From Hespellia sp. (GTDB lineage Bacteria > Bacillota > Clostridia > Lachnospirales > Lachnospiraceae), in the NCBI GenBank assembly GCA_022790755.1, contig JAAVXR010000014.1:1-64000 (forward strand): 64,000 bases of DNA, given 5' to 3'. Every line of letters begins with the position of its first letter. Positions within the stretch are counted from its first letter, which is position 1. Below the pieces are notes generated by a model. It did not search any database. It saw only the letters and a program-made list of their open reading frames with translations, and was not told where the DNA came from. Of the stretch, positions 1 to 64,000 are shown piece by piece. The translations under genes and the position numbers were made by a program.

Positions 1-199
1 AGTAAGAAGGCAAATAAATACAGTAGTAAATACCCCCAATTCCTACTACGATTTTACTACGTTTCATGGCTTCAACTTGCCACATTTTGCCCCGTTTTGC
101 TCATTCTGTGATTTTTTTAACAATTTTCTTTGGAAAAATAAACCTCGCAAAACGTGCCAAAACACGGCGTTTTCGGGCATTTTGAGAAAGGAATAAATT

Positions 200-661
200 A
201 TGATTAAGATACTTTTCGTCTGCCACGGCAACATCTGCCGCTCCCCAATGGCCGAATTTCTATTCCGCGATATTGTACAAAAACTCGGCATGGGAGCCGA
301 GTTTCACGTTGCCTCCGCAGCGACCAGCCGGGAGGAGATCGGCAATCCCGTGCACTATGGAACCACTAGAAAGCTAAAAGAATTTGGAATCAGCACGGCG
401 GGGAAATATGCCGTGCAATTGAAGAAAAAAGACTATGAGGAGTATGACTACCTGATTGGAATGGAACACCAAAATATCCGAAGTATGCTTCGGATTCTCG
501 GCAAAGATCCAGACCATAAGATTCACATGCTTCTGGACTTTTCAGACCATCCGAGAAATATTGCAGATCCCTGGTATACAGGAAATTTCGATAAGACCTA
601 TGAAGACGTCAAAGAGGGATGTGAGGGACTCTTACAGTACATTCTGGAACATGATATGTGA
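200..661 (+). CDS. Low molecular weight protein-tyrosine phosphatase
   Basis: ORF with N-terminal CHGNICRSPMAE (CxxxxCR[ST] P-loop) and C-terminal DPWYTGNF motif; RBS-like GAAAGGA upstream. Confidence 0.93.
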   Translation: MIKILFVCHGNICRSPMAEFLFRDIVQKLGMGAEFHVASAATSREEIGNPVHYGTTRKLKEFGISTAGKYAVQLKKKDYEEYDYLIGMEHQNIRSMLRILGKDPDHKIHMLLDFSDHPRNIADPWYTGNFDKTYEDVKEGCEGLLQYILEHDM

Positions 662-708
662 TGAATAGGTAAGGGTGTTGTTCACCCGCCCTCTAGGAGG
701 AAACGGAT

Positions 709-1197
709 ATGGCTTTCACACATTTTGATGAAAATGGAAAAGCAGTGATGGTAGATGTAACAGAGAAGGAAGACACAGAGCGGGAGGCAACGGCAGCCGG
801 GAAGATTTGGGTCAACCGTGCGGTATACGACGCTATTACGTCTGGAAATGTAGAGAAGGGGGATGTGCTCGGTATTGCGACCACCGCGGGAATTATGGCG
901 GCGAAGCGCACATTTGAGTTGATTCCGCTGTGTCACATTCTTCCTTTGACAGGATGTAAGATTGAATTTTCAATGAATGCAAAGGACAGAAGCATTTCTT
1001 GTCGGTGCACGGTAAAAGTGACGGGGAAAACTGGCGTGGAGATGGAGGCTTTGACAGGGGTTAGTACGGCTTTGCTGACGATATATGATATGTGTAAAGC
1101 GCTGGACAAGTCCATGGAAATCGGTGAAATCTATCTGTGCAGAAAAACTGGTGGTAAAAGTGGAGAAATCAAAAATCAGTGTGCGAAACGGAGATGA
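709..1197 (+). CDS. moaC: Cyclic pyranopterin monophosphate synthase MoaC
   Basis: [43 protein letters not shown] and [24 protein letters not shown] are typical MoaC motifs; AGGAGG RBS. Confidence 0.95.
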
Positions 1198-1203
1198 CAG
1201 CGT

Positions 1204-2169
1204 ATGAGAATGGGCGCGGTGATATCGGCGGCGGAGAAATCGCTGCGAAGAGAATATTATGAGCAGAATATGACGTCTGACGAACCGACAATGGCAGAGC
1301 GTGCGGTCGTGAATTTTCAAAGGGCTGGCGTCAGAGATATCGTGGTTGTTACGGGGGATCGGACGGGGGAATTGGAAAGAGCGTTGCGTAAGTATGGTGT
1401 GATTTTTCTGAGAAATAATCGTTATGAATCCGGGCAAATGCTGGATTCTGCGAGAATCGGACTTCGTTATTTGCAGGAACGTTGCGATAGTATCTTTTTT
1501 TGTCCGGCAGATCTTCCGTTTTTTTCGATGAAGACTGTCCGAAAGATGTGGGAAGCTTGGGAAAAGGAAAGGTCTGTGGTCATTCCTTCCTGTGGTGGAA
1601 AGGCTGGACATCCGGTCTTGATTCCGACGAGTCTTGTACCGTTTATTCTGGACTATCAGGGGGAGCGGGGATTGAAAGGCGCGCTGGATAGCAGCGGTGT
1701 GGAACCAGTCTATGTGACGGTGGAAGATAAAGGTGCAATTCTGAAAAGTAAGTCGGAAGAAGAATTGAAAGAATTGGTTAGATTGCACGATGCAGCATGG
1801 ATGCGTCCGCATGTGAAAGTTCGTCTGATAAACCGACACCCCTGTTTTGGACCGGGAACTGTAACCTTGCTTAGACAAATCGACAGTCTAGGGTCTGTCC
1901 GGGAGGCCTGTGAAAAGACCGGAATCTCTTATAGTAAAGGGTGGAGTATGATTCACGCAGCCGAGGAAGGGCTGAATGCAAGCATTGTAGAACGCAGAAA
2001 AGGCGGGCGATTCGGCGGGACGGCGAGCGTTACGGAGACGGGCAAAGTAATGATGCGATTGTACGAGCAGTTTGAGCGGGAAGTACAAGAATTGGCGGAG
2101 AAGAGGTTTCAGGAAATTTTTTTGGAAAGCGATTGTTTTTTAAAAAATAATCGACAGGAGGAAGGTTAA
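1204..2169 (+). CDS. MobA/MocA-like nucleotidyltransferase domain fused to C-terminal ModE-type winged HTH
   Basis: N-terminal half resembles NTP_transf_3 (DIVVVTGDR, FFCPADLPFFS, GHPVLIP); C-terminal half LLRQIDSLGSVREACEKTGISYSKGWSMI...GGRFGGTASVTETG resembles ModE/LysR-like HTH; sits in the Mo cluster. Confidence 0.82.
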   Translation: MRMGAVISAAEKSLRREYYEQNMTSDEPTMAERAVVNFQRAGVRDIVVVTGDRTGELERALRKYGVIFLRNNRYESGQMLDSARIGLRYLQERCDSIFFCPADLPFFSMKTVRKMWEAWEKERSVVIPSCGGKAGHPVLIPTSLVPFILDYQGERGLKGALDSSGVEPVYVTVEDKGAILKSKSEEELKELVRLHDAAWMRPHVKVRLINRHPCFGPGTVTLLRQIDSLGSVREACEKTGISYSKGWSMIHAAEEGLNASIVERRKGGRFGGTASVTETGKVMMRLYEQFEREVQELAEKRFQEIFLESDCFLKNNRQEEG

Positions 2170-2170
2170 A

Positions 2171-3190
2171 ATGAAATTGATGAAAACAGAGAATGCTGTC
2201 GGCCAGATTTTGTGCCATGATATCACGCAGATTATCAGAGGTGTTACCAAGGATGCGGTATTTCGGAAAGGACATATCATTCGGGAAGAAGATATTCCGG
2301 TGTTATTGAGTGTGGGAAAGGAACATATTTATATCTGGGAAAATAATGAACATATGTTACATGAAAATGATGCCGCTGAGATATTATATCGTTTCTGTGC
2401 AAATGAAAATATGTCTCCCACTGCTGTGAAAGAAGGGAAAATTGAAGTGATCGCGGACTGTGACGGTTTATTGAAAGTGGATACGGAGAAGTTGAATCGA
2501 ATCAATTCTCTGGGAGAAATGATGATTGCCTCCAGACATGGGAATTTTCCGGTGAAAGCGGGAGATCGGATTGCGGGAACCCGCATCATTCCTCTGGTTA
2601 TCGAGAAGGAAAAAATGGAGTGCGCAAAGGAGATATGTGGGACGGCGCCGATTTTTGAGTTGAAACGGTTTCAGAAAAAAAAGGTGGGGATTGTCACAAC
2701 GGGAAACGAGGTGTACAGCGGGCGGATTCAGGATACGTTTACACCTGTGATTGAAGAGAAGTTGGCGGAATATGATACGGAACTGATTGGGAGGGAACTC
2801 AGCGACGATAACCCACAGAGGATAACCGCCTGTATACAGAAGCTGATTCAAAGAGGAGTGGATCTAATCATCTGTACCGGCGGTATGAGTGTAGACCCAG
2901 ACGACCGGACTCCTCTGGCGATTCGCAATACCGGCGCAAGAGTCGTGACATACGGCGCGCCGGTGCTTCCGGGAGCGATGTTTCTGTTGGCATATTATGA
3001 AGGAAATCTTCCGATTATGGGGCTGCCCGGATGCGTCATGTATGCGAAACGGACGATATTTGATCTGATGCTCCCGCGGGTGATGGCAGGAGAAATACTT
3101 GAAAAGAGGGATATTGACTCTTTGGGTGAGGGTGGTTTCTGTCTGTCATGTCCGGTCTGTACATTTCCAAACTGTGGATTTGGAAAGTAA
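2171..3190 (+). CDS. Molybdopterin-binding protein, MoeA-like
   Basis: MoCF-type motifs VGIVTTGNEVYSGRI, LIICTGGMSVDPDDRTPLAI, PVLPGAMFLLAYYEG, IMGLPGCVMY; C-terminal LSCPVCTFPNCGFGK. Confidence 0.88.
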   Translation: MKLMKTENAVGQILCHDITQIIRGVTKDAVFRKGHIIREEDIPVLLSVGKEHIYIWENNEHMLHENDAAEILYRFCANENMSPTAVKEGKIEVIADCDGLLKVDTEKLNRINSLGEMMIASRHGNFPVKAGDRIAGTRIIPLVIEKEKMECAKEICGTAPIFELKRFQKKKVGIVTTGNEVYSGRIQDTFTPVIEEKLAEYDTELIGRELSDDNPQRITACIQKLIQRGVDLIICTGGMSVDPDDRTPLAIRNTGARVVTYGAPVLPGAMFLLAYYEGNLPIMGLPGCVMYAKRTIFDLMLPRVMAGEILEKRDIDSLGEGGFCLSCPVCTFPNCGFGK

Positions 3191-3297
3191 ACCTGCATGC
3201 GCCCACAAAGAACATACCACCATGCGTGAAAGTTATGAGGGCGCACTTGGCATCCCTGAATTCATGCCGCCTAATCGGCGGCGGACTTTTAAAGTAA
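3188..3297 (+). repeat. Copy 1 of a three-copy ~110-bp dispersed structured element
   Basis: TAAACCTGCATGCGCCC...GAGGGCGCACTTGGCATCCCTGA...ATGCCGCCTAATCGGCGGCGGACTTTTAAAGTAA; matches reverse complements of 22201-22312 and 51582-51692 almost end to end. Confidence 0.93.
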
Positions 3298-3357
3298 AGT
3301 CGATGGGTTCGGAAAATAAAGATCAATGAATTCAGAGTATAAGAGCCAGATAGAAAA

Positions 3358-4371
3358 ATGGAAATATGGGATTCATGGACAGACAGTGTGGAGAAAGAAA
3401 TGGAAGATCGTTACGGAAGAGAGATTGATTATATGCGGATTTCGATTACGGATCACTGTAATCTGAAATGCCATTATTGTATGCCGGATGAAATTGCGTT
3501 TCTGTCCGGGCAGGAAATGTTGACTGATGAAGAGATAGTATGTATTTGCAGGGCAGCGGTAAAAACGGGTATCCGAAAGTTTAAAATTACCGGCGGCGAA
3601 CCTCTGGTACGCTTGGGATGTGCAGAGTTGATCGGTGAGATCAAGCGACTTCCAGGGGTGGAGCAGGTGACGTTGACGACAAACGGAGTGTTGCTGGAGG
3701 AGTGGTTACCTCTGTTACTGGAAAATGGATTAGACGCGGTGAATGTCAGCCTGGATACTCTGTGTGAAGATGTGTATGAAAAGGTCACGACAAAGAGGGA
3801 GTTACCTGCCGTATTGAAAGGGATTCATGCTGCGGTGGAAGCAGGTATCCCTGTTAAGATAAACTGTGTACTTCAAAAGGATGTGAACGATTCAGAATGG
3901 GAATCATTGATTCATCTGGCGAAAGAGCAGCCGGTGGATGTACGTTTTATTGAGATGATGCCTATAGGATACGGAAAGCGGTGTCAGTCGGTGTCTAATA
4001 TAGAAGTGCTGGAGAGGCTTCGATGCTGCTATCCTCAGATGACACTAGATACTAGAATCCATGGAAATGGACCGGCTATCTATTATCGGATTCCCGGTTA
4101 TCAGGGTAGTATCGGTTTCATCAGTGCAATTCATGGTAAATTTTGCTGCCATTGCAATCGCATCCGTCTGACAGCCCGGGGAGAGTTGAAACCCTGCTTG
4201 TGTTACGGAGACGGTATTGATCTGCGGAAAATACTGCAAAGCTCTGCAAATGTGGAGCAAAAATTGCAGGATGCGATGCATAGAGCTGTATGGCAGAAGC
4301 CGGAAGCACATTGTTTTGAAACGCCGGAGGAGATTACAGAATTCAGAAAAATGATTCAGATAGGGGGATGA
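3358..4371 (+). CDS. moaA: GTP 3',8-cyclase MoaA (radical SAM); start may be ATG 3400, which has GGAGAAAG upstream
   Basis: GREIDYMRISITDHCNLKCHYCMP radical SAM motif; KITGGEPLVR; C-terminal CCHCNRIRLTARGELKPCL cluster motif. Confidence 0.95.
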   Translation: MEIWDSWTDSVEKEMEDRYGREIDYMRISITDHCNLKCHYCMPDEIAFLSGQEMLTDEEIVCICRAAVKTGIRKFKITGGEPLVRLGCAELIGEIKRLPGVEQVTLTTNGVLLEEWLPLLLENGLDAVNVSLDTLCEDVYEKVTTKRELPAVLKGIHAAVEAGIPVKINCVLQKDVNDSEWESLIHLAKEQPVDVRFIEMMPIGYGKRCQSVSNIEVLERLRCCYPQMTLDTRIHGNGPAIYYRIPGYQGSIGFISAIHGKFCCHCNRIRLTARGELKPCLCYGDGIDLRKILQSSANVEQKLQDAMHRAVWQKPEAHCFETPEEITEFRKMIQIGG

Positions 4372-5324
4372 TGCGGATGGAGCAGGTGGGAAGAATTGCG
4401 GCAATATGTATCAGTAGAGAACGGGGAACACAGAAAGAGGAAGTACAGTCTGTTGTACTGAAAGAAGACTGGGGGATAGAAGGGGATGCGCATGCCGGAA
4501 ACTGGCATCGGCAGGTAAGTCTACTATCATTGGAAAAGATAGAGCAATTTCGAAAGAGTGGAGCGCAGGTTGACTTTGGTGCTTTTGGAGAAAATCTGGT
4601 GGTGGAAGGGTTCGACTTTCGGATGCTTCCGGTGGGGTCCAGACTGTTGGTCAATGAAGTTGTCTTCGAACTGACGCAGATCGGAAAAGAATGTCATCGA
4701 CATTGCGCAATTTATCAGAAGATGGGGGACTGTATCATGCCACGGGAGGGTGTTTTTGCCAAAGTGGTAAAAGGAGGGCACATTCACGTGGGGGATGAGA
4801 TAGCCTTGCTTTTGCCCGATACAGACAGACCGTTTACCGCCGCTGTGATTACGCTGAGTGACAAAGGATTTGCAGGAGAACGGGAAGATAAAAGTGGTCC
4901 TTTGATTCGGGAGATGTTACTGCAGGAAGATTATGAGGTGATAGAAACGTTTTTGCTTGCGGACGAACGTCTGGAGCTGGAGCGTCACCTTTGCAGGCTC
5001 GCAGATCAAAGACAGGTGAACGTGATTTTTACGTCGGGCGGAACTGGATTTTCTAGGCGGGATATCACGCCGGAAGCGACGACGGCAGTCTGCGATCGAA
5101 TGGCACCGGGGATTGCCGAGGCGATTCGTGTCTATTCGCTGGGAATTACGAAGCGTGCCATGTTAAGTCGTGCAGTTTCCGGGATACGCGGAAATACGTT
5201 GATTGTAAATCTTCCCGGCAGTCCGAAAGCGGTTCAGGAAAGTCTGGAATATATTCTGCCAGTATTGGCGCATGGTCTTGGGATTCTGAGAGGAACAGAG
5301 TTTGAATGTGGAAAACAGGTATGA
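4368..5324 (+). CDS. MOSC domain fused to MogA/MoaB-type molybdopterin adenylyltransferase
   Basis: N-terminal MOSC (EGDAHAG, GAFGENLVVEG, CHRHCAIYQ); C-terminal MogA (AAVITLSDKGFAGEREDKSGP, FTSGGTGFSRRDITPEAT, LIVNLPGSPKAVQESL). Confidence 0.92.
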   Translation: MMRMEQVGRIAAICISRERGTQKEEVQSVVLKEDWGIEGDAHAGNWHRQVSLLSLEKIEQFRKSGAQVDFGAFGENLVVEGFDFRMLPVGSRLLVNEVVFELTQIGKECHRHCAIYQKMGDCIMPREGVFAKVVKGGHIHVGDEIALLLPDTDRPFTAAVITLSDKGFAGEREDKSGPLIREMLLQEDYEVIETFLLADERLELERHLCRLADQRQVNVIFTSGGTGFSRRDITPEATTAVCDRMAPGIAEAIRVYSLGITKRAMLSRAVSGIRGNTLIVNLPGSPKAVQESLEYILPVLAHGLGILRGTEFECGKQV

Positions 5325-6226
5325 GAAAATGGGAAATATTGAAAAAGGTGCTGCATAAACTCGGCATAAGGAAGTACGTTTCGGCATGCTGTCTGACGGC
5401 TGTGATCGTCGTTTTGAGTCTAATAGCTTGTGCGGGCGCCCCGAGTACGAATGATGAGGACTTGACGTCTGAGGAAACTGAGATTCAGGTATTTATTGCG
5501 GCCAGTCTGCACACGGTTATGGAGGAATTGGCAGACATATATCATGAGAAACATCCGGAAATCACGATTACTTACAGTACGGACAGCTCAGGAACGCTGA
5601 TGAACCAGATTGAGGAAGGGTTTGCGTGCGATATCTTCTTTTCGGCGGCGCAGAAGCAGATGGATCAACTGGAAATGGATGGATTTCTGTTGGATAAGAC
5701 GAGAGCGAATGTGGTGAATAACCAAGTAGTTGTGATTACCCGGAAGGATAGTGAAACATATGTGACGGGATTGGAGAATCTGGAAGCTGCGGAGAACATT
5801 GCATTAGCCGGCGGAAGTGTTCCAGTTGGAAAATATACGAGACAGGCACTTGTCCGTCTAGGGATTTTGGATGAAATGGATTTGCCGGAAGAGATCACGA
5901 CGGAACAAATCTCGAAGGCGCTTGGCGGTGTAGAAATCAGCGAGCAGCCGAATGTCAGTAGCGTTCTGAAAGCAGTGGCTGAGGGCGCCTGTGAGGTGGG
6001 TACGATTTATTATTCGGATACTTACGGATATGAGGATGAGGTGATGATTCTGCAGAGGGTGAGCAGTGATTTGACGGGAGATGTGATTTATCCGATTGCA
6101 CAGATTGTAAATCCGGAAGCGGATGACATGCAGACACAGGCGGCGGCAGATTTTCTTGCATTTGTTCTTTCAGATGAAGCAAAGGCTGTATTTGAAGAGT
6201 ACTATTTTGACACGAAGGTAAACTAA
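5306..6226 (+). CDS. modA: Molybdate ABC transporter substrate-binding lipoprotein ModA
   Basis: Lipobox LSLIACAG; VFIAASLHTVMEELADIY...YSTDSSGTLMNQIEEGFACDIFFSAAQKQMDQL; followed by modB and modC. Confidence 0.94.
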   Translation: MWKTGMRKWEILKKVLHKLGIRKYVSACCLTAVIVVLSLIACAGAPSTNDEDLTSEETEIQVFIAASLHTVMEELADIYHEKHPEITITYSTDSSGTLMNQIEEGFACDIFFSAAQKQMDQLEMDGFLLDKTRANVVNNQVVVITRKDSETYVTGLENLEAAENIALAGGSVPVGKYTRQALVRLGILDEMDLPEEITTEQISKALGGVEISEQPNVSSVLKAVAEGACEVGTIYYSDTYGYEDEVMILQRVSSDLTGDVIYPIAQIVNPEADDMQTQAAADFLAFVLSDEAKAVFEEYYFDTKVN

Positions 6227-6228
6227 AG

Positions 6229-6933
6229 ATGGAGAATATGATAGAAGCTCTAAAGAGTCTGGATTGGAGTCCGCTGTATATTTCCTTGAAAACGGGAATT
6301 GTAGCTACAATATTTTCCTTTTTCCTGGGACTTTATGCCGCATGCAGGGTGATGAAAGCATCACCGAGAAAGAAAGCGGTGTTGGATGGAATTCTGACGC
6401 TGCCGATGGTGTTGCCGCCTACAGTCGCAGGATTTTTTCTATTGTTGTTTTTCAGCAGACGCCGTCTGCTCGGTATGTTTTTGTATGAATATTTTGGTAT
6501 AAAAGTAGTGCAGTCCTGGTTAGGGTGTGTTCTGGCAGCGACGGTGATCTCATTTCCGCTGATGTATCGCAATGCCAGAGCAGCATTTGAGCAGATTGAC
6601 GTCAATCTGATTTATGTCGGGCGCACCTTGGGGATGTCCGATCGAAAAATCTTCTGGAGGATTGTGGTGCCGTCGGCAGGACCGGGGATTGCATCGGGTA
6701 CGATTCTGACGTTTGCCAGGGCGCTGGGAGAGTACGGAGCAACCGTGATGTTGGCCGGTAATATTCCAGGGAAGACTGGAACCATTTCCCAGAAGATTGC
6801 GATGGTTGTGCAGGACGGTGACTATGAGAGCGCTGGCTTCTGGGTTCTGGTCGTGTTGATGATTGCATTTGGAATTATCTATTTGGTGAATATGGTAACC
6901 GGGAAAAAGGGTTGGACGATGAAGCGATGGTAG
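6229..6933 (+). CDS. modB: Molybdate ABC transporter permease ModB
   Basis: Multi-TM protein with LGEYGATVMLAGNIPGKTGTI typical of ModB. Confidence 0.95.
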   Translation: MENMIEALKSLDWSPLYISLKTGIVATIFSFFLGLYAACRVMKASPRKKAVLDGILTLPMVLPPTVAGFFLLLFFSRRRLLGMFLYEYFGIKVVQSWLGCVLAATVISFPLMYRNARAAFEQIDVNLIYVGRTLGMSDRKIFWRIVVPSAGPGIASGTILTFARALGEYGATVMLAGNIPGKTGTISQKIAMVVQDGDYESAGFWVLVVLMIAFGIIYLVNMVTGKKGWTMKRW

Positions 6934-6968
6934 AAAAGGTATAAAGGATAAAAGTAAAGGAAAAAAAT

Positions 6969-8033
6969 ATGAAGCTGGAAGTGGATATTCGGAAAAATCT
7001 GGGAGATTTCCGGTTGGATGTACAATTGAAAAGTCAGTCGTCAAGAATTGGAATATTGGGTGCTTCTGGCAGTGGGAAGAGTATGTTGCTCAAATCACTT
7101 GCTGGTATTGAGACGCCAGATGTCGGCCGAATTCAAATAGGAGAGAATGTATTTTTTGATTCGTCCCGAAAACGGAATATAAAACCGCAAATACGCAGAG
7201 TTGGGTATTTGTTTCAGAATTATGCGTTATTTCCGAGGATGACGGTGGAGAAAAATATTGAAGCTGGATTGCGAGGTGACAGGGAGCAGAAACGACGACG
7301 TGTGCTGGAGATGATGGAAAAATTTCAGATATCAGATCTGGCAGGACGCCTCCCAAGTGAATTGTCCGGTGGGCAGCAACAGCGGGTCGCACTGGCGCGG
7401 ATTATGGCCTATCAACCGGATGTTGTCTTGCTGGATGAGCCGTTTGCCGCGCTGGATATGTACTTGAAAGATCGGTTGCAGCAGGAAATGGCAGATATGT
7501 TGAAAGATTATCCTGGCATTGTTATACTGGTTTCGCACAGTAGAGATGAAATCTATCGCTTCAGTGAAGAGTTGTTGGTGATGCAACGGGGAGCTTCGCT
7601 TATTTTAGGAAGGACAAAGGAGATTTTTGAAGATCCAAGATTTGTGGAGGCTGCCAGGTTGACGGGGTGCAGAAATTTTTCTAGGATTCGGAGACTGGAC
7701 GTGCATACAGTGGAAGCTGCAGATTGGGGAATTGTGTTGCATTTTCAGGGAGATGTTCCGGAGTGGGTAGTCAGTGTCGGGTATCGGGCGCATGATTTTG
7801 TGCCGTTATGGGGAGAAAGAACAAGGAATTGTCTGAAACTGCGGGTGGAGAGTCTGGCACAAGTTCCTTTTGAGTGGCACTATTATGTGTTGCCGGAAAA
7901 GGACACAGAAGAAAAGAGTACGCTCTGTTGGTTTGTACAACAAAAAAGTTGGAGAAATTTGGAAGAGAGAGGAATGCCGGATTATTTGCAATTGGAGGAA
8001 GAAAAGATTTTGTTTTTAAAAGATTCTTGTTAA
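6969..8033 (+). CDS. modC: Molybdate ABC transporter ATP-binding protein ModC
   Basis: Walker A GASGSGKS, signature LSGGQQQRVALARI, Walker B VVLLDEPFAALD; follows modB. Confidence 0.93.
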   Translation: MKLEVDIRKNLGDFRLDVQLKSQSSRIGILGASGSGKSMLLKSLAGIETPDVGRIQIGENVFFDSSRKRNIKPQIRRVGYLFQNYALFPRMTVEKNIEAGLRGDREQKRRRVLEMMEKFQISDLAGRLPSELSGGQQQRVALARIMAYQPDVVLLDEPFAALDMYLKDRLQQEMADMLKDYPGIVILVSHSRDEIYRFSEELLVMQRGASLILGRTKEIFEDPRFVEAARLTGCRNFSRIRRLDVHTVEAADWGIVLHFQGDVPEWVVSVGYRAHDFVPLWGERTRNCLKLRVESLAQVPFEWHYYVLPEKDTEEKSTLCWFVQQKSWRNLEERGMPDYLQLEEEKILFLKDSC

Positions 8034-8081
8034 CTATTCTTTTTAGAAGAGGGGAAGAGAAAGCGGAAATGGAGGATAGGT

Positions 8082-8642
8082 ATGGAAACCTTGTTTAGAA
8101 TAGACGGTCAGATATTACTGTGGATTCAGGAAAACATCCGGCAGGACTGGATGACGCCGTTTTGGGAGTTTATTACATCGCTGGGGGATAAAGGATGGTT
8201 TTGGATTGCACTGTCTTTGTGTCTCATCATTCCAAAGAAGACGCGAAATGCGGGAATCGCCGCGCTGTTGTCAATTGCCGTGGGAGCATTATTCACGAAC
8301 GCAATTCTGAAAGAGTTGATAGCACGTACCCGGCCATATGAAGTAGTGGAGGGACTGCAGGCGTTGATTCCAGGGCCAAAAGACTTTTCATTTCCATCGG
8401 GACATACCTGCGCGTCTTTTTCGGCAGCGTTTACTTATTATCGAACGCTGCCGAGACGATATGGGTGTATATTGATCGTGCTTGCCGTGCTGATCGCCTT
8501 TTCGCGCCTTTACGTGGGCGTGCACTATCCAACAGATATTTTGGGAGGACTTTTGATTGGATTTGCAGCAAGTAAGATTGTGCAAGCTGGTCAGCATTTA
8601 TTGGAGAAGGGCGATCAAGAGAAATCACGTTTCTCAAATTAG
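8082..8642 (+). CDS. PAP2-family phosphatase
   Basis: [44 protein letters not shown]2 motifs. Confidence 0.92.
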
Positions 8643-10252
8643 CCTCTTTTCTTTTTGGTTTTCAAAGCTGCTTCCACAAATCCCTTGAATAATGGATGCG
8701 GACGGTTTGGTCGGGATTTTAACTCCGGATGTGCTTGAGTGGCAATAAACCAAGGATGTTCCGAAATCTCGATCATCTCGACAATACGGCCATCAGGGGA
8801 GATGCCGGCAAGCAGCATTCCGTTTTTGGACAGGATATCGCGGTAATCGTTGTTTATCTCATAGCGATGGCGATGACGTTCATGTACCAGTTCATTTCCA
8901 TATAATTGACATGCTTTGGAAGTCGGAACCAGGGCGCAAGGATAAGAGCCAAGTCTGAGCGTTCCGCCGATATCTTCGACCCCAATTTGATCCGGCATGA
9001 TATGAACGACAGGATGCGTAGTTTGGGGGTTTAGTTCCATGCTGTGGGCGTCGTGGTATCCCAAAACATTGCGGGCAAATTCAACGATGGCAAGCTGCAT
9101 GCCGAGGCAAAGTCCTAGAAAGGGGACTTTATGAGTCCGGGCATATTGAATTGCCTCGATCATACCGTCGATGCCACGGTCTCCAAATCCGCCGGGGACT
9201 AGAATTCCGCTCACATCTCCGAGAATCCGATCGACATTCTCCTCATTGACAGTCTCAGAATCCACCCATTTGATGTTTACGGTGGTATGGCTGAAAATAC
9301 CGCCATGCTTTAATGCTTCTACCACGCTGATATATGCGTCATGTAGTTGCGTATATTTTCCGACCAGTGCAACGGTGACATCCTGCGTAGGTTGGCGAAG
9401 GCAGTTTACCATCTCAATCCAGCCTTTCAGATCTGGAGTTGGGCAGTCCAAGTGTAGACATTCGCAGACGACGCCGGCGAGATTTTCCCGCTCCATGGCG
9501 AGCGGTGCTTCATAGAGATATTCCACGTCCAGATTTTGCAGTACATGGCTGGCTGGAAGGTTACAGAATAAAGAAATCTTGTCCTTCATATCTGTGGTCA
9601 ATGGATACTCGGACCTGCAGACGATGACATCCGGCTGGATTCCCATACCTTGTAGTTCTTTAACGCTTGCCTGTGTCGGTTTCGTTTTCATTTCCTGGGA
9701 TGCTTTCAAATATGGGATCAGTGTGACATGGACCAAGATGGCATTCTCATGTCCCATATCGTGCTGGAATTGGCGGATCGCTTCTAAAAATGGCTGACTT
9801 TCGATGTCACCGACTGTTCCGCCCACCTCGATAATGGCAATTTCTGTGTTTTTGGCTGCCGGATTCCGGTAGAACCGGCTTTTGATTTCGTTTGTGATAT
9901 GTGGAATCACCTGTACGGTCCCACCGCCAAAGTCACCGCGCCGTTCTTTTTGCAGCACGGACCAGTATATTTTGCCGGTTGTCACATTGGAATTTCTTGT
10001 GAGACTCTCGTCGATGAAACGCTCATAATGTCCCAGATCCAGATCGGTTTCGGCTCCATCGTCCGTCACAAACACTTCGCCGTGCTGTACCGGGTTCATG
10101 GTGCCGGGATCCATATTGATATAAGGATCAAACTTCTGCATGGTGATCGTATAGCCCCTCGCTTTTAACAGACGGCCAAGCGATGCGGCAGTGATGCCCT
10201 TACCGAGTCCGGATACCACGCCACCTGTTACAAATACATATTTTACTGCCAT
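8639..10252 (-). CDS. pyrG: CTP synthase
   Basis: [33 protein letters not shown]; glutaminase [23 protein letters not shown]. Confidence 0.98.
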
Positions 10253-10384
10253 TTTTTCTCCCTTCCTTTAAAACTATCCTGGATAATTGTGAAACTCTCA
10301 CTCTTTAAAAAATAAAATTATACACCTATTTTTTGTAAAAATACAGGATTTTTTGAAAAAAAGGAAAAAAGGATGAGTATTTTG

Positions 10385-11884
10385 TTATGCTCCGTACCAA
10401 ATACGTGGCATTTCACTGCGGCTGGCCTCATAGGAGGCTTCACAGGTCAATTGTATGCCAAGGCGCTTCAACATGCGGATGTCGACGTCCGAGAGCATCA
10501 CGGAGGCGTGCATCTGACAGCCATTCAGTTTGGGTAACTGCTCTAATGCTGCTTTTGCTTCTGCTTGCAGAGCTGCACTGGTGGAAAGGGCAATCAGTAC
10601 TTCGTCTGTGTGAAGGCGTGGATTATGACTCTTGAGATATTCTACTTTCAATTTCTGAATCGGTTCAATTGCTTCCGGGGAAATGACCCTCTTTTTATGG
10701 TCGATACCGGCCAGTTCTTTCGTGGCGTTCAGCAAAAGAGCGGCCGAAGCTCCGAGCAGACGGGTGGTTTTGCCAGTAATGATGGTTCCGTCGGGGAGTT
10801 CCATTGCAGCGGCTGGGCCTCCGGTTTGTGCGGCGCGCTCCAAGGCAGAGGGGACAACACTGCGGTTTTCTACAGAAATATGTGCCTGATTCATCAGAAG
10901 TTCGATCTTTCGGGCGTCCTCCTCCGGCCGTTTGCCGGTTAAAATATTGCTGAGTGACTGATAGTAACGACGGATTATTTCTTGCTTGGAGGCCTCCTGA
11001 CAGATTTCATCATCACAGATACAGTTGCCAGCCATGTTGACACCCATGTCTGTCGGGGATTTGTAAGGGCTGTTTCCGTAGATACGTTCGAAAATCGTGT
11101 TGAGAACCGGGAAAATTTCCACATCACGATTATAATTTACGGTGGTTTCTCCATAAGCTTCCAGATGGAATGGATCAATCATGTTGATATCATTCAGATC
11201 TGCAGTTGCAGCTTCGTATGCCAGGTTGACCGGATGTTTTAACGGTAGATTCCAGACAGGAAACGTTTCGAATTTGGCGAACCCGGCGCGGATTCCCCGT
11301 TTGTGTTCATGATAAAGCTGTGACAGACAAGTTGCCATTTTTCCGCTTCCTGGTCCTGGGGCTGTGACGATGACAAGCGGACGGCTTGTCTCAATATAAT
11401 CGTTTCTGCCATATCCTTCCTCGCTGACGATAAGAGGGATATTGGAAGGATAACCAGGGATATTATAGTGTTGATAGACTTTTACTCCCAGATTTTCCAA
11501 TCGTTTTTTAAATAAAACGCTGCTCTCCTGACCAGAATATTGAGTGATGACGACACTTCCTACGTACAGACCACTCCCATGATAAGAATCAATCAGACGG
11601 AGCACGTCAGAGTCATAAGTGATTCCAAGATCACCGCGGATCTTGTTTTTATCAATATCTTTTGCACTGATTACGATGACAATCTCTGCCTGATCACTGA
11701 GTTGTTTCAGCATGCGTAATTTACTGTCAGGTGCAAAGCCAGGAAGTACGCGTGCTGCATGGAGATCATCAAACAGTTTTCCACCAAATTCCAGATACAA
11801 TTTATTGTCAAATTGATTGATACGTTCCCGAATGTGTTCTGACTGTAATTTGAGATATTTCTCGTTGTCGAATCCAATTTTCAT
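10385..11884 (-). CDS. DUF1846 domain-containing protein
   Basis: MKIGFDNEKYLKLQSEHIRERINQFDNKLYLEFGGKLFDDLHAARVLPGF and GPGSGKMATCLSQLYHE are characteristic of the family. Confidence 0.88.
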   Translation of the reverse strand: MKIGFDNEKYLKLQSEHIRERINQFDNKLYLEFGGKLFDDLHAARVLPGFAPDSKLRMLKQLSDQAEIVIVISAKDIDKNKIRGDLGITYDSDVLRLIDSYHGSGLYVGSVVITQYSGQESSVLFKKRLENLGVKVYQHYNIPGYPSNIPLIVSEEGYGRNDYIETSRPLVIVTAPGPGSGKMATCLSQLYHEHKRGIRAGFAKFETFPVWNLPLKHPVNLAYEAATADLNDINMIDPFHLEAYGETTVNYNRDVEIFPVLNTIFERIYGNSPYKSPTDMGVNMAGNCICDDEICQEASKQEIIRRYYQSLSNILTGKRPEEDARKIELLMNQAHISVENRSVVPSALERAAQTGGPAAAMELPDGTIITGKTTRLLGASAALLLNATKELAGIDHKKRVISPEAIEPIQKLKVEYLKSHNPRLHTDEVLIALSTSAALQAEAKAALEQLPKLNGCQMHASVMLSDVDIRMLKRLGIQLTCEASYEASRSEMPRIWYGA

Positions 11885-12102
11885 TACTGTTTACCGTTCC
11901 CTTCTTCTATGTATTTATGCACATGATTGTAATGAGTCTATGTTATTAAGTATACAATAGAATTGCCTCTGTTTACAATATTTTCACAATGTTTTGGTTG
12001 ATTTATGAAGTATCGCTACTTATAATAGTAATAGTACGTCATTTTCAAACTTTGTCAGATTGTTCTGTGAAATGATGTGCCAGAGATCTTAGGAGGATTG
12101 GA

Positions 12103-14184
12103 ATGAACAATAAAGATAACAAGAAGAAAAACCAGAACAGGCAGAGTTGGAATATTATTTTGGTAACAACATTGATGGCTGCTTTTCTGGTTTTTGGCTT
12201 GTATTCGATGATGCAGGATACGACGCCGGAAGAAATTTCATATAATGAATTTTTGAAGATGGTGGATGACGGAGAGGTCGAGAAAGTCACCATTGGAAAT
12301 ACCAAGATTTTCATTACCACGAAAGATAATGTCAAAGAAGACAGTGAAGAAAATCCTCTGGACAAGATGTTAAGAGAAAGCACGGGTGGCAATGAGAAAC
12401 AGCCAAACTTTTATACCGGTGCTGTAAAAGATGATTCACTTTCCGATCGACTGTATGAGGCGGATGTGGAATATGGACAGGAGATACCGGACACTGCACA
12501 ATCAATGGTGCTTGAAGTTTTTATCACGGTGATTCTGCCGATTCTGATGATTGTGATTCTGTTTAATTTCCTGATGCGCCGAATGTCAAAAGGTGGCGGA
12601 ATGATGGGAATTGGAAAGAGTAATGCCAAGGTTTATGTGGAAAAGGAGACGGGAGTCACGTTTCAGGATGTGGCTGGACAGGATGAAGCGAAAGAATCTC
12701 TGCAAGAAGTAGTCGATTTTCTGCATAATCCTGGTAAATATACCGGAATTGGGGCGAAACTTCCGAAGGGAGCGTTGCTGGTGGGACCTCCCGGGACCGG
12801 AAAAACGTTGTTAGCCAAAGCAGTGGCTGGGGAGGCAAAGGTCCCGTTTTTCTCACTTTCCGGATCTGCATTTGTTGAAATGTATGTGGGCGTCGGTGCA
12901 TCTCGAGTTCGGGATTTATTCAAGCAAGCGCAGGCTATGGCTCCCTGTATCGTGTTTATTGACGAGATTGATGCAATTGGAAAGAGCAGGGATAATGGAC
13001 TGGGCAGTAACGATGAGAGAGAACAGACATTGAACCAATTATTGGCGGAGATGGATGGGTTTGATACCAATAAAGGGTTGTTACTTCTGGCGGCGACGAA
13101 TCGTCCGGAAGTTTTGGACCCGGCGCTTCTTCGTCCGGGACGTTTCGATCGTCGGATCATCGTGGATAAGCCGGATTTGAAAGGGCGTACAGATACGCTG
13201 AAAGTACATTCAAAAGATGTCAAGATGGATGAGACGGTAGATTTAGAAGCGATTGCGTTGGCGACTTCCGGAGCAGTGGGTTCAGATTTGGCGAACATGA
13301 TCAATGAAGCGGCGATCAATGCGGTGAAGAACGGAAGAAAGGTTGTCAGCCAGGGTGATTTGTTTGAAGCGGTGGAAGTAGTCTTAGTCGGAAAAGAAAA
13401 GAAAGATCGAATCATGAGCAAAGAAGAGCGCAGGATTGTATCTTATCATGAGGTAGGACATGCGCTGGTGAGTGCGCTGCAAAAAGATGCGGAGCCAGTT
13501 CAGAAGATTACGATTGTGCCGCGTACCATGGGAGCATTGGGGTATGTGATGCAGACGCCGGAAGAAGAGAAGTTCCTGAATACGAAAAAGGAACTGGAAG
13601 CGATGTTGGTAGGTACTTTGGCCGGACGGGCAGCGGAGGAGATTGTGTTTGACACAGTGACGACCGGGGCCTCTAATGATATCGAGAAAGCGACAAAGCT
13701 TGCCCGGGCAATGATTACGCAATATGGTATGTCAGAAAAATTTGGTTTGGTTGGCCTGGAGTCAATACAGAGCAGGTATTTGGATGGAAGACCGGTGAAG
13801 AATTGCGGTGAGGCAACTGCCGCTGAGATTGATACGGAAGTGATGCGGATGTTGAAAGAATCTTACGAGGAGGCAAAACGGCTTTTGAGTGAGCATCGTA
13901 AGACTTTGGATGAGATTGCGGCATTTTTGATCGAGAAAGAAACTATCACAGGGAAGGAATTCATGAAGATTTTCCGAGAAGCAGAAGGAATCCCAGAGCC
14001 GGATGAGAAAGAGGAAAGCGATAAAAGTGACAAAAAGGAAGAACGGATTGTCATGAAAAAGACGGAGGACGTCATTTGTCTGGGGACAAATAGTGAGCCG
14101 GATACGACCATAGAGAATGGGACTGACGAATCTTCACAGGAAGAGGAGCAAGAGAAGAAAGGTGGGTATTCTCTGGTAGAATAG
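12103..14184 (+). CDS. ftsH: ATP-dependent zinc metalloprotease FtsH
   Basis: Walker [22 protein letters not shown] region, zinc site [10 protein letters not shown]. Confidence 0.97.
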
Positions 14185-14199
14185 TATAAGCGAATATAT

Positions 14200-14241
14200 C
14201 CCACAAAATCGGAGAACGGATTTCGATTTTGTGGGATTTTT
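14200..14241 (+). terminator. Intrinsic terminator after ftsH
   Basis: CCCACAAAATCG / CGATTTTGTGGG perfect 12-bp stem followed by ATTTTTCT. Confidence 0.88.
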
Positions 14242-14266
14242 CTATGATATTGAGAAGGGGGTACTT

Positions 14267-16120
14267 ATGGAAAATATAGATTTTGATATTGAAGAGGAAT
14301 TGAAAAAACTTCCTGGCAGACCAGGCGTCTATATTATGCATGATGAAAAAGATCATATTATTTATGTCGGGAAAGCGATCAGTCTGAAAAATCGTGTGCG
14401 TCAGTATTTTCAGAGCAGCCGTAACAAGGGAGTAAAGATTGAACAGATGGTGACGCACATCCGGAGATTTGAATATATTGTGACAGATTCTGAATTGGAA
14501 GCTTTGGTATTGGAATGTAATCTGATCAAAGAACATCGGCCGAAATATAATACGATGCTGATGGATGATAAGACATATCCATTTATCAAAGTGACTGCGA
14601 ATGAGGCATTTCCTCGGGTGCTGATTTCCAGGAAAATGTTAAAGGATAAGGCCAAGTATTTTGGACCATTTACAAGCGGACAAGCAGTGAGAGATACGAT
14701 TGATTTGATTCATAAACTCTACCATATTCGCAGCTGTAATCGAAATTTACCAAAAGACATGGGGAAGGAGCGGCCTTGTCTGAATTACCATATTCATCAA
14801 TGTAATGCTCCCTGTCAAGGTTATATTTCTGAGGAGGACTACGGGAGAGCTGTCACAGAGGTGTTGCGCTTTTTGAATGGACACTATGACACCATTTTGA
14901 AAGAATTGGAAAAGAAAATGAACGTGGCTTCAGAAGCGCTAGAATTTGAAAAGGCGATTGAATATCGGGAATTGTTAAATAGTGTGAAGAAAGTTGCACA
15001 GAAGCAGAAGATCACAGATTCTAGCGGAGAAGACAGGGATATTTTGGCGGTGGCGACTGAGGAAGAAGATGCGGTAGTGCAGGTGTTTTTTATTCGTGGT
15101 GGACGTCTGATCGGACGGGATCATTTTTATCTGAGAATTACAACGGGCGAAAAAGAGGCGGAGATTCTGGATAGTTTTATCAAACAATATTATGCGGGAA
15201 CTCCTTTCATTCCCGGGGAGCTAATGCTTCCCGAAGAGTTGGAGGATACGCGGGTGCTTGAGGAATGGTTGAGTGCGAAGCGTGGTGCGAAGGTGGTAAT
15301 ACGGGTTCCGAAAAAAGGGACCAAGGAAAAGTTGGTGGAGCTGGCAGCAGATAATGCAAAACTGGTTTTAAGTAAAGATAAGGAACGGTTGAAACGGGAG
15401 GAGGGACGTACCATCGGTGCCGTTAAAGAGATTGCCAAAATTCTAGAGATTGAGGAAATTCGGCGGATGGAGGCATATGACATCTCCAATACCAACGGTT
15501 TTGAGTCGGTTGGCTCTATGGTGGTATATGAATCCGGCAAACCGAAACGAAATGATTACCGCAAATTCAAGATCAAAGGAATCCAAGGTGCAGATGATTA
15601 TGGCAGCATGAAAGAAGTTTTGACTCGGCGGTTTCAACATGGATTTAAAGAACGGGAGGAGAGCAAGGAGCTGGGAGGATTTACCGCGTTTCCGGATTTG
15701 ATTTTGATGGACGGTGGAAAAGGTCAGGTGAATGTGGCTCTGGAAGTTCTGGAGAAACTGCATTTGCAAATACCGGTATGCGGAATGGTGAAAGACGACC
15801 ATCACAGAACCCGGGGTCTTTATTATAATAATATGGAGATTGCGATTGAAAAATCTTCCGAGGCGTTTCGACTGATTACCAGAATCCAGGATGAGGCGCA
15901 CCGTTTTGCGATAGAATATCATCGTCAGTTGCGGGGGAAAGGTCAGGTACATTCTATTTTGGACGATATACCGGGGATCGGTCCAGCCAGGCGCAAAGAG
16001 CTTATGAAGCATTTTCAAAGTCTGGAGGAAATAAAGAACGCGGAAGTAGAAGAATTGTTGAAGCTACCTTCTATGAACGAAAAATCAGCAAAGAGTGTAT
16101 ACAACTTTTTTCACGAGTGA
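14267..16120 (+). CDS. uvrC: Excinuclease ABC subunit C
   Basis: [40 protein letters not shown] and [16 protein letters not shown] HhH. ATG 14267 chosen over GTG 14231, which lies inside the terminator stem. Confidence 0.96.
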
Positions 16121-16185
16121 TATACTGAATCTATTGATAATTTACCATCAGGAAGTGGTGGAATAGAAGAATATAAATCAAAGGA

Positions 16186-17118
16186 GTGCATATGGAAAGT
16201 GGAGTAGAGATTAGAGACATTGTAGAGAAGATGGAATTGAAGAATCTGACGCCGAGCATTGATTTGAGCGGAAGAAGAGTGGAGGTACCGGATATCAACA
16301 GGCCAGCGTTGCAGTTGACTGGATATTTTGATCATTTTGGATCAGAACGCGTTCAGATTATTGGTTATGTGGAGTACACGTATCTGCAGACGTTGACCGA
16401 AGAGCGCAGGTCAAAGATTTACGAAGAACTACTGTCATATAAAGTACCCTGTATTATTTTTTGTAGGGATCTGCCTCCGGATGAAATATTGATTCAGAAG
16501 GCGGAGCGGCATCAGATACCAATTTTCCAGTCCGCTCAGAAGACTTCTTCCTTTATGGCGGAAATTATTCGATGGCTGAATGTGCGCCTGGCCCCCTGTA
16601 TTTCTATTCATGGAGTACTGGTTGATGTAAACGGTGTCGGAATTTTGATTATGGGTGAGAGTGGCATTGGTAAGAGCGAGATGGCATTGGAACTGGTAAA
16701 ACGTGGCCATCGACTTGTGACGGACGATGTGGTGGAGATTCGAAAAGTTAGTGATGATACGTTGGTTGGCAGCGCTCCTGAGATTACCAAACATTTTATT
16801 GAGCTGCGGGGAATTGGGATTGTGGATGTCAAATCGTTGTTTGGTGTTCAGAGTGTGAAAGAGACACAGACGATAGACATGGTGATGACTTTGGAAGAGT
16901 GGAACCGAGATAAAGATTATGATCGTCTTGGGTTGGAAGAACAGTATACAGAATTTTTGGGAAATCGGATTATCTGTCATGCACTTCCGGTACGTCCGGG
17001 ACGTAATCTGGCAATCATTGTGGAATCGGCATCTGTGAATTATCGACAAAAACAGATGGGATACAATGCCGCGCAGGAACTTTATCGTAGAGTACAGGAG
17101 AATATAACCAAAAAGTGA
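16186..17118 (+). CDS. hprK: HPr kinase/phosphorylase
   Basis: Walker A GESGIGKSEMALELVKRGHRLVTDD and IELRGIGIVDVKSLFG motifs. Confidence 0.96.
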   Translation: MHMESGVEIRDIVEKMELKNLTPSIDLSGRRVEVPDINRPALQLTGYFDHFGSERVQIIGYVEYTYLQTLTEERRSKIYEELLSYKVPCIIFCRDLPPDEILIQKAERHQIPIFQSAQKTSSFMAEIIRWLNVRLAPCISIHGVLVDVNGVGILIMGESGIGKSEMALELVKRGHRLVTDDVVEIRKVSDDTLVGSAPEITKHFIELRGIGIVDVKSLFGVQSVKETQTIDMVMTLEEWNRDKDYDRLGLEEQYTEFLGNRIICHALPVRPGRNLAIIVESASVNYRQKQMGYNAAQELYRRVQENITKK

Positions 17119-17130
17119 TGGGAGGAAGAG

Positions 17131-18063
17131 ATGAAATATTGTTTTGGAGTAGATGTTGGCGGGACGTCGATTAAGATGGGATTGTTCCGGGAAGATGGAG
17201 ATTTGCTGGAAAAATGGGAGATTGTGACGCGTCAAGAAAATCATAGTGATGAGATTCTGCCGGATATTGCGGAGTCTGTATCGGCCAAAATAAAAGAATA
17301 TCGTCTCACCCGAGAAATGGTTACAGGAATAGGAATCGGCGTGCCAGCTCCGGTCACAGAGGATGGGATTGTGAATGGTTGTGCGAATCTGGGCTGGGAA
17401 TATAAAGAAGTGAAACGTGAAATGGAAAGTCTAACTGGACTTTTGGTCAGAGTGGGAAATGATGCCAATGTGGCGGCTCTGGGAGAAATGTGGAAGGGGG
17501 CCGGAGCCGGACAGAGGAATTTGGTTATGGTGACGCTGGGGACCGGTGTCGGAGGTGGATTGGTTGTAGGTGGAAAAGCCATTGCAGGGGCGCATGGTGC
17601 CGGTGGGGAGATCGGTCATATGTGCGTCAATTACAAGGAGAAAGAAGTCTGCGGCTGTGGAAATTCTGGCTGTCTGGAACAATACGCCTCAGCGACCGGG
17701 ATTGTACGAATTGCAAAAAAAAGGCTGGAAGGAAATTCAGAGAATACGGTATTGACTTCTGAAAATCTGACTGCGAAGCAGGTGTTCGACGCGGTGAAAG
17801 CGGGAGATCAGATTGCCTGTGAGATTGCGGAAGAATTTGGAAACTACATGGGACATGCGTTGGCAAATATTGCGGCGATTGTAGATCCGGCAGTTATCGT
17901 ATTTGGTGGAGGAGTTTCCCGTGCGGGAGAGATACTTTTGGATTATGTGAGGAAGCCTTATCAGGAACGAGCTTTTTTTGCGGACCGGGCCGTGAAATTT
18001 GTACTTGCAGAACTGGGAAATGATGCTGGAATATATGGCGCTGCAAAATTGATTTTAGAATAA
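17131..18063 (+). CDS. ROK-family glucokinase
   Basis: FGVDVGGTSIKMGLF, GTGVGGGLVVGG, ROK zinc motif CGCGNSGCLEQYAS. Confidence 0.93.
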   Translation: MKYCFGVDVGGTSIKMGLFREDGDLLEKWEIVTRQENHSDEILPDIAESVSAKIKEYRLTREMVTGIGIGVPAPVTEDGIVNGCANLGWEYKEVKREMESLTGLLVRVGNDANVAALGEMWKGAGAGQRNLVMVTLGTGVGGGLVVGGKAIAGAHGAGGEIGHMCVNYKEKEVCGCGNSGCLEQYASATGIVRIAKKRLEGNSENTVLTSENLTAKQVFDAVKAGDQIACEIAEEFGNYMGHALANIAAIVDPAVIVFGGGVSRAGEILLDYVRKPYQERAFFADRAVKFVLAELGNDAGIYGAAKLILE

Positions 18064-18077
18064 TAATAATGGAATAG

Positions 18078-18120
18078 AAAAAAGAATCGCCGCTGCTAAG
18101 AGCTTTGCGATTCTTTTTTT
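18078..18120. terminator. Bidirectional terminator between glucokinase and PBP1A genes
   Basis: AAAAAAGAATCGC...GCGATTCTTTTTTT. Confidence 0.85.
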
Positions 18121-18124
18121 ATTC

Positions 18125-20692
18125 TCAACCTTCGGCAGGAGGCGCGTCACCGCCGCCATCGGCAGGAGGTGCGTCACCACCGCCATCAGGAGGGGTGTCA
18201 CCACCATCTTCAGGAGGAGTATCACCGCCACCTTCTGAGGGAGGAGGAACGTCGCCACCTTCAGGAGGAGTATCACCATTATTTTCACCATTCTCGCCGT
18301 TCTCGCCATTTTCTTCTGTTTCTTCTTCTGGATCAGGCTCTACATAATGTCCATAACAGCTCTGTGAGGGCGCGGTACCTGGAGCAAAATATTCTGTCAG
18401 ACCAGGACAACTTCCGGTAGCCAACATTCCAGATTCGGTACAGATGGTTTTTTGCTCAATTTCAGGTGGCATCACGAAGTCCCTGTATTCTAGATTGGCG
18501 TGAATCCGTGTCATAATACTTCGCCACAAATCTAAGTGCCAAGAAGTATTGCTCAGTGGTTTATTTGCATCATAACCGCCCCATACAGAACAGGTATAAT
18601 AAGGGGTAAATGCAGAAAACCAGATATCCACACTACCATTTGAACTGTCTGTACTAGTACCGGTCTTTCCGGATACAGGCATGTTACCAAGCCGTGCGCG
18701 TGTACCAGTTCCCTGTGTGACAACGTCGATCATCGCGTTTGTCAGGAGAGCAGCGGTGGAAGATTGCATCACTTGTTCTGTATCTGGCGTATTTTCCAGA
18801 AGAACATTTCCGTCATGATCCAAAATTTCGGTATACAAAATTGGCTTTGTGTAGACGCCATTATTTGCAATTGCTGCATATGCGGCCGTCATTTCCAGAT
18901 TATAAACTCCGCGGGTGATACCACCTAAAGCGGTCGGAAGCTGAATATCGGAATATCCGGGGAAATTTGGATCGTTGCCGTCCACCAAAGTAGAGAAGTG
19001 GAGGCGTCTCAGGTAATCATAACCAATTTGTGGACCGATATCAGATAATACTTTGACAGTTACCACGTTGGCTGACTGTTCGATTGCTCTGCGAACTGTG
19101 AAATTGCCTTTGTAGGAATTGGCACCCCACCAGTTGCGGACCGGTGTGCCGTCTTCATAATTAAATGGAGAATCTTCCGTAGCAGTTGCCAGGGTATAGC
19201 CACAGGCATCCAGAGCGGGCAAGTAAGTAGAGAGCACCTTAAAACAGGAACCGGGCTGTCTTGGCGAATCGGTTGCCCGATTCAAGGACAAGCTGGACTT
19301 CTTGTCTCCGCGTCCGCCTACAATTGCTTTCACCTGCCCCGTATACTGATCCATTATGACAACGGAAGTTTGAGGTTGCGGATTAATGGAAAGTCGTTCA
19401 TCATAAGTATCGTTTTCTGTGACATTCAGAGTAGTCTTATATTCATTTACTGCCTGTTGGGCTTCTTCCGGAGAAGAAAAGATAAGCGGATATTTACCAC
19501 CACGGGTATCTGAAAGAAATTTTCGGAGCATTTCTGTACTATAGTTCTCCACTGTGCCGTCTGCTCTTGTGACAGTTGCAACGAATTCTACTCCATACTC
19601 AATCAGCCAGGGGTAATTTTCGTTATTGGCGACTTCTTCATCGCAGATCTGTTGGATTCCGAGATCCTGAGTCGCTTTGATTGTCAAACCGCCGCTATAC
19701 AATGCATTATAAGCCTGTGTATAAGTATACCCTTTTTTGTTTTGCAGATCTTCTATCACTTGTTCGGTGAGAGCATCAATAAAATAAGTGTATGGTTTTT
19801 CTTCTGTGACGGCGGCGTTTGTCGTCTGGATTCGAGAGTAGACATCATCGGCAATGGCTTCATCATAGGCTTCTTTTGTAATGAAACCCTGATCCAACAT
19901 GTTCTTTAACACTTTATCGCGGCGCTTTTTGTTGCTTTCCGGGTTGGTGATTGGATTATGGTTGGACGGACTCTGTGTAATACCGGCAATTGCGGCGCAC
20001 TCTGAGAGATTGAGCTCAGATACATCCTTGTTAAAATACCGCAAGGCAGCGGATTGTACACCCAAACAGTTCTGGCCAAGGTTGATAGTATTCATATAGG
20101 CTTCCAGAACTTCGTCCTTACTCATCTGTTTTTCAATCTCTACGGCAAGAAATTGTTCCTGCAGCTTTCGTTCTAATCTGTCATAAAAGGTTTTTTCCTC
20201 GGTAAAGTTTGGGAATACATTGTTCTTGATTAATTGCTGAGTCAATGTACTGGCACCTTCGCTAAAATTACCGGATGTGATGCCTACAACGCCAGCACGG
20301 AGGATTCCCTGAAGGTCGATTCCGTTATGTTCATAGAAACGCTCGTCCTCAATTGCGATAAATGCATGGGCAAGGTTGTCCGGAATCGTGTCAATTTTTT
20401 TGTAAATTCGGTTGGCTCCCGAGGAGACAAATCGTTCCAGTTCTGTTCCATCCTGGGCGTATACAAATGTCGTGTAGCCGGAAGGGCGGACGTCCTCTGG
20501 GGTAACGGTAGGCGTATCATCTATAATTCTTTTCACAAACAGACCTACGCCTGCGGCGCCCAGGATCATCACCAACAACATGCATATGAGCAATGCTTTA
20601 AAAAAACGGACGCCGATTCGTTTCTTTTTCATATTTTTATTTGAAGATATCTTCTTTTGCTTATTCGAAGCTTTTTTCTTTCCATAATTCAT
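18125..20692 (-). CDS. Class A penicillin-binding protein (PBP1A family) with Gly/Pro/Asp-rich C-terminal tail
   Basis: Transglycosylase EDERFYEHNGIDLQGILRA...EGASTLTQQLIKN; transpeptidase SxxK (RQPGSCFKVLS), SAN, KTGT; low-complexity tail. Confidence 0.95.
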   Translation of the reverse strand: MNYGKKKASNKQKKISSNKNMKKKRIGVRFFKALLICMLLVMILGAAGVGLFVKRIIDDTPTVTPEDVRPSGYTTFVYAQDGTELERFVSSGANRIYKKIDTIPDNLAHAFIAIEDERFYEHNGIDLQGILRAGVVGITSGNFSEGASTLTQQLIKNNVFPNFTEEKTFYDRLERKLQEQFLAVEIEKQMSKDEVLEAYMNTINLGQNCLGVQSAALRYFNKDVSELNLSECAAIAGITQSPSNHNPITNPESNKKRRDKVLKNMLDQGFITKEAYDEAIADDVYSRIQTTNAAVTEEKPYTYFIDALTEQVIEDLQNKKGYTYTQAYNALYSGGLTIKATQDLGIQQICDEEVANNENYPWLIEYGVEFVATVTRADGTVENYSTEMLRKFLSDTRGGKYPLIFSSPEEAQQAVNEYKTTLNVTENDTYDERLSINPQPQTSVVIMDQYTGQVKAIVGGRGDKKSSLSLNRATDSPRQPGSCFKVLSTYLPALDACGYTLATATEDSPFNYEDGTPVRNWWGANSYKGNFTVRRAIEQSANVVTVKVLSDIGPQIGYDYLRRLHFSTLVDGNDPNFPGYSDIQLPTALGGITRGVYNLEMTAAYAAIANNGVYTKPILYTEILDHDGNVLLENTPDTEQVMQSSTAALLTNAMIDVVTQGTGTRARLGNMPVSGKTGTSTDSSNGSVDIWFSAFTPYYTCSVWGGYDANKPLSNTSWHLDLWRSIMTRIHANLEYRDFVMPPEIEQKTICTESGMLATGSCPGLTEYFAPGTAPSQSCYGHYVEPDPEEETEENGENGENGENNGDTPPEGGDVPPPSEGGGDTPPEDGGDTPPDGGGDAPPADGGGDAPPAEG

Positions 20693-20928
20693 GAATAATA
20701 TCCTCCTTTATTCATTTTCCCATTATAGCAAATTTGCATGTTTAAATAAAGAAAAAAATGAAAAGTTCATATTTCTACAAAAATTCTTAAGAAATCTATT
20801 GTTGGGACCGTTTGATTCCTGTTATACTTTTGCGTGTAGATAATATTGTCTGACGCACGGTACTATTCAACAATAATTGAATAAAACAGTGCGCCGGGAG
20901 ATAGACAGTTTAGATGGAGTGAGACGAA

Positions 20929-21582
20929 ATGGAGAATCAGTATCGAACAGTTTATGTGGGTGGTATGGCTGAAATTGTAGAGAAGAAATCTCGTTTTATT
21001 GCGGAAATATTTCCAGTATTTTCGGAGGAAGAGGTTTTGCAGACTTTGGAAAAGACGAGGAAACAATATTGGGATGCCAGGCATCATTGTTGGGCATATG
21101 TACTTGGCGGACAACCGGAGGTGACACGTTGCAGCGATGATGGGGAACCGAGTCAGACAGCGGGCAAACCGATACTCGATGTAATTATGGGCCAGGAACT
21201 TCGTAATGTGCTAGTGATTGTCACGCGGTACTTTGGCGGAACACTTCTTGGTACGGGAGGGTTGGTTCGTGCGTATTCCAAAGCAGCACAGGAAGGCCTC
21301 GCCCACAGTAAGATTATTACCAAAATTTTTGGATTTAAACTGAAAATAAATATAGATTATGCGGGATTGGGAAAGATACAGTATATTCTGGGGCAGCGAG
21401 GGCTCCATTTGTTGGATACGATCTATACGGATATGGTTGAATTGATTGCCCTCGTTCCGATGGAAGAAAAAACACGAATAGAAGCAGAACTGTTAGAAGG
21501 CACGAATGGACAGGCAGTTTTTGAGGAGGGCGAAACGTGTTGGTTTGCGTGGATGGATGGCGAGATTATTATTGATGGATAA
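20929..21582 (+). CDS. YigZ/IMPACT family protein
   Basis: KKSRFIAEIFPV, ARHHCWAYVLG, SDDGEPSQTAGKPILD, VTRYFGGTLLGTGGLVRAYSKA. Confidence 0.94.
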   Translation: MENQYRTVYVGGMAEIVEKKSRFIAEIFPVFSEEEVLQTLEKTRKQYWDARHHCWAYVLGGQPEVTRCSDDGEPSQTAGKPILDVIMGQELRNVLVIVTRYFGGTLLGTGGLVRAYSKAAQEGLAHSKIITKIFGFKLKINIDYAGLGKIQYILGQRGLHLLDTIYTDMVELIALVPMEEKTRIEAELLEGTNGQAVFEEGETCWFAWMDGEIIIDG

Positions 21583-21585
21583 AGA

Positions 21586-21615
21586 GGTCTCCAGGATACG
21601 GAGTTCCTGGAGACC
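21586..21615. terminator. Hairpin terminator between yigZ-like gene and hpf
   Basis: GGTCTCCAGGA / TCCTGGAGACC 11-bp perfect stem, TTTTTT tract downstream. Confidence 0.75.
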
Positions 21616-21646
21616 GAGTAGATGTTTTTTATTATTTATGATGTGT

Positions 21647-22186
21647 TTATGAAAATTCTGGTTCTATTAAACCATAGGAACCATCTTTTCGTTTATAAAC
21701 TACATTCACCTGATCAGTTTCCGCGTTGTAGAACACGAAGAAAGCATGTCCAAGAAGTTCCATTTGTATACATGCGTCTTCTGCAAACATTGGTTTGATA
21801 CCAAAACGTTTGGTGCGGACAATCTTAATCTCATCATCTGTCCCTTCTTCGTTCGAGTCGATGAATTCCTGCTGAAAGTCATTGCCGCTGGAACTCTGGC
21901 TTTTGGAAATCAATTTGTTTTTGTATCTGCGGAGCTGTCGTTCAATGACTTCTTCCACAAGATCAATGGAAACATACATGTCATTGCTTACCTGCTCGGA
22001 ACGGATAATGCTTCCCTTCACAGGAATGGTGACCTCGATCTTTTGTCTCTCTTTTTCTACACTGAGTGTTACGATGATTTCTGTTTCAGGAGTAAAGTAC
22101 CGCTCGAGCTTGCCTAATTTTGACTCGATTGTGTTCTTCAAACTTGGTGTTACGTCGATGTTCTTACCGCTGATAATAAAATTCAT
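21647..22186 (-). CDS. hpf: Long-form ribosome hibernation promoting factor
   Basis: MNFIISGKNIDVTPSLKNTIESKLGKLERYF N-terminus and MQMELLGHAFFVFYNAETDQVNVVYKRKDGSYGLIEPE-type C-terminal domain. Confidence 0.95.
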   Translation of the reverse strand: MNFIISGKNIDVTPSLKNTIESKLGKLERYFTPETEIIVTLSVEKERQKIEVTIPVKGSIIRSEQVSNDMYVSIDLVEEVIERQLRRYKNKLISKSQSSSGNDFQQEFIDSNEEGTDDEIKIVRTKRFGIKPMFAEDACIQMELLGHAFFVFYNAETDQVNVVYKRKDGSYGLIEPEFS

Positions 22187-22200
22187 ATGCCCAACTCCTT

Positions 22201-22312
22201 TACTATGAAAATCCGCCGCCGAATAGGCGGCATAAAATCAGGGATGCCAAGTGCGCCCTCAAAACTTTCCTGTTTGATGGATGCGCTCGATTGTGGACGC
22301 ATGCAGGTTTAC
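22201..22312 (-). repeat. Copy 2 of the three-copy structured element, in the hpf leader
   Basis: Reverse complement reads TAAACCTGCATGCGTCCACAA...GAGGGCGCACTTGGCATCCCTGATTTTATGCCGCCTATTCGGCGGCGGATTTTCATAGTA; merges with the hpf RBS (AAAGGAG). Confidence 0.93.
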
Positions 22313-22357
22313 TTCATACTTGGTACCTGTGTACAAGTATTATAGCACAGATGGAAA

Positions 22358-22969
22358 TTATTGTATAGAACGAATCACCTCGATTCGGGTAATTTTTCCA
22401 TCTGTAATTTTGGCAACGCGCAGCCCAAAGTCCTTGTAATATGTACAGGCACCCACACCCACTTCCTGATTGTCTTCATTTAATTTGCGGAGCATAAGTT
22501 GACCAAGAGTTTCATCATCTTCATAGGGAATATGAACATGAAGAAGACGATTCACATGTTTTGTTTTTTGTGTGGCGCGGAAAATGACTTTTTCTGATTG
22601 ATCAAAAGTAACGAATAAGAACTTTCGAGTCGCAAATAAAAATGCGATTGCGATGACACCGATCAGACTATTGATGGAATTAGAGTGATCAATGATGATC
22701 TGTCGAGCAATTGCAAAAAGTAGTACTTCGAATGCCGTAGACTGCGTATGCAGATAAAGCATACGAATCATCTCGACTCCTATGATCAAATTAAAGCAGT
22801 TTGTCAGTAAATCTTCATAATTTGGATAAGTATTTAGATCAGGAAGATTGCGAAAATCAACAATTAGCTGAACGATCATGATGCTGATTCCGGCCGCCAA
22901 TATCAATGCGATGACAAGTTCCAGAGCGGTGGTGATGTCTTTTAGAAATAGATTGAAGTATTTTTTCAT
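22358..22969 (-). CDS. PsiE-like membrane protein with transporter-associated C-terminal domain
   Basis: Several N-terminal TM segments; C-terminal LRKLNEDNQEVGVGACTYYKDFGLRVAKITDGKITRIEVI. Confidence 0.65.
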   Translation of the reverse strand: MKKYFNLFLKDITTALELVIALILAAGISIMIVQLIVDFRNLPDLNTYPNYEDLLTNCFNLIIGVEMIRMLYLHTQSTAFEVLLFAIARQIIIDHSNSINSLIGVIAIAFLFATRKFLFVTFDQSEKVIFRATQKTKHVNRLLHVHIPYEDDETLGQLMLRKLNEDNQEVGVGACTYYKDFGLRVAKITDGKITRIEVIRSIQ

Positions 22970-23013
22970 TTGTTGTTCTCCTTCGCATTTTAATATTGGT
23001 GGGGAATTCTGAT

Positions 23014-24843
23014 TTAATTGTTTAATGCGGTACGTTTTCGTATCCGGGCATCTAATATTTTCTTGCGGATTCGCAGATTATTCGGAGTGACCTCCAAAAG
23101 TTCATCTGTATCAATAAAATCCAGCGCTTCCTCCAAGCTTAGGATGCGCGGCGGGGTAAGCCGCAGTGCTTCGTCCGCATTGGAAGAACGGGTATTCGTC
23201 AAATGCTTGGTCTTACATACATTTAATTCGATATCATCCGTCTTATTATTCTGTCCAATCACCATGCCGGCATATACCTTCTCGCCGGGGCCTATAAACA
23301 GTGTACCACGTTCCTGGGCATTGAACAATCCATAAGTTACAGATTCTCCGGCCTCAAACGCGATCAGTGATCCTTGTTTGCGATATTGGATGTCTCCTTT
23401 ATAAGGAGTGTATCCGTTGAAACTGGTATTGAGGATTCCATTGCCCCTGGTATCCGTCAAAAATTCTCCGCGATATCCAATCAGTCCCCTGGACGGGATC
23501 AGGAATTCCAGACGGGTGTAACCGCCGTTTGAGGTACTCATATTCTGAAGTTCCCCTTTTCGCTGGCTTAGTTTTTCGATCACAACCCCGGTAAATTCTT
23601 CCGGTACATCGACGTAGGCCAATTCTACGGGTTCCAGACGCTGTCCTTTTTCATTCTTTTTATACAAGACTTCTGCCTTGCTGACAGCAAATTCATAACC
23701 TTCCCGGCGCATGTTTTCAATCAGAACAGAAAGATGGAGTTCTCCACGACCCGATACTTTGAAACAATCGGCATTTTCAGTTTCTTCCACACGCAAGCTG
23801 ACATCAGTATTCAATTCCCGGAACAGACGATCGCGAATGTGGCGGGATGTGACATATTTGCCATCCTTTCCGGCAAAAGGACTATCGTTGACCAGAAATT
23901 GCATGGCAATTGTCGGTTCCGAAATCTTTTGAAATGGAATAGCAATTGGGTGTTCTGGAGAGCATAAAGTATCTCCAATTGAAATATCGGAGATTCCGGA
24001 AATTGCGACGATAGAACCAATCTCTGCCCTCTGTACTTCTATTTTTTTTAGACCGTCGAATTCATAAAGTTTGCTGATCTTTACTTTTTCTTGTTTATCA
24101 GGATTGTGGTGATTGATTAACATCATCTCCTGATTCACAGAAATTGACCCGTTATCTACTTTACCGACACCGATTCTGCCGACGTATTCATTATAATCTA
24201 TGGTGCTAATCAGCACTTGCGTAGATGCGTCCGGATCTCCTTCTGGAGCTGGAATGTAATCAATAATCGTCTCAAACAATGGCTCCATATTTTTTTCATC
24301 ATCGGTGAGATCTAATACGGCGACGCCGTCTTTTGCGGAAGCATAGACAAAGGGGCAGTCCAACTGTTCATCGGTTGCATCTAGATCCATGAATAATTCG
24401 AGGACCTCATCAATCACAGCGTCTGGTCTTGCTTCCGGTCGGTCAATTTTATTGATACAGACGATGACGGGGAGACCAAGTTCCAGAGCTTTGCGCAATA
24501 CAAACTTTGTCTGAGGCATGGCGCCTTCAAAAGCATCGACGACTAGAACGACACCGTTTACCATTTTCAGAACACGCTCCACTTCTCCTCCGAAATCAGC
24601 GTGTCCGGGGGTGTCAATGATGTTGATTTTAATTCCTTTGTAAAATACGGCGGTATTTTTGGAAAGAATCGTGATTCCGCGTTCCCTTTCAATGTCATTG
24701 GAATCCATGACACGTTCCTGTACTTCCTGATTTGCGCGGAATACGCCGCTTTGTTTCAGAAGCTCATCGACCAGAGTTGTTTTGCCATGATCAACATGGG
24801 CTATGATTGCAATATTTCTGACATCTTGTCTTTTTGTTTTCAT
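23014..24843 (-). CDS. typA: Ribosome-associated GTPase TypA/BipA
   Basis: [58 protein letters not shown]. Confidence 0.97.
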
Positions 24844-25125
24844 AAACTTATCAATCCTTTTTTATTTTTGTGAAGGCAGAAGCGTCCGCCAAAAATTTTA
24901 ATTTCACACAGGTACATGCCAGTGCGTTTCTTATTTTATCATAAAAAAATTATTTTACAAGAGGGTCTGAAAGCATCCTTTTTTCGATATTTTTTGATGG
25001 ATTTCTTGAAAGGCAAAAATTTTGACGAAAACATTTTCCAGAAAACGGTTCTAATTGCAGACAAGGATTCATAGACTTAGTAGTGACTCAAAAATACCGC
25101 AAAGAGGAAGGGAGAATTACGCGTT

Positions 25126-25767
25126 ATGTCAGATAAGGTTATTGAAAACAACCAAGTAACTATTATGGGAGAAGTAGTGTCCGAATTTCAGTTTAGCCAT
25201 GAAGTGTTTGGAGAAGGATTTTACATGCTGGAGGTATTGGTAAGGCGATTGAGTAATTCGGAAGACAGAATTCCGTTGATGGTATCAGAGCGGTTGATTG
25301 ATGTAAATCAGGATTACCGCGGAGAGCACATCTATGTAACGGGACAGTTCCGGTCATATAACCGGCATGAGGAGCAGAAAAATCGACTGGTACTTTCCGT
25401 GTTTGTCAGAGAAATTGCATTTGTGGAAGAGGAAATGGATGCGTCCAAAACAAATCAGATTTTACTGGAAGGGTATATCTGTAAAGAGCCAGTATACAGA
25501 AAAACCCCACTGGGACGGGAGATTGCAGATTTACTTCTGGCTGTAAATCGTCCGTATGGAAAATCCGATTACATACCGTGTATCTGTTGGGGCAGAAATG
25601 CCAGATATACGTCAGGTTTTGGAGTGGGTCAGCATGTGCAATTGCTGGGAAGAATCCAGAGCAGAGATTATGTGAAGAAATTATCAGAGACGGAAACGGA
25701 GACGAGAACCGCGTATGAAGTTTCTGTCAGTAAATTAGAATGTATAGATGATGCGTTGCAAATTTAG
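25126..25767 (+). CDS. Single-stranded DNA-binding-like protein, apparently two OB-fold segments
   Basis: NQVTIMGEVVSEFQFSHEVFGEGFYMLEVLVRR and NQILLEGYICKEPVYRKTPLGREIADLLLAVNR...YIPCICWGRNA. Confidence 0.75.
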   Translation: MSDKVIENNQVTIMGEVVSEFQFSHEVFGEGFYMLEVLVRRLSNSEDRIPLMVSERLIDVNQDYRGEHIYVTGQFRSYNRHEEQKNRLVLSVFVREIAFVEEEMDASKTNQILLEGYICKEPVYRKTPLGREIADLLLAVNRPYGKSDYIPCICWGRNARYTSGFGVGQHVQLLGRIQSRDYVKKLSETETETRTAYEVSVSKLECIDDALQI

Positions 25768-25851
25768 GAAAAGCAACAGGAAAGGCCGGTCCCCATTGAC
25801 ACCAAATCGTTTTAATGATAGAATTTGAAACAGTAAAATAATGTCAGGAGG

Positions 25852-26748
25852 ATGAAAATGGCTGTTTTTGAAGGTGCTGGAGTGGCGATTATAACCCCAT
25901 TTCATGCAGACGGAAGTATTAATTATGATAAACTGAGTGAGCTGATTGATTATCATTGCGAAGGCGGTACGGATGCGATTATTATCTGTGGAACGACAGG
26001 TGAATCCTCCACACTGACGGAAGAAGAACACATGGATTGTATTAAATTTACGATTCAGCAGGCAAAGGGCAGGTTGCCTGTAATTGCCGGTACAGGTTCT
26101 AATTGTACACGTACAGCGATTTGCATGTCTAAAGAGGCGGCGGAGGCCGGGGCGGATGGGTTGCTTATTGTAACTCCATATTATAATAAGGCGACACAGC
26201 AGGGCTTGATTGCACACTATAAAGCGATTGCGGCGGAGGCGAAAGCTCCGATCATTCTTTACAGTGTGAGCAGCAGAACAGGTGTGAATATTGAAGCGTC
26301 GACAGTAGCCACGTTGGTGAAAGAAGTAGAGAATATTGTGGGAGTCAAAGAAGCTTCAGGGAACATCTCTCAGGTGGCAAAGATCATGCAGTTGACAGAC
26401 GGTAATGCGGAACTGTATTCAGGAAATGACGATCAGATTGTTCCGATTCTGTCTCTCGGTGGAAAAGGTGTGATTTCGGTATTGTCAAATGTGGCTCCGC
26501 GTGAGACGCACGATATTGTCGCAAAGTTCAAGGCCGGAGACGTGGCAGGAAGTTGTGCTCTGCAATTGAAGGCGCTTCCACTGGTTGCACAATTGTTCTG
26601 CGAAGTGAATCCAATTCCAGTAAAAAAGGCAGTGAATTTGATGGGAATGGATGTTGGCGGTTTGAGAATGCCACTCAGCGAGCTTACTCCGGAACATACG
26701 GAGAGTCTTGCACAGGCGATGCGAGAATTCGGGATAAAATTGGCGTGA
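25852..26748 (+). CDS. dapA: 4-hydroxy-tetrahydrodipicolinate synthase
   Basis: GAGVAIITPFHADGSINYDKL, GTTGESSTLTEEEH, VKEASGNISQVAKI. Confidence 0.97.
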   Translation: MKMAVFEGAGVAIITPFHADGSINYDKLSELIDYHCEGGTDAIIICGTTGESSTLTEEEHMDCIKFTIQQAKGRLPVIAGTGSNCTRTAICMSKEAAEAGADGLLIVTPYYNKATQQGLIAHYKAIAAEAKAPIILYSVSSRTGVNIEASTVATLVKEVENIVGVKEASGNISQVAKIMQLTDGNAELYSGNDDQIVPILSLGGKGVISVLSNVAPRETHDIVAKFKAGDVAGSCALQLKALPLVAQLFCEVNPIPVKKAVNLMGMDVGGLRMPLSELTPEHTESLAQAMREFGIKLA

Positions 26749-26944
26749 ACATAAGAGTTTGAATGTGAGGCTTGTTACATTCGGAAACGTTATATAGGAA
26801 TTGTGAAAAGGATATCATTTGTTGAGTTCGCCCAACATATATGATATCCTTTCATTATGTCACTATGAAAGATTATATTTCTTTCCGGAAACAGGAAGTG
26901 ATTCTGTGTTTGCGGCGGAAATAAAAGCGGAAATGGAGGAAACT

Positions 26945-27703
26945 ATGATAAAAGTATTATTGTATGGATGCAATGGGAAAATGGGACGAGTGATTACTGA
27001 GTTGGTGAAAAATGATGAAACGATGGAGCTGGTTGCAGGGGTAGACCAGTATACAGGTGTTCCAAATGACTATCCAGTTTTTGAAAGTATAGAGAAATGT
27101 GATGTTGTGGCGGATGTTGTGATTGATTTTTCCAATGCGCAAGCGGTAGATGCGTTGCTGGATTATTGTAAGGAAAAACGAGTTCCGGTGGTACTTTGTA
27201 CAACAGGACTTTCAGATGCGCAGCTTGGGAAGGTGGAGGAGATTGCCAAAGAGATAGCGGTACTGCGGTCTGCAAATATGTCACTGGGTATCAATTTGCT
27301 TTTGAAACTTCTTCAGAATGCGGCAAAAGTACTCGGGCCTGCGGGATATGATATTGAATTGGTGGAACGGCATCACAATCAGAAATTGGATGCGCCGAGC
27401 GGTACGGCGATTGCACTGGCAGATTCGGTAAATGATGCGTTGCAGAATGAATATTCTTATGTCTATGACAGAAGCCAGGTTCGGCAGAAACGAGATGCGA
27501 AAGAAATTGGGATTTCTGCGGTGCGTGGAGGAACAATCGTGGGACAACATGAAGTGATCTTTGCAGGTGTTGATGAAGTCATTGAATTCAAACATACGGC
27601 GTATTCCAGAAGTGTTTTTGGAAAAGGCGCGGTAGAAGCTGCAAAATATTTGGCGGGAAAACCAGCTGGAATGTACAATATGGCGGATGTTATTCAATTT
27701 TAG
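26945..27703 (+). CDS. dapB: 4-hydroxy-tetrahydrodipicolinate reductase
   Basis: MIKVLLYGCNGKMGRVI, VELVERHHNQKLDAPSGTAI. ATG 26945 preferred over TTG 26819, which sits in a hairpin loop. Confidence 0.95.
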   Translation: MIKVLLYGCNGKMGRVITELVKNDETMELVAGVDQYTGVPNDYPVFESIEKCDVVADVVIDFSNAQAVDALLDYCKEKRVPVVLCTTGLSDAQLGKVEEIAKEIAVLRSANMSLGINLLLKLLQNAAKVLGPAGYDIELVERHHNQKLDAPSGTAIALADSVNDALQNEYSYVYDRSQVRQKRDAKEIGISAVRGGTIVGQHEVIFAGVDEVIEFKHTAYSRSVFGKGAVEAAKYLAGKPAGMYNMADVIQF

Positions 27704-27715
27704 AGAGGAAGTTTC

Positions 27716-29668
27716 ATGAAGAAATTAGAACAAAAGTATTTGGAACGGTTATCAGATCTGTATCCGACGATTGCAGCGGCTTCCACAGAGATCATTAACC
27801 TGGAGGCAATCTTGAATCTTCCAAAGGGAACGGAACATTTTTTGACGGACATCCACGGGGAATATGAGGCGTTTGCACACGTGCTGAAGAATGGTTCCGG
27901 CTCTGTACGGAGGAAAATCGACGACGTGTTTGGAAATCGGCTGAGCGTTCGGGATAAGCAGGCGCTGGCATCGCTTGTCTATTATCCAAAAGAAAGAATG
28001 GAGATTGTCAAGCGCACGGAGAGTAATATGGAGGATTGGTATAAGATCAATCTTTTCCGTCTGATTGAGTTGAGTAAACGATCCGCCAGCAAATATACTC
28101 GGTCCAAGGTTCGAAAGGCTCTGCCGAAGGATTTCGCCTATGTCATTGAAGAACTGATTACGGAAAAGGCGGATATGACGGACAAAGAGTCTTATTATAA
28201 TAAGATTATATCCACGATTATCCGAATCGGCAGTGCGGAGGAATTTATCTGTGAGATATCAGAACTGATTCAAAGGTTGGTGGTAGATCATCTACATATT
28301 GTAGGGGATATTTATGACAGGGGTCCTGGTCCGCATATTATTATGGATACGTTGATGTCGTATCATTCCGTAGATGTGCAGTGGGGGAATCATGATGTGC
28401 TCTGGATGGGAGCGGCAGCAGGGCAGAGAGGTTGCATCGCCAATGTCATTCGGATCTGTGCCCGGTATGGGAACCTGGATATCCTGGAGGACGGGTATGG
28501 AATCAACCTGCTTCCGTTGGCAACTTATGCGCTCAGAGTTTACGGGGAGGACCCCTGTACTTGCTTCGCATTAAAAGGGACGCAGCGTCCGGAGAAGGAA
28601 GAGCGGGAATTGAATCTGCGTCTGCACAAGGCGATTTCTATTATTCAGTTCAAGGTAGAAGGGCAAATTATAGCCCGCAATCCCCAGTTCCATCTGGAAA
28701 GTAGGAATTTGCTGGGATGCATTGACTATGAAAAAGGGACGATTCGAATCGGGGATGCGGAATATGAATTGTTAGATAAAAATTTCCCGACCGTTGATCC
28801 GGAACATCCCTATGAATTGACGGCAGAAGAAGAGGATATTATGGAACGTCTGGAAAAAGCGTTTCTCGGCTGCGAGAAGTTGCAGGCTCATATGCGTTTT
28901 CTTCTGGTAAAAGGCGGTCTGTATAAAGTATACAATAATAATCTTTTGTATCATGGTTGTGTGCCGCTGGATGAAAATGGAGAATTAAAAACGGTAGAGT
29001 TGTTCGGCAGAAGATACCGTGGACGCGAGTTATATGAAGCGCTGGAAAGCTATGTGAGAAAAGGCTTTTTTGCATTGGATGGTATGGAAAAGCAGCGTGG
29101 ACAGGATATGATGTGGTATATTTGGTTGCATCCAAATTCCCCACTGTTCGGTAAGGATAAGATGGCTACTTTTGAGAGGTATTTTCTTGCAGAAAAGGAA
29201 ACACACGTTGAAAAGAAAAATGCTTATTATCATTTACTGGAAGATGAAGAAGTGGTGGATCGTATTCTGAAGGCTTTTGGATTGCCATTGGAAGGCTCAC
29301 ACATCGTCAATGGTCATGTGCCGGTAAAACGTAAAAATGGAGAAAATCCTGTCAAATGTAGTGGGAAAGTCCTGGTAATTGACGGAGGATTTTCTCGTGC
29401 ATATCAGAAAGAGACCGGAATTGCAGGGTATACTTTAATTTATAATTCCTTTGGCCTTCTTCTGGTTGCACATGATCCTTTTGAATCCAAGGATCAAGCG
29501 GTCAGGAAGGAGAGCGACATTCATTCAGAAACTATGATTGTAAAAAGAGTCCTGGAGCGAAGGCTTGTGGGAAATACCGATGTTGGCCGTGAACTCAGAG
29601 AGCAGGTGCGCGATCTGGAAAATCTTCTGGAAGCTTATCGCAATGGTACAATCACAGAAAAAATATAA
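27716..29668 (+). CDS. fbp: Class III (Firmicutes-type) fructose-1,6-bisphosphatase
   Basis: LTDIHGEYEAFAHVLKNGSG, VGDIYDRGPGPHIIMDTL, WGNHDVLWMGAAAGQ metallophosphatase motifs; ~650 aa. Confidence 0.95.
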   Translation: MKKLEQKYLERLSDLYPTIAAASTEIINLEAILNLPKGTEHFLTDIHGEYEAFAHVLKNGSGSVRRKIDDVFGNRLSVRDKQALASLVYYPKERMEIVKRTESNMEDWYKINLFRLIELSKRSASKYTRSKVRKALPKDFAYVIEELITEKADMTDKESYYNKIISTIIRIGSAEEFICEISELIQRLVVDHLHIVGDIYDRGPGPHIIMDTLMSYHSVDVQWGNHDVLWMGAAAGQRGCIANVIRICARYGNLDILEDGYGINLLPLATYALRVYGEDPCTCFALKGTQRPEKEERELNLRLHKAISIIQFKVEGQIIARNPQFHLESRNLLGCIDYEKGTIRIGDAEYELLDKNFPTVDPEHPYELTAEEEDIMERLEKAFLGCEKLQAHMRFLLVKGGLYKVYNNNLLYHGCVPLDENGELKTVELFGRRYRGRELYEALESYVRKGFFALDGMEKQRGQDMMWYIWLHPNSPLFGKDKMATFERYFLAEKETHVEKKNAYYHLLEDEEVVDRILKAFGLPLEGSHIVNGHVPVKRKNGENPVKCSGKVLVIDGGFSRAYQKETGIAGYTLIYNSFGLLLVAHDPFESKDQAVRKESDIHSETMIVKRVLERRLVGNTDVGRELREQVRDLENLLEAYRNGTITEKI

Positions 29669-29755
29669 TTTTTAGGAAATATTTCCCTTACATAATGAAA
29701 CGTGAAATGCAAATATTACTAACACAAGATTATTTATGGAAAGGGAGAAATAATA

Positions 29756-30079
29756 ATGAAGAAATTGAAAAAGTTTTTGGTAGTAGCCCTCTGTGTGTGC
29801 ATGGTAGCAAGTATGTCAGCCTGCGGGAGAAACGACGCCGATAATGGTTCCGGTACCAATACCACGAATGATGCAACGAATGGAACCACAAATGGAACCA
29901 ATAATAATAATGGAAATGGTGCTTTGGATGATGCGGTGGATGACGCGACAGACGGAGTGGATGATGCGGTAGATGATATTACGGATGATAATGGATCAAT
30001 CAATGACAATCGTAATAACGACACGATGGATAAAAATACACAAAATAACAATACAGATCGGGATCAGAACGAACGATAG
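29756..30079 (+). CDS. Small low-complexity putative lipoprotein
   Basis: MKKLKKFLVVALCVCMVASMSACG signal peptide/lipobox, then Asn/Asp/Thr/Gly-rich sequence; followed by a terminator. Confidence 0.75.
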   Translation: MKKLKKFLVVALCVCMVASMSACGRNDADNGSGTNTTNDATNGTTNGTNNNNGNGALDDAVDDATDGVDDAVDDITDDNGSINDNRNNDTMDKNTQNNNTDRDQNER

Positions 30080-30088
30080 GAAAGACGA

Positions 30089-30118
30089 CAGGGGATATGC
30101 GGCAACGCAAACCCCTGT
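30089..30118 (+). terminator. Intrinsic terminator after the small lipoprotein
   Basis: CAGGGG-ATA-TGCG-GCAA-CGCA-AA-CCCCTGT, GNRA-type loop. Confidence 0.75.
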
Positions 30119-30252
30119 TTCCATTTGAAGAATTTTTCTGTATATTCATCATATGGCAAAATATTTGAAACATGATATGCTAAGAAGAATACTTGCCTTG
30201 CTATTTGCATTTATGATATGATATTGCAGAAGAATTGGAAGGGAAATAAGAT

Positions 30253-31023
30253 ATGAGATTCAGACCTTGTATTGATATACATAATGGGAAAGTCAAACAG
30301 ATTGTGGGGGGCAGTCTCCAGGATGAGGGAGATAAGGCTCGGACGAATTTCTCGTCAGAGTTGGATGCTGCGTGGTATGCTGCACGGTATCGAAAAGATG
30401 GATTGGAAGGCGGACATATTATTTTGCTGAATCCAGTCTCTTCCCCGTATTACGAAGAGACAAGAAAACAGGCAGTCTCCGCCCTGCATGCGTTTCCAGG
30501 AGGTATGCATATAGGCGGTGGGATCACGGCGGAGAATGCAGAATATTATCTGAAAGAAGGAGCGAGCCATGTGATTGTTACATCCTACGTATTTCGGGAT
30601 GCACAGATCGAATGGAAACGTCTGAAACACCTGAAAGATGCGGTTGGAAAGGAACACTTGGTTTTGGATCTGAGCTGTCGCAAAAAGAGTGGGCAGTATT
30701 TTATTGTGACAGACCGCTGGCAAAAATTTACAGATGTCGTTTTGAACGAGGAAGTATTGGATCAATTGGCAGATGATTGCGATGAATTCCTAATTCATGG
30801 TGTGGACGTAGAAGGAAAATCTTCTGGTGTGGAGACTGAGCTGGTGCGTATGCTGGCAGGTTGGAGCAGAAAGCCGATCACTTATGCCGGGGGGATTGGA
30901 AGTTTGGAAGAATTGGAAAGGTTTCGCCAAATCAGCAAAGGAAAGTTGGATTATACGATTGGGAGTGCCCTGGATCTGTTTGGGGGCTCTATTCCCTATG
31001 AAATGGTTTCAAATGATAGTTGA
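30253..31023 (+). CDS. Eukaryotic (HIS6)-type phosphoribosylformimino-5-aminoimidazole carboxamide ribotide isomerase
   Basis: MRFRPCIDIHNGKVKQIVGGSL, FPGGMHIGGGITAENAEYYLKEGASHVIVTSYVF, LSCRKKSGQYFIVTDRWQKFTD, YAGGIGSLEELE. Confidence 0.88.
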   Translation: MRFRPCIDIHNGKVKQIVGGSLQDEGDKARTNFSSELDAAWYAARYRKDGLEGGHIILLNPVSSPYYEETRKQAVSALHAFPGGMHIGGGITAENAEYYLKEGASHVIVTSYVFRDAQIEWKRLKHLKDAVGKEHLVLDLSCRKKSGQYFIVTDRWQKFTDVVLNEEVLDQLADDCDEFLIHGVDVEGKSSGVETELVRMLAGWSRKPITYAGGIGSLEELERFRQISKGKLDYTIGSALDLFGGSIPYEMVSNDS

Positions 31024-31109
31024 ACAAAACGGAAGATGGTGCTAGAATGTGGAATAGGTGAAATTTTTGAGACAAAAAGCGAACGTTCGAAACTCATCAG
31101 GAGGCGATT

Positions 31110-33683
31110 ATGGGTTTAATAGAGAAGATTTTTGGTACGCACAGTGAAAATGAATTGAAGCGTATTTATCCGATTGTAGATCACATTGAGTCATTGGAAT
31201 CGGAAATGCAGGCTTTGAGCGATGCGCAGCTTCGGGATAAGACAAGAGAATTTAAACAGCGTCTGTCGGAAGGGGAAACGTTGGATGATATACTGCCGGA
31301 AGCTTATGCGGCTGTGCGCGAGGCGTCGGTCAGAACTCTGGGGATGCGTCATTATCGAGTACAGTTGATTGGTGGTGTGATTCTGCATCAGGGACGAATC
31401 GCCGAGATGAAGACCGGAGAAGGAAAAACATTGGTTTCCACATTGCCAGCTTATTTGAATGCCTTAGAGGGAAAAGGGGTTCATGTTGTAACAGTGAATG
31501 ATTATTTGGCAAAACGTGATGCTCAATGGATGGGGCAGGTACATGAGTTCCTTGGTCTGACTGTGGGTGTCGTTCTCAACGAGATGGAGAATGAAGAGCG
31601 CCGCAAAGCCTATGATTGTGATATCACCTATGTCACCAACAACGAGTTAGGCTTTGACTATCTGCGGGATAATATGGTGGTTTATAAAAAGCAGCTGGTA
31701 CAAAGAGGGCTGAATTTTGCGATCATTGATGAGGTGGATTCGGTGTTGATTGACGAGGCCCGGACACCATTGATTATATCGGGACAGAGTGGGAAGTCTA
31801 CAAAGCTATATGAAGCTTGCGATATTTTGGCCCGTCAGTTGATAAAGGGGGAAGCGAGCGGAGAATTCTCTAAGATGAATGCGATTCTCGGTGAAGAGAT
31901 AGAAGAAACCGGCGATTTCATTGTCAATGAGAAGGAAAAGAACATCAATCTGACAGAGGATGGTGTCAAAAAGGTAGAAAAGTTCTTCCATATAGAGAAT
32001 CTTGCGGATGCGGAGAATCTTGAGATTCAGCATAATGTAATTTTAGCGCTTCGGGCACATCATCTGATGTTCCGAGATCAGGATTATGTGGTGACTCCGG
32101 ATGAGCAGGTTATGATCGTAGATGAATTTACGGGGCGTATTATGCCGGGACGGCGCTATTCAGACGGTCTGCACCAGGCGATAGAGGCCAAGGAACGCGT
32201 GAAGGTGAGACGTGAGAGTAAGACGCTTGCTACCATTACTTTCCAGAATTTGTTCAACAAATTCGAAAAGAAATGTGGAATGACGGGTACCGCCCTGACA
32301 GAGGAAAAAGAGTTTCGGGATATATACGGGATGGATGTCATCGAGATTCCTACAAATGAACCGGTGCAAAGGATAGATCTGGATGATGCAGTATATAAGA
32401 CCAAGAAAGAGAAGTATAAGGCTGTTGTTGAGGAAGTCAAAAAGGCGCATACATTCGGACAGCCGGTTTTAGTCGGTACGATTACCATTGAAGTATCTGA
32501 GTTGTTGAGCCGTATGCTGCGAAAGGAAGGTATTCAGCATAAAGTTCTGAATGCCAAGTTCCATGAGATGGAAGCGGAAATTGTGGCGGATGCGGGTCTA
32601 CATGGTGCGGTCACGATCGCGACGAACATGGCCGGTCGTGGTACGGATATTAAGTTGGATGAGGCGGCCAGAAAGGCGGGCGGACTTAAAATTATCGGTA
32701 CGGAGCGTCATGAGTCCAGACGTATTGATAACCAATTGCGTGGACGTTCCGGACGACAAGGAGATCCGGGAGAATCCCGTTTCTATATTTCCCTGGAAGA
32801 TGATTTGATGCGTCTGTTTGGTTCTGAACGTCTGATGGATATTTTCAATGCGCTAGGCGTGGAGGATGGAGAACAGATTGAGCACAAGATGCTATCTTCT
32901 GCGATTGAAAAGGCGCAAAAGAAAATTGAGAGCAATAACTTTGGAATCCGTAAGAACTTGCTGGAATATGACCAGGTGATGAATGAGCAGAGGGAGATTA
33001 TCTACGCCGAGAGACGACAGGTGTTGGACGGTGAGAGCATGCGGGATTCCATATATCATATGATTACAGATTATGTGGAAAATCTCGTGGATCATTGTGT
33101 TTCTCCAGATTTGGATACGGAAGAGTGTGATTTGAAAGAATTGGAAGTTAGTTTGAAAAATACGATTCCAATGCTGCAGATGCCGACCACACAGGAAGTG
33201 CAAAAGCTTCAACAAAAAGAACTCAAACATTTGCTAAAAGAACGTGCAGTGAAAGCCTATGAGACAAAAGAAGCAGAGTTCCCGGAGGGAGAACATCTCC
33301 GTGAAATCGAGCGGGTGATTCTCCTGAAAGTGATTGACGCAAAATGGATGGATCATATTGACGATATGGATCAGTTACGCCAGGGGATTGGCCTACAGGC
33401 ATATGGGCAGAGAGATCCGCTTGTAGAGTACAAGATGCTGGGTTATGATATGTTTGGTGCTATGACGAACTCCATTACGGAGACGACGGTGCGGACACTG
33501 TTCCATGTAAGAATTGAACAAAAGGTAGAACGGGAACAGGTTGCGAAAGTGACTGGAACGAACAAGGATGAGAGTGCTGCAAGGACACCGAAGAAGAGAG
33601 AAGAAAAGAAGATCTATCCGAACGATCCATGCCCCTGCGGAAGCGGCAAGAAATATAAACAATGCTGCGGCCGTAAAGGATAA
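31110..33683 (+). CDS. secA: Preprotein translocase subunit SecA
   Basis: [35 protein letters not shown]-terminal SEC-C motif [14 protein letters not shown]. Confidence 0.98.
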
Positions 33684-33710
33684 TAAAATAAAATGAAAGA
33701 GGTGAAAAAG

Positions 33711-34818
33711 GTGGTTTTACTGGATGAATTAAAAACAGAATTGATGGCGTACGAGGAACCGCTGAAAGAATTGAGGGATTCACTTTAACCTTCCTGGAAA
33801 GAGAGAGCAGATCGAAGAGCTGGAGAGAAGAATAGAGGAGCCCGGCTTCTGGGATCGCCCCGAAGAATCTCAGCATACGATGCGCAAGTTGAAGGGGCTC
33901 CAGGAGTTTGTAAAAAGAATAGAAGACTTAACCGGATCCTACGAGGACATGGAGCTATTCATTGAAATGAGTATAGAAGAGGGCGATGAGAGCGCAGTGG
34001 AAGAGATTCAGGAGGATTTGAATGTCTTCCAGAATGCGTTCGAGGAGTTGCGTATTCAAACGCTCTTGTCGGGAAGATATGACGGAAGTAATGCAATCGT
34101 AACATTGCATGCCGGAGCCGGGGGGACAGAATCCTGTGATTGGGCAGGAATGTTGTACCGCATGTATAGCCGTTGGGCAGAAAAGAAAGGATTTTCTGTG
34201 GATGTTTTGGATGTTCTGGACGGAGATGTGGCTGGCCTCAAAGCGGTCACATTTGAAGTGGAAGGAACCAATGCGTATGGGTATTTGAAGGCGGAGAAAG
34301 GTGTGCATCGTCTGGTGCGTATCTCCCCCTTCAATGCGGCGGGTAAGCGACAGACTTCGTTTGCTTCCTGTGATGTGATACCGGACATTGAAGAAGAGGT
34401 TGATATTGAGATTAATGAAGATGACCTGCGGGTGGACACGTATCGTGCGGGAGGCGCCGGCGGGCAGCATATCAACAAGACGTCTTCTGCGGTCCGAATC
34501 ACGCATCTGCCGACTGGAATTGTCGTGCAATGTCAAAATGAGCGTTCTCAGCATATGAACAAAGACAAGGCGATGCAGATGTTGAAGTCCAAGTTGTATA
34601 TTCTCAAGCAGCAGGAACAGGCGGATAAGATGTCGGATATCCGGGGTGAAGTCAAGGAGATCGGATTTGGCAATCAGATTCGGTCTTATGTCATGCAGCC
34701 ATATACGATGGTCAAAGATCACAGAACGAATATGGAGACAGGAAATGTTTCAGCAGTGATGGACGGGGATCTCGATCTGTTTATCAATGCATATTTAAAA
34801 GCAGAACAAAAGCAATAG
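33711..34818 (+). CDS. prfB: Peptide chain release factor 2 with programmed +1 frameshift at CTT TAA C (33783-33789)
   Basis: GTG 33711 reads V/M-VLLDELKTELMAYEEPLKELRDSL then TAA 33786-33788; +1 frame continues NLPGKREQIEELERRIEEPGFWD into the main ORF with GGAGGQHINKTSSAVRITHLPTGI (GGQ). Confidence 0.93.
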
Positions 34819-34833
34819 GAAAAGGAGAAAGAT

Positions 34834-36051
34834 ATGGTAAACATTGCAGTATTAGGGTACGGTACAGTTGGATCAGGTGTGGTGGAAGTGATCAATACGA
34901 ACGGCGCACGGATCAATCAGAGAGTTGGAGATGAGATCCATGTGAAATACGTGTTGGATCTGCGGGATTTCCCGGAAGATCCGGTGCAGGAAAAGATCGT
35001 ACATGATTTTGATATCATTTTAAATGATCCGGAGATTCAGATAGTGGTGGAAGTAATGGGAGGTATCGAGCCTGCCTATACGTTTGTAAAGAAATCACTG
35101 CAGGCCGGAAAGAGTGTTGCGACTTCTAACAAAGCGCTGGTTGCGAAACACGGAGCAGAGTTATTATCAATTGCAAAGGATCAGCAGATTAATTTCCTTT
35201 TTGAGGCGAGTGTCGGCGGTGGCATTCCGATTATTCGTCCTTTGAATTCCTCTCTGACTGCAGATGAGATTGAGGAAATCAGCGGAATACTGAACGGAAC
35301 CACGAATTATATGATGACAAAAATGTTCTATGAAGGCGCAGACTATGATGCTGTACTGAAAGAAGCACAGGATAATGGGTTTGCGGAACGTAACCCGGAA
35401 GCGGACGTGGAGGGATACGATGCCTGCCGCAAGATTGCGATTTTAGCCTCACTGATTTCTGGTCGTCAGGTAGATTTTGAGGATATCTACACGGAAGGAA
35501 TTACAAAGATTACAACGGAAGATATGGCTTATGCAAAAGAAATGGGAATGACGATCAAGTTGCTCGCGTCTTGCAAGAGAACGGATGACCGTCTGTGTGC
35601 AATTGTGGCTCCATATTTGGTGGGTCAGGAGCATCCTCTTTACAGTGTCAATGGTGTATTCAACGCAATTTTCGTGCATGGAAACGTTCTGGGAGACGCG
35701 ATGTTCTATGGCAGCGGCGCAGGAAAGCTTCCGACGGCCAGCGCCGTGGTGGCTGATGTTGTGGACGCAGCGAAACATCTGCACCGAAATATTATGACGA
35801 TGTGGAAGAGTGATAAATTGGAATTTCAACCAGTTTCTGATACAAAGAAGAAGTTTTTTGTGCGGATCAGTGGTGATGCAGATGCGTTAAAGGCACATCT
35901 GGAGAGTAAATTTGGACCGGTTGAGATTGTGCATGCAGCAGGTGTAGAGGGAGAATTTGGATTTATAACCGGGGTGATCTCTGAAGGAGAGTATGAGGAG
36001 AATGCAAAAGAATTCCCGGGTATTTTGCACAGAATCCGTATGGAAGGATAG
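34834..36051 (+). CDS. hom: Homoserine dehydrogenase
   Basis: VNIAVLGYGTVGSGVVEVI, EASVGGGIPIIRPL, GILNGTTNYMMTKM, C-terminal ACT-like domain. Confidence 0.96.
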   Translation: MVNIAVLGYGTVGSGVVEVINTNGARINQRVGDEIHVKYVLDLRDFPEDPVQEKIVHDFDIILNDPEIQIVVEVMGGIEPAYTFVKKSLQAGKSVATSNKALVAKHGAELLSIAKDQQINFLFEASVGGGIPIIRPLNSSLTADEIEEISGILNGTTNYMMTKMFYEGADYDAVLKEAQDNGFAERNPEADVEGYDACRKIAILASLISGRQVDFEDIYTEGITKITTEDMAYAKEMGMTIKLLASCKRTDDRLCAIVAPYLVGQEHPLYSVNGVFNAIFVHGNVLGDAMFYGSGAGKLPTASAVVADVVDAAKHLHRNIMTMWKSDKLEFQPVSDTKKKFFVRISGDADALKAHLESKFGPVEIVHAAGVEGEFGFITGVISEGEYEENAKEFPGILHRIRMEG

Positions 36052-36062
36052 GGAAAATTAGG

Positions 36063-37265
36063 ATGAAATATGTAGTTGTGCTTTGTGATGGAATGGCGGA
36101 CGAACCTCTGGACGAGTTGAATCAGAGAACTCCACTGGAAGCTGCCGTAACAGAGAATATGGACCGACTGGCCTTGCATTCAGAGATCGGGATGGTGCAG
36201 ACCATCCCGGAGGGAATGTCCCCGGGAAGCGATACGGCGAATCTATCTGTGATTGGTTATGATCCTGCCGTGTATTACTCTGGAAGATCTCCGTTGGAAG
36301 CGCTGAGTATTGGCGTGGATATGGAACCGACAGATGTTTCATTTCGCTGTAATATCGTGACACTCACAGAAGAAGAGGCGAATTATGAGGACCGCAGAAT
36401 TTTGGATCATAGTTCAGGTGAGATCAGTACGGAAGAAGCAGCGGTGCTTGTGGATGCGTTGAGAGAAGGCTTGAAGCGGGAAGGATATGAATTCTATGTG
36501 GGAACCAGTTATCGGCATCTTTTGATCTGGAAACAGGGAAAGTTGCTGGAGTTGACGCCTCCGCATGATATTCTGACATCACGGATCGGAGAGTATCTTC
36601 CGACAGATCCGGTTCTTCGCGAGATGATGGAAAAGAGTTATGAAATTCTGAACCATCACCCGATCAATGAAAAAAGGCGTCAGAAAGGTTTGCATCCGGC
36701 AAATTCCGCTTGGTTTTGGGGAGCAGGAACCAGACCGGCTCTGGCATCATTTGAAGAAAAAACCGGCAAAAAAGGCGCTATGATTTCTGCAGTAGACTTG
36801 CTGAAAGGAATTGCAGTGGGCGCTGGCATGCAAAATATTATCGTAGATGGCGCCAACGGAGGGCTACATACGAATTATGCGGGAAAAGGTCAGGCGGCAG
36901 TGGATGCGCTTTTAAGGGATGGATATGATTTTGTCTATGTTCATGTGGAAGCACCAGATGAGATGGGACATCAGGGAAGCGCATCAAAGAAGATTCAGGC
37001 GATTGAACAGATTGACCACAACATCATAGGTCCGATTGTGGAAGCTATGGAGACAGCAGGAGAAAGTTTTCGAATGTTGATTCTTCCCGATCATCCGACG
37101 CCGATTCGGGTTAGGACGCATACTTCAGCACCAGTACCATATCTGTTGTATGACAGTACAAAACAAGAGGTGGGATGCGAGGCATATAATGAAAAGACAG
37201 CCGCAACAACCGAGTTCAGACAGGAAAAAGGACATTTGATGATGAATCATTTGTTTGCATGTTAG
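36063..37265 (+). CDS. ApgM-like cofactor-independent phosphoglycerate mutase family protein; possible homoserine kinase substitute
   Basis: MKYVVVLCDGMADEPLDELNQRTPLEAA, GSDTANLSVIGYDP, YVHVEAPDEMGHQG, LPDHPTPIRVRTH; immediately downstream of hom. Confidence 0.85.
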   Translation: MKYVVVLCDGMADEPLDELNQRTPLEAAVTENMDRLALHSEIGMVQTIPEGMSPGSDTANLSVIGYDPAVYYSGRSPLEALSIGVDMEPTDVSFRCNIVTLTEEEANYEDRRILDHSSGEISTEEAAVLVDALREGLKREGYEFYVGTSYRHLLIWKQGKLLELTPPHDILTSRIGEYLPTDPVLREMMEKSYEILNHHPINEKRRQKGLHPANSAWFWGAGTRPALASFEEKTGKKGAMISAVDLLKGIAVGAGMQNIIVDGANGGLHTNYAGKGQAAVDALLRDGYDFVYVHVEAPDEMGHQGSASKKIQAIEQIDHNIIGPIVEAMETAGESFRMLILPDHPTPIRVRTHTSAPVPYLLYDSTKQEVGCEAYNEKTAATTEFRQEKGHLMMNHLFAC

Positions 37266-37301
37266 AAGAAATCACAAAATCTCTTTTTGAGATGGGTGTT
37301 T

Positions 37302-37667
37302 TCAGTGCATGAACTTTTTCAGGAGCAGACGGTCTTCTTTCGACATATTTCGGTACTGCATAATGAAGTCGACTTCGTCTTTACTCAGATATAGAGTGGT
37401 TCCTGAGCTGATTTCACAGGCGAACTGATAAGGGCCTTTGTGTTCGGCAATTCGATTTTCTAGATTTTGATTTACAAGTTCATCCAGAGTGAGATGATAT
37501 ATCTGACAGAGGCGGAACAGGGTATCCAAATCAGGAGTCCGGTTTCCGATTTCATAATTAGAATATGCCTGACGGGAAATGTTCAGAAGTTCACCGAGTC
37601 TTTCCTGTGTCAGGCCATATTCTTTTCGCTTGAAGCGTAGATTTTTGGATAATTGTATATTTGTCAT
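37302..37667 (-). CDS. XRE-family HTH transcriptional regulator
   Basis: LSKNLRFKRKEYGLTQERLGELLNISRQAYSNYEIGNRTPDLDTLFRLCQIY. Confidence 0.93.
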   Translation of the reverse strand: MTNIQLSKNLRFKRKEYGLTQERLGELLNISRQAYSNYEIGNRTPDLDTLFRLCQIYHLTLDELVNQNLENRIAEHKGPYQFACEISSGTTLYLSKDEVDFIMQYRNMSKEDRLLLKKFMH

Positions 37668-37788
37668 CGCTGCAACCGAACCTCCATTTGAGTGATACTA
37701 AATTGCAAATATTATAGCAATTTTTACTACAAATAGATATTTATGCAACGAATAGAAAACATATTACAAAAAGCAACGATGCGTTGCT

Positions 37789-38265
37789 CTATTTTTTACT
37801 CAAAGTACTATTGTGATATTCAGACGAAAATGTGACGTCTTTCCCGAACCATTCTGGTGGTAAGAACTGATTGGCGCTGATTTCGTCGGGGAATTCTACT
37901 TCCGCTAGTATAAGTGGAGACAGATCACCCAGAAAAATGTCCAGCTCTATTGTCAAAGGCTCCTTCGATGAAGGGGAGGGCAGGGGAATCATATATCGTT
38001 TTTTTGTGATGATGCGACCGTCAGCTTTCGATTTGAGGTGGAGGTAAGCTTCTTCCGTGAGTGGAAGATTGTACTCTTCACGTACCATGAGCCCTTTGGA
38101 TTTATAGGTCAGATAATATTGTGTATCGTCCCTGCGAATGCGTACCACTGGGTTGGTGCAGAGGTATCCCTGTTCAATATGTCGAAATGGATAATCTGAC
38201 AGGGAAAAGGGGATGTCGAATATGAGATATTTTCGTTCGATTTCCATAGAATTACCGCCTTTCAT
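37789..38265 (-). CDS. CYTH domain-containing protein
   Basis: MEIERKYLIFDIP (ExExK) and VRIRRDDTQYYLTYKSKG. Confidence 0.9.
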   Translation of the reverse strand: MKGGNSMEIERKYLIFDIPFSLSDYPFRHIEQGYLCTNPVVRIRRDDTQYYLTYKSKGLMVREEYNLPLTEEAYLHLKSKADGRIITKKRYMIPLPSPSSKEPLTIELDIFLGDLSPLILAEVEFPDEISANQFLPPEWFGKDVTFSSEYHNSTLSKK

Positions 38266-38365
38266 GCAAGTAGTATTTAGGTGTTTTCGTAGTCATCTAA
38301 AGTAATATGAGTTATTCACAATATAGTATAGAAGAAATGTAAAATCAAGACAGGAGGAATGAAAT

Positions 38366-38923
38366 ATGGCAAAAAAGGCTTATGTTTTTTTGGCGGACGG
38401 CTTTGAGGAAGTTGAAGGACTTACGACGGTGGATTTGATGCGTCGTGCGGGAATTGATGTGGTCACAGTCTCTGTGATGAAGGGAAGAGAGGTTTGTGGT
38501 TCGCATCAGATCAAAGTGATGGCGGACGCTTTGTTTGCGGAGTTGGATTTTACAGATGCAGATCTGTTGGTTTTGCCGGGGGGAATGCCGGGAACTCTTC
38601 ATCTGCAGAAGCATCAGGGGTTGGAGGCTTTGCTGAAAGATCAGAATGAAAAGAAAAAATATATCGCTGCCATCTGTGCGGCTCCAAGTATTCTGGGAGC
38701 ATTGGGCTTTGTCAAAGGTCGAAAAGCTGGCATTTATCCGGGAATGGAAGAAAAATTGACCAACGCTGAGGTGTCATATGATCCAGTATCTACAGATGGG
38801 CATATCATTACAAGTCGTGGTGTGGGAACCGCAATCCCATTTGCACTGGAATTGGTTGCTTTGTTATGTGGGAGGGAGAAAGCGGAGGAAATTGGCAAAG
38901 CAATTGTGTTTTTAAAAGGATAA
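38366..38923 (+). CDS. DJ-1/PfpI family protein
   Basis: KAYVFLADGFEEVEGLTTVDLMRRAGIDVVTVSV, nucleophile motif AAICAAPSILG. Confidence 0.95.
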   Translation: MAKKAYVFLADGFEEVEGLTTVDLMRRAGIDVVTVSVMKGREVCGSHQIKVMADALFAELDFTDADLLVLPGGMPGTLHLQKHQGLEALLKDQNEKKKYIAAICAAPSILGALGFVKGRKAGIYPGMEEKLTNAEVSYDPVSTDGHIITSRGVGTAIPFALELVALLCGREKAEEIGKAIVFLKG

Positions 38924-39042
38924 AAAGGACTGGAAATTGCTTGTCATATATGCTATACTATGTCAATGACTGTGAGTATGAACAAATGGAAAAGCAGGTG
39001 GCCAGATCTGCTTGACGTATATGCAAGGAGGAAATCATTAAA

Positions 39043-40329
39043 ATGAGTTTACAGGTAGAAAAATTAGAACATAATATGGCCAAAATGACGATTGAGGTTT
39101 CGGCAGAAGAGGTGGAGAAGGCGTTGCAGGCTGCATATTTAAAGCAGCGTGGAAGCATTACGATTCCAGGATTTCGTAAGGGGAAAGTGCCACGTCAGAT
39201 GATTGAGAAGATGTATGGACCGGAGATTTTCTATGATGAAGCGGCGAATCACATGATATCAGAAGCATACAGCAAAGCATATGACGAATGTGAATTGGAG
39301 ATCGTTTCTCAGCCTTCTGTGGATATTGTGGAATTGGAGAAGGGGAAGCCGTTTATCTTTACTGCAGAGGTGGCGGTGAAGCCGGAAGTGACATTGGGTG
39401 AATATAAAGGGCTGAAAGTGGATAAGATTTCTACAGAGGTAACAGCAGAGGAGATTGATCAGGAGATTGACAAAGAACGCGATCGTAATGCAAGAATGGT
39501 GGAAGTGACTGATCGTGCGGTTCAGGACAAAGATCAGGTGACCATGGATTTTGAAGGTTTTGTAGATGGCGAAGCATTTGAAGGCGGTAAAGGTGAGAAT
39601 TATCCGCTTACGATTGGTTCTGGAGCATTTATTCCAGGCTTTGAGGAACAGTTGATTGGTGCGGAACTGGAAAAAGAAGTGGAAGTGAATGTGACATTTC
39701 CAGAGGAGTATCAAGCAAAAGAGCTGGCCGGCAAAGATGCAGTCTTTAAATGTACCGTGCATGCAATTAAGATGAAAGAGTTACCGGAACTGGATGATGA
39801 ATTTGCTTCCGATGTCTCTGATTTTGAGACGCTGGAAGAATACAGAGCAGACGTAGAGAAAAAGGTACAGGAACGCAAGATCAAAGAAGCGAAAACAACG
39901 CAGGAAGACCAGGCAGTTGAAAAAGCAATAGAGAATGCGGAAATGGATATTCCGGAAGCGATGATTGACCAGCAGGTAAAACAGCTGGCGGATGATTTTG
40001 CAATGAGAATGCGGCAGCAAGGACTTTCCATGGAACAGTATTTTCAGTTTACAGGGATGACTGCGGATAGAATGGCGGAAGATCTCAGACCGCAGGCCGA
40101 GAAGAGAATCAAAACAAGATTGGTTTTGGAGGCGGTAGCGAAAGCGGAAAATATCCAAGTTTCAGATGAAAAATTTGAAGAAGAGATTGCGAAGATGGCA
40201 GAGCAGTATCAAATGGAAGTGGATAAGCTCAAAGAGTACATGGGTGAGACCGAGATGGAGCGCATGCGTGAGGATATGGCAGTGCAGGAGGCGGTGACAT
40301 TCCTTGTGGATGCTGCCATTGAAGAGTAG
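39043..40329 (+). CDS. tig: Trigger factor
   Basis: N-terminal ribosome-binding GFRKGKVPRQMIEKMYG; FKBP-like centre; upstream of clpP/clpX. Confidence 0.97.
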   Translation: MSLQVEKLEHNMAKMTIEVSAEEVEKALQAAYLKQRGSITIPGFRKGKVPRQMIEKMYGPEIFYDEAANHMISEAYSKAYDECELEIVSQPSVDIVELEKGKPFIFTAEVAVKPEVTLGEYKGLKVDKISTEVTAEEIDQEIDKERDRNARMVEVTDRAVQDKDQVTMDFEGFVDGEAFEGGKGENYPLTIGSGAFIPGFEEQLIGAELEKEVEVNVTFPEEYQAKELAGKDAVFKCTVHAIKMKELPELDDEFASDVSDFETLEEYRADVEKKVQERKIKEAKTTQEDQAVEKAIENAEMDIPEAMIDQQVKQLADDFAMRMRQQGLSMEQYFQFTGMTADRMAEDLRPQAEKRIKTRLVLEAVAKAENIQVSDEKFEEEIAKMAEQYQMEVDKLKEYMGETEMERMREDMAVQEAVTFLVDAAIEE

Positions 40330-40371
40330 ATTAATTTCGGGGAGGACAACACAGAAACAGGAGGTATATAT

Positions 40372-40953
40372 ATGAGTTTGGTGCCTTATGTCATTGAACA
40401 GACAAGCAGAGGAGAACGTTCTTATGACATTTATTCCAGACTTTTGAAGGATCGGATTATCTTTTTGGGCGAAGAAGTGACGGATGTGGCTGCCAGTGTG
40501 ATTGTGGCGCAGCTGTTGTTCTTGGAGGCAGAAGATCCGGAGAAAGAGATTCAATTGTATATTAACAGCCCTGGCGGGTCAGTGACTGCAGGAATGGCGA
40601 TTTATGATACCATGAAGTACATTAAATGCGATGTTTCCACGATCTGTGTAGGTATGGCCGCCAGTATGGGATCTTTCCTGTTGGCGGGAGGAACGAAGGG
40701 CAAGAGAATGGCCCTTCCGAATGCGGAGATTATGATTCATCAGCCTTCCGGCGGGGCGCAGGGACAGGCGACTGAGATTCAGATAGCGGCCGAGCATATT
40801 TTGAGAACCCGGAAGAAATTGAACAAGATCCTGGCAGAGAATACAGGACAGGATCTGGAAGTGATTCAGGTGGATACAGAGAGAGATAATTTCATGTCTG
40901 CGGAAGAAGCGAAAGAATATGGCCTGATTGATAAAGTGATAGAGGGGCGATGA
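40372..40953 (+). CDS. clpP: ATP-dependent Clp protease proteolytic subunit
   Basis: [53 protein letters not shown]. Confidence 0.98.
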
Positions 40954-41006
40954 GTGAATATCTGCAAAGGTGTGTTTTACACGATAATGATTAATGAGGT
41001 GAGTGA

Positions 41007-42278
41007 ATGGCAGGGAGATTGATAGAGGAGCCAGTGAGGTGTTCGTTCTGTAATAAGACGCAATCACAGGTCAGGAAACTGATTGCAGGTCCAAATGGCG
41101 CTTATATTTGCGATGAATGCGTGGATGTGTGTGCCGAAATAATCGAAGAAGAATTCGAATATGAAGAGCCAAGAGGATACGACGAGATTAATCTGTTAAG
41201 GCCAGAGGAGATTAAGGCATTCCTGGATGAGTATGTAATAGGGCAGGACGAAGCAAAAAAAGTACTTTCTGTAGCAGTTTATAATCATTACAAAAGAATA
41301 CTGGCTGGTCAGGATTTGGGAGTAGAATTGCAGAAAAGCAATATTTTGATGCTCGGACCAACTGGTTGTGGAAAAACATTACTTGCGCAGACACTGGCCA
41401 AAATTTTGAATGTCCCATTTGCGATAGCAGATGCGACGGCTTTGACAGAGGCTGGCTATGTAGGCGAGGATGTGGAGAACATCTTGCTGAAGATTATTCA
41501 AGCGGCGGATGGCGATGTTGAGCGTGCGGAGCACGGGATCATTTATATTGATGAAATTGATAAGATCACAAGGAAGTCAGAGAATCCATCTATTACTAGG
41601 GATGTATCCGGCGAGGGTGTGCAGCAGGCGTTGTTGAAGATTATTGAAGGGACGGATGCATCTGTCCCACCTCAGGGTGGAAGAAAGCATCCCCATCAAG
41701 AATTGATTCAGATTAATACTACGAATATTCTGTTTATCTGCGGTGGAGCATTCGAGGGAATTGATAAGCTGATTGAAAAGCGAATAGATCAGAAATCCAT
41801 TGGATTTAATGCACAGATTGCCAGCAAGCATGAAGATAATATTGATACACTTTTGCACCAGGTACTTCCACAGGATTTGGTGAAGTTCGGACTGATACCG
41901 GAGCTAGTCGGACGACTTCCGGTGACTGTGTCATTGGACATGCTGGACAAAGAGGCATTGATTCGAATTCTGACAGAGCCGAGGAGTGCCATTGTAAAGC
42001 AATATCAGAAATTATTAGAATTAGATGGCGTGCAATTGGAGTTCACGACAGGAGCTTTGAAAGCGATTGCAGAGACAACATTGAAGCGAAAAACGGGTGC
42101 AAGAGGATTGCGCGCAATCATGGAAAAAATCATGATGGATACTATGTACAAGGTTCCATCGGACGATACCATTAAAGGGTGCAGGATTACAAAAGAAGTG
42201 GTAGAAAAGGGAGCTGCTCCGTTGTATGAATGTGATGGAGAAGAGAGAAGAGCTTTTCTGACAACAGAAAGTGCGTAG
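41007..42278 (+). CDS. clpX: ATP-dependent Clp protease ATP-binding subunit ClpX
   Basis: N-terminal zinc finger CSFCNKTQ...CDECVDVC; Walker [17 protein letters not shown]. Confidence 0.98.
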
Positions 42279-42284
42279 AAACAG

Positions 42285-42314
42285 ACGGGTGCAGTTGGGG
42301 AACCATGTGCCCGT
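42285..42314 (+). terminator. Hairpin between clpX and lon
   Basis: ACGGGTGCA / TGTGCCCGT (9 pairs including wobbles) followed by TTATATT. Confidence 0.6.
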
Positions 42315-42407
42315 TTATATTATGGAAGAATTTACTAATGCATTTTTCAAATGTGGAGTTTATAAGAGAATGCCATATTGAAGAATCTTGGAAAACAGGA
42401 GGAAACT

Positions 42408-44732
42408 ATGAGCGAAGAAATAAGAAGTCTGCCGACAGTAGCGCTTCGTGGTATGACGATCCTGCCAGGGATGGCCGTGCATTTCGATATCAGCCGAAAT
42501 CGTTCGATAGAAGCGATACAGGAGGCGATGCTCACAGGTCAGGAAATATTTCTGATAACACAGCAGAAAGCTGATACGCAGGATCCAAAACAGGAGGATT
42601 TATATGAAATCGGCACTGTGGCTTCTGTCAGACAGATTATTAAGCTACCTAAAAATATATTCCGTGTGCTTGTTTCTGGTGAGATGCGGGGAAGACTTTT
42701 GCATTTGGAAACCTCAGAACCGTATTTGCGTGCGTCAGTAGAGATCATAGGCGATGTAGATGTCGTGATTCCAGATGATATCAACGGACAGGCTATGATA
42801 CGCGGGCTCAAAGATATGTTTATTGAATATGCCTCAAAAAATGGAAAGATAGCCAAAGAAACTGTGAAACAAATCTTGGAAATCAAAGATCTCAAAAGAC
42901 TGGTAAACGAGATTGCAGCGAGCGTTCCATTTTATTATACAGAACAGCAGGAGATTCTGTCAGAGACAGATTTTTGGAAATGTTATGAATTACTGGCTTT
43001 TAAATTAGTAAACGAAGTACAGATTATCAATATCAAAGAAGAACTGCAGGAAAAGGTGAAGGAGCGGGTTGATAAACACCAACGAGAATACATTCTGAGG
43101 GAACAGTTGAAGTTGATCCGCGAGGAATTGGGAGAAGACAATACGATTTCGGATGCAGAAGAGTTTGAAGCGGCGACGAAGAAATTAAAAGCGCCAAAAG
43201 AAGTCAAAGATAAGCTGATAAAAGAAATTAACCGGTTTAAGAGTTCACAGTACAGTCCTGCGGAAAATGGCGTTACCAGAACCTATATAGAGACTTTACT
43301 GGAGATGCCATGGGATAAGCGGGTAAAGGAACATCAGAATATAGCTTACGCGAAACAGGTACTGGATGAAGATCATTATGGACTTGAGAAGGTGAAAGAG
43401 CGAGTTCTGGAATTCCTCGCAGTTCGCGCATTGACGAAAAAGGGTGAGACCCCGATATTATGTCTTGTTGGTCCCCCCGGTACCGGGAAAACTTCCATTG
43501 CCAGGTCACTTGCCAGGGCGCTAAAAAAGCCATATGTCAGAATTTCTCTGGGCGGCGTTCGAGATGAAGCGGAAATTCGCGGACATCGGAAGACTTATGT
43601 GGGCGCTATGCCGGGGAGAATTGCGGGAGGTATTCGTTCAGCAGGTGTCAGGAATCCGCTGATGTTGCTGGATGAGATCGACAAAGTGAGCTCGGATTAT
43701 AAAGGCGACACATTTTCTGCTCTGTTGGAGGTGTTGGACAGCGAACAAAACAGTAAATTTCGGGATCATTATCTGGAAGTTCCGCTGGATCTGTCAGATG
43801 TATTGTTTGTGACAACGGCAAATACACTACAGCCAATTCCCAAGCCATTGTTGGATCGTATGGAAGTGATTGAGGTGAGCAGTTATACGGAAAATGAGAA
43901 GATGCACATTGCCCGAGAACACCTGATTCCAAAGCAGATACAAAAACATGGATTATGTGAAGAACAGCTCCATCTCAGTCAGAAGGCATTGTGGAAGATG
44001 ATCGGGAATTATACGAGAGAAGCGGGTGTACGGCAGTTGGAACGTAAGATCGGTGATATCTGTCGTAAGACGGCACGGGAAATTCTGGAGAATGATAAGA
44101 AAAAAGTGACCGTCACTGAGAAAAATCTTTCTAAATATTTGGGCCATGAGCTTTATACGTATCAGATGGCGAATAAAGAAAATGAAGTGGGGATCGTCCG
44201 AGGTTTGGCATGGACCAGCGTGGGAGGAGACACCTTACAAATAGAAGTCAATGTAATGCCTGGTACGGGAGAAATCATGCTGACAGGTCAATTGGGCGAC
44301 GTCATGAAAGAGTCTGCGAGAACCGGGATCAGTTATATCCGTTCTATTAGCAGGAAATATGAGATCGAGGATTCCTTTTTTACGGAGCATGATATACACG
44401 TACATATTCCGGAAGGGGCGGTGCCAAAAGACGGCCCATCCGCTGGGATTACGATGGCCACGGCGATGTTGTCTGCAATCACTGGAAGAAAGGTCAGATC
44501 TGATCTGGCAATGACGGGGGAAGTGACATTGCGAGGAAGGGTGCTTCCAATCGGTGGTTTGAAAGAAAAGCTTCTTGCGGCAAAAAATGCGGGAATACGA
44601 ATTGTTTTGATTCCAAAAGAAAACCAGCGTGATATTGAGGAACTTTCTTCAGAAATTACAAAGGGTCTGCAGATTTTGCCGATGGAACATATGGATGAGG
44701 TACTGGAACAGGCATTAGTAGCAGAAGAATGA
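42408..44732 (+). CDS. lon: ATP-dependent protease Lon
   Basis: [19 protein letters not shown], catalytic PKDGPSAGITMATA; ATG 42408 preceded by AGGAGG. Confidence 0.98.
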   Translation: MSEEIRSLPTVALRGMTILPGMAVHFDISRNRSIEAIQEAMLTGQEIFLITQQKADTQDPKQEDLYEIGTVASVRQIIKLPKNIFRVLVSGEMRGRLLHLETSEPYLRASVEIIGDVDVVIPDDINGQAMIRGLKDMFIEYASKNGKIAKETVKQILEIKDLKRLVNEIAASVPFYYTEQQEILSETDFWKCYELLAFKLVNEVQIINIKEELQEKVKERVDKHQREYILREQLKLIREELGEDNTISDAEEFEAATKKLKAPKEVKDKLIKEINRFKSSQYSPAENGVTRTYIETLLEMPWDKRVKEHQNIAYAKQVLDEDHYGLEKVKERVLEFLAVRALTKKGETPILCLVGPPGTGKTSIARSLARALKKPYVRISLGGVRDEAEIRGHRKTYVGAMPGRIAGGIRSAGVRNPLMLLDEIDKVSSDYKGDTFSALLEVLDSEQNSKFRDHYLEVPLDLSDVLFVTTANTLQPIPKPLLDRMEVIEVSSYTENEKMHIAREHLIPKQIQKHGLCEEQLHLSQKALWKMIGNYTREAGVRQLERKIGDICRKTAREILENDKKKVTVTEKNLSKYLGHELYTYQMANKENEVGIVRGLAWTSVGGDTLQIEVNVMPGTGEIMLTGQLGDVMKESARTGISYIRSISRKYEIEDSFFTEHDIHVHIPEGAVPKDGPSAGITMATAMLSAITGRKVRSDLAMTGEVTLRGRVLPIGGLKEKLLAAKNAGIRIVLIPKENQRDIEELSSEITKGLQILPMEHMDEVLEQALVAEE

Positions 44733-44769
44733 GCCTGTTTATATCTAGAACGTATAGAATGAGGAAACT

Positions 44770-45366
44770 ATGATAATCAGGAGTATCAATTTGGAGACGG
44801 TATGTGGGATTACCAGCCGTCTCCCAGAACATGACAAACCGGAAATTGCATTTGCAGGAAAATCAAATGTGGGAAAATCTTCTCTGATTAATGCTTTGAT
44901 GAATCGAAAATCTTATGCGAGAACGTCTGCCAAACCGGGAAAGACGCAGACAATTAATTTTTATAATGTCAATGAGGAACTGTATCTGGTTGATCTGCCC
45001 GGATATGGATATGCAAAGGTTTCCGAGAAGGAAAAAGCGCAGTGGGGGAAACTTGTGGAGCGATATCTGCATCAGTCTATGCAGTTAAAAGCCGTATTTT
45101 TACTGATTGATATTCGCCATGCTCCTTCTCAAAATGATAAAATGATGTATCAATGGATTACGGAACAGGGTTTTTATCCGATCATTATCGCAACCAAATT
45201 GGATAAATTAAAGCGAAGTCAGGTACAAAAACAAATTCGACTGATAAAAGAAGGTCTGTCTTTGGCTCCTGGAACAAGTATTATCCCGTTTTCTTTTGTG
45301 ACAAAGCAGGGACGGGATGAAATATGGGAAATGATTGAGACGAGCTTTCTTGAGAAATCGAGGTGA
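44770..45366 (+). CDS. engB: Ribosome biogenesis GTPase EngB/YsxC
   Basis: FAGKSNVGKSSLINALMNRK, KPGKTQTINFY, LVDLPGYGYAKV. Confidence 0.97.
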   Translation: MIIRSINLETVCGITSRLPEHDKPEIAFAGKSNVGKSSLINALMNRKSYARTSAKPGKTQTINFYNVNEELYLVDLPGYGYAKVSEKEKAQWGKLVERYLHQSMQLKAVFLLIDIRHAPSQNDKMMYQWITEQGFYPIIIATKLDKLKRSQVQKQIRLIKEGLSLAPGTSIIPFSFVTKQGRDEIWEMIETSFLEKSR

Positions 45367-46493
45367 ATGAGATGGAGAATAGGAGACCTTATTGGCAGGT
45401 GGCGGTCAGTCTTTTATTCAGCTTGTTGGCGACGGCGGCTTTTGTCCTGGTTGGACTAAAATTGGTTTCTCTTTTACTGCCATTCGTGGTTGGATGGGGG
45501 ATTGCAATGATTGTATCTCCTGTGGTAAATTGGCTGGAAAAAACATTTAAAATAGTAAAGAAACTAGGTTCGGTATTGGTGGTAATTCTGGTTCTTGCGC
45601 TGATTGTTTTGTTGATTTATCTTGCAGTTAGCAGACTGGCAGCGGAAGTGATCAGTCTGATTCAGAATTTTCCAGAGATGTATCAAGAACTGGAAAAGGG
45701 GCTAGAGCAGATCGGACAAAGCTTGCAGGGAATCTTTGAGCGTCTTCCGGAAGATGTTCAATATGCATGGAATAATACGGTGCTTGATTTCAGTCAGGCC
45801 ATGGGGGAAGTGGTGGCGAAAGTCAGCGAACCTACGTTTACTGCTGCCGGAAATTTTGCAAAACGCTTGCCTTCCTATCTGATCAGTATTATCGTGGCGA
45901 TTTTGTCAGCATATCTTTTTACGGTGGAACGTGAAGAGGTCATTTTATGGCTGAAGAAAGTATCACCACCAGCAATTACACAGAGAATGGCATTGGTGTC
46001 CGATAATCTGAAATATGCGGTAGGAGGTTACTTTAAAGCGCAGTTAAAGATTATGGGAGTGGTATTCACGATTTTATGGATTTCATTGGCTCTACTTGGG
46101 ATTCATTATGCTGTTTTGGTAGCCCTTTTGATTGCCTTTTTGGACTTTCTTCCATTCTTCGGTACGGGAACAGTTATGATTCCGTGGGCTTTGTATAAGT
46201 TTCTGGTAGGGAATGTTAAAATGGCGGTGATATTATTTATCATTTATGGAGTGACACAATTGGTTAGGCAATTGATACAGCCTAGAATGTTAGGGAACAG
46301 TATGGGACTGAATCCGTTGGTAACCTTGATTCTGCTCTATTTTGGGTATCGGGTGCGAGGGGTCATCGGAATGATCTTGGCTGTTCCGATCGGAATGATC
46401 TTGATCAATATGGTGTCTGCGGGAGCTTTTGATTATATTTTAGACGATGTCAAGATATTAGCAGAAGGGATATTAGGACTCAGAGAAGAATAG
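45363..46493 (+). CDS. AI-2E family transporter
   Basis: ~8 TM segments; DFLPFFGTGTVMIPWALYKFL and QPRMLGNSMGLNPLVTLILLYFG. Confidence 0.9.
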   Translation: MNEMENRRPYWQVAVSLLFSLLATAAFVLVGLKLVSLLLPFVVGWGIAMIVSPVVNWLEKTFKIVKKLGSVLVVILVLALIVLLIYLAVSRLAAEVISLIQNFPEMYQELEKGLEQIGQSLQGIFERLPEDVQYAWNNTVLDFSQAMGEVVAKVSEPTFTAAGNFAKRLPSYLISIIVAILSAYLFTVEREEVILWLKKVSPPAITQRMALVSDNLKYAVGGYFKAQLKIMGVVFTILWISLALLGIHYAVLVALLIAFLDFLPFFGTGTVMIPWALYKFLVGNVKMAVILFIIYGVTQLVRQLIQPRMLGNSMGLNPLVTLILLYFGYRVRGVIGMILAVPIGMILINMVSAGAFDYILDDVKILAEGILGLREE

Positions 46494-46557
46494 AGTGAGC
46501 ATCTGTATAAAACTTTCATATATTATCTTAGAATAATATATTGGAAGAAGGTTTTAT

Positions 46558-47109
46558 TTGATGGAAGAAAAAAAGAGTTCTTGTGTGAGTACCTGTGATT
46601 TTGCTGGCGTCAGACCGATCATGATGGATCTGCCTTATCCTCCGATTCAGGTGAGCAAGAAAAATCAGGCATATGCGGATTTGCTTAGCGTCGATTATTG
46701 TGGGTCTGTATCAGAATTGTCTGCCATTACGCAGTATATAAATAATGAAAGCCGTTTGTCAGATAGTAAATGTTCTATGGCAAAAACACTTTTAGGAATT
46801 GCAGTCGCAGAGATGATGCATTTACAGAAATTGGGTCAATTGATTGTTTTATTAGGCGGTAAACTGGATTTTGTTGCGAAATACCGCAATGGAAGACAGC
46901 AAATGTGGACACCAGAATATTTGGCAATTCCAGAGAATGTCGGGAAAATGTTGTTGTCCGATATAGAGGCGGAAAGAGCGGCTGTCAATCAATACAGGAT
47001 GCATATTAAGATGATAGAAGATCCCTGTGTAAATGCGGTTTTGCATAGAATCATAAAAGACGAAGAGTACCATATTATGTTGCTTCAGGCTTTGGTAAAA
47101 GAACTATAA
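46558..47109 (+). CDS. Ferritin-like domain protein (Mn-catalase/CotJC-like)
   Basis: Four-helix pattern with VAEMMHLQKLGQLI and IIKDEEYHIMLLQAL (ExxH-type metal ligands); likely ATG at 46561. Confidence 0.75.
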   Translation: MMEEKKSSCVSTCDFAGVRPIMMDLPYPPIQVSKKNQAYADLLSVDYCGSVSELSAITQYINNESRLSDSKCSMAKTLLGIAVAEMMHLQKLGQLIVLLGGKLDFVAKYRNGRQQMWTPEYLAIPENVGKMLLSDIEAERAAVNQYRMHIKMIEDPCVNAVLHRIIKDEEYHIMLLQALVKEL

Positions 47110-47117
47110 ATTAATAT

Positions 47118-47156
47118 GAGGCAGTCAGGAAAAAATGTTTCCCGACTGCCTCTTTT
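47118..47156. terminator. Terminator between convergent ferritin-like and FtsA-like genes
   Basis: GAGGCAGTC...GACTGCCTC followed by TTTT. Confidence 0.85.
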
Positions 47157-47161
47157 GCTAG

Positions 47162-49318
47162 CTATTCTTCTTCAATACGAATGGTATCACCTTTAGTTAG
47201 AGCTTGCTGAAACATGCCTGGAGAACCATTTACGATAAGCTTTACTTTTCCTTTTGGATTTTTCAGATCAATACCAGAATACTGGATCATATCCATTAGA
47301 TAGTAGGGATTTCCATCTTCCTTGTAAGGGAGATGAAGCGGAGTACCATTCAAGTAAAACAAAATATCTTCTTTTTCAGGTATTGTGTCCTGTGTTGAGG
47401 CAGGTTCTATATTCTGATCTGTAGCTGGAATCAATGGAGATGGTTCTGGAATGTCTTCTATTGATGGTTGAGCTATCATATCTTCTTCACTTTCTTCTGA
47501 AAAGATAGTCTGTTCACTTGGTGTGTCAAAGTGAAAAGCGAGCTGTTCTTCTTCTGCCTCCAGCGAACGATCCTGAGAAGAAGCAGCTTCTGATTTTGTG
47601 TCAATTATTTCCTCCGATAAGATTTCTTCCGATGCGGGTTCTACTGCAGATTTAGAATGATTTTCAGATGTTATAAGTTTCTCCTCAGTTGTCGGGGATG
47701 GAGCTGGAATCATGATAATAGAGTCACCATCTTTTAAAGGTTTTTCTAAAGGAGCAAAAGCGCCATTCAGGGCAATTTCTAGGCATGTTGGTGCACCTTC
47801 GATGTCTTTGAGACAGGCTTTTGCCGGTGCACCTGAAATGGCAGGGAAGAAATCAATGGTATCTCCTGCATGCACGATGTCTGATAGTTTTCCTTCTTTC
47901 TTATTGATGAGAAGAGAAGCCGGTTGCGCTGCCGCACCATAAAATACTTTTCGCTTTCCATTGACAGTTACGGTCAGGTTTTGACCTGAGCGACCTAGAA
48001 TATCTTGGAAAGTATAACCGTTCATCATAAGAAGATTCAAAACAGTAAAACTGCCGCTGCGGAATAATTTTGCTGGCTGGCCATTCAGAGTCAACCGGAA
48101 ACTGTCATTGATTAGGTTCAAACCGGAAGAAATAGCAATTCCCAGGGGCGTCGCGTATTCAGGATTATTCAAATCATATTCTTCAGAGTATGCATTGGTC
48201 TGGAAATTATTTCCGGCAATCGCAACACGGTTGGCATCCATTTGGAGTGCAACGGTCAGTCCGTCTTTCAGACCGACGAGTTTGCTGCCGCCGCCCGCCA
48301 GGAACAATGCGGAAGGAGGTGCACCGTTTATATCCAGTACTTTTTCGGCAATCTCTTTGCAGAGAAGTTCCAGAGTGTTTTGAATACAGCGCAGAATTTC
48401 TTCCCGAGAAATTTGGTGTTCAAGTCCGAGTATATCTGTAAATGTGACTTCTTTTTCCTGTTCCATCTGTGCCTTTAGCGATTCCGCAGTCTTAAAATCA
48501 ACCAAATACTCATGCATAATTGCTTCTGTGATTTCATCTCCCGCTACGGTGGCCATCGTATATCCGGTCACACTGCCACCCGTACAGGCGGCGATATCTG
48601 AAGTTCCAGCGCCGATATCAACCATAACCAAATTTAGCAGTCTCAGATTTTCAGGAATCGCAGCATTGATCGCAGCAATAGGTTCCAATGTAATGCTGGA
48701 TATCTCCAAATCAATCTTATGCATAGTTGTATAAAGACTGTCTACTACTTCGCTTGGAAGGAAAGTAGCAATCAAATCAACTTTGAGTTGCTTTCCGCGA
48801 TGGTCCTTCAAGCTGGACATCATATATTGATCCAGATAATATTGACATACGGTATATCCGACCAGATAAAAACGACGAGTGTCATTTTCCGCGCTGGTTT
48901 CAGCATCGAAAGCTGCCTCAGCCTTACTGATAGCGCCTGCCTCCAGACGGCTGATAATTTCATCGTCTATTTGCCGGGTATTCGTTAGCTCCAATTCATA
49001 ATCCGCTCGTTGTGTTCTCAGAGCGCGTCCAGCAGCGGCTACGCAGACCCGTTTTAGTTTGTAGTGTATCTTCTGTTCCAGTCGTTTTTTGATTCGATCA
49101 GCCAGAGTAGCAACTTTTTCTATATTTTCTATCTGCCCGTCTATCATGGCACGTTCGGTATGTTCTTCTTTTTCAATAGCGATGATTTTTATTTTATCTT
49201 CCTCGACGACACCTACCATTCCGATAATGCTGCGTGTACCGATATCCAGGGCAAATACTATATGATCTGCCTGTATTTCTGACTTTTTGACCTGTTTCCT
49301 AGCCATGTTTTCCTCCAT
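47162..49318 (-). CDS. FtsA-like cell division protein with long C-terminal extension; start may be ATG 49306
   Basis: FALDIGTRSIIGMVGVVEEDKIKIIAIEKEEH, LVMVDIGAGTSDIAACTGGS, ALFLAGGGSKLVGLKDGL; acidic linker and extra C-terminal region. Confidence 0.82.
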   Translation of the reverse strand: MEENMARKQVKKSEIQADHIVFALDIGTRSIIGMVGVVEEDKIKIIAIEKEEHTERAMIDGQIENIEKVATLADRIKKRLEQKIHYKLKRVCVAAAGRALRTQRADYELELTNTRQIDDEIISRLEAGAISKAEAAFDAETSAENDTRRFYLVGYTVCQYYLDQYMMSSLKDHRGKQLKVDLIATFLPSEVVDSLYTTMHKIDLEISSITLEPIAAINAAIPENLRLLNLVMVDIGAGTSDIAACTGGSVTGYTMATVAGDEITEAIMHEYLVDFKTAESLKAQMEQEKEVTFTDILGLEHQISREEILRCIQNTLELLCKEIAEKVLDINGAPPSALFLAGGGSKLVGLKDGLTVALQMDANRVAIAGNNFQTNAYSEEYDLNNPEYATPLGIAISSGLNLINDSFRLTLNGQPAKLFRSGSFTVLNLLMMNGYTFQDILGRSGQNLTVTVNGKRKVFYGAAAQPASLLINKKEGKLSDIVHAGDTIDFFPAISGAPAKACLKDIEGAPTCLEIALNGAFAPLEKPLKDGDSIIMIPAPSPTTEEKLITSENHSKSAVEPASEEILSEEIIDTKSEAASSQDRSLEAEEEQLAFHFDTPSEQTIFSEESEEDMIAQPSIEDIPEPSPLIPATDQNIEPASTQDTIPEKEDILFYLNGTPLHLPYKEDGNPYYLMDMIQYSGIDLKNPKGKVKLIVNGSPGMFQQALTKGDTIRIEEE

Positions 49319-49539
49319 TCTGTGTGCGTTTCACAGCACAAACAGGTATGGGTGAAATGCTTTTCTTTCACCCTTGCCTTCCCCCTGCGTAATTCGTGGA
49401 TTATTTCATTTCTTTCTAAATATTATATTAAAATTATGCAACAATGTAAATCTTTTTCTGACGGAAACGACAGTGGAATCGTCAGAGAGAAGGGGCTACT
49501 TTCTTAAATTTTGTCGACTTTTGTTGAATTACCTGTTTT

Positions 49540-49560
49540 TATATGCTAAATTAGCATATA
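49540..49560. promoter_or_regulatory. 21-bp perfect palindrome, candidate operator
   Basis: TATATGCTAA-A-TTAGCATATA, 20 bp upstream of the PAPS-reductase-like ORF. Confidence 0.6.
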
Positions 49561-49580
49561 GAGTTTCCAAAATTTGGTAA

Positions 49581-50939
49581 ATGTGCAGAAAGTATGGGTG
49601 GCTTAAATTGATTCGAGAATATTTGGAACAGAATGTATATGAAGCTTTGCAGGATAGGTTACGATTGATTTTTGAAGAATTTGAAAACATTTATCTTTCT
49701 TTCTCGGGAGGGAAGGATAGTGGATTACTTCTGAATCTTGTTTTGGATTTTCAGAAAAAGTATTATCCGGAGAAAAAAATCGGTGTTTTTCATCAGGACT
49801 TTGAGGCTCAGTATACGGTTACATCTGAGTATGTGGAAAGGACATTTGAAGGGATTAAAGATGATGTAGAACCCTATTGGGTATGTCTTCCGATGGCAAC
49901 ACGGACAGCGCTCAGCAGTTATGAAATGTACTGGTATCCATGGGATGATAAAAAGCAGGATATCTGGGTTCGAGAGATGCCTGAGAAGGAATATGTGATC
50001 AACTTGGAAAATAACCCGATCACTACATATCGCTATCGAATGCATCAGGAAGATTTGGCAAAGCAGTTTGGACGCTGGTATCGGATGTCTCATGGCAGTA
50101 AAAAGACGGTCTGTCTTTTGGGAATGCGGGCGGATGAGTCGTTGCAGAGATACAGCGGTTTTTTAAATAAAAAGAATGGGTATAAAGGGGAATGCTGGAT
50201 TGGAAAACAGTTTAAGGATGTTTGGTGTGCTTCCCCGATTTTTGATTGGACCTCGGAAGATATTTGGCATGCTAATTATACATTTAATTATGATTATAAT
50301 CGGTTGTATGATCTATATTATATGGCCGGGCTGAAAGTGTCTCAAATGCGTGTGGCATCGCCATTTAACGATTATTCCAAGGATGCATTGAATCTGTATA
50401 GAGTGATTGATCCTCAGATTTGGGTGAAGTTGGTGGGAAGAGTAAGGGGAGCAAACTTTACCAGTATTTACGGAAAAACAAAGGCCATGGGGTATCGAAG
50501 CATCAGTTTGCCGAAAGGTCATACCTGGAGATCGTATACGATATTTTTGCTGGATACACTTCCTACAAGGCTTCGCAATAATTACGTAAAAAAATTTAAT
50601 GCTTCTATAGAATTCTGGCATAAAACAGGGGGAGGCTTGGATGAAGAAACGATTCTTGAGTTAAAAGAACGTGGATATAAAATCCGAAGAAACGGTGTTT
50701 CTAATTATACGCTGAGTAAAAAATCAAGGGTCGTGTTCCTCGAAAAGATTCCAGATGATACAGATGACATCAAGTCCACGAAAGATATACCGAGTTGGAA
50801 AAGGATGTGTTATTGTATCTTGAAAAATGATCATATCTGCAGGTATATGGGGTTTGGAATGACACGGGAACAGCAGAGACGAATTGATGTTATACGTCAG
50901 AAATATAAAAATGTAGGAGAGATTAATTATGAAGTTTAA
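49581..50939 (+). CDS. PAPS reductase-family protein (IbrA-like)
   Basis: IYLSFSGGKDSGLLLNLVLDF PP-loop motif; VCLLGMRADESLQR; WTSEDIWHANYTFNYDYNRLYDLYYMAG. Confidence 0.88.
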   Translation: MCRKYGWLKLIREYLEQNVYEALQDRLRLIFEEFENIYLSFSGGKDSGLLLNLVLDFQKKYYPEKKIGVFHQDFEAQYTVTSEYVERTFEGIKDDVEPYWVCLPMATRTALSSYEMYWYPWDDKKQDIWVREMPEKEYVINLENNPITTYRYRMHQEDLAKQFGRWYRMSHGSKKTVCLLGMRADESLQRYSGFLNKKNGYKGECWIGKQFKDVWCASPIFDWTSEDIWHANYTFNYDYNRLYDLYYMAGLKVSQMRVASPFNDYSKDALNLYRVIDPQIWVKLVGRVRGANFTSIYGKTKAMGYRSISLPKGHTWRSYTIFLLDTLPTRLRNNYVKKFNASIEFWHKTGGGLDEETILELKERGYKIRRNGVSNYTLSKKSRVVFLEKIPDDTDDIKSTKDIPSWKRMCYCILKNDHICRYMGFGMTREQQRRIDVIRQKYKNVGEINYEV

Positions 50940-51462
50940 AAGTCCTGTTTATAATGTGATTTCGGTTCCGATAGATAAAATTAAGCCAAATACTTATAAC
51001 CCGAATGCGGTTGCACCTCCGGAGATGAAATTACTCTATGCGAGTATTAAGAATGATGGGTATACAATGCCTATAGTTTGTTATTATAATAAGGAAAAAG
51101 ATGAATATGTGATTGTTGATGGATTCCACCGTTATCGGGTTATGTTGGAGCATTCGGATATTTATGAGAGAGAGAATGGTATGCTTCCAGTTTCTGTGAT
51201 TGATAAGGCATTGGATCAAAGAATGGCGAGTACGATTCGCCATAATCGTGCGAGGGGAAGTCATGATGTGGATTTGATGAGTAATATTGTAAAAGAACTG
51301 CACGAGCTGGGGCGTTCTGATGCGTGGATTTCCAGACATCTTGGTATGGATAAAGATGAGATTTTACGATTAAAACAGATTACAGGATTGGCGGCGCTGT
51401 TTAAAGATGTGAAATTTGGAAAAGCATGGAAGCCGGCGGAGGGTAAGAAAGATGCCGGTTAG
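50929..51462 (+). CDS. ParB/Srx-like nuclease domain protein (IbrB-like)
   Basis: VPIDKIKPNTYNPNAVAPPEMKLLYASIKNDGYTMPIVC...YVIVDGFHRYRV; overlaps end of the PAPS-reductase ORF. Confidence 0.88.
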   Translation: MKFKSPVYNVISVPIDKIKPNTYNPNAVAPPEMKLLYASIKNDGYTMPIVCYYNKEKDEYVIVDGFHRYRVMLEHSDIYERENGMLPVSVIDKALDQRMASTIRHNRARGSHDVDLMSNIVKELHELGRSDAWISRHLGMDKDEILRLKQITGLAALFKDVKFGKAWKPAEGKKDAG

Positions 51463-51492
51463 AAAGATATAAATTATTTTTCAGAAAAGTCC

Positions 51493-51548
51493 CCAGGAGA
51501 GGAGTCTTCGAATCATTTTCGTATAATTCTGTGAGCCGCCTCTCCTGG
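51493..51548. other. 10-bp perfect inverted repeat with 36-nt loop, possible bidirectional terminator
   Basis: CCAGGAGAGG (51493-51502) and CCTCTCCTGG (51539-51548), no strong T-tract. Confidence 0.5.
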
Positions 51549-51581
51549 TGGATATCTTAACATCTATGTGTTACGTATTGC

Positions 51582-51692
51582 TTACTTTAAAAGTCTGCCG
51601 CCGAGTAGGCGGCATAAACTCAGGGATGCCTAGGGCGCCCTCACAACTTTCATGTTTGGTGATGCGCTCTTTTGCGGGCGCGTGCAGGTTTA
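51582..51692 (-). repeat. Copy 3 of the three-copy structured element
   Basis: Reverse complement reads TAAACCTGCACGCGCCCGCAA...GAGGGCGCCCTAGGCATCCCTGAGTTTATGCCGCCTACTCGGCGGCAGACTTTTAAAGTAA; TAA is the stop of the 51690-52760 gene. Confidence 0.93.
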
Positions 51693-52760
51693 TTTTGCAA
51701 CTTTTTCTGCAAATTCAGTGGTGACCAGGTCTTCATAAGGAGCTCTTTCGTCTAATTCTCCAGCGCCTTCCAAAATGTCCTGGAGCAGTTCAAAGCTGGA
51801 TTCTTCAAAAATTAGATTTTCTTTCCAGGTATCTTGTTCATAGTATCTGGTGACGATTTTGGTGATGACATCCAGATCTGTTTCCGGGAATTGTGGTTCA
51901 ATTATTTTTGCAATTTCTTCCGGAGAATGATTCTGGACATAGTCCATACCTTTTTGCAGTGCATTTACAAAACTTTGTATGGTTTCTGGATTTTCCTCAA
52001 TGTAGCTTTGTTTTGCACTGTATGCGGTGTAAGGAACATAGCCGCTGTCCTTGCCGAGTGAAGCGACGACATATCCTTTTCCTTCATTTTCCAAGGTTGT
52101 TGCTCCGGGTTCGAACTCAACTGTAAAGTCCCCCTGACCTTCAGAGAATGCAGCAGCAGTAGAGCCAAAGTCAATACTCTGATTGATTTCCAGATCATTT
52201 GATGGGTCTATTTGATTCTCTGTCAGAATATACTCAAATACCATCTCCGGCATACCGCCTTTTCGTCCTCCAAGTACATTTTTACCTTTCAGATCTTCCC
52301 ATTTAAAATCAGGCATTTCCTCCCTTGCTACCAGGAAGTTCCCGGCGCGCGGTGTAAGCTGAGCAAAATTAACGACGTAATCATTCGCTCCTTCGTTGTA
52401 CGTGTAAATAGAAGCTTCAGATCCCATAAAACCGATATCAGCCTCTCCAGAGATAACGGCAGTCATCGTTTTGTCTGCTCCAAATCCACAGACTAATTCC
52501 AGCTCAATTCCTTCTTCTTCGAAATATCCCTCTTCAATAGCAACGTACATTGGCGCATAAAAAATAGAGTGAGCTACTTCATTCAAAGTAACCTTCTTGT
52601 TTTCTGCTTTTGGTTCTTCTGTCTGTTCTGTAGAAGTATTTTCTTCTGGTTTCTGTGTTGTAGTTTCTTCTGATTTGCCGGTACAGGCTACCAACGTAGA
52701 AATTGTCAGTACGGTCGCAAGTAAAGATGCGATGATACGCTTTTTCATAATACCTCCCAT
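51690..52760 (-). CDS. NMT1/THI5/SsuA-type ABC transporter substrate-binding lipoprotein (orphan)
   Basis: Lipobox LVACTG; LNEVAHSIFYAPMYVAIEEGYFEEEGIELELVCGFGADKTMTAVISGEADIGFMG; no permease/ATPase adjacent. Confidence 0.85.
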   Translation of the reverse strand: MGGIMKKRIIASLLATVLTISTLVACTGKSEETTTQKPEENTSTEQTEEPKAENKKVTLNEVAHSIFYAPMYVAIEEGYFEEEGIELELVCGFGADKTMTAVISGEADIGFMGSEASIYTYNEGANDYVVNFAQLTPRAGNFLVAREEMPDFKWEDLKGKNVLGGRKGGMPEMVFEYILTENQIDPSNDLEINQSIDFGSTAAAFSEGQGDFTVEFEPGATTLENEGKGYVVASLGKDSGYVPYTAYSAKQSYIEENPETIQSFVNALQKGMDYVQNHSPEEIAKIIEPQFPETDLDVITKIVTRYYEQDTWKENLIFEESSFELLQDILEGAGELDERAPYEDLVTTEFAEKVAK

Positions 52761-52819
52761 GTATCCGTATCAAGCAGTCTTTTTACTATATGCGGAAACA
52801 AAAAGATGCGTGATTTTCA

Positions 52820-54211
52820 TCACGCATAATGGTATTTGTTTCGCTTAAATGCCAGAAAGAAAATTGTGACTGTCAATGCCAGAATTTCTGCGATTACGAC
52901 TGCGAGCCAAATACCTTTAACACCCAGGAAAATGGGAAGGATTAAGACCATACTTACCTGGAAAATCAAAGTTCTCAGAAAGGAAATCATAGCAGAAGTT
53001 AAGCCATCTCCCAGAGCTGTAAAAAAGCCAGATCCCCAGATGTTGAATCCAATAAGTAAATATGATATTGCATACAGTCGGAAACCGGTACTTGTTAAGT
53101 GATAGAGTTCTGCATCATATCCAACAAATATTCCCGTCAAAGGGTGAGCCAAGGTTTCTGCTAAAAATGTTATGATCAGTCCGGCTGTTCCAATGATAGA
53201 AAGGCTTTTTCGGAATAAATTTCGGAGTTCTGTCTGATTTCCAGCCCCGTAATGATATCCAACGACAGGTGCACTTCCGATGGAATAACCGAGATATACA
53301 GCGGCAAATATAAAATTAGCATACATAATAACGCCGTATGCGGCGACTCCGTTTTCACCGGCAAACCGCATTAATTGATAATTATATAAAATATTGACAA
53401 TAGAAGACGATACACTTGTCATCAATTCAGAAGAGCCATTGGTGCAAGTTTTGAGGAGTACCTTTCCATAAAATTTTGTTTTTCTTAAACGTAACAGACT
53501 GTTGTTTCGTTTCGAAGAAAAGTAGATCACAGGAAAGAATCCTCCCACAAATTCTCCAACAGCCGTTGCGGCGGCGGCACCTGCAAGTCCCCAATGGAAG
53601 ACGACGATAAATACAAAATCGAGTATGATATTTGTGACGCCAGCGAAAATTGACATTTTCAAGCTTAATTCAGGTTTTTCGGCTGTGACAAAAAAGCTTT
53701 GGAAAATGATCTGTAACATAAAAGGAGTCAGGGAAATCATTAAAATTCTTCCATAAATGACACATTGGGTGAGCAGTTCCCCGGTAGCTCCCAGAAACAT
53801 AGAAATTTGTGGCATAAAAATAAAACCAATTGCAGCAATAACAACACCCACTCCAATTGCAATATAAATCAACATGGAGAAATATTTATGTGCCAACTCT
53901 TTTTGTCCTTCTCCAAGTGTGATGGAAACAATGGCACTTCCTCCAGTACCAATCATGAAACCAATCGTGCTGAGTCCCATTAGGATTGGCATAACCAGGT
54001 TAAGTGCGGCAAAGGGTGTTTTTCCTACGAAATTGGATACAAATAAACCGTCTATGATACCATAAACGGATGTACATATCATCATGATGATAGAAGGAGT
54101 TGTAAATCGTAATAACTTTTTAAATGTAAAATGATCAGATAATTTTATTCTCATATCAGATAGTCTATTATTATTTTTAGGAAATGTCAAGCATAATAGG
54201 TGACCCTGCAT
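52820..54211 (-). CDS. MATE family efflux transporter; likely start ATG 54154
   Basis: ~12 TM segments; PSIIMMICTSVYGIIDGLFVSNFVG, GTGGSAIVSITLGEG. Confidence 0.92.
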   Translation of the reverse strand: MQGHLLCLTFPKNNNRLSDMRIKLSDHFTFKKLLRFTTPSIIMMICTSVYGIIDGLFVSNFVGKTPFAALNLVMPILMGLSTIGFMIGTGGSAIVSITLGEGQKELAHKYFSMLIYIAIGVGVVIAAIGFIFMPQISMFLGATGELLTQCVIYGRILMISLTPFMLQIIFQSFFVTAEKPELSLKMSIFAGVTNIILDFVFIVVFHWGLAGAAAATAVGEFVGGFFPVIYFSSKRNNSLLRLRKTKFYGKVLLKTCTNGSSELMTSVSSSIVNILYNYQLMRFAGENGVAAYGVIMYANFIFAAVYLGYSIGSAPVVGYHYGAGNQTELRNLFRKSLSIIGTAGLIITFLAETLAHPLTGIFVGYDAELYHLTSTGFRLYAISYLLIGFNIWGSGFFTALGDGLTSAMISFLRTLIFQVSMVLILPIFLGVKGIWLAVVIAEILALTVTIFFLAFKRNKYHYA

Positions 54212-54226
54212 TCTTAAACGTGTATA

Positions 54227-54269
54227 AAGAAAACGCCTCCTTATGTTGAAAAAGGAGACGTCTTCTTTT
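54227..54269 (-). terminator. Terminator downstream of zinc-ribbon protein gene
   Basis: AAGAAAACGCCTCCTT...AAAGGAGACGTCTTCTTTT. Confidence 0.7.
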
Positions 54270-54273
54270 GCAT

Positions 54274-55611
54274 TTAATATTCGTCATAATCATCGTCAAA
54301 TGGATCGTCATAATCGTCATTGTCGTCATCATAATAATCATCGTCACCATCGCGCAATAAAATGGCGAAGGCCACAAAAGTAATTACCAATATGATGGAT
54401 AGGATGGCTCCAATGAGTAACCACTTATCATCTCCTCTTTTTAGGAAGGTGAATATACCACTGCCTGCGCATAACAGGATCGGAATGATAAATGCGGTAA
54501 AAGAGCGCTTACTCTTCATAATTAATGTAATCAAACCAGTAATGAGCAAACAAAGAGCAAGAATTAAATAAGTAGTTGAAGTAGTAATCTTTCCTCCAGA
54601 AGTGATACCGTCTAATTTTGCCATGACAGCTTTGAATCCGAAGAATACAGCACACAAAATTGTGAGGATTCCAATAATAAGACGAGGAATCTCATAAGTT
54701 GGTACTGGTGGTTCTTCCGGGATGCTTGGTTTTGGGGCTTGCTTTGCCGGTTGAGGATGATTGGTTACATGCCTTTCTGAGGAGCCTGTAGAAGAAGGCC
54801 GTTTCTTTTTCCGGGGTTGTTGGTGTTGATTTCCGGAATCTGAGGTTAGCATGTCTTCATAATTTCTTTTTACAGCGGATTCACGTTTTTTACGTACGTT
54901 TTCCGGAGGAATATTCCCGTACTGAGATTTTTTCTTTTCAGTAGGATGGGATGTAGAGTGTTCTAAATTTTCATTTCCCGAATGCGGTGATCTTTTTCGA
55001 GTACTATTTGGACGTTTGGTTCTTTCAGGTTTCGAATTATTTGCCGTTTTAGTCGAACTATCAACATTTTTTGAAGAATCGTTGATTTTTGAAGAACTAT
55101 TGGTTTTGGAAGCGCCAGCAGCTTTTGGAGATCGGCCAGCTTTCGAAGTACTAGCAGATTTGGAAGCATCCTCGGTTTTGGAAGCACTAGCAACTTTTGA
55201 AGATTGGTTGGCTTTCGAGATACTGGCAGCTTTTGGAGAACCATTGGCCTTGGAAATATTTTCTGATTTTTTGGAGTTACCAGATTTGGAAGCATCTGCT
55301 ATTTTTGCTGAAGTCTCTGGTTTAGAAGTCTCTGCTATTTTTGCTGGAGTCTCTGTCTTGGATGCTTCTGTTATTTTTACGGAGTCCTTGTTGATAGTTG
55401 GATAGGCTGTTTTTGAAGAGTCGATTGTTTTTTTTGTAGCATTCGCGGTTTTGGCTTCCATCGCTTTTTTTTGGCGCTGTTTGTCCAAGTTCCACTTTTT
55501 CCTACAGTCTCGACATATTGCAAATTCATTTAAGATCGGCTCACCATTATCATCAAGGCCCACTTGTATTTTCTGTAATTCTACATCTTTGCCACATTTT
55601 GGACACTTCAT
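54274..55611 (-). CDS. Zinc-ribbon membrane protein with 12-aa tandem repeats and acidic C-terminus
   Basis: N-terminal MKCPKCGKDV...CRDCRKKW; Ser/Lys/Ala repeats; four hydrophobic segments; DDDYYDDDNDDYDDPFDDDYDEY end. Confidence 0.85.
   Translation of the reverse strand: MKCPKCGKDVELQKIQVGLDDNGEPILNEFAICRDCRKKWNLDKQRQKKAMEAKTANATKKTIDSSKTAYPTINKDSVKITEASKTETPAKIAETSKPETSAKIADASKSGNSKKSENISKANGSPKAASISKANQSSKVASASKTEDASKSASTSKAGRSPKAAGASKTNSSSKINDSSKNVDSSTKTANNSKPERTKRPNSTRKRSPHSGNENLEHSTSHPTEKKKSQYGNIPPENVRKKRESAVKRNYEDMLTSDSGNQHQQPRKKKRPSSTGSSERHVTNHPQPAKQAPKPSIPEEPPVPTYEIPRLIIGILTILCAVFFGFKAVMAKLDGITSGGKITTSTTYLILALCLLITGLITLIMKSKRSFTAFIIPILLCAGSGIFTFLKRGDDKWLLIGAILSIILVITFVAFAILLRDGDDDYYDDDNDDYDDPFDDDYDEY
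55042..55365 (-). repeat. Nine in-frame 36-bp (12-aa) degenerate tandem repeats
   Basis: Residues 83-190 align as 9 units of [AITS]SKxxxxxKxxx; final unit diverges. Confidence 0.8.
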
Positions 55612-55743
55612 TTGTATTCCTCACTTTCATAAGTCGATTCATGATTTCCTTTATCTATGCGTGTTTCACAGCGCTTTCGTGCCTATTATAACATTATGTT
55701 GTGGGAAGAACAATGAAAAAATCATATAAAGAATAAAAATGAA

Positions 55744-55793
55744 ATGTCCCTATAGCCGGATAGCGTATGAAAACCATCCAGTTATAGGGACAT
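55744..55793 (-). terminator. Hairpin terminator downstream of 55817-56023 gene
   Basis: ATGTCCCTATA / TATAGGGACAT 11-bp stem. Confidence 0.65.
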
Positions 55794-55816
55794 GTTCTGT
55801 AAAAATCTCTCACAGA

Positions 55817-56023
55817 TCATTCATAGTCATGTTCCGGTTTCATATGAACAGTAGGAGACTGGTAGCGATAGACTTCTTCATATGACTCTCGTTCAGCTTT
55901 ATTCGATGGGAGCCAGGGAATCAATCCAGTGCAATCCCGAAGAGAGGCCGAATTTCCCAGATAATCATACTGGTCAATTATTCGCCGGTTTTCTTCTGCA
56001 TCATAGGAACTGTCTTTGAACAT
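55817..56023 (-). CDS. Small hypothetical protein (~68 aa from ATG 56023)
   Basis: MFKDSSYDAEENRRIIDQYDYLGNSASLRDCTGLIPWLPSNKAERESYEEVYRYQSP; non-low-complexity, followed by a hairpin. Confidence 0.6.
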   Translation of the reverse strand: MFKDSSYDAEENRRIIDQYDYLGNSASLRDCTGLIPWLPSNKAERESYEEVYRYQSPTVHMKPEHDYE

Positions 56024-56212
56024 AGTCTCACCTCTTATTTGATGTGATGCACCTTCGATAAAAAGGTACACTATGTAGTATAAAAATAAATAATAAAATT
56101 ATACGAAATGTACAAAAATAAAGAATACTTCTTGAACAATGAATTGAGAAAACGGTATAATGAAATTCAAATAAAGAAAATTACTTGTAAATAAAAATGG
56201 AGGGACGTAGTT

Positions 56213-56935
56213 ATGAAGATCATAGCAGATACACATGCACATTCTTTGATGAGTGGACATGCGTACAGCACAATTCGGGAGATGGCGAGATCTGCAGCGA
56301 CAAAAGGAATTGAGATACTTGCATTGACAGAACATGCACCGGAACTGGAGGGATCTTGTAAACGAGTTTATTTTGAAAATATAAAAGTAGTGCCGCGGGA
56401 ATTGGAGGGGATTCAGGTTTTGTTCGGTGCGGAATTGAATATTTTGGATTCAGAAGGACATCTTGATTTACCACCTCAATTGTGTGCGTCTTTGGACATT
56501 ATAGTAGCAAGTATTCATGGCCTTTGCTATCGGTCAAATGCTTCCTGTGAAGAAAATACACAGGCGTATTTGAAAGTTATGGAATATCCGTATGTCAATG
56601 TGATCGGACACCCGGATGATGGACATTATCCAGTCGATTTTGAGCGACTAGTGCTGAAAGCGAAAGAAACACATACATTGTTGGAAGTGAATAATTCTTC
56701 CTTGCGGCCGGGAGGATTTCGGATTCATACACATGAGAATATGATGCAGATTTTGAAATTATGCAAAAAGTATAAGGTTCCAGTAACGACGGCAAGTGAT
56801 GCACATGTGGATGTAGATGCCGCGAATTTTACATATGTGGAACAACTTTTAGAAGAATGTGAATTTCCGGAAGAGTTGGTTGTGACGACTGATTTTGAAA
56901 AACTCAAACCTTATCTGAACAGATACAAAAAATAG
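56213..56935 (+). CDS. PHP domain phosphatase/hydrolase (YcdX-like)
   Basis: ADTHAHSLMSGHAYSTIREM, LTEHAP, NVIGHPDD, TTASDAHVD PHP motifs; GGAGG RBS. Confidence 0.93.
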   Translation: MKIIADTHAHSLMSGHAYSTIREMARSAATKGIEILALTEHAPELEGSCKRVYFENIKVVPRELEGIQVLFGAELNILDSEGHLDLPPQLCASLDIIVASIHGLCYRSNASCEENTQAYLKVMEYPYVNVIGHPDDGHYPVDFERLVLKAKETHTLLEVNNSSLRPGGFRIHTHENMMQILKLCKKYKVPVTTASDAHVDVDAANFTYVEQLLEECEFPEELVVTTDFEKLKPYLNRYKK

Positions 56936-57003
56936 TAGATTTTAAAAGTTTAATGTGTTAAAATTTAAAAGTGGGTATTTGGAACGATAAAGGAGAATGA
57001 GTT

Positions 57004-57312
57004 ATGAGTAAGAAAATCAAGACAGAGGCGGTTGATTATCTGTTTCAAGCAATTTTAAGCCTCAAGGATAAGGAAGAATGTTATACATTTTTCGAGGATA
57101 TCTGCACCATCAATGAATTATTATCTTTATCTCAGCGTTTTGAGGTGGCAAGAATGCTCAGAGAACATAAGACGTATCTGGAGATTGCGGAAAAGACAGG
57201 AGCTTCTACAGCGACAATCAGCAGAGTGAATCGTTCTTTGAATTATGGAAATGACGGTTATGACATGGTGTTTGAGAGAATTAGTCGGGAAGAGAATGGG
57301 GAAAATTCTTAG
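57004..57312 (+). CDS. YerC/YecD family TrpR-related protein
   Basis: LFQAILSLKDKEECYTFFEDICTINELLSLSQRFEVARMLREHKTYLEIAEKTGASTATISRVNRSL. Confidence 0.95.
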   Translation: MSKKIKTEAVDYLFQAILSLKDKEECYTFFEDICTINELLSLSQRFEVARMLREHKTYLEIAEKTGASTATISRVNRSLNYGNDGYDMVFERISREENGENS

Positions 57313-57320
57313 TATCAAGG

Positions 57321-57360
57321 AAAAACAGCGTATCGAAAGAAAAGGATACGCTGTTTTTCT
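57321..57360. terminator. Bidirectional terminator
   Basis: AAAAACAGCGTATC / GATACGCTGTTTTT 14-bp perfect stem between convergent genes. Confidence 0.9.
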
Positions 57361-57362
57361 GT

Positions 57363-57965
57363 CTATTCTGTTCCTTTGGATGAGGGCAATTCGTCAATCA
57401 GTTTTTCGATTAGATTTTTTTTCACATACACATCAAAACTTAAATTGCAGATAAATGAAAATAATTGTAGATAGGCGCGATCTTCTTTTGGAACGTTTTG
57501 AAATGTAGATTCTGCAAGATGGTAAATCTGTTGTATTTCCTCTTGAAGTGCATCAATCCTACTTTTTTCGAGTTCACATACTTCTTCATAGATTGCGTCA
57601 ATCTGGAGAGGGGTATCCGTGTGAAAATAGTGTTCTGTGATAGGTTTTAGCAAACTTTCAATGTCTTTTATAGATAAAATATTCTTAAAATAATAGATAA
57701 AAATCAGAACAAGTACATGTTCTTTGGAATATTTTTTCTTTGTTGGCGGAGGAAGCAGATTATTTTTGGCATAATTATTAATCATCGTTTTAGTCAGGAT
57801 CTTATCTTCCGGGTATCGCTTTGTGGTAGCCAATTCTGTTTCCATAAGGGTTGTTACTTGATCCATATACAAATCTATATTTGGTATATTCTTAAGCGGG
57901 ATAAAGTCAATTCTGGATAAACTTTCTAAAATACTGTTCAACATATCGTTTGTGTCAATCGTCAT
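57363..57965 (-). CDS. DUF1836 domain-containing protein
   Basis: KTMINNYAKNNLLPPPTKKKYSKEHVLVLIFIYYFKNILSIKDIESLLKPI. Confidence 0.87.
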   Translation of the reverse strand: MTIDTNDMLNSILESLSRIDFIPLKNIPNIDLYMDQVTTLMETELATTKRYPEDKILTKTMINNYAKNNLLPPPTKKKYSKEHVLVLIFIYYFKNILSIKDIESLLKPITEHYFHTDTPLQIDAIYEEVCELEKSRIDALQEEIQQIYHLAESTFQNVPKEDRAYLQLFSFICNLSFDVYVKKNLIEKLIDELPSSKGTE

Positions 57966-58092
57966 AAAATCACCTCAATATAGTTATTATATAGTATTAA
58001 AAACCATATGACAAGAGGTTTTGAAAATCAATTTATAATTAAATTTGATACTGATTTGATAAAGTCGATTCAATGAAATTTTTTGATATTTC

Positions 58093-58158
58093 TTGACATA
58101 TGAAAAAAAGGTGGTAAAATAGTTCGATAACAAACAGTTTAATACTGAACAGTTCAAT
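58093..58158 (+). promoter_or_regulatory. Promoter (TTGACA-16-TAAAAT) with three AGTTYRAT repeats at 15-bp spacing
   Basis: TTGACA 58093-58098, TAAAAT 58115-58120; AGTTCGAT 58121, AGTTTAAT 58136, AGTTCAAT 58151. Confidence 0.75.
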
Positions 58159-58288
58159 GAGGAATTATTTGATGCGAAGTAATATGAGAGGATAATTGAT
58201 CTTGTACAATTTGGCATGGAATAATTTCGTGAAAGCTGATGAGCTATTGTGTGATTTGGAGTTTAATTTTATAAGGAGGAATGTGAAA

Positions 58289-58795
58289 ATGGAACATCGG
58301 TCGGAAGGTGTGGGCTTTGAGGTTCGAAAGCTGGATCATATATTGTCTCGAAATCTGGAAATGATGGTGAAGGCAGCGGAGATTGATCAGGCTACGTTTA
58401 TGCATGGCTGGATTATACGGTATTTGTATGAGAACATGAATTCCGAGATATATCAGAAGGATTTAGAGAGACATTTCTCGATTGGGAGATCGACAGTGAC
58501 CAATATTATTCAGTTGATGGAGAAAAAAGGATATATTAGCCGAGAATCGGTATCTTCTGATGCCAGGCTGAAACGGGTAATTTTGACACGAAAGGGTGTG
58601 GAGAGTTATGAGAAGATTGAGGCAATTATCAATGTATTGAATGAAAAGATGCTGAAAGGGATTACAGAGGATGAGTTGCGCATATTCTTGCAGGTGATTC
58701 ATAAGATTGAAGACAATATGAGCTGCAAGAAACTATGTGGAAAAAAGGAGGTTTTTCATGCTGAGAACAATCTTGAAGGAAGTAAAGGAGTATAA
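58289..58795 (+). CDS. MarR-family transcriptional regulator
   Basis: DLERHFSIGRSTVTNIIQLMEKKGYISRESVSSDARLKRVILTRKG winged HTH; ATG 58289 with AAGGAGG RBS. Confidence 0.93.
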   Translation: MEHRSEGVGFEVRKLDHILSRNLEMMVKAAEIDQATFMHGWIIRYLYENMNSEIYQKDLERHFSIGRSTVTNIIQLMEKKGYISRESVSSDARLKRVILTRKGVESYEKIEAIINVLNEKMLKGITEDELRIFLQVIHKIEDNMSCKKLCGKKEVFHAENNLEGSKGV

Positions 58796-60506
58796 AACGG
58801 CGACGATTATTACCCCGCTATTTATGATTTTGGAAGTCTTAATGGAGACATTGATTCCGTTTTTGATGGCTTCCATCATTGATCAAGGGGTAAATGCCGG
58901 AAATATTGATTACATTTACAAGGTCGGAGGTGTTATGGTAGCGGCAGCAGCGACAGGACTTCTGGCAGGTATCGCGGGAGGTCGGTATGGAGCGAAGGCA
59001 TCCGCCGGATTTGCAAAGAATCTCAGAGAAGCGATGTTCCAGCGGATTCAGACATTTTCTTTTGCGAATATCGACAGATTCAGTACTGCAGGTCTGATTA
59101 CCAGATTGACGACGGATGTTACCAATATTCAGAACGCGTATCAGATGGTTTTGCGTATGTTTACAAGAGCGCCGGCAAGTCTTTTGTGCGCAATGATTAT
59201 GGCATTTCGGATTAATGCTCGTTTGTCGATGATTTATTTGTTTGCGGTTATGATCCTGGGCGTTTTACTGATGATGATTATGAAACATGCTACAAGTTAT
59301 TTTCAGCAGGCATTTCCCAAATATGATGAGATGAATGCCTCGGTGCAGGAAAATGTTTCGGCGATCCGTGTGGTGAAGGCCTATGTCAGAGAAGAGCAGG
59401 AGACTAGTAAATTTCATAAAGCGAGTGAAAATATTTATCGAATCTTTGTCAAGGCAGAATGTAATTTGGTGTACAATGCGCCTTTGATGCAATTTACCGT
59501 GTACAGTTGTATTCTACTGATCAGTTGGATCGGAGCGAAAATGATCGTATCTTCCACACTCACAACAGGAGAATTGATGAGTCTTCTGGCCTATTGTATG
59601 AATATCCTGATGAGTCTGATGATGATGTCGATGGTGTTCGTTATGGTTTCCATGAGTTCGGCAAGTATGAAGCGAATTTCAGAAGTGCTTCTGGAAGAAA
59701 ATAGCCTGAAAAGCCCAAAAAATCCAGTATTTGAGGTGGAAGATGGCAGCATTGAGTTTCGGCATGTGGATTTTGCGTATAATGAAGACAGCTTTGAGCC
59801 GGTTTTGAAGGACATTGATTTGAAGATCCATTCGGGAGAGACGATTGGAATTCTGGGAGGGACCGGGAGCGCCAAAACCAGTCTGGTCAATCTGATCAGC
59901 CGCCTGTACGACGTGACGGCTGGAGAGATTCTTGTCGGAGGAAAAAATGTAAAGACATATGATATGGAAGCGCTCCGCAATCAAGTATCTGTAGTGCTGC
60001 AAAATAATGTGCTGTTTTCCGGTTCTATTCTGGAAAATCTGCGTTGGGGAAATGCGGAGGCATCTGAGAAGGAATGCCAGGAGGCTTGTCGTCTGGCTTG
60101 TGCAGATGAGTTTATCCAGAAATTCCCTGAGCAGTATGAGACACATATTGAACAAGGGGGGAGTAATGTGTCGGGTGGACAAAGGCAGCGGCTTTGTATT
60201 GCTCGGGCGCTTTTGAAACGGCCGAAGATTCTGATTCTGGACGACAGCACCAGTGCGGTGGATACGGCTACAGACGCGAAAATCAGGCGAGCCTTCCGGG
60301 AAGAAATACCGAATACTACGAAATTAATTATTGCTCAGAGGATTTCCAGTGTGCAGGATGCAGATCGGATTCTTGTGATGGAGGAAGGAAAGGTTCATGG
60401 GTTCGGAACGCATGAGGAATTGCTTCTGGCAGATGAGATCTACCGTGAGGTGTATGAGTCTCAGACACAAGGAGGCGGTGATTTTGATGAAAAGGCAGGT
60501 GAATAG
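58758..60506 (+). CDS. ABC exporter half-transporter with non-consensus ATP site
   Basis: TM domain plus Walker A GGTGSAKTS, signature VSGGQRQRLCIARAL, Walker B LILDDSTSAVD; RBS AAGGAGG; overlaps marR end. Confidence 0.93.
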   Translation: MLRTILKEVKEYKTATIITPLFMILEVLMETLIPFLMASIIDQGVNAGNIDYIYKVGGVMVAAAATGLLAGIAGGRYGAKASAGFAKNLREAMFQRIQTFSFANIDRFSTAGLITRLTTDVTNIQNAYQMVLRMFTRAPASLLCAMIMAFRINARLSMIYLFAVMILGVLLMMIMKHATSYFQQAFPKYDEMNASVQENVSAIRVVKAYVREEQETSKFHKASENIYRIFVKAECNLVYNAPLMQFTVYSCILLISWIGAKMIVSSTLTTGELMSLLAYCMNILMSLMMMSMVFVMVSMSSASMKRISEVLLEENSLKSPKNPVFEVEDGSIEFRHVDFAYNEDSFEPVLKDIDLKIHSGETIGILGGTGSAKTSLVNLISRLYDVTAGEILVGGKNVKTYDMEALRNQVSVVLQNNVLFSGSILENLRWGNAEASEKECQEACRLACADEFIQKFPEQYETHIEQGGSNVSGGQRQRLCIARALLKRPKILILDDSTSAVDTATDAKIRRAFREEIPNTTKLIIAQRISSVQDADRILVMEEGKVHGFGTHEELLLADEIYREVYESQTQGGGDFDEKAGE

Positions 60507-60508
60507 AT

Positions 60509-62413
60509 ATGGCAGGACCGATGAGAAGAGCAATGCCAGGGGGCAAGAGTAAGGTCGAAAATCCGATCAAGATATTTATGAGAGTGATGGGTTACGTATT
60601 TCGGGATTATAAGGTTCCCTGTATGTTAGTTGCATTCTTGATCTGTACGGGGGTTCTTGCAAATGTGCAGGGGACAATGTTTACCAAAAACCTGATTGAC
60701 GATTATATTACCCCGTATTTGATGACGGAAGAACCGGATTTTCGTCCGCTCGCACATGCCATTATGAGAGTGGCAGTATTTTATGCGATTGGTATCGTTT
60801 CGACTTATACTTATAACCGGATTATGGTAAATGTAACGCAAGGCGTCTTAAGGAACCTAAGAAATGATTTGTTTGCACATATGCAAAAATTACCGATTAA
60901 ATATTTTGACACGCATGCACATGGAGATATTATGTCCGTTTATACAAATGATATCGACACGCTGCGGCAGATGATCAGTCAGAGTATTCCACAGGTAATC
61001 AACAGCGCGTTTACGATTGTCAGCGTATTTATCAGTATGGTAATTCTGAATCTTCCATTGACGATCCTCACGATGGTGATGGTAGCAATCATGATAACCT
61101 GTTCGAAAAAGGCGGCAGGGAACAGTGGAAAATATTTTGCAGAGCAGCAGAGAAATCTGGGAGCTGTGAATGGATACATTGAAGAAATGATCCAAGGGCA
61201 GAAGGTAATAAAAGTGTTCTGTCATGAAGAAGTGGTAAAAAAAGAGTTTGGACAGTTGAATGAGAGGTTGTTTGTCAGCGCTGACCGTGCCAATACGTTT
61301 GCTAACATCTTGGGGCCAATCAATGCACAGCTCGGAAATATCAGTTACGTGATCTGTGCAATCGCGGGAGGTGTTTTGGCATTGAACCATATCGGAGGAT
61401 TTACATTGGGTGGGTTGGCAAGTTTTCTGACGTTTAATAAAAGCTTCAGTATGCCGATCAACCAGGTGAGTATGCAGTTGAACGCTGTAGTGATGGCGTT
61501 GGCGGGTGCAGAACGAATTTTCCGACTTTTGGATGAGAAACCAGAAGAAGATGACGGATATGTTACATTGGTGAATGTCAGAGAAGAAAACGGACAGTTT
61601 ACAGAGAGTCAGGAAAGAACTGGAAGATGGGCGTGGAAACATGTACATCAGGCAGATGGATCGGTTGATTATGTAGAATTAAAAGGAGATGTGGTATTTA
61701 ATGGAGTCGATTTTGGATATAATGATGACAAGATCGTGCTTCATGATGTAAAATTATATGCAGAACCTGGGCAGAAGATCGCATTTGTCGGTTCCACCGG
61801 TGCGGGTAAGACAACAATTACAAATCTGATTAATCGCTTTTACGATATACAAGATGGAAAGATTCGTTATGATGGCATCAATATTAACAAGATAAAAAAG
61901 GCAGATTTGAGACGCTCTCTGGGAATCGTACTGCAGGATACGCATCTGTTTACCGGTACAGTCAGGGAAAACATTCGATTTGGTAAATTGAATGCCACAG
62001 ATACAGAAGTGTATGAGGCGGCGAGACTGGCAAATGCGGATGGATTTATCCGAAGACTTCCACAAGGGTATGACACTATGTTGACGGGGGATGGCGCTAA
62101 CCTGAGTCAGGGACAACGCCAACTTCTTGCAATTGCCCGTGCTGCGATTGCTGACCCGCCGGTATTGATTCTGGATGAAGCAACGAGTTCCATTGATACC
62201 CGAACGGAGCAGATCGTACAGAAAGGGATGGATCGCCTGATGCGTGGCAGAACGACGTTTGTGATTGCGCATCGCCTATCTACGGTGCGAAATTCAGATT
62301 GTATCATGGTGTTGGAGCAGGGTCGGATTGTTGAACGGGGAACGCATGAACAATTGATGGAAGAACAGGGCCGATATTATCAGTTGTATACTGGAAATGC
62401 GATTCATGTGTAA
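60509..62413 (+). CDS. ABC exporter half-transporter with consensus ATP site
   Basis: Walker A GSTGAGKTT, signature LSQGQRQLLAIARA, Walker B LILDEATSSIDTRTE; 3 nt from partner gene. Confidence 0.94.
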   Translation: MAGPMRRAMPGGKSKVENPIKIFMRVMGYVFRDYKVPCMLVAFLICTGVLANVQGTMFTKNLIDDYITPYLMTEEPDFRPLAHAIMRVAVFYAIGIVSTYTYNRIMVNVTQGVLRNLRNDLFAHMQKLPIKYFDTHAHGDIMSVYTNDIDTLRQMISQSIPQVINSAFTIVSVFISMVILNLPLTILTMVMVAIMITCSKKAAGNSGKYFAEQQRNLGAVNGYIEEMIQGQKVIKVFCHEEVVKKEFGQLNERLFVSADRANTFANILGPINAQLGNISYVICAIAGGVLALNHIGGFTLGGLASFLTFNKSFSMPINQVSMQLNAVVMALAGAERIFRLLDEKPEEDDGYVTLVNVREENGQFTESQERTGRWAWKHVHQADGSVDYVELKGDVVFNGVDFGYNDDKIVLHDVKLYAEPGQKIAFVGSTGAGKTTITNLINRFYDIQDGKIRYDGININKIKKADLRRSLGIVLQDTHLFTGTVRENIRFGKLNATDTEVYEAARLANADGFIRRLPQGYDTMLTGDGANLSQGQRQLLAIARAAIADPPVLILDEATSSIDTRTEQIVQKGMDRLMRGRTTFVIAHRLSTVRNSDCIMVLEQGRIVERGTHEQLMEEQGRYYQLYTGNAIHV

Positions 62414-62515
62414 ATGTACGTTCGCCGGAGGTTCACGGAAACCCTTCTTTCATTTATATTAGAAGTGTCAAAGTTGATGAGAGGGTTTCTGAGAAAAGGA
62501 TTGGAGGACAAAGGG

Positions 62516-63097
62516 ATGAAAAAAGTACGAACTCTTGGAATCGTAATAGGCGCGATAGCCTTGATAGCAGTCGGATTTTTGAGTGCAAAGCTGTTGGAAA
62601 AGGAAAATGAGAGTAAAGTTAGCGCTACATCCATAGAAGAGCGCCTTGAAAAATGTAGTTCTCTTACCACTGTGCGCTTGGATTACCGTGGAATCATTAA
62701 ATATGAAGATGGGGACATCCAGTATATTAATAAAAAAAGTTTTTCCATGATTTATGACGCACATGTCAAGGCAGGTATTGACCTGTCCAAAGCATCTGTG
62801 AAGGTAGATGGAAAAAAAATTGTCGTTACAGTTCCACAACCGGAGATTCAGGATGTCATCGTAGACTCAGACTCTTTGGAATTCTATGATGAAAAATTTG
62901 CGCTTTTCAATTGGACGGAGAAAGAGGATACAGCGAAAGCCATCGAATGTGCAAAAGAGGATGCAAAAGAAAGGGCTATGCAGACAGATATTCTGGAACA
63001 GGCTTTGGAGCAAGCGAAAACGGTGATTGAAACGTTATTACTCCCGGTTTCGGAAGAGGTGGAGGAAGCGTATGAGATAGAATTTGTGGAGGGGTAA
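62516..63097 (+). CDS. DUF4230 domain-containing protein
   Basis: N-terminal TM anchor; VRLDYRGIIKYEDGDIQYINKKSFSMIYDAHVKAGIDLSKASVKVDGKKIVVTVPQPEI; ATG 62516 with GGAGG. Confidence 0.8.
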   Translation: MKKVRTLGIVIGAIALIAVGFLSAKLLEKENESKVSATSIEERLEKCSSLTTVRLDYRGIIKYEDGDIQYINKKSFSMIYDAHVKAGIDLSKASVKVDGKKIVVTVPQPEIQDVIVDSDSLEFYDEKFALFNWTEKEDTAKAIECAKEDAKERAMQTDILEQALEQAKTVIETLLLPVSEEVEEAYEIEFVEG

Positions 63098-63281
63098 AGC
63101 GGAGAAGAAAGATTCTCAGATTTTCAACTGTGTTTTACCTGTAAAACAATCAAAGGGATGTAAAATAAGTTCTGGTCAGACGACCGTTGCACAATGGAAA
63201 TGAAACTTTGAGGCTCATTAAAATATTTGCGCAATGAAGTCTGACCAGGATTTATTTGATTGCTTTGCAGGAATACTTGCT

Positions 63282-64000
63282 TTATTCGGGGGTGACGATT
63301 TCACCGGCAATCGCACAAGCGGCTGCGGTGACGGGAGAGGCCAGGAAGATTTCTACTTTGGAGGTTCCCATGCGCCCCAGGAAATTTCGGTTGTTGGTTG
63401 CAACGACTCTTTCACCGTCCGTCAGAATCCCGCCGGCGCGTCCACAACACAGCCCGCAGCCCGGATGTGTGATCACAGCCCCTGCTTCGCAGAGAACCTT
63501 CAAAGTTCCGTCTTCCGAAGCTTGACGGTAGATTTTCCGGCTTGCGGGAGTTACGATTAATTTTACAAAGGGAGCGACTTTGTGTCCTTTTAAAATGGCA
63601 GCGGCGCGCTGCAAATCCTCCAGCCTTCCGTTTGTACAGGAGCCAATAAATACCTGGTCGATTTTTGTGCCTGCGAGTTCGCTGGTTGGCTTGATATTGT
63701 CTACTTGTGATGGACATGCAAGTACCGGCACGAGCTCTTCCGCTTGATAAACGAGTTCACGAACATAAGTAGCGTCCGCATCACCGACCAGATCGCGCTC
63801 TGCGTCAGTTAAGTCGATTTCACAATACTCGGCAGTTTTTTCATCTGGAGAGAACAAGGCACATTTTGCGCCCGCTTCAATTGCCATGTTGGCAATCGTC
63901 ATACGGCTGGCTACCGTCATATGTTCCACGGTATCACCTGCAAATTCCAGTGCTTTGTAGGTGGCTCCATCGGCGCCCAGATCACCGATCAGCCGGAGGA
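63282..64000 (-). CDS. leuC: 3-isopropylmalate dehydratase large subunit (partial, runs off window)
   Basis: FIGSCTNGRLEDLQRAAAILKG, GAVITHPGCGLCCGRAGGILTDGERVVATNNRNFLGRMG aconitase-family motifs; reading frame continues to 64000. Confidence 0.88.
   Translation of the reverse strand, partial: LRLIGDLGADGATYKALEFAGDTVEHMTVASRMTIANMAIEAGAKCALFSPDEKTAEYCEIDLTDAERDLVGDADATYVRELVYQAEELVPVLACPSQVDNIKPTSELAGTKIDQVFIGSCTNGRLEDLQRAAAILKGHKVAPFVKLIVTPASRKIYRQASEDGTLKVLCEAGAVITHPGCGLCCGRAGGILTDGERVVATNNRNFLGRMGTSKVEIFLASPVTAAACAIAGEIVTPE

Follow-up and report, generated by a model that had tools for sequence, protein, structure and literature searches.

A small gene-free repeat of Lachnospiraceae, probably mobile, found behind host sequences that resemble its own 3' end

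A short structured sequence lies between two genes of molybdenum cofactor synthesis in Hespellia sp. and recurs twice more in the window, i.e., the whole 64,000-nucleotide stretch of DNA that was analysed. This raises the question of whether it is an RNA made by the cell or a piece of DNA that moves, given that the initial annotation had left it between a new small RNA or 3'-UTR element, a REP-like repeat and a MITE. The evidence set out below indicates that it is very probably a non-autonomous mobile DNA repeat of ~107-109 nt that carries no gene and would be spread by an enzyme acting in trans, a mobility that we infer from the comparison of genomes.

The repeat unit and its boundaries

A repeat search of the window found the three copies of the initial annotation present as described, with gap-free pairwise identities of 84-86%. 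Their location stands, while their ends were tightened using the tandem junctions and the flanks, which set the unit from ACCTGC, directly after TAA, to GTAA. The features are the following:

3180..3190, + strand: left target site of copy 1, TTGGAAAGTAA, from motif analysis; this is host DNA and takes in the upstream gene's stop codon
3188-3190, + strand: host stop TAA abutting the 5' end of copy 1, which terminates a 348-codon open frame
3191..3297, + strand: copy 1, unit ACCTGC...AAAGTAA of 107 nt, between the MoCF_biosynth (molybdopterin) gene and a moaA-like radical SAM gene, co-directional
3266..3282, + strand: 3' subterminal hairpin of copy 1, GCCGCC-TAATC-GGCGGC, with compensatory changes in the family
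22200..22308, - strand: copy 2, unit of 109 nt, followed after 13 nt by the ATG of an hpf/raiA-type gene (Ribosomal_S30AE) and preceded at ~50 nt by a CorC_HlyC-domain gene
50929-51462, + strand: gene 3' of copy 3, convergent with it
51582..51689, - strand: copy 3, unit of 108 nt, whose 5' end abuts the TAA of an NMT1-type ABC substrate-binding protein gene
51690-51692, - strand: TAA stop of the NMT1-type gene, adjoining the 5' end of copy 3

In single copies the whole of ACCTGC to GTAA is conserved, and the right-hand conservation ends abruptly. Alignments of the copies show that the element ends, ACCTGCATGC and TTTCAnAGTAA, are not complementary, and therefore there are no terminal inverted repeats. 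The initial annotation had recognised no named RNA family, and this agrees with Rfam 15, in which no covariance model matches the element at the gathering threshold or at E<=10. As far as the literature and sequence libraries show, the repeat family is apparently undescribed. A different, imperfect tandem repeat with a period of ~36 bp occupies positions 55069-55266 of the window.

Distribution, empty sites and target sequence

The family is not confined to the three loci of the window, a case that the initial annotation had allowed for. A BLAST search of the whole assembly (2.59 Mb, 81% complete) gave 44 matches at E<=1, and a covariance model built from 61 diverse copies found at least 60 copies in it, with many more in other genomes. 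Among 61 genomes comprising the source genome and its relatives, only two were positive, the source genome and one other with two weak copies, and a covariance-model scan of the complete same-genus genome G019 found none. A scan of 85,462 species genomes for the conserved core returned 106 stretches with the exact core, in records labelled Lachnospiraceae, Hungatella, Enterocloster, Candidatus Limivivens, a Clostridiaceae bacterium or just 'bacterium', with 2 to at least 150 copies per core-positive genome. Thirteen of 19 element-bearing genomes carry 18 to at least 150 copies, and most of the element-rich Lachnospiraceae that were examined carry 30 to at least 150 each (79 in E09__bin63, 97 in G012, 115 in G005, 121 in D16-56 and at least 150 in the isolate 1XD42-76). 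Viral contigs gave no match to the exact core pattern, and neither did phage and plasmid collections by blastn. Copies that are 100% identical occur at unrelated loci in E09__bin63 and S34M_St_102; most dispersed copies of the source genome are at most 85-92% alike, given which the family may be inactive there. The patchy spread, the similarity within genomes and the identical dispersed copies together indicate the trace left by a mobile sequence.

Occupied and empty orthologous sites were both found at the thrS leader, at fabZ-accC and at one further site, in comparisons with relatives that are only ~72-85% identical. In the thrS leader, where the element is read from the sequence to lie between the T-box terminator and the start codon, G003 has one copy and G008 one full and one truncated copy, and the element is absent from G004, G005, G010, G012 and G016. 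Exact removal of ACC..GTAA restores a collinear alignment of fabZ-accC with the empty orthologue of G019, and does the same for one locus of G003 aligned with G012. No target-site duplication was found, the left and right motifs commonly differing within one copy (e.g., L007, L013 and L014). At the orthologous thrS site of G011 (L280 ~1280-1510) there is another, long palindromic repeat, GCACGGGCC..., which suggests an insertion hot spot downstream of the T-box.

Taken together, these genome comparisons show, at the level of sequence, insertion of a discrete unit ACCTGC...TTTCAnAGTAA without target duplication, directly 3' of a host motif that differs little from the 3' end of the element, TTTCAnAGTAA. 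An occupied site thus reads host-TTTCAnAGTAA/ACCTGC...TTTCAnAGTAA/host, with slashes at the junctions. The base frequencies in the left (host) flanks are T.54, T.54, T.37, C.40, A.63, n, A.73, G.62, T.78, A.96 and A.98. These flanks match TTTCAnAG at 3.81 of 7 positions, the figure for 31 upstream offsets being 1.82, with an sd of 0.09 for the offset means. Since the target motif is also present in the tail of the element, the next copy can enter directly behind an existing one, which would give the head-to-tail arrays of up to five units (TAAACCTGC...AAAG/TAAACCTGC..., period 106-109). In the same way, many insertions lie flush behind TAA stops because the target ends in TAA, and such insertions do no damage to the gene upstream.

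Undetected remnants of older copies could have contributed part of the left-flank motif. The 25 stop-linked flanks, which are 3' ends of coding sequences, reach a score of 3.28, compared with 1.84 at 862 other TAA stops, and their position inside coding sequence argues against a remnant origin for at least a fraction of the flanks. The motif match count of the left flanks has a broad distribution with a single mode and gives no hint of a plain mixture of random DNA with hidden remnants, and remnants may still contribute.

The variable base 'n' of the element end is mostly A (or T) in the source genome, C in D16-56, G in E09 and T in S34M, and the host flanks follow it. The flank base equals the element-end base of the genome in 48 of 83 cases, the mean of the shuffles being 20.8 and none of 20,000 reaching the observed value (p<=5e-5). 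Within genomes the link is weaker, a flank matching the end of its own copy slightly better than that of another copy (p=0.0008). In the alignment of the 61 diverse copies this coevolution occurs without any covarying guide base. It is tempting, albeit doubtful, to propose that the element finds its targets by identity to its own tail, with neither a covarying guide nor a motif fixed by an enzyme deciding the choice, so that the host sites would shift with the tail of each lineage (n = A/T, C, G or T) and the mover would be neither a Y1 transposase nor a RAYT.

Partial copies were considered as possible traces of a larger autonomous version and rejected, given that the left-only and right-only hits look like decay and no cargo lies between ends. 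Two variants of D16-56 (L114:6521-6740 and L062:7147-7240) have the part that separates the 3' hairpin from the TTTCACAGTAA tail replaced by a shared stretch of ~50-120 nt (..GCGCAG..CCTGCAGCA/CTCCAGCAGGGATT..). At another locus of the source genome (G000:C76, L208:6965-7008) the right end of the repeat is apparently read through in frame in a sugar-kinase-like open reading frame (6671-7261), adding ~15 residues (..NLPEYIPPSTVNFQSKEKKN..).

Secondary structure and gene context

The covariation check proposed in the initial annotation favours the 3' hairpin, which is kept by compensatory changes: three of its pairs are each changed on both sides in seven sequences, and the whole structure has 23 cells with two-sided changes, compared with 5.7 in shuffles. 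The GCCGCC/GGCGGC stem had been described as invariant and turns out to vary in the family with pairing kept: in many copies it reads GCTGCC/GGCAGC, and in strain D16-56 ATCGCC/GGCGAT. At the foot of this hairpin lies a conserved TGAA, which in 91% of cells pairs with the TTCA of the tail. The pairing of TGCGCCC with GGGCGCA, also put forward earlier, is possible, as it pairs in 95% of cells, but the helix hardly varies and so gains little from covariation; an alternative local 5' hairpin is at the level of shuffles. A long-range GAAAGT/ACTTTC pairing is marginal (14 of 500 shuffles as high), and the folds of single copies are only 1.5-2.2 SD below shuffles. No terminator-like site was seen at copy 1, and the position of the element between the T-box terminator and thrS argues against strong termination by the element.

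Copies occur in every gene arrangement, and inside operons such as those of molybdenum cofactor synthesis and fabZ-accC and in the thrS leader. In 25 of 161 groups (~16%), as at copies 1 and 3, the TAA, TGA or TAG at the 5' end terminates a co-directional gene. In an element-free relative of the genus, the NMT1-type gene next to copy 3 stops at the same codon, which means that this stop is host sequence with the element behind it; copy 1 has the same stop-abutting arrangement behind the MoCF_biosynth gene. With the stop-linked copies set aside, the upstream gene is co-oriented in 74 cases and anti-oriented in 57, and within same-direction gene pairs there are 50 sense and 31 antisense copies, a weak bias. 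A strong transcript-sense bias was therefore discarded, being largely accounted for by the stop-linked insertions. With respect to replication, where a preference for the lagging-strand template would speak for an IS200/IS605-derived PATE, 28 copies of the source genome run with the GC skew and 25 against it, showing no preference in that genome, and the ratio in other genomes is 67:42.

Candidate mobilising systems and rival explanations

The anatomy of the element is most like that of the IS200/IS605 and PATE elements, with membership failing on the missing autonomous partner. PATEs are palindrome-associated transposable elements of haloarchaea derived from IS200/IS605 (PMC3119063). They are likewise too short for a transposase, lack terminal inverted repeats and target duplication, have a near-terminal palindrome and a conserved oligonucleotide at the terminus that is in fact the target, and reach tens to hundreds of copies. 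Unlike them, the present element is bacterial, has only ~107 nt, forms head-to-tail arrays, and has an 11-nt target that resembles its own tail and changes with it between lineages, and no related autonomous element of the IS605 type was found. As for palindromes at both ends, by which PATEs are recognised, the 3' hairpin shows compensatory changes and the 5' hairpin is at shuffle level; as for ends shared with an autonomous Y1-encoding insertion sequence, no Y1 or TnpB-like locus carries them. Elements such as IS608 (PMC5934647, PMC7290912) also insert 3' of a short sequence that is fixed and stays at the left end, and have a subterminal hairpin, paired segments resembling guide and cleavage sites, and neither terminal inverted repeats nor target-site duplication, but the element described here has no tnpA or tnpB, a longer and more degenerate target, and no replication-strand bias in the source genome. 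REP/RAYT systems (PMC3733652) likewise have palindromic intergenic repeats in high copy number, from whose ends neighbouring genes can take their stop codons, and differ in their size of 20-40 bp, against 107 nt here, in their GTAG/CGTC tag and in their associated RAYT. MITEs and the ERIC/RU small intergenic repeats (PMC10969869, PMC2759123) are also small, gene-free, dispersed, mostly intergenic and structured, and are distinguished by the terminal inverted repeats and target-site duplication that are absent here.

TnpB-like genes were also considered as carriers of the ends and rejected, since at none of 28 loci is there an element-like end at the gene and the few nearby copies give no clear excess. 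A family of TnpB-like proteins (~440-530 aa; L261 at G000:C77 ~4000, L267 at G000:C15 and L278 at G000:C45 in the source genome, L258-L279 in relatives) has an intact zinc ribbon, lacks the usual RuvC acidic motif (VGVSCGM or YIHLGY in place of GIDxG) and shows no matching Glu/Asp motifs, so that it is probably nuclease-dead. Most of the genes are followed by a conserved stretch of ~350 nt (ACGGCATTAGAAGGCAG ... CTGCGTATTGGGTATGCCAGGAC ... GACGTAGCAGGGAGCGAAGCGG ... GATGACCAATATGCCTTATTTT), which includes parts able to form stems, matches nothing in Rfam and often leads into a gene starting with MRKxQKxQAEE. Protein and stretch could form an RNA-guided regulator (TldR-like) with its guide RNA. 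The element's GCGCATTTGGCATCCC resembles GCGTATTGGGTATGCC in an RNA downstream of a TnpB-like family, with an nhmmer E of only ~8.

How the repeat would move can be outlined from its structure. It may pass through a circular junction, TTTCAnAGTAA/ACCTGC, with a single-strand step using the conserved subterminal hairpin, as in IS200/IS605 and its PATE derivatives; just as conceivably, the enzyme is a different HUH nuclease or a core-identity recombinase. A PATE derived from IS200/IS605 and mobilised by a Y1 (HUH) TnpA via single-strand circles, in which the TGAA at the hairpin foot guides the TTCA of the cleavage region, is a credible reading that nonetheless falls somewhat short of being probable. 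The lack of inverted repeats and duplications, the insertion 3' of a short oligonucleotide also found at the right end, the subterminal palindrome and the conserved TGAA-TTCA pairing all speak for it, such features being described for IS608 (PMC5934647) and PATEs (PMC3119063). Nonetheless, Y1_Tnp (PF01797) is absent from 8 of 18 element-bearing genomes, including 1XD42-76 with its at least 150 copies, no Y1 locus in the element-bearing genomes searched carries the element ends, and at the sole Y1 locus with clear copies nearby these are ~130 bp or more from the gene. The source genome also has no replication-strand preference (28:25), and 'n' coevolves while the guide base does not covary. This lineage coupling keeps in play a site-specific, integrase-like recombinase that would need sequence identity between circle junction and target, an explanation that we regard as rather unlikely. 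Identity beyond the fixed motif does link target and element end, in the agreement of 'n' at genome level and in the excess at copy level, and matches at neighbouring positions adjacent to the junction are correlated; the targets, however, are far more degenerate than usual integrase cores, and the element has no recognisable arm-type repeats.

A REP sequence mobilised by the resident RAYT is highly improbable. The source genome does encode a single RAYT-type Y1 transposase of 259 aa, a REP_Tyr_transpos-type protein scoring just under the model cut-off (G000:C89, L137:1090-1869), beside a stretch weakly like the 3' half of the element (score 13.6, equalled by ~4% of random windows and so not significant as a relic). 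Its distribution largely refutes it as the mobiliser, given that an orthologue with 45% identity is present in the element-free G019 and none was found in the other element-bearing genomes tested. There is also no element within the RAYT locus, no RAYT flanked by the repeat and no GTAG/CGTC tag in the element consensus. A cis-acting RNA, acting as a 3'-UTR or operon-internal processing or regulatory hairpin kept by selection, is improbable too. It would suit the compensatory changes in the 3' hairpin and the copies, often in sense orientation, that fit snugly between a stop codon and a ribosome-binding site. Against it stand the near-equal orientation once stop-linked copies are removed, the occurrence in all gene arrangements, the presence or absence of the element between orthologous operons, its absence from the same-genus G019, the lack of an Rfam match and the modest folds of individual copies, and the need for the hairpin could just as well lie in single-stranded DNA. 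Of the classes proposed in the initial annotation, the RNA reading thus loses ground and the mobile repeat gains it, by patchy distribution, empty sites, target specificity, tandem arrays and identical dispersed copies, with the canonical MITE dropped for want of inverted repeats and target duplication. What counts against the preferred reading, a non-autonomous mobile repeat, is that no transposase or recombinase is tied to the element and that no full-length autonomous relative was found.

The repeat is abundant in gut bacteria, with up to at least 150 copies per genome, and should be masked before such repeats are called regulatory RNAs. It is a candidate marker for strain typing and expression tuning in Lachnospiraceae, and it provides natural material for studying how an element that carries no gene comes to find targets that follow the sequence of its own end.
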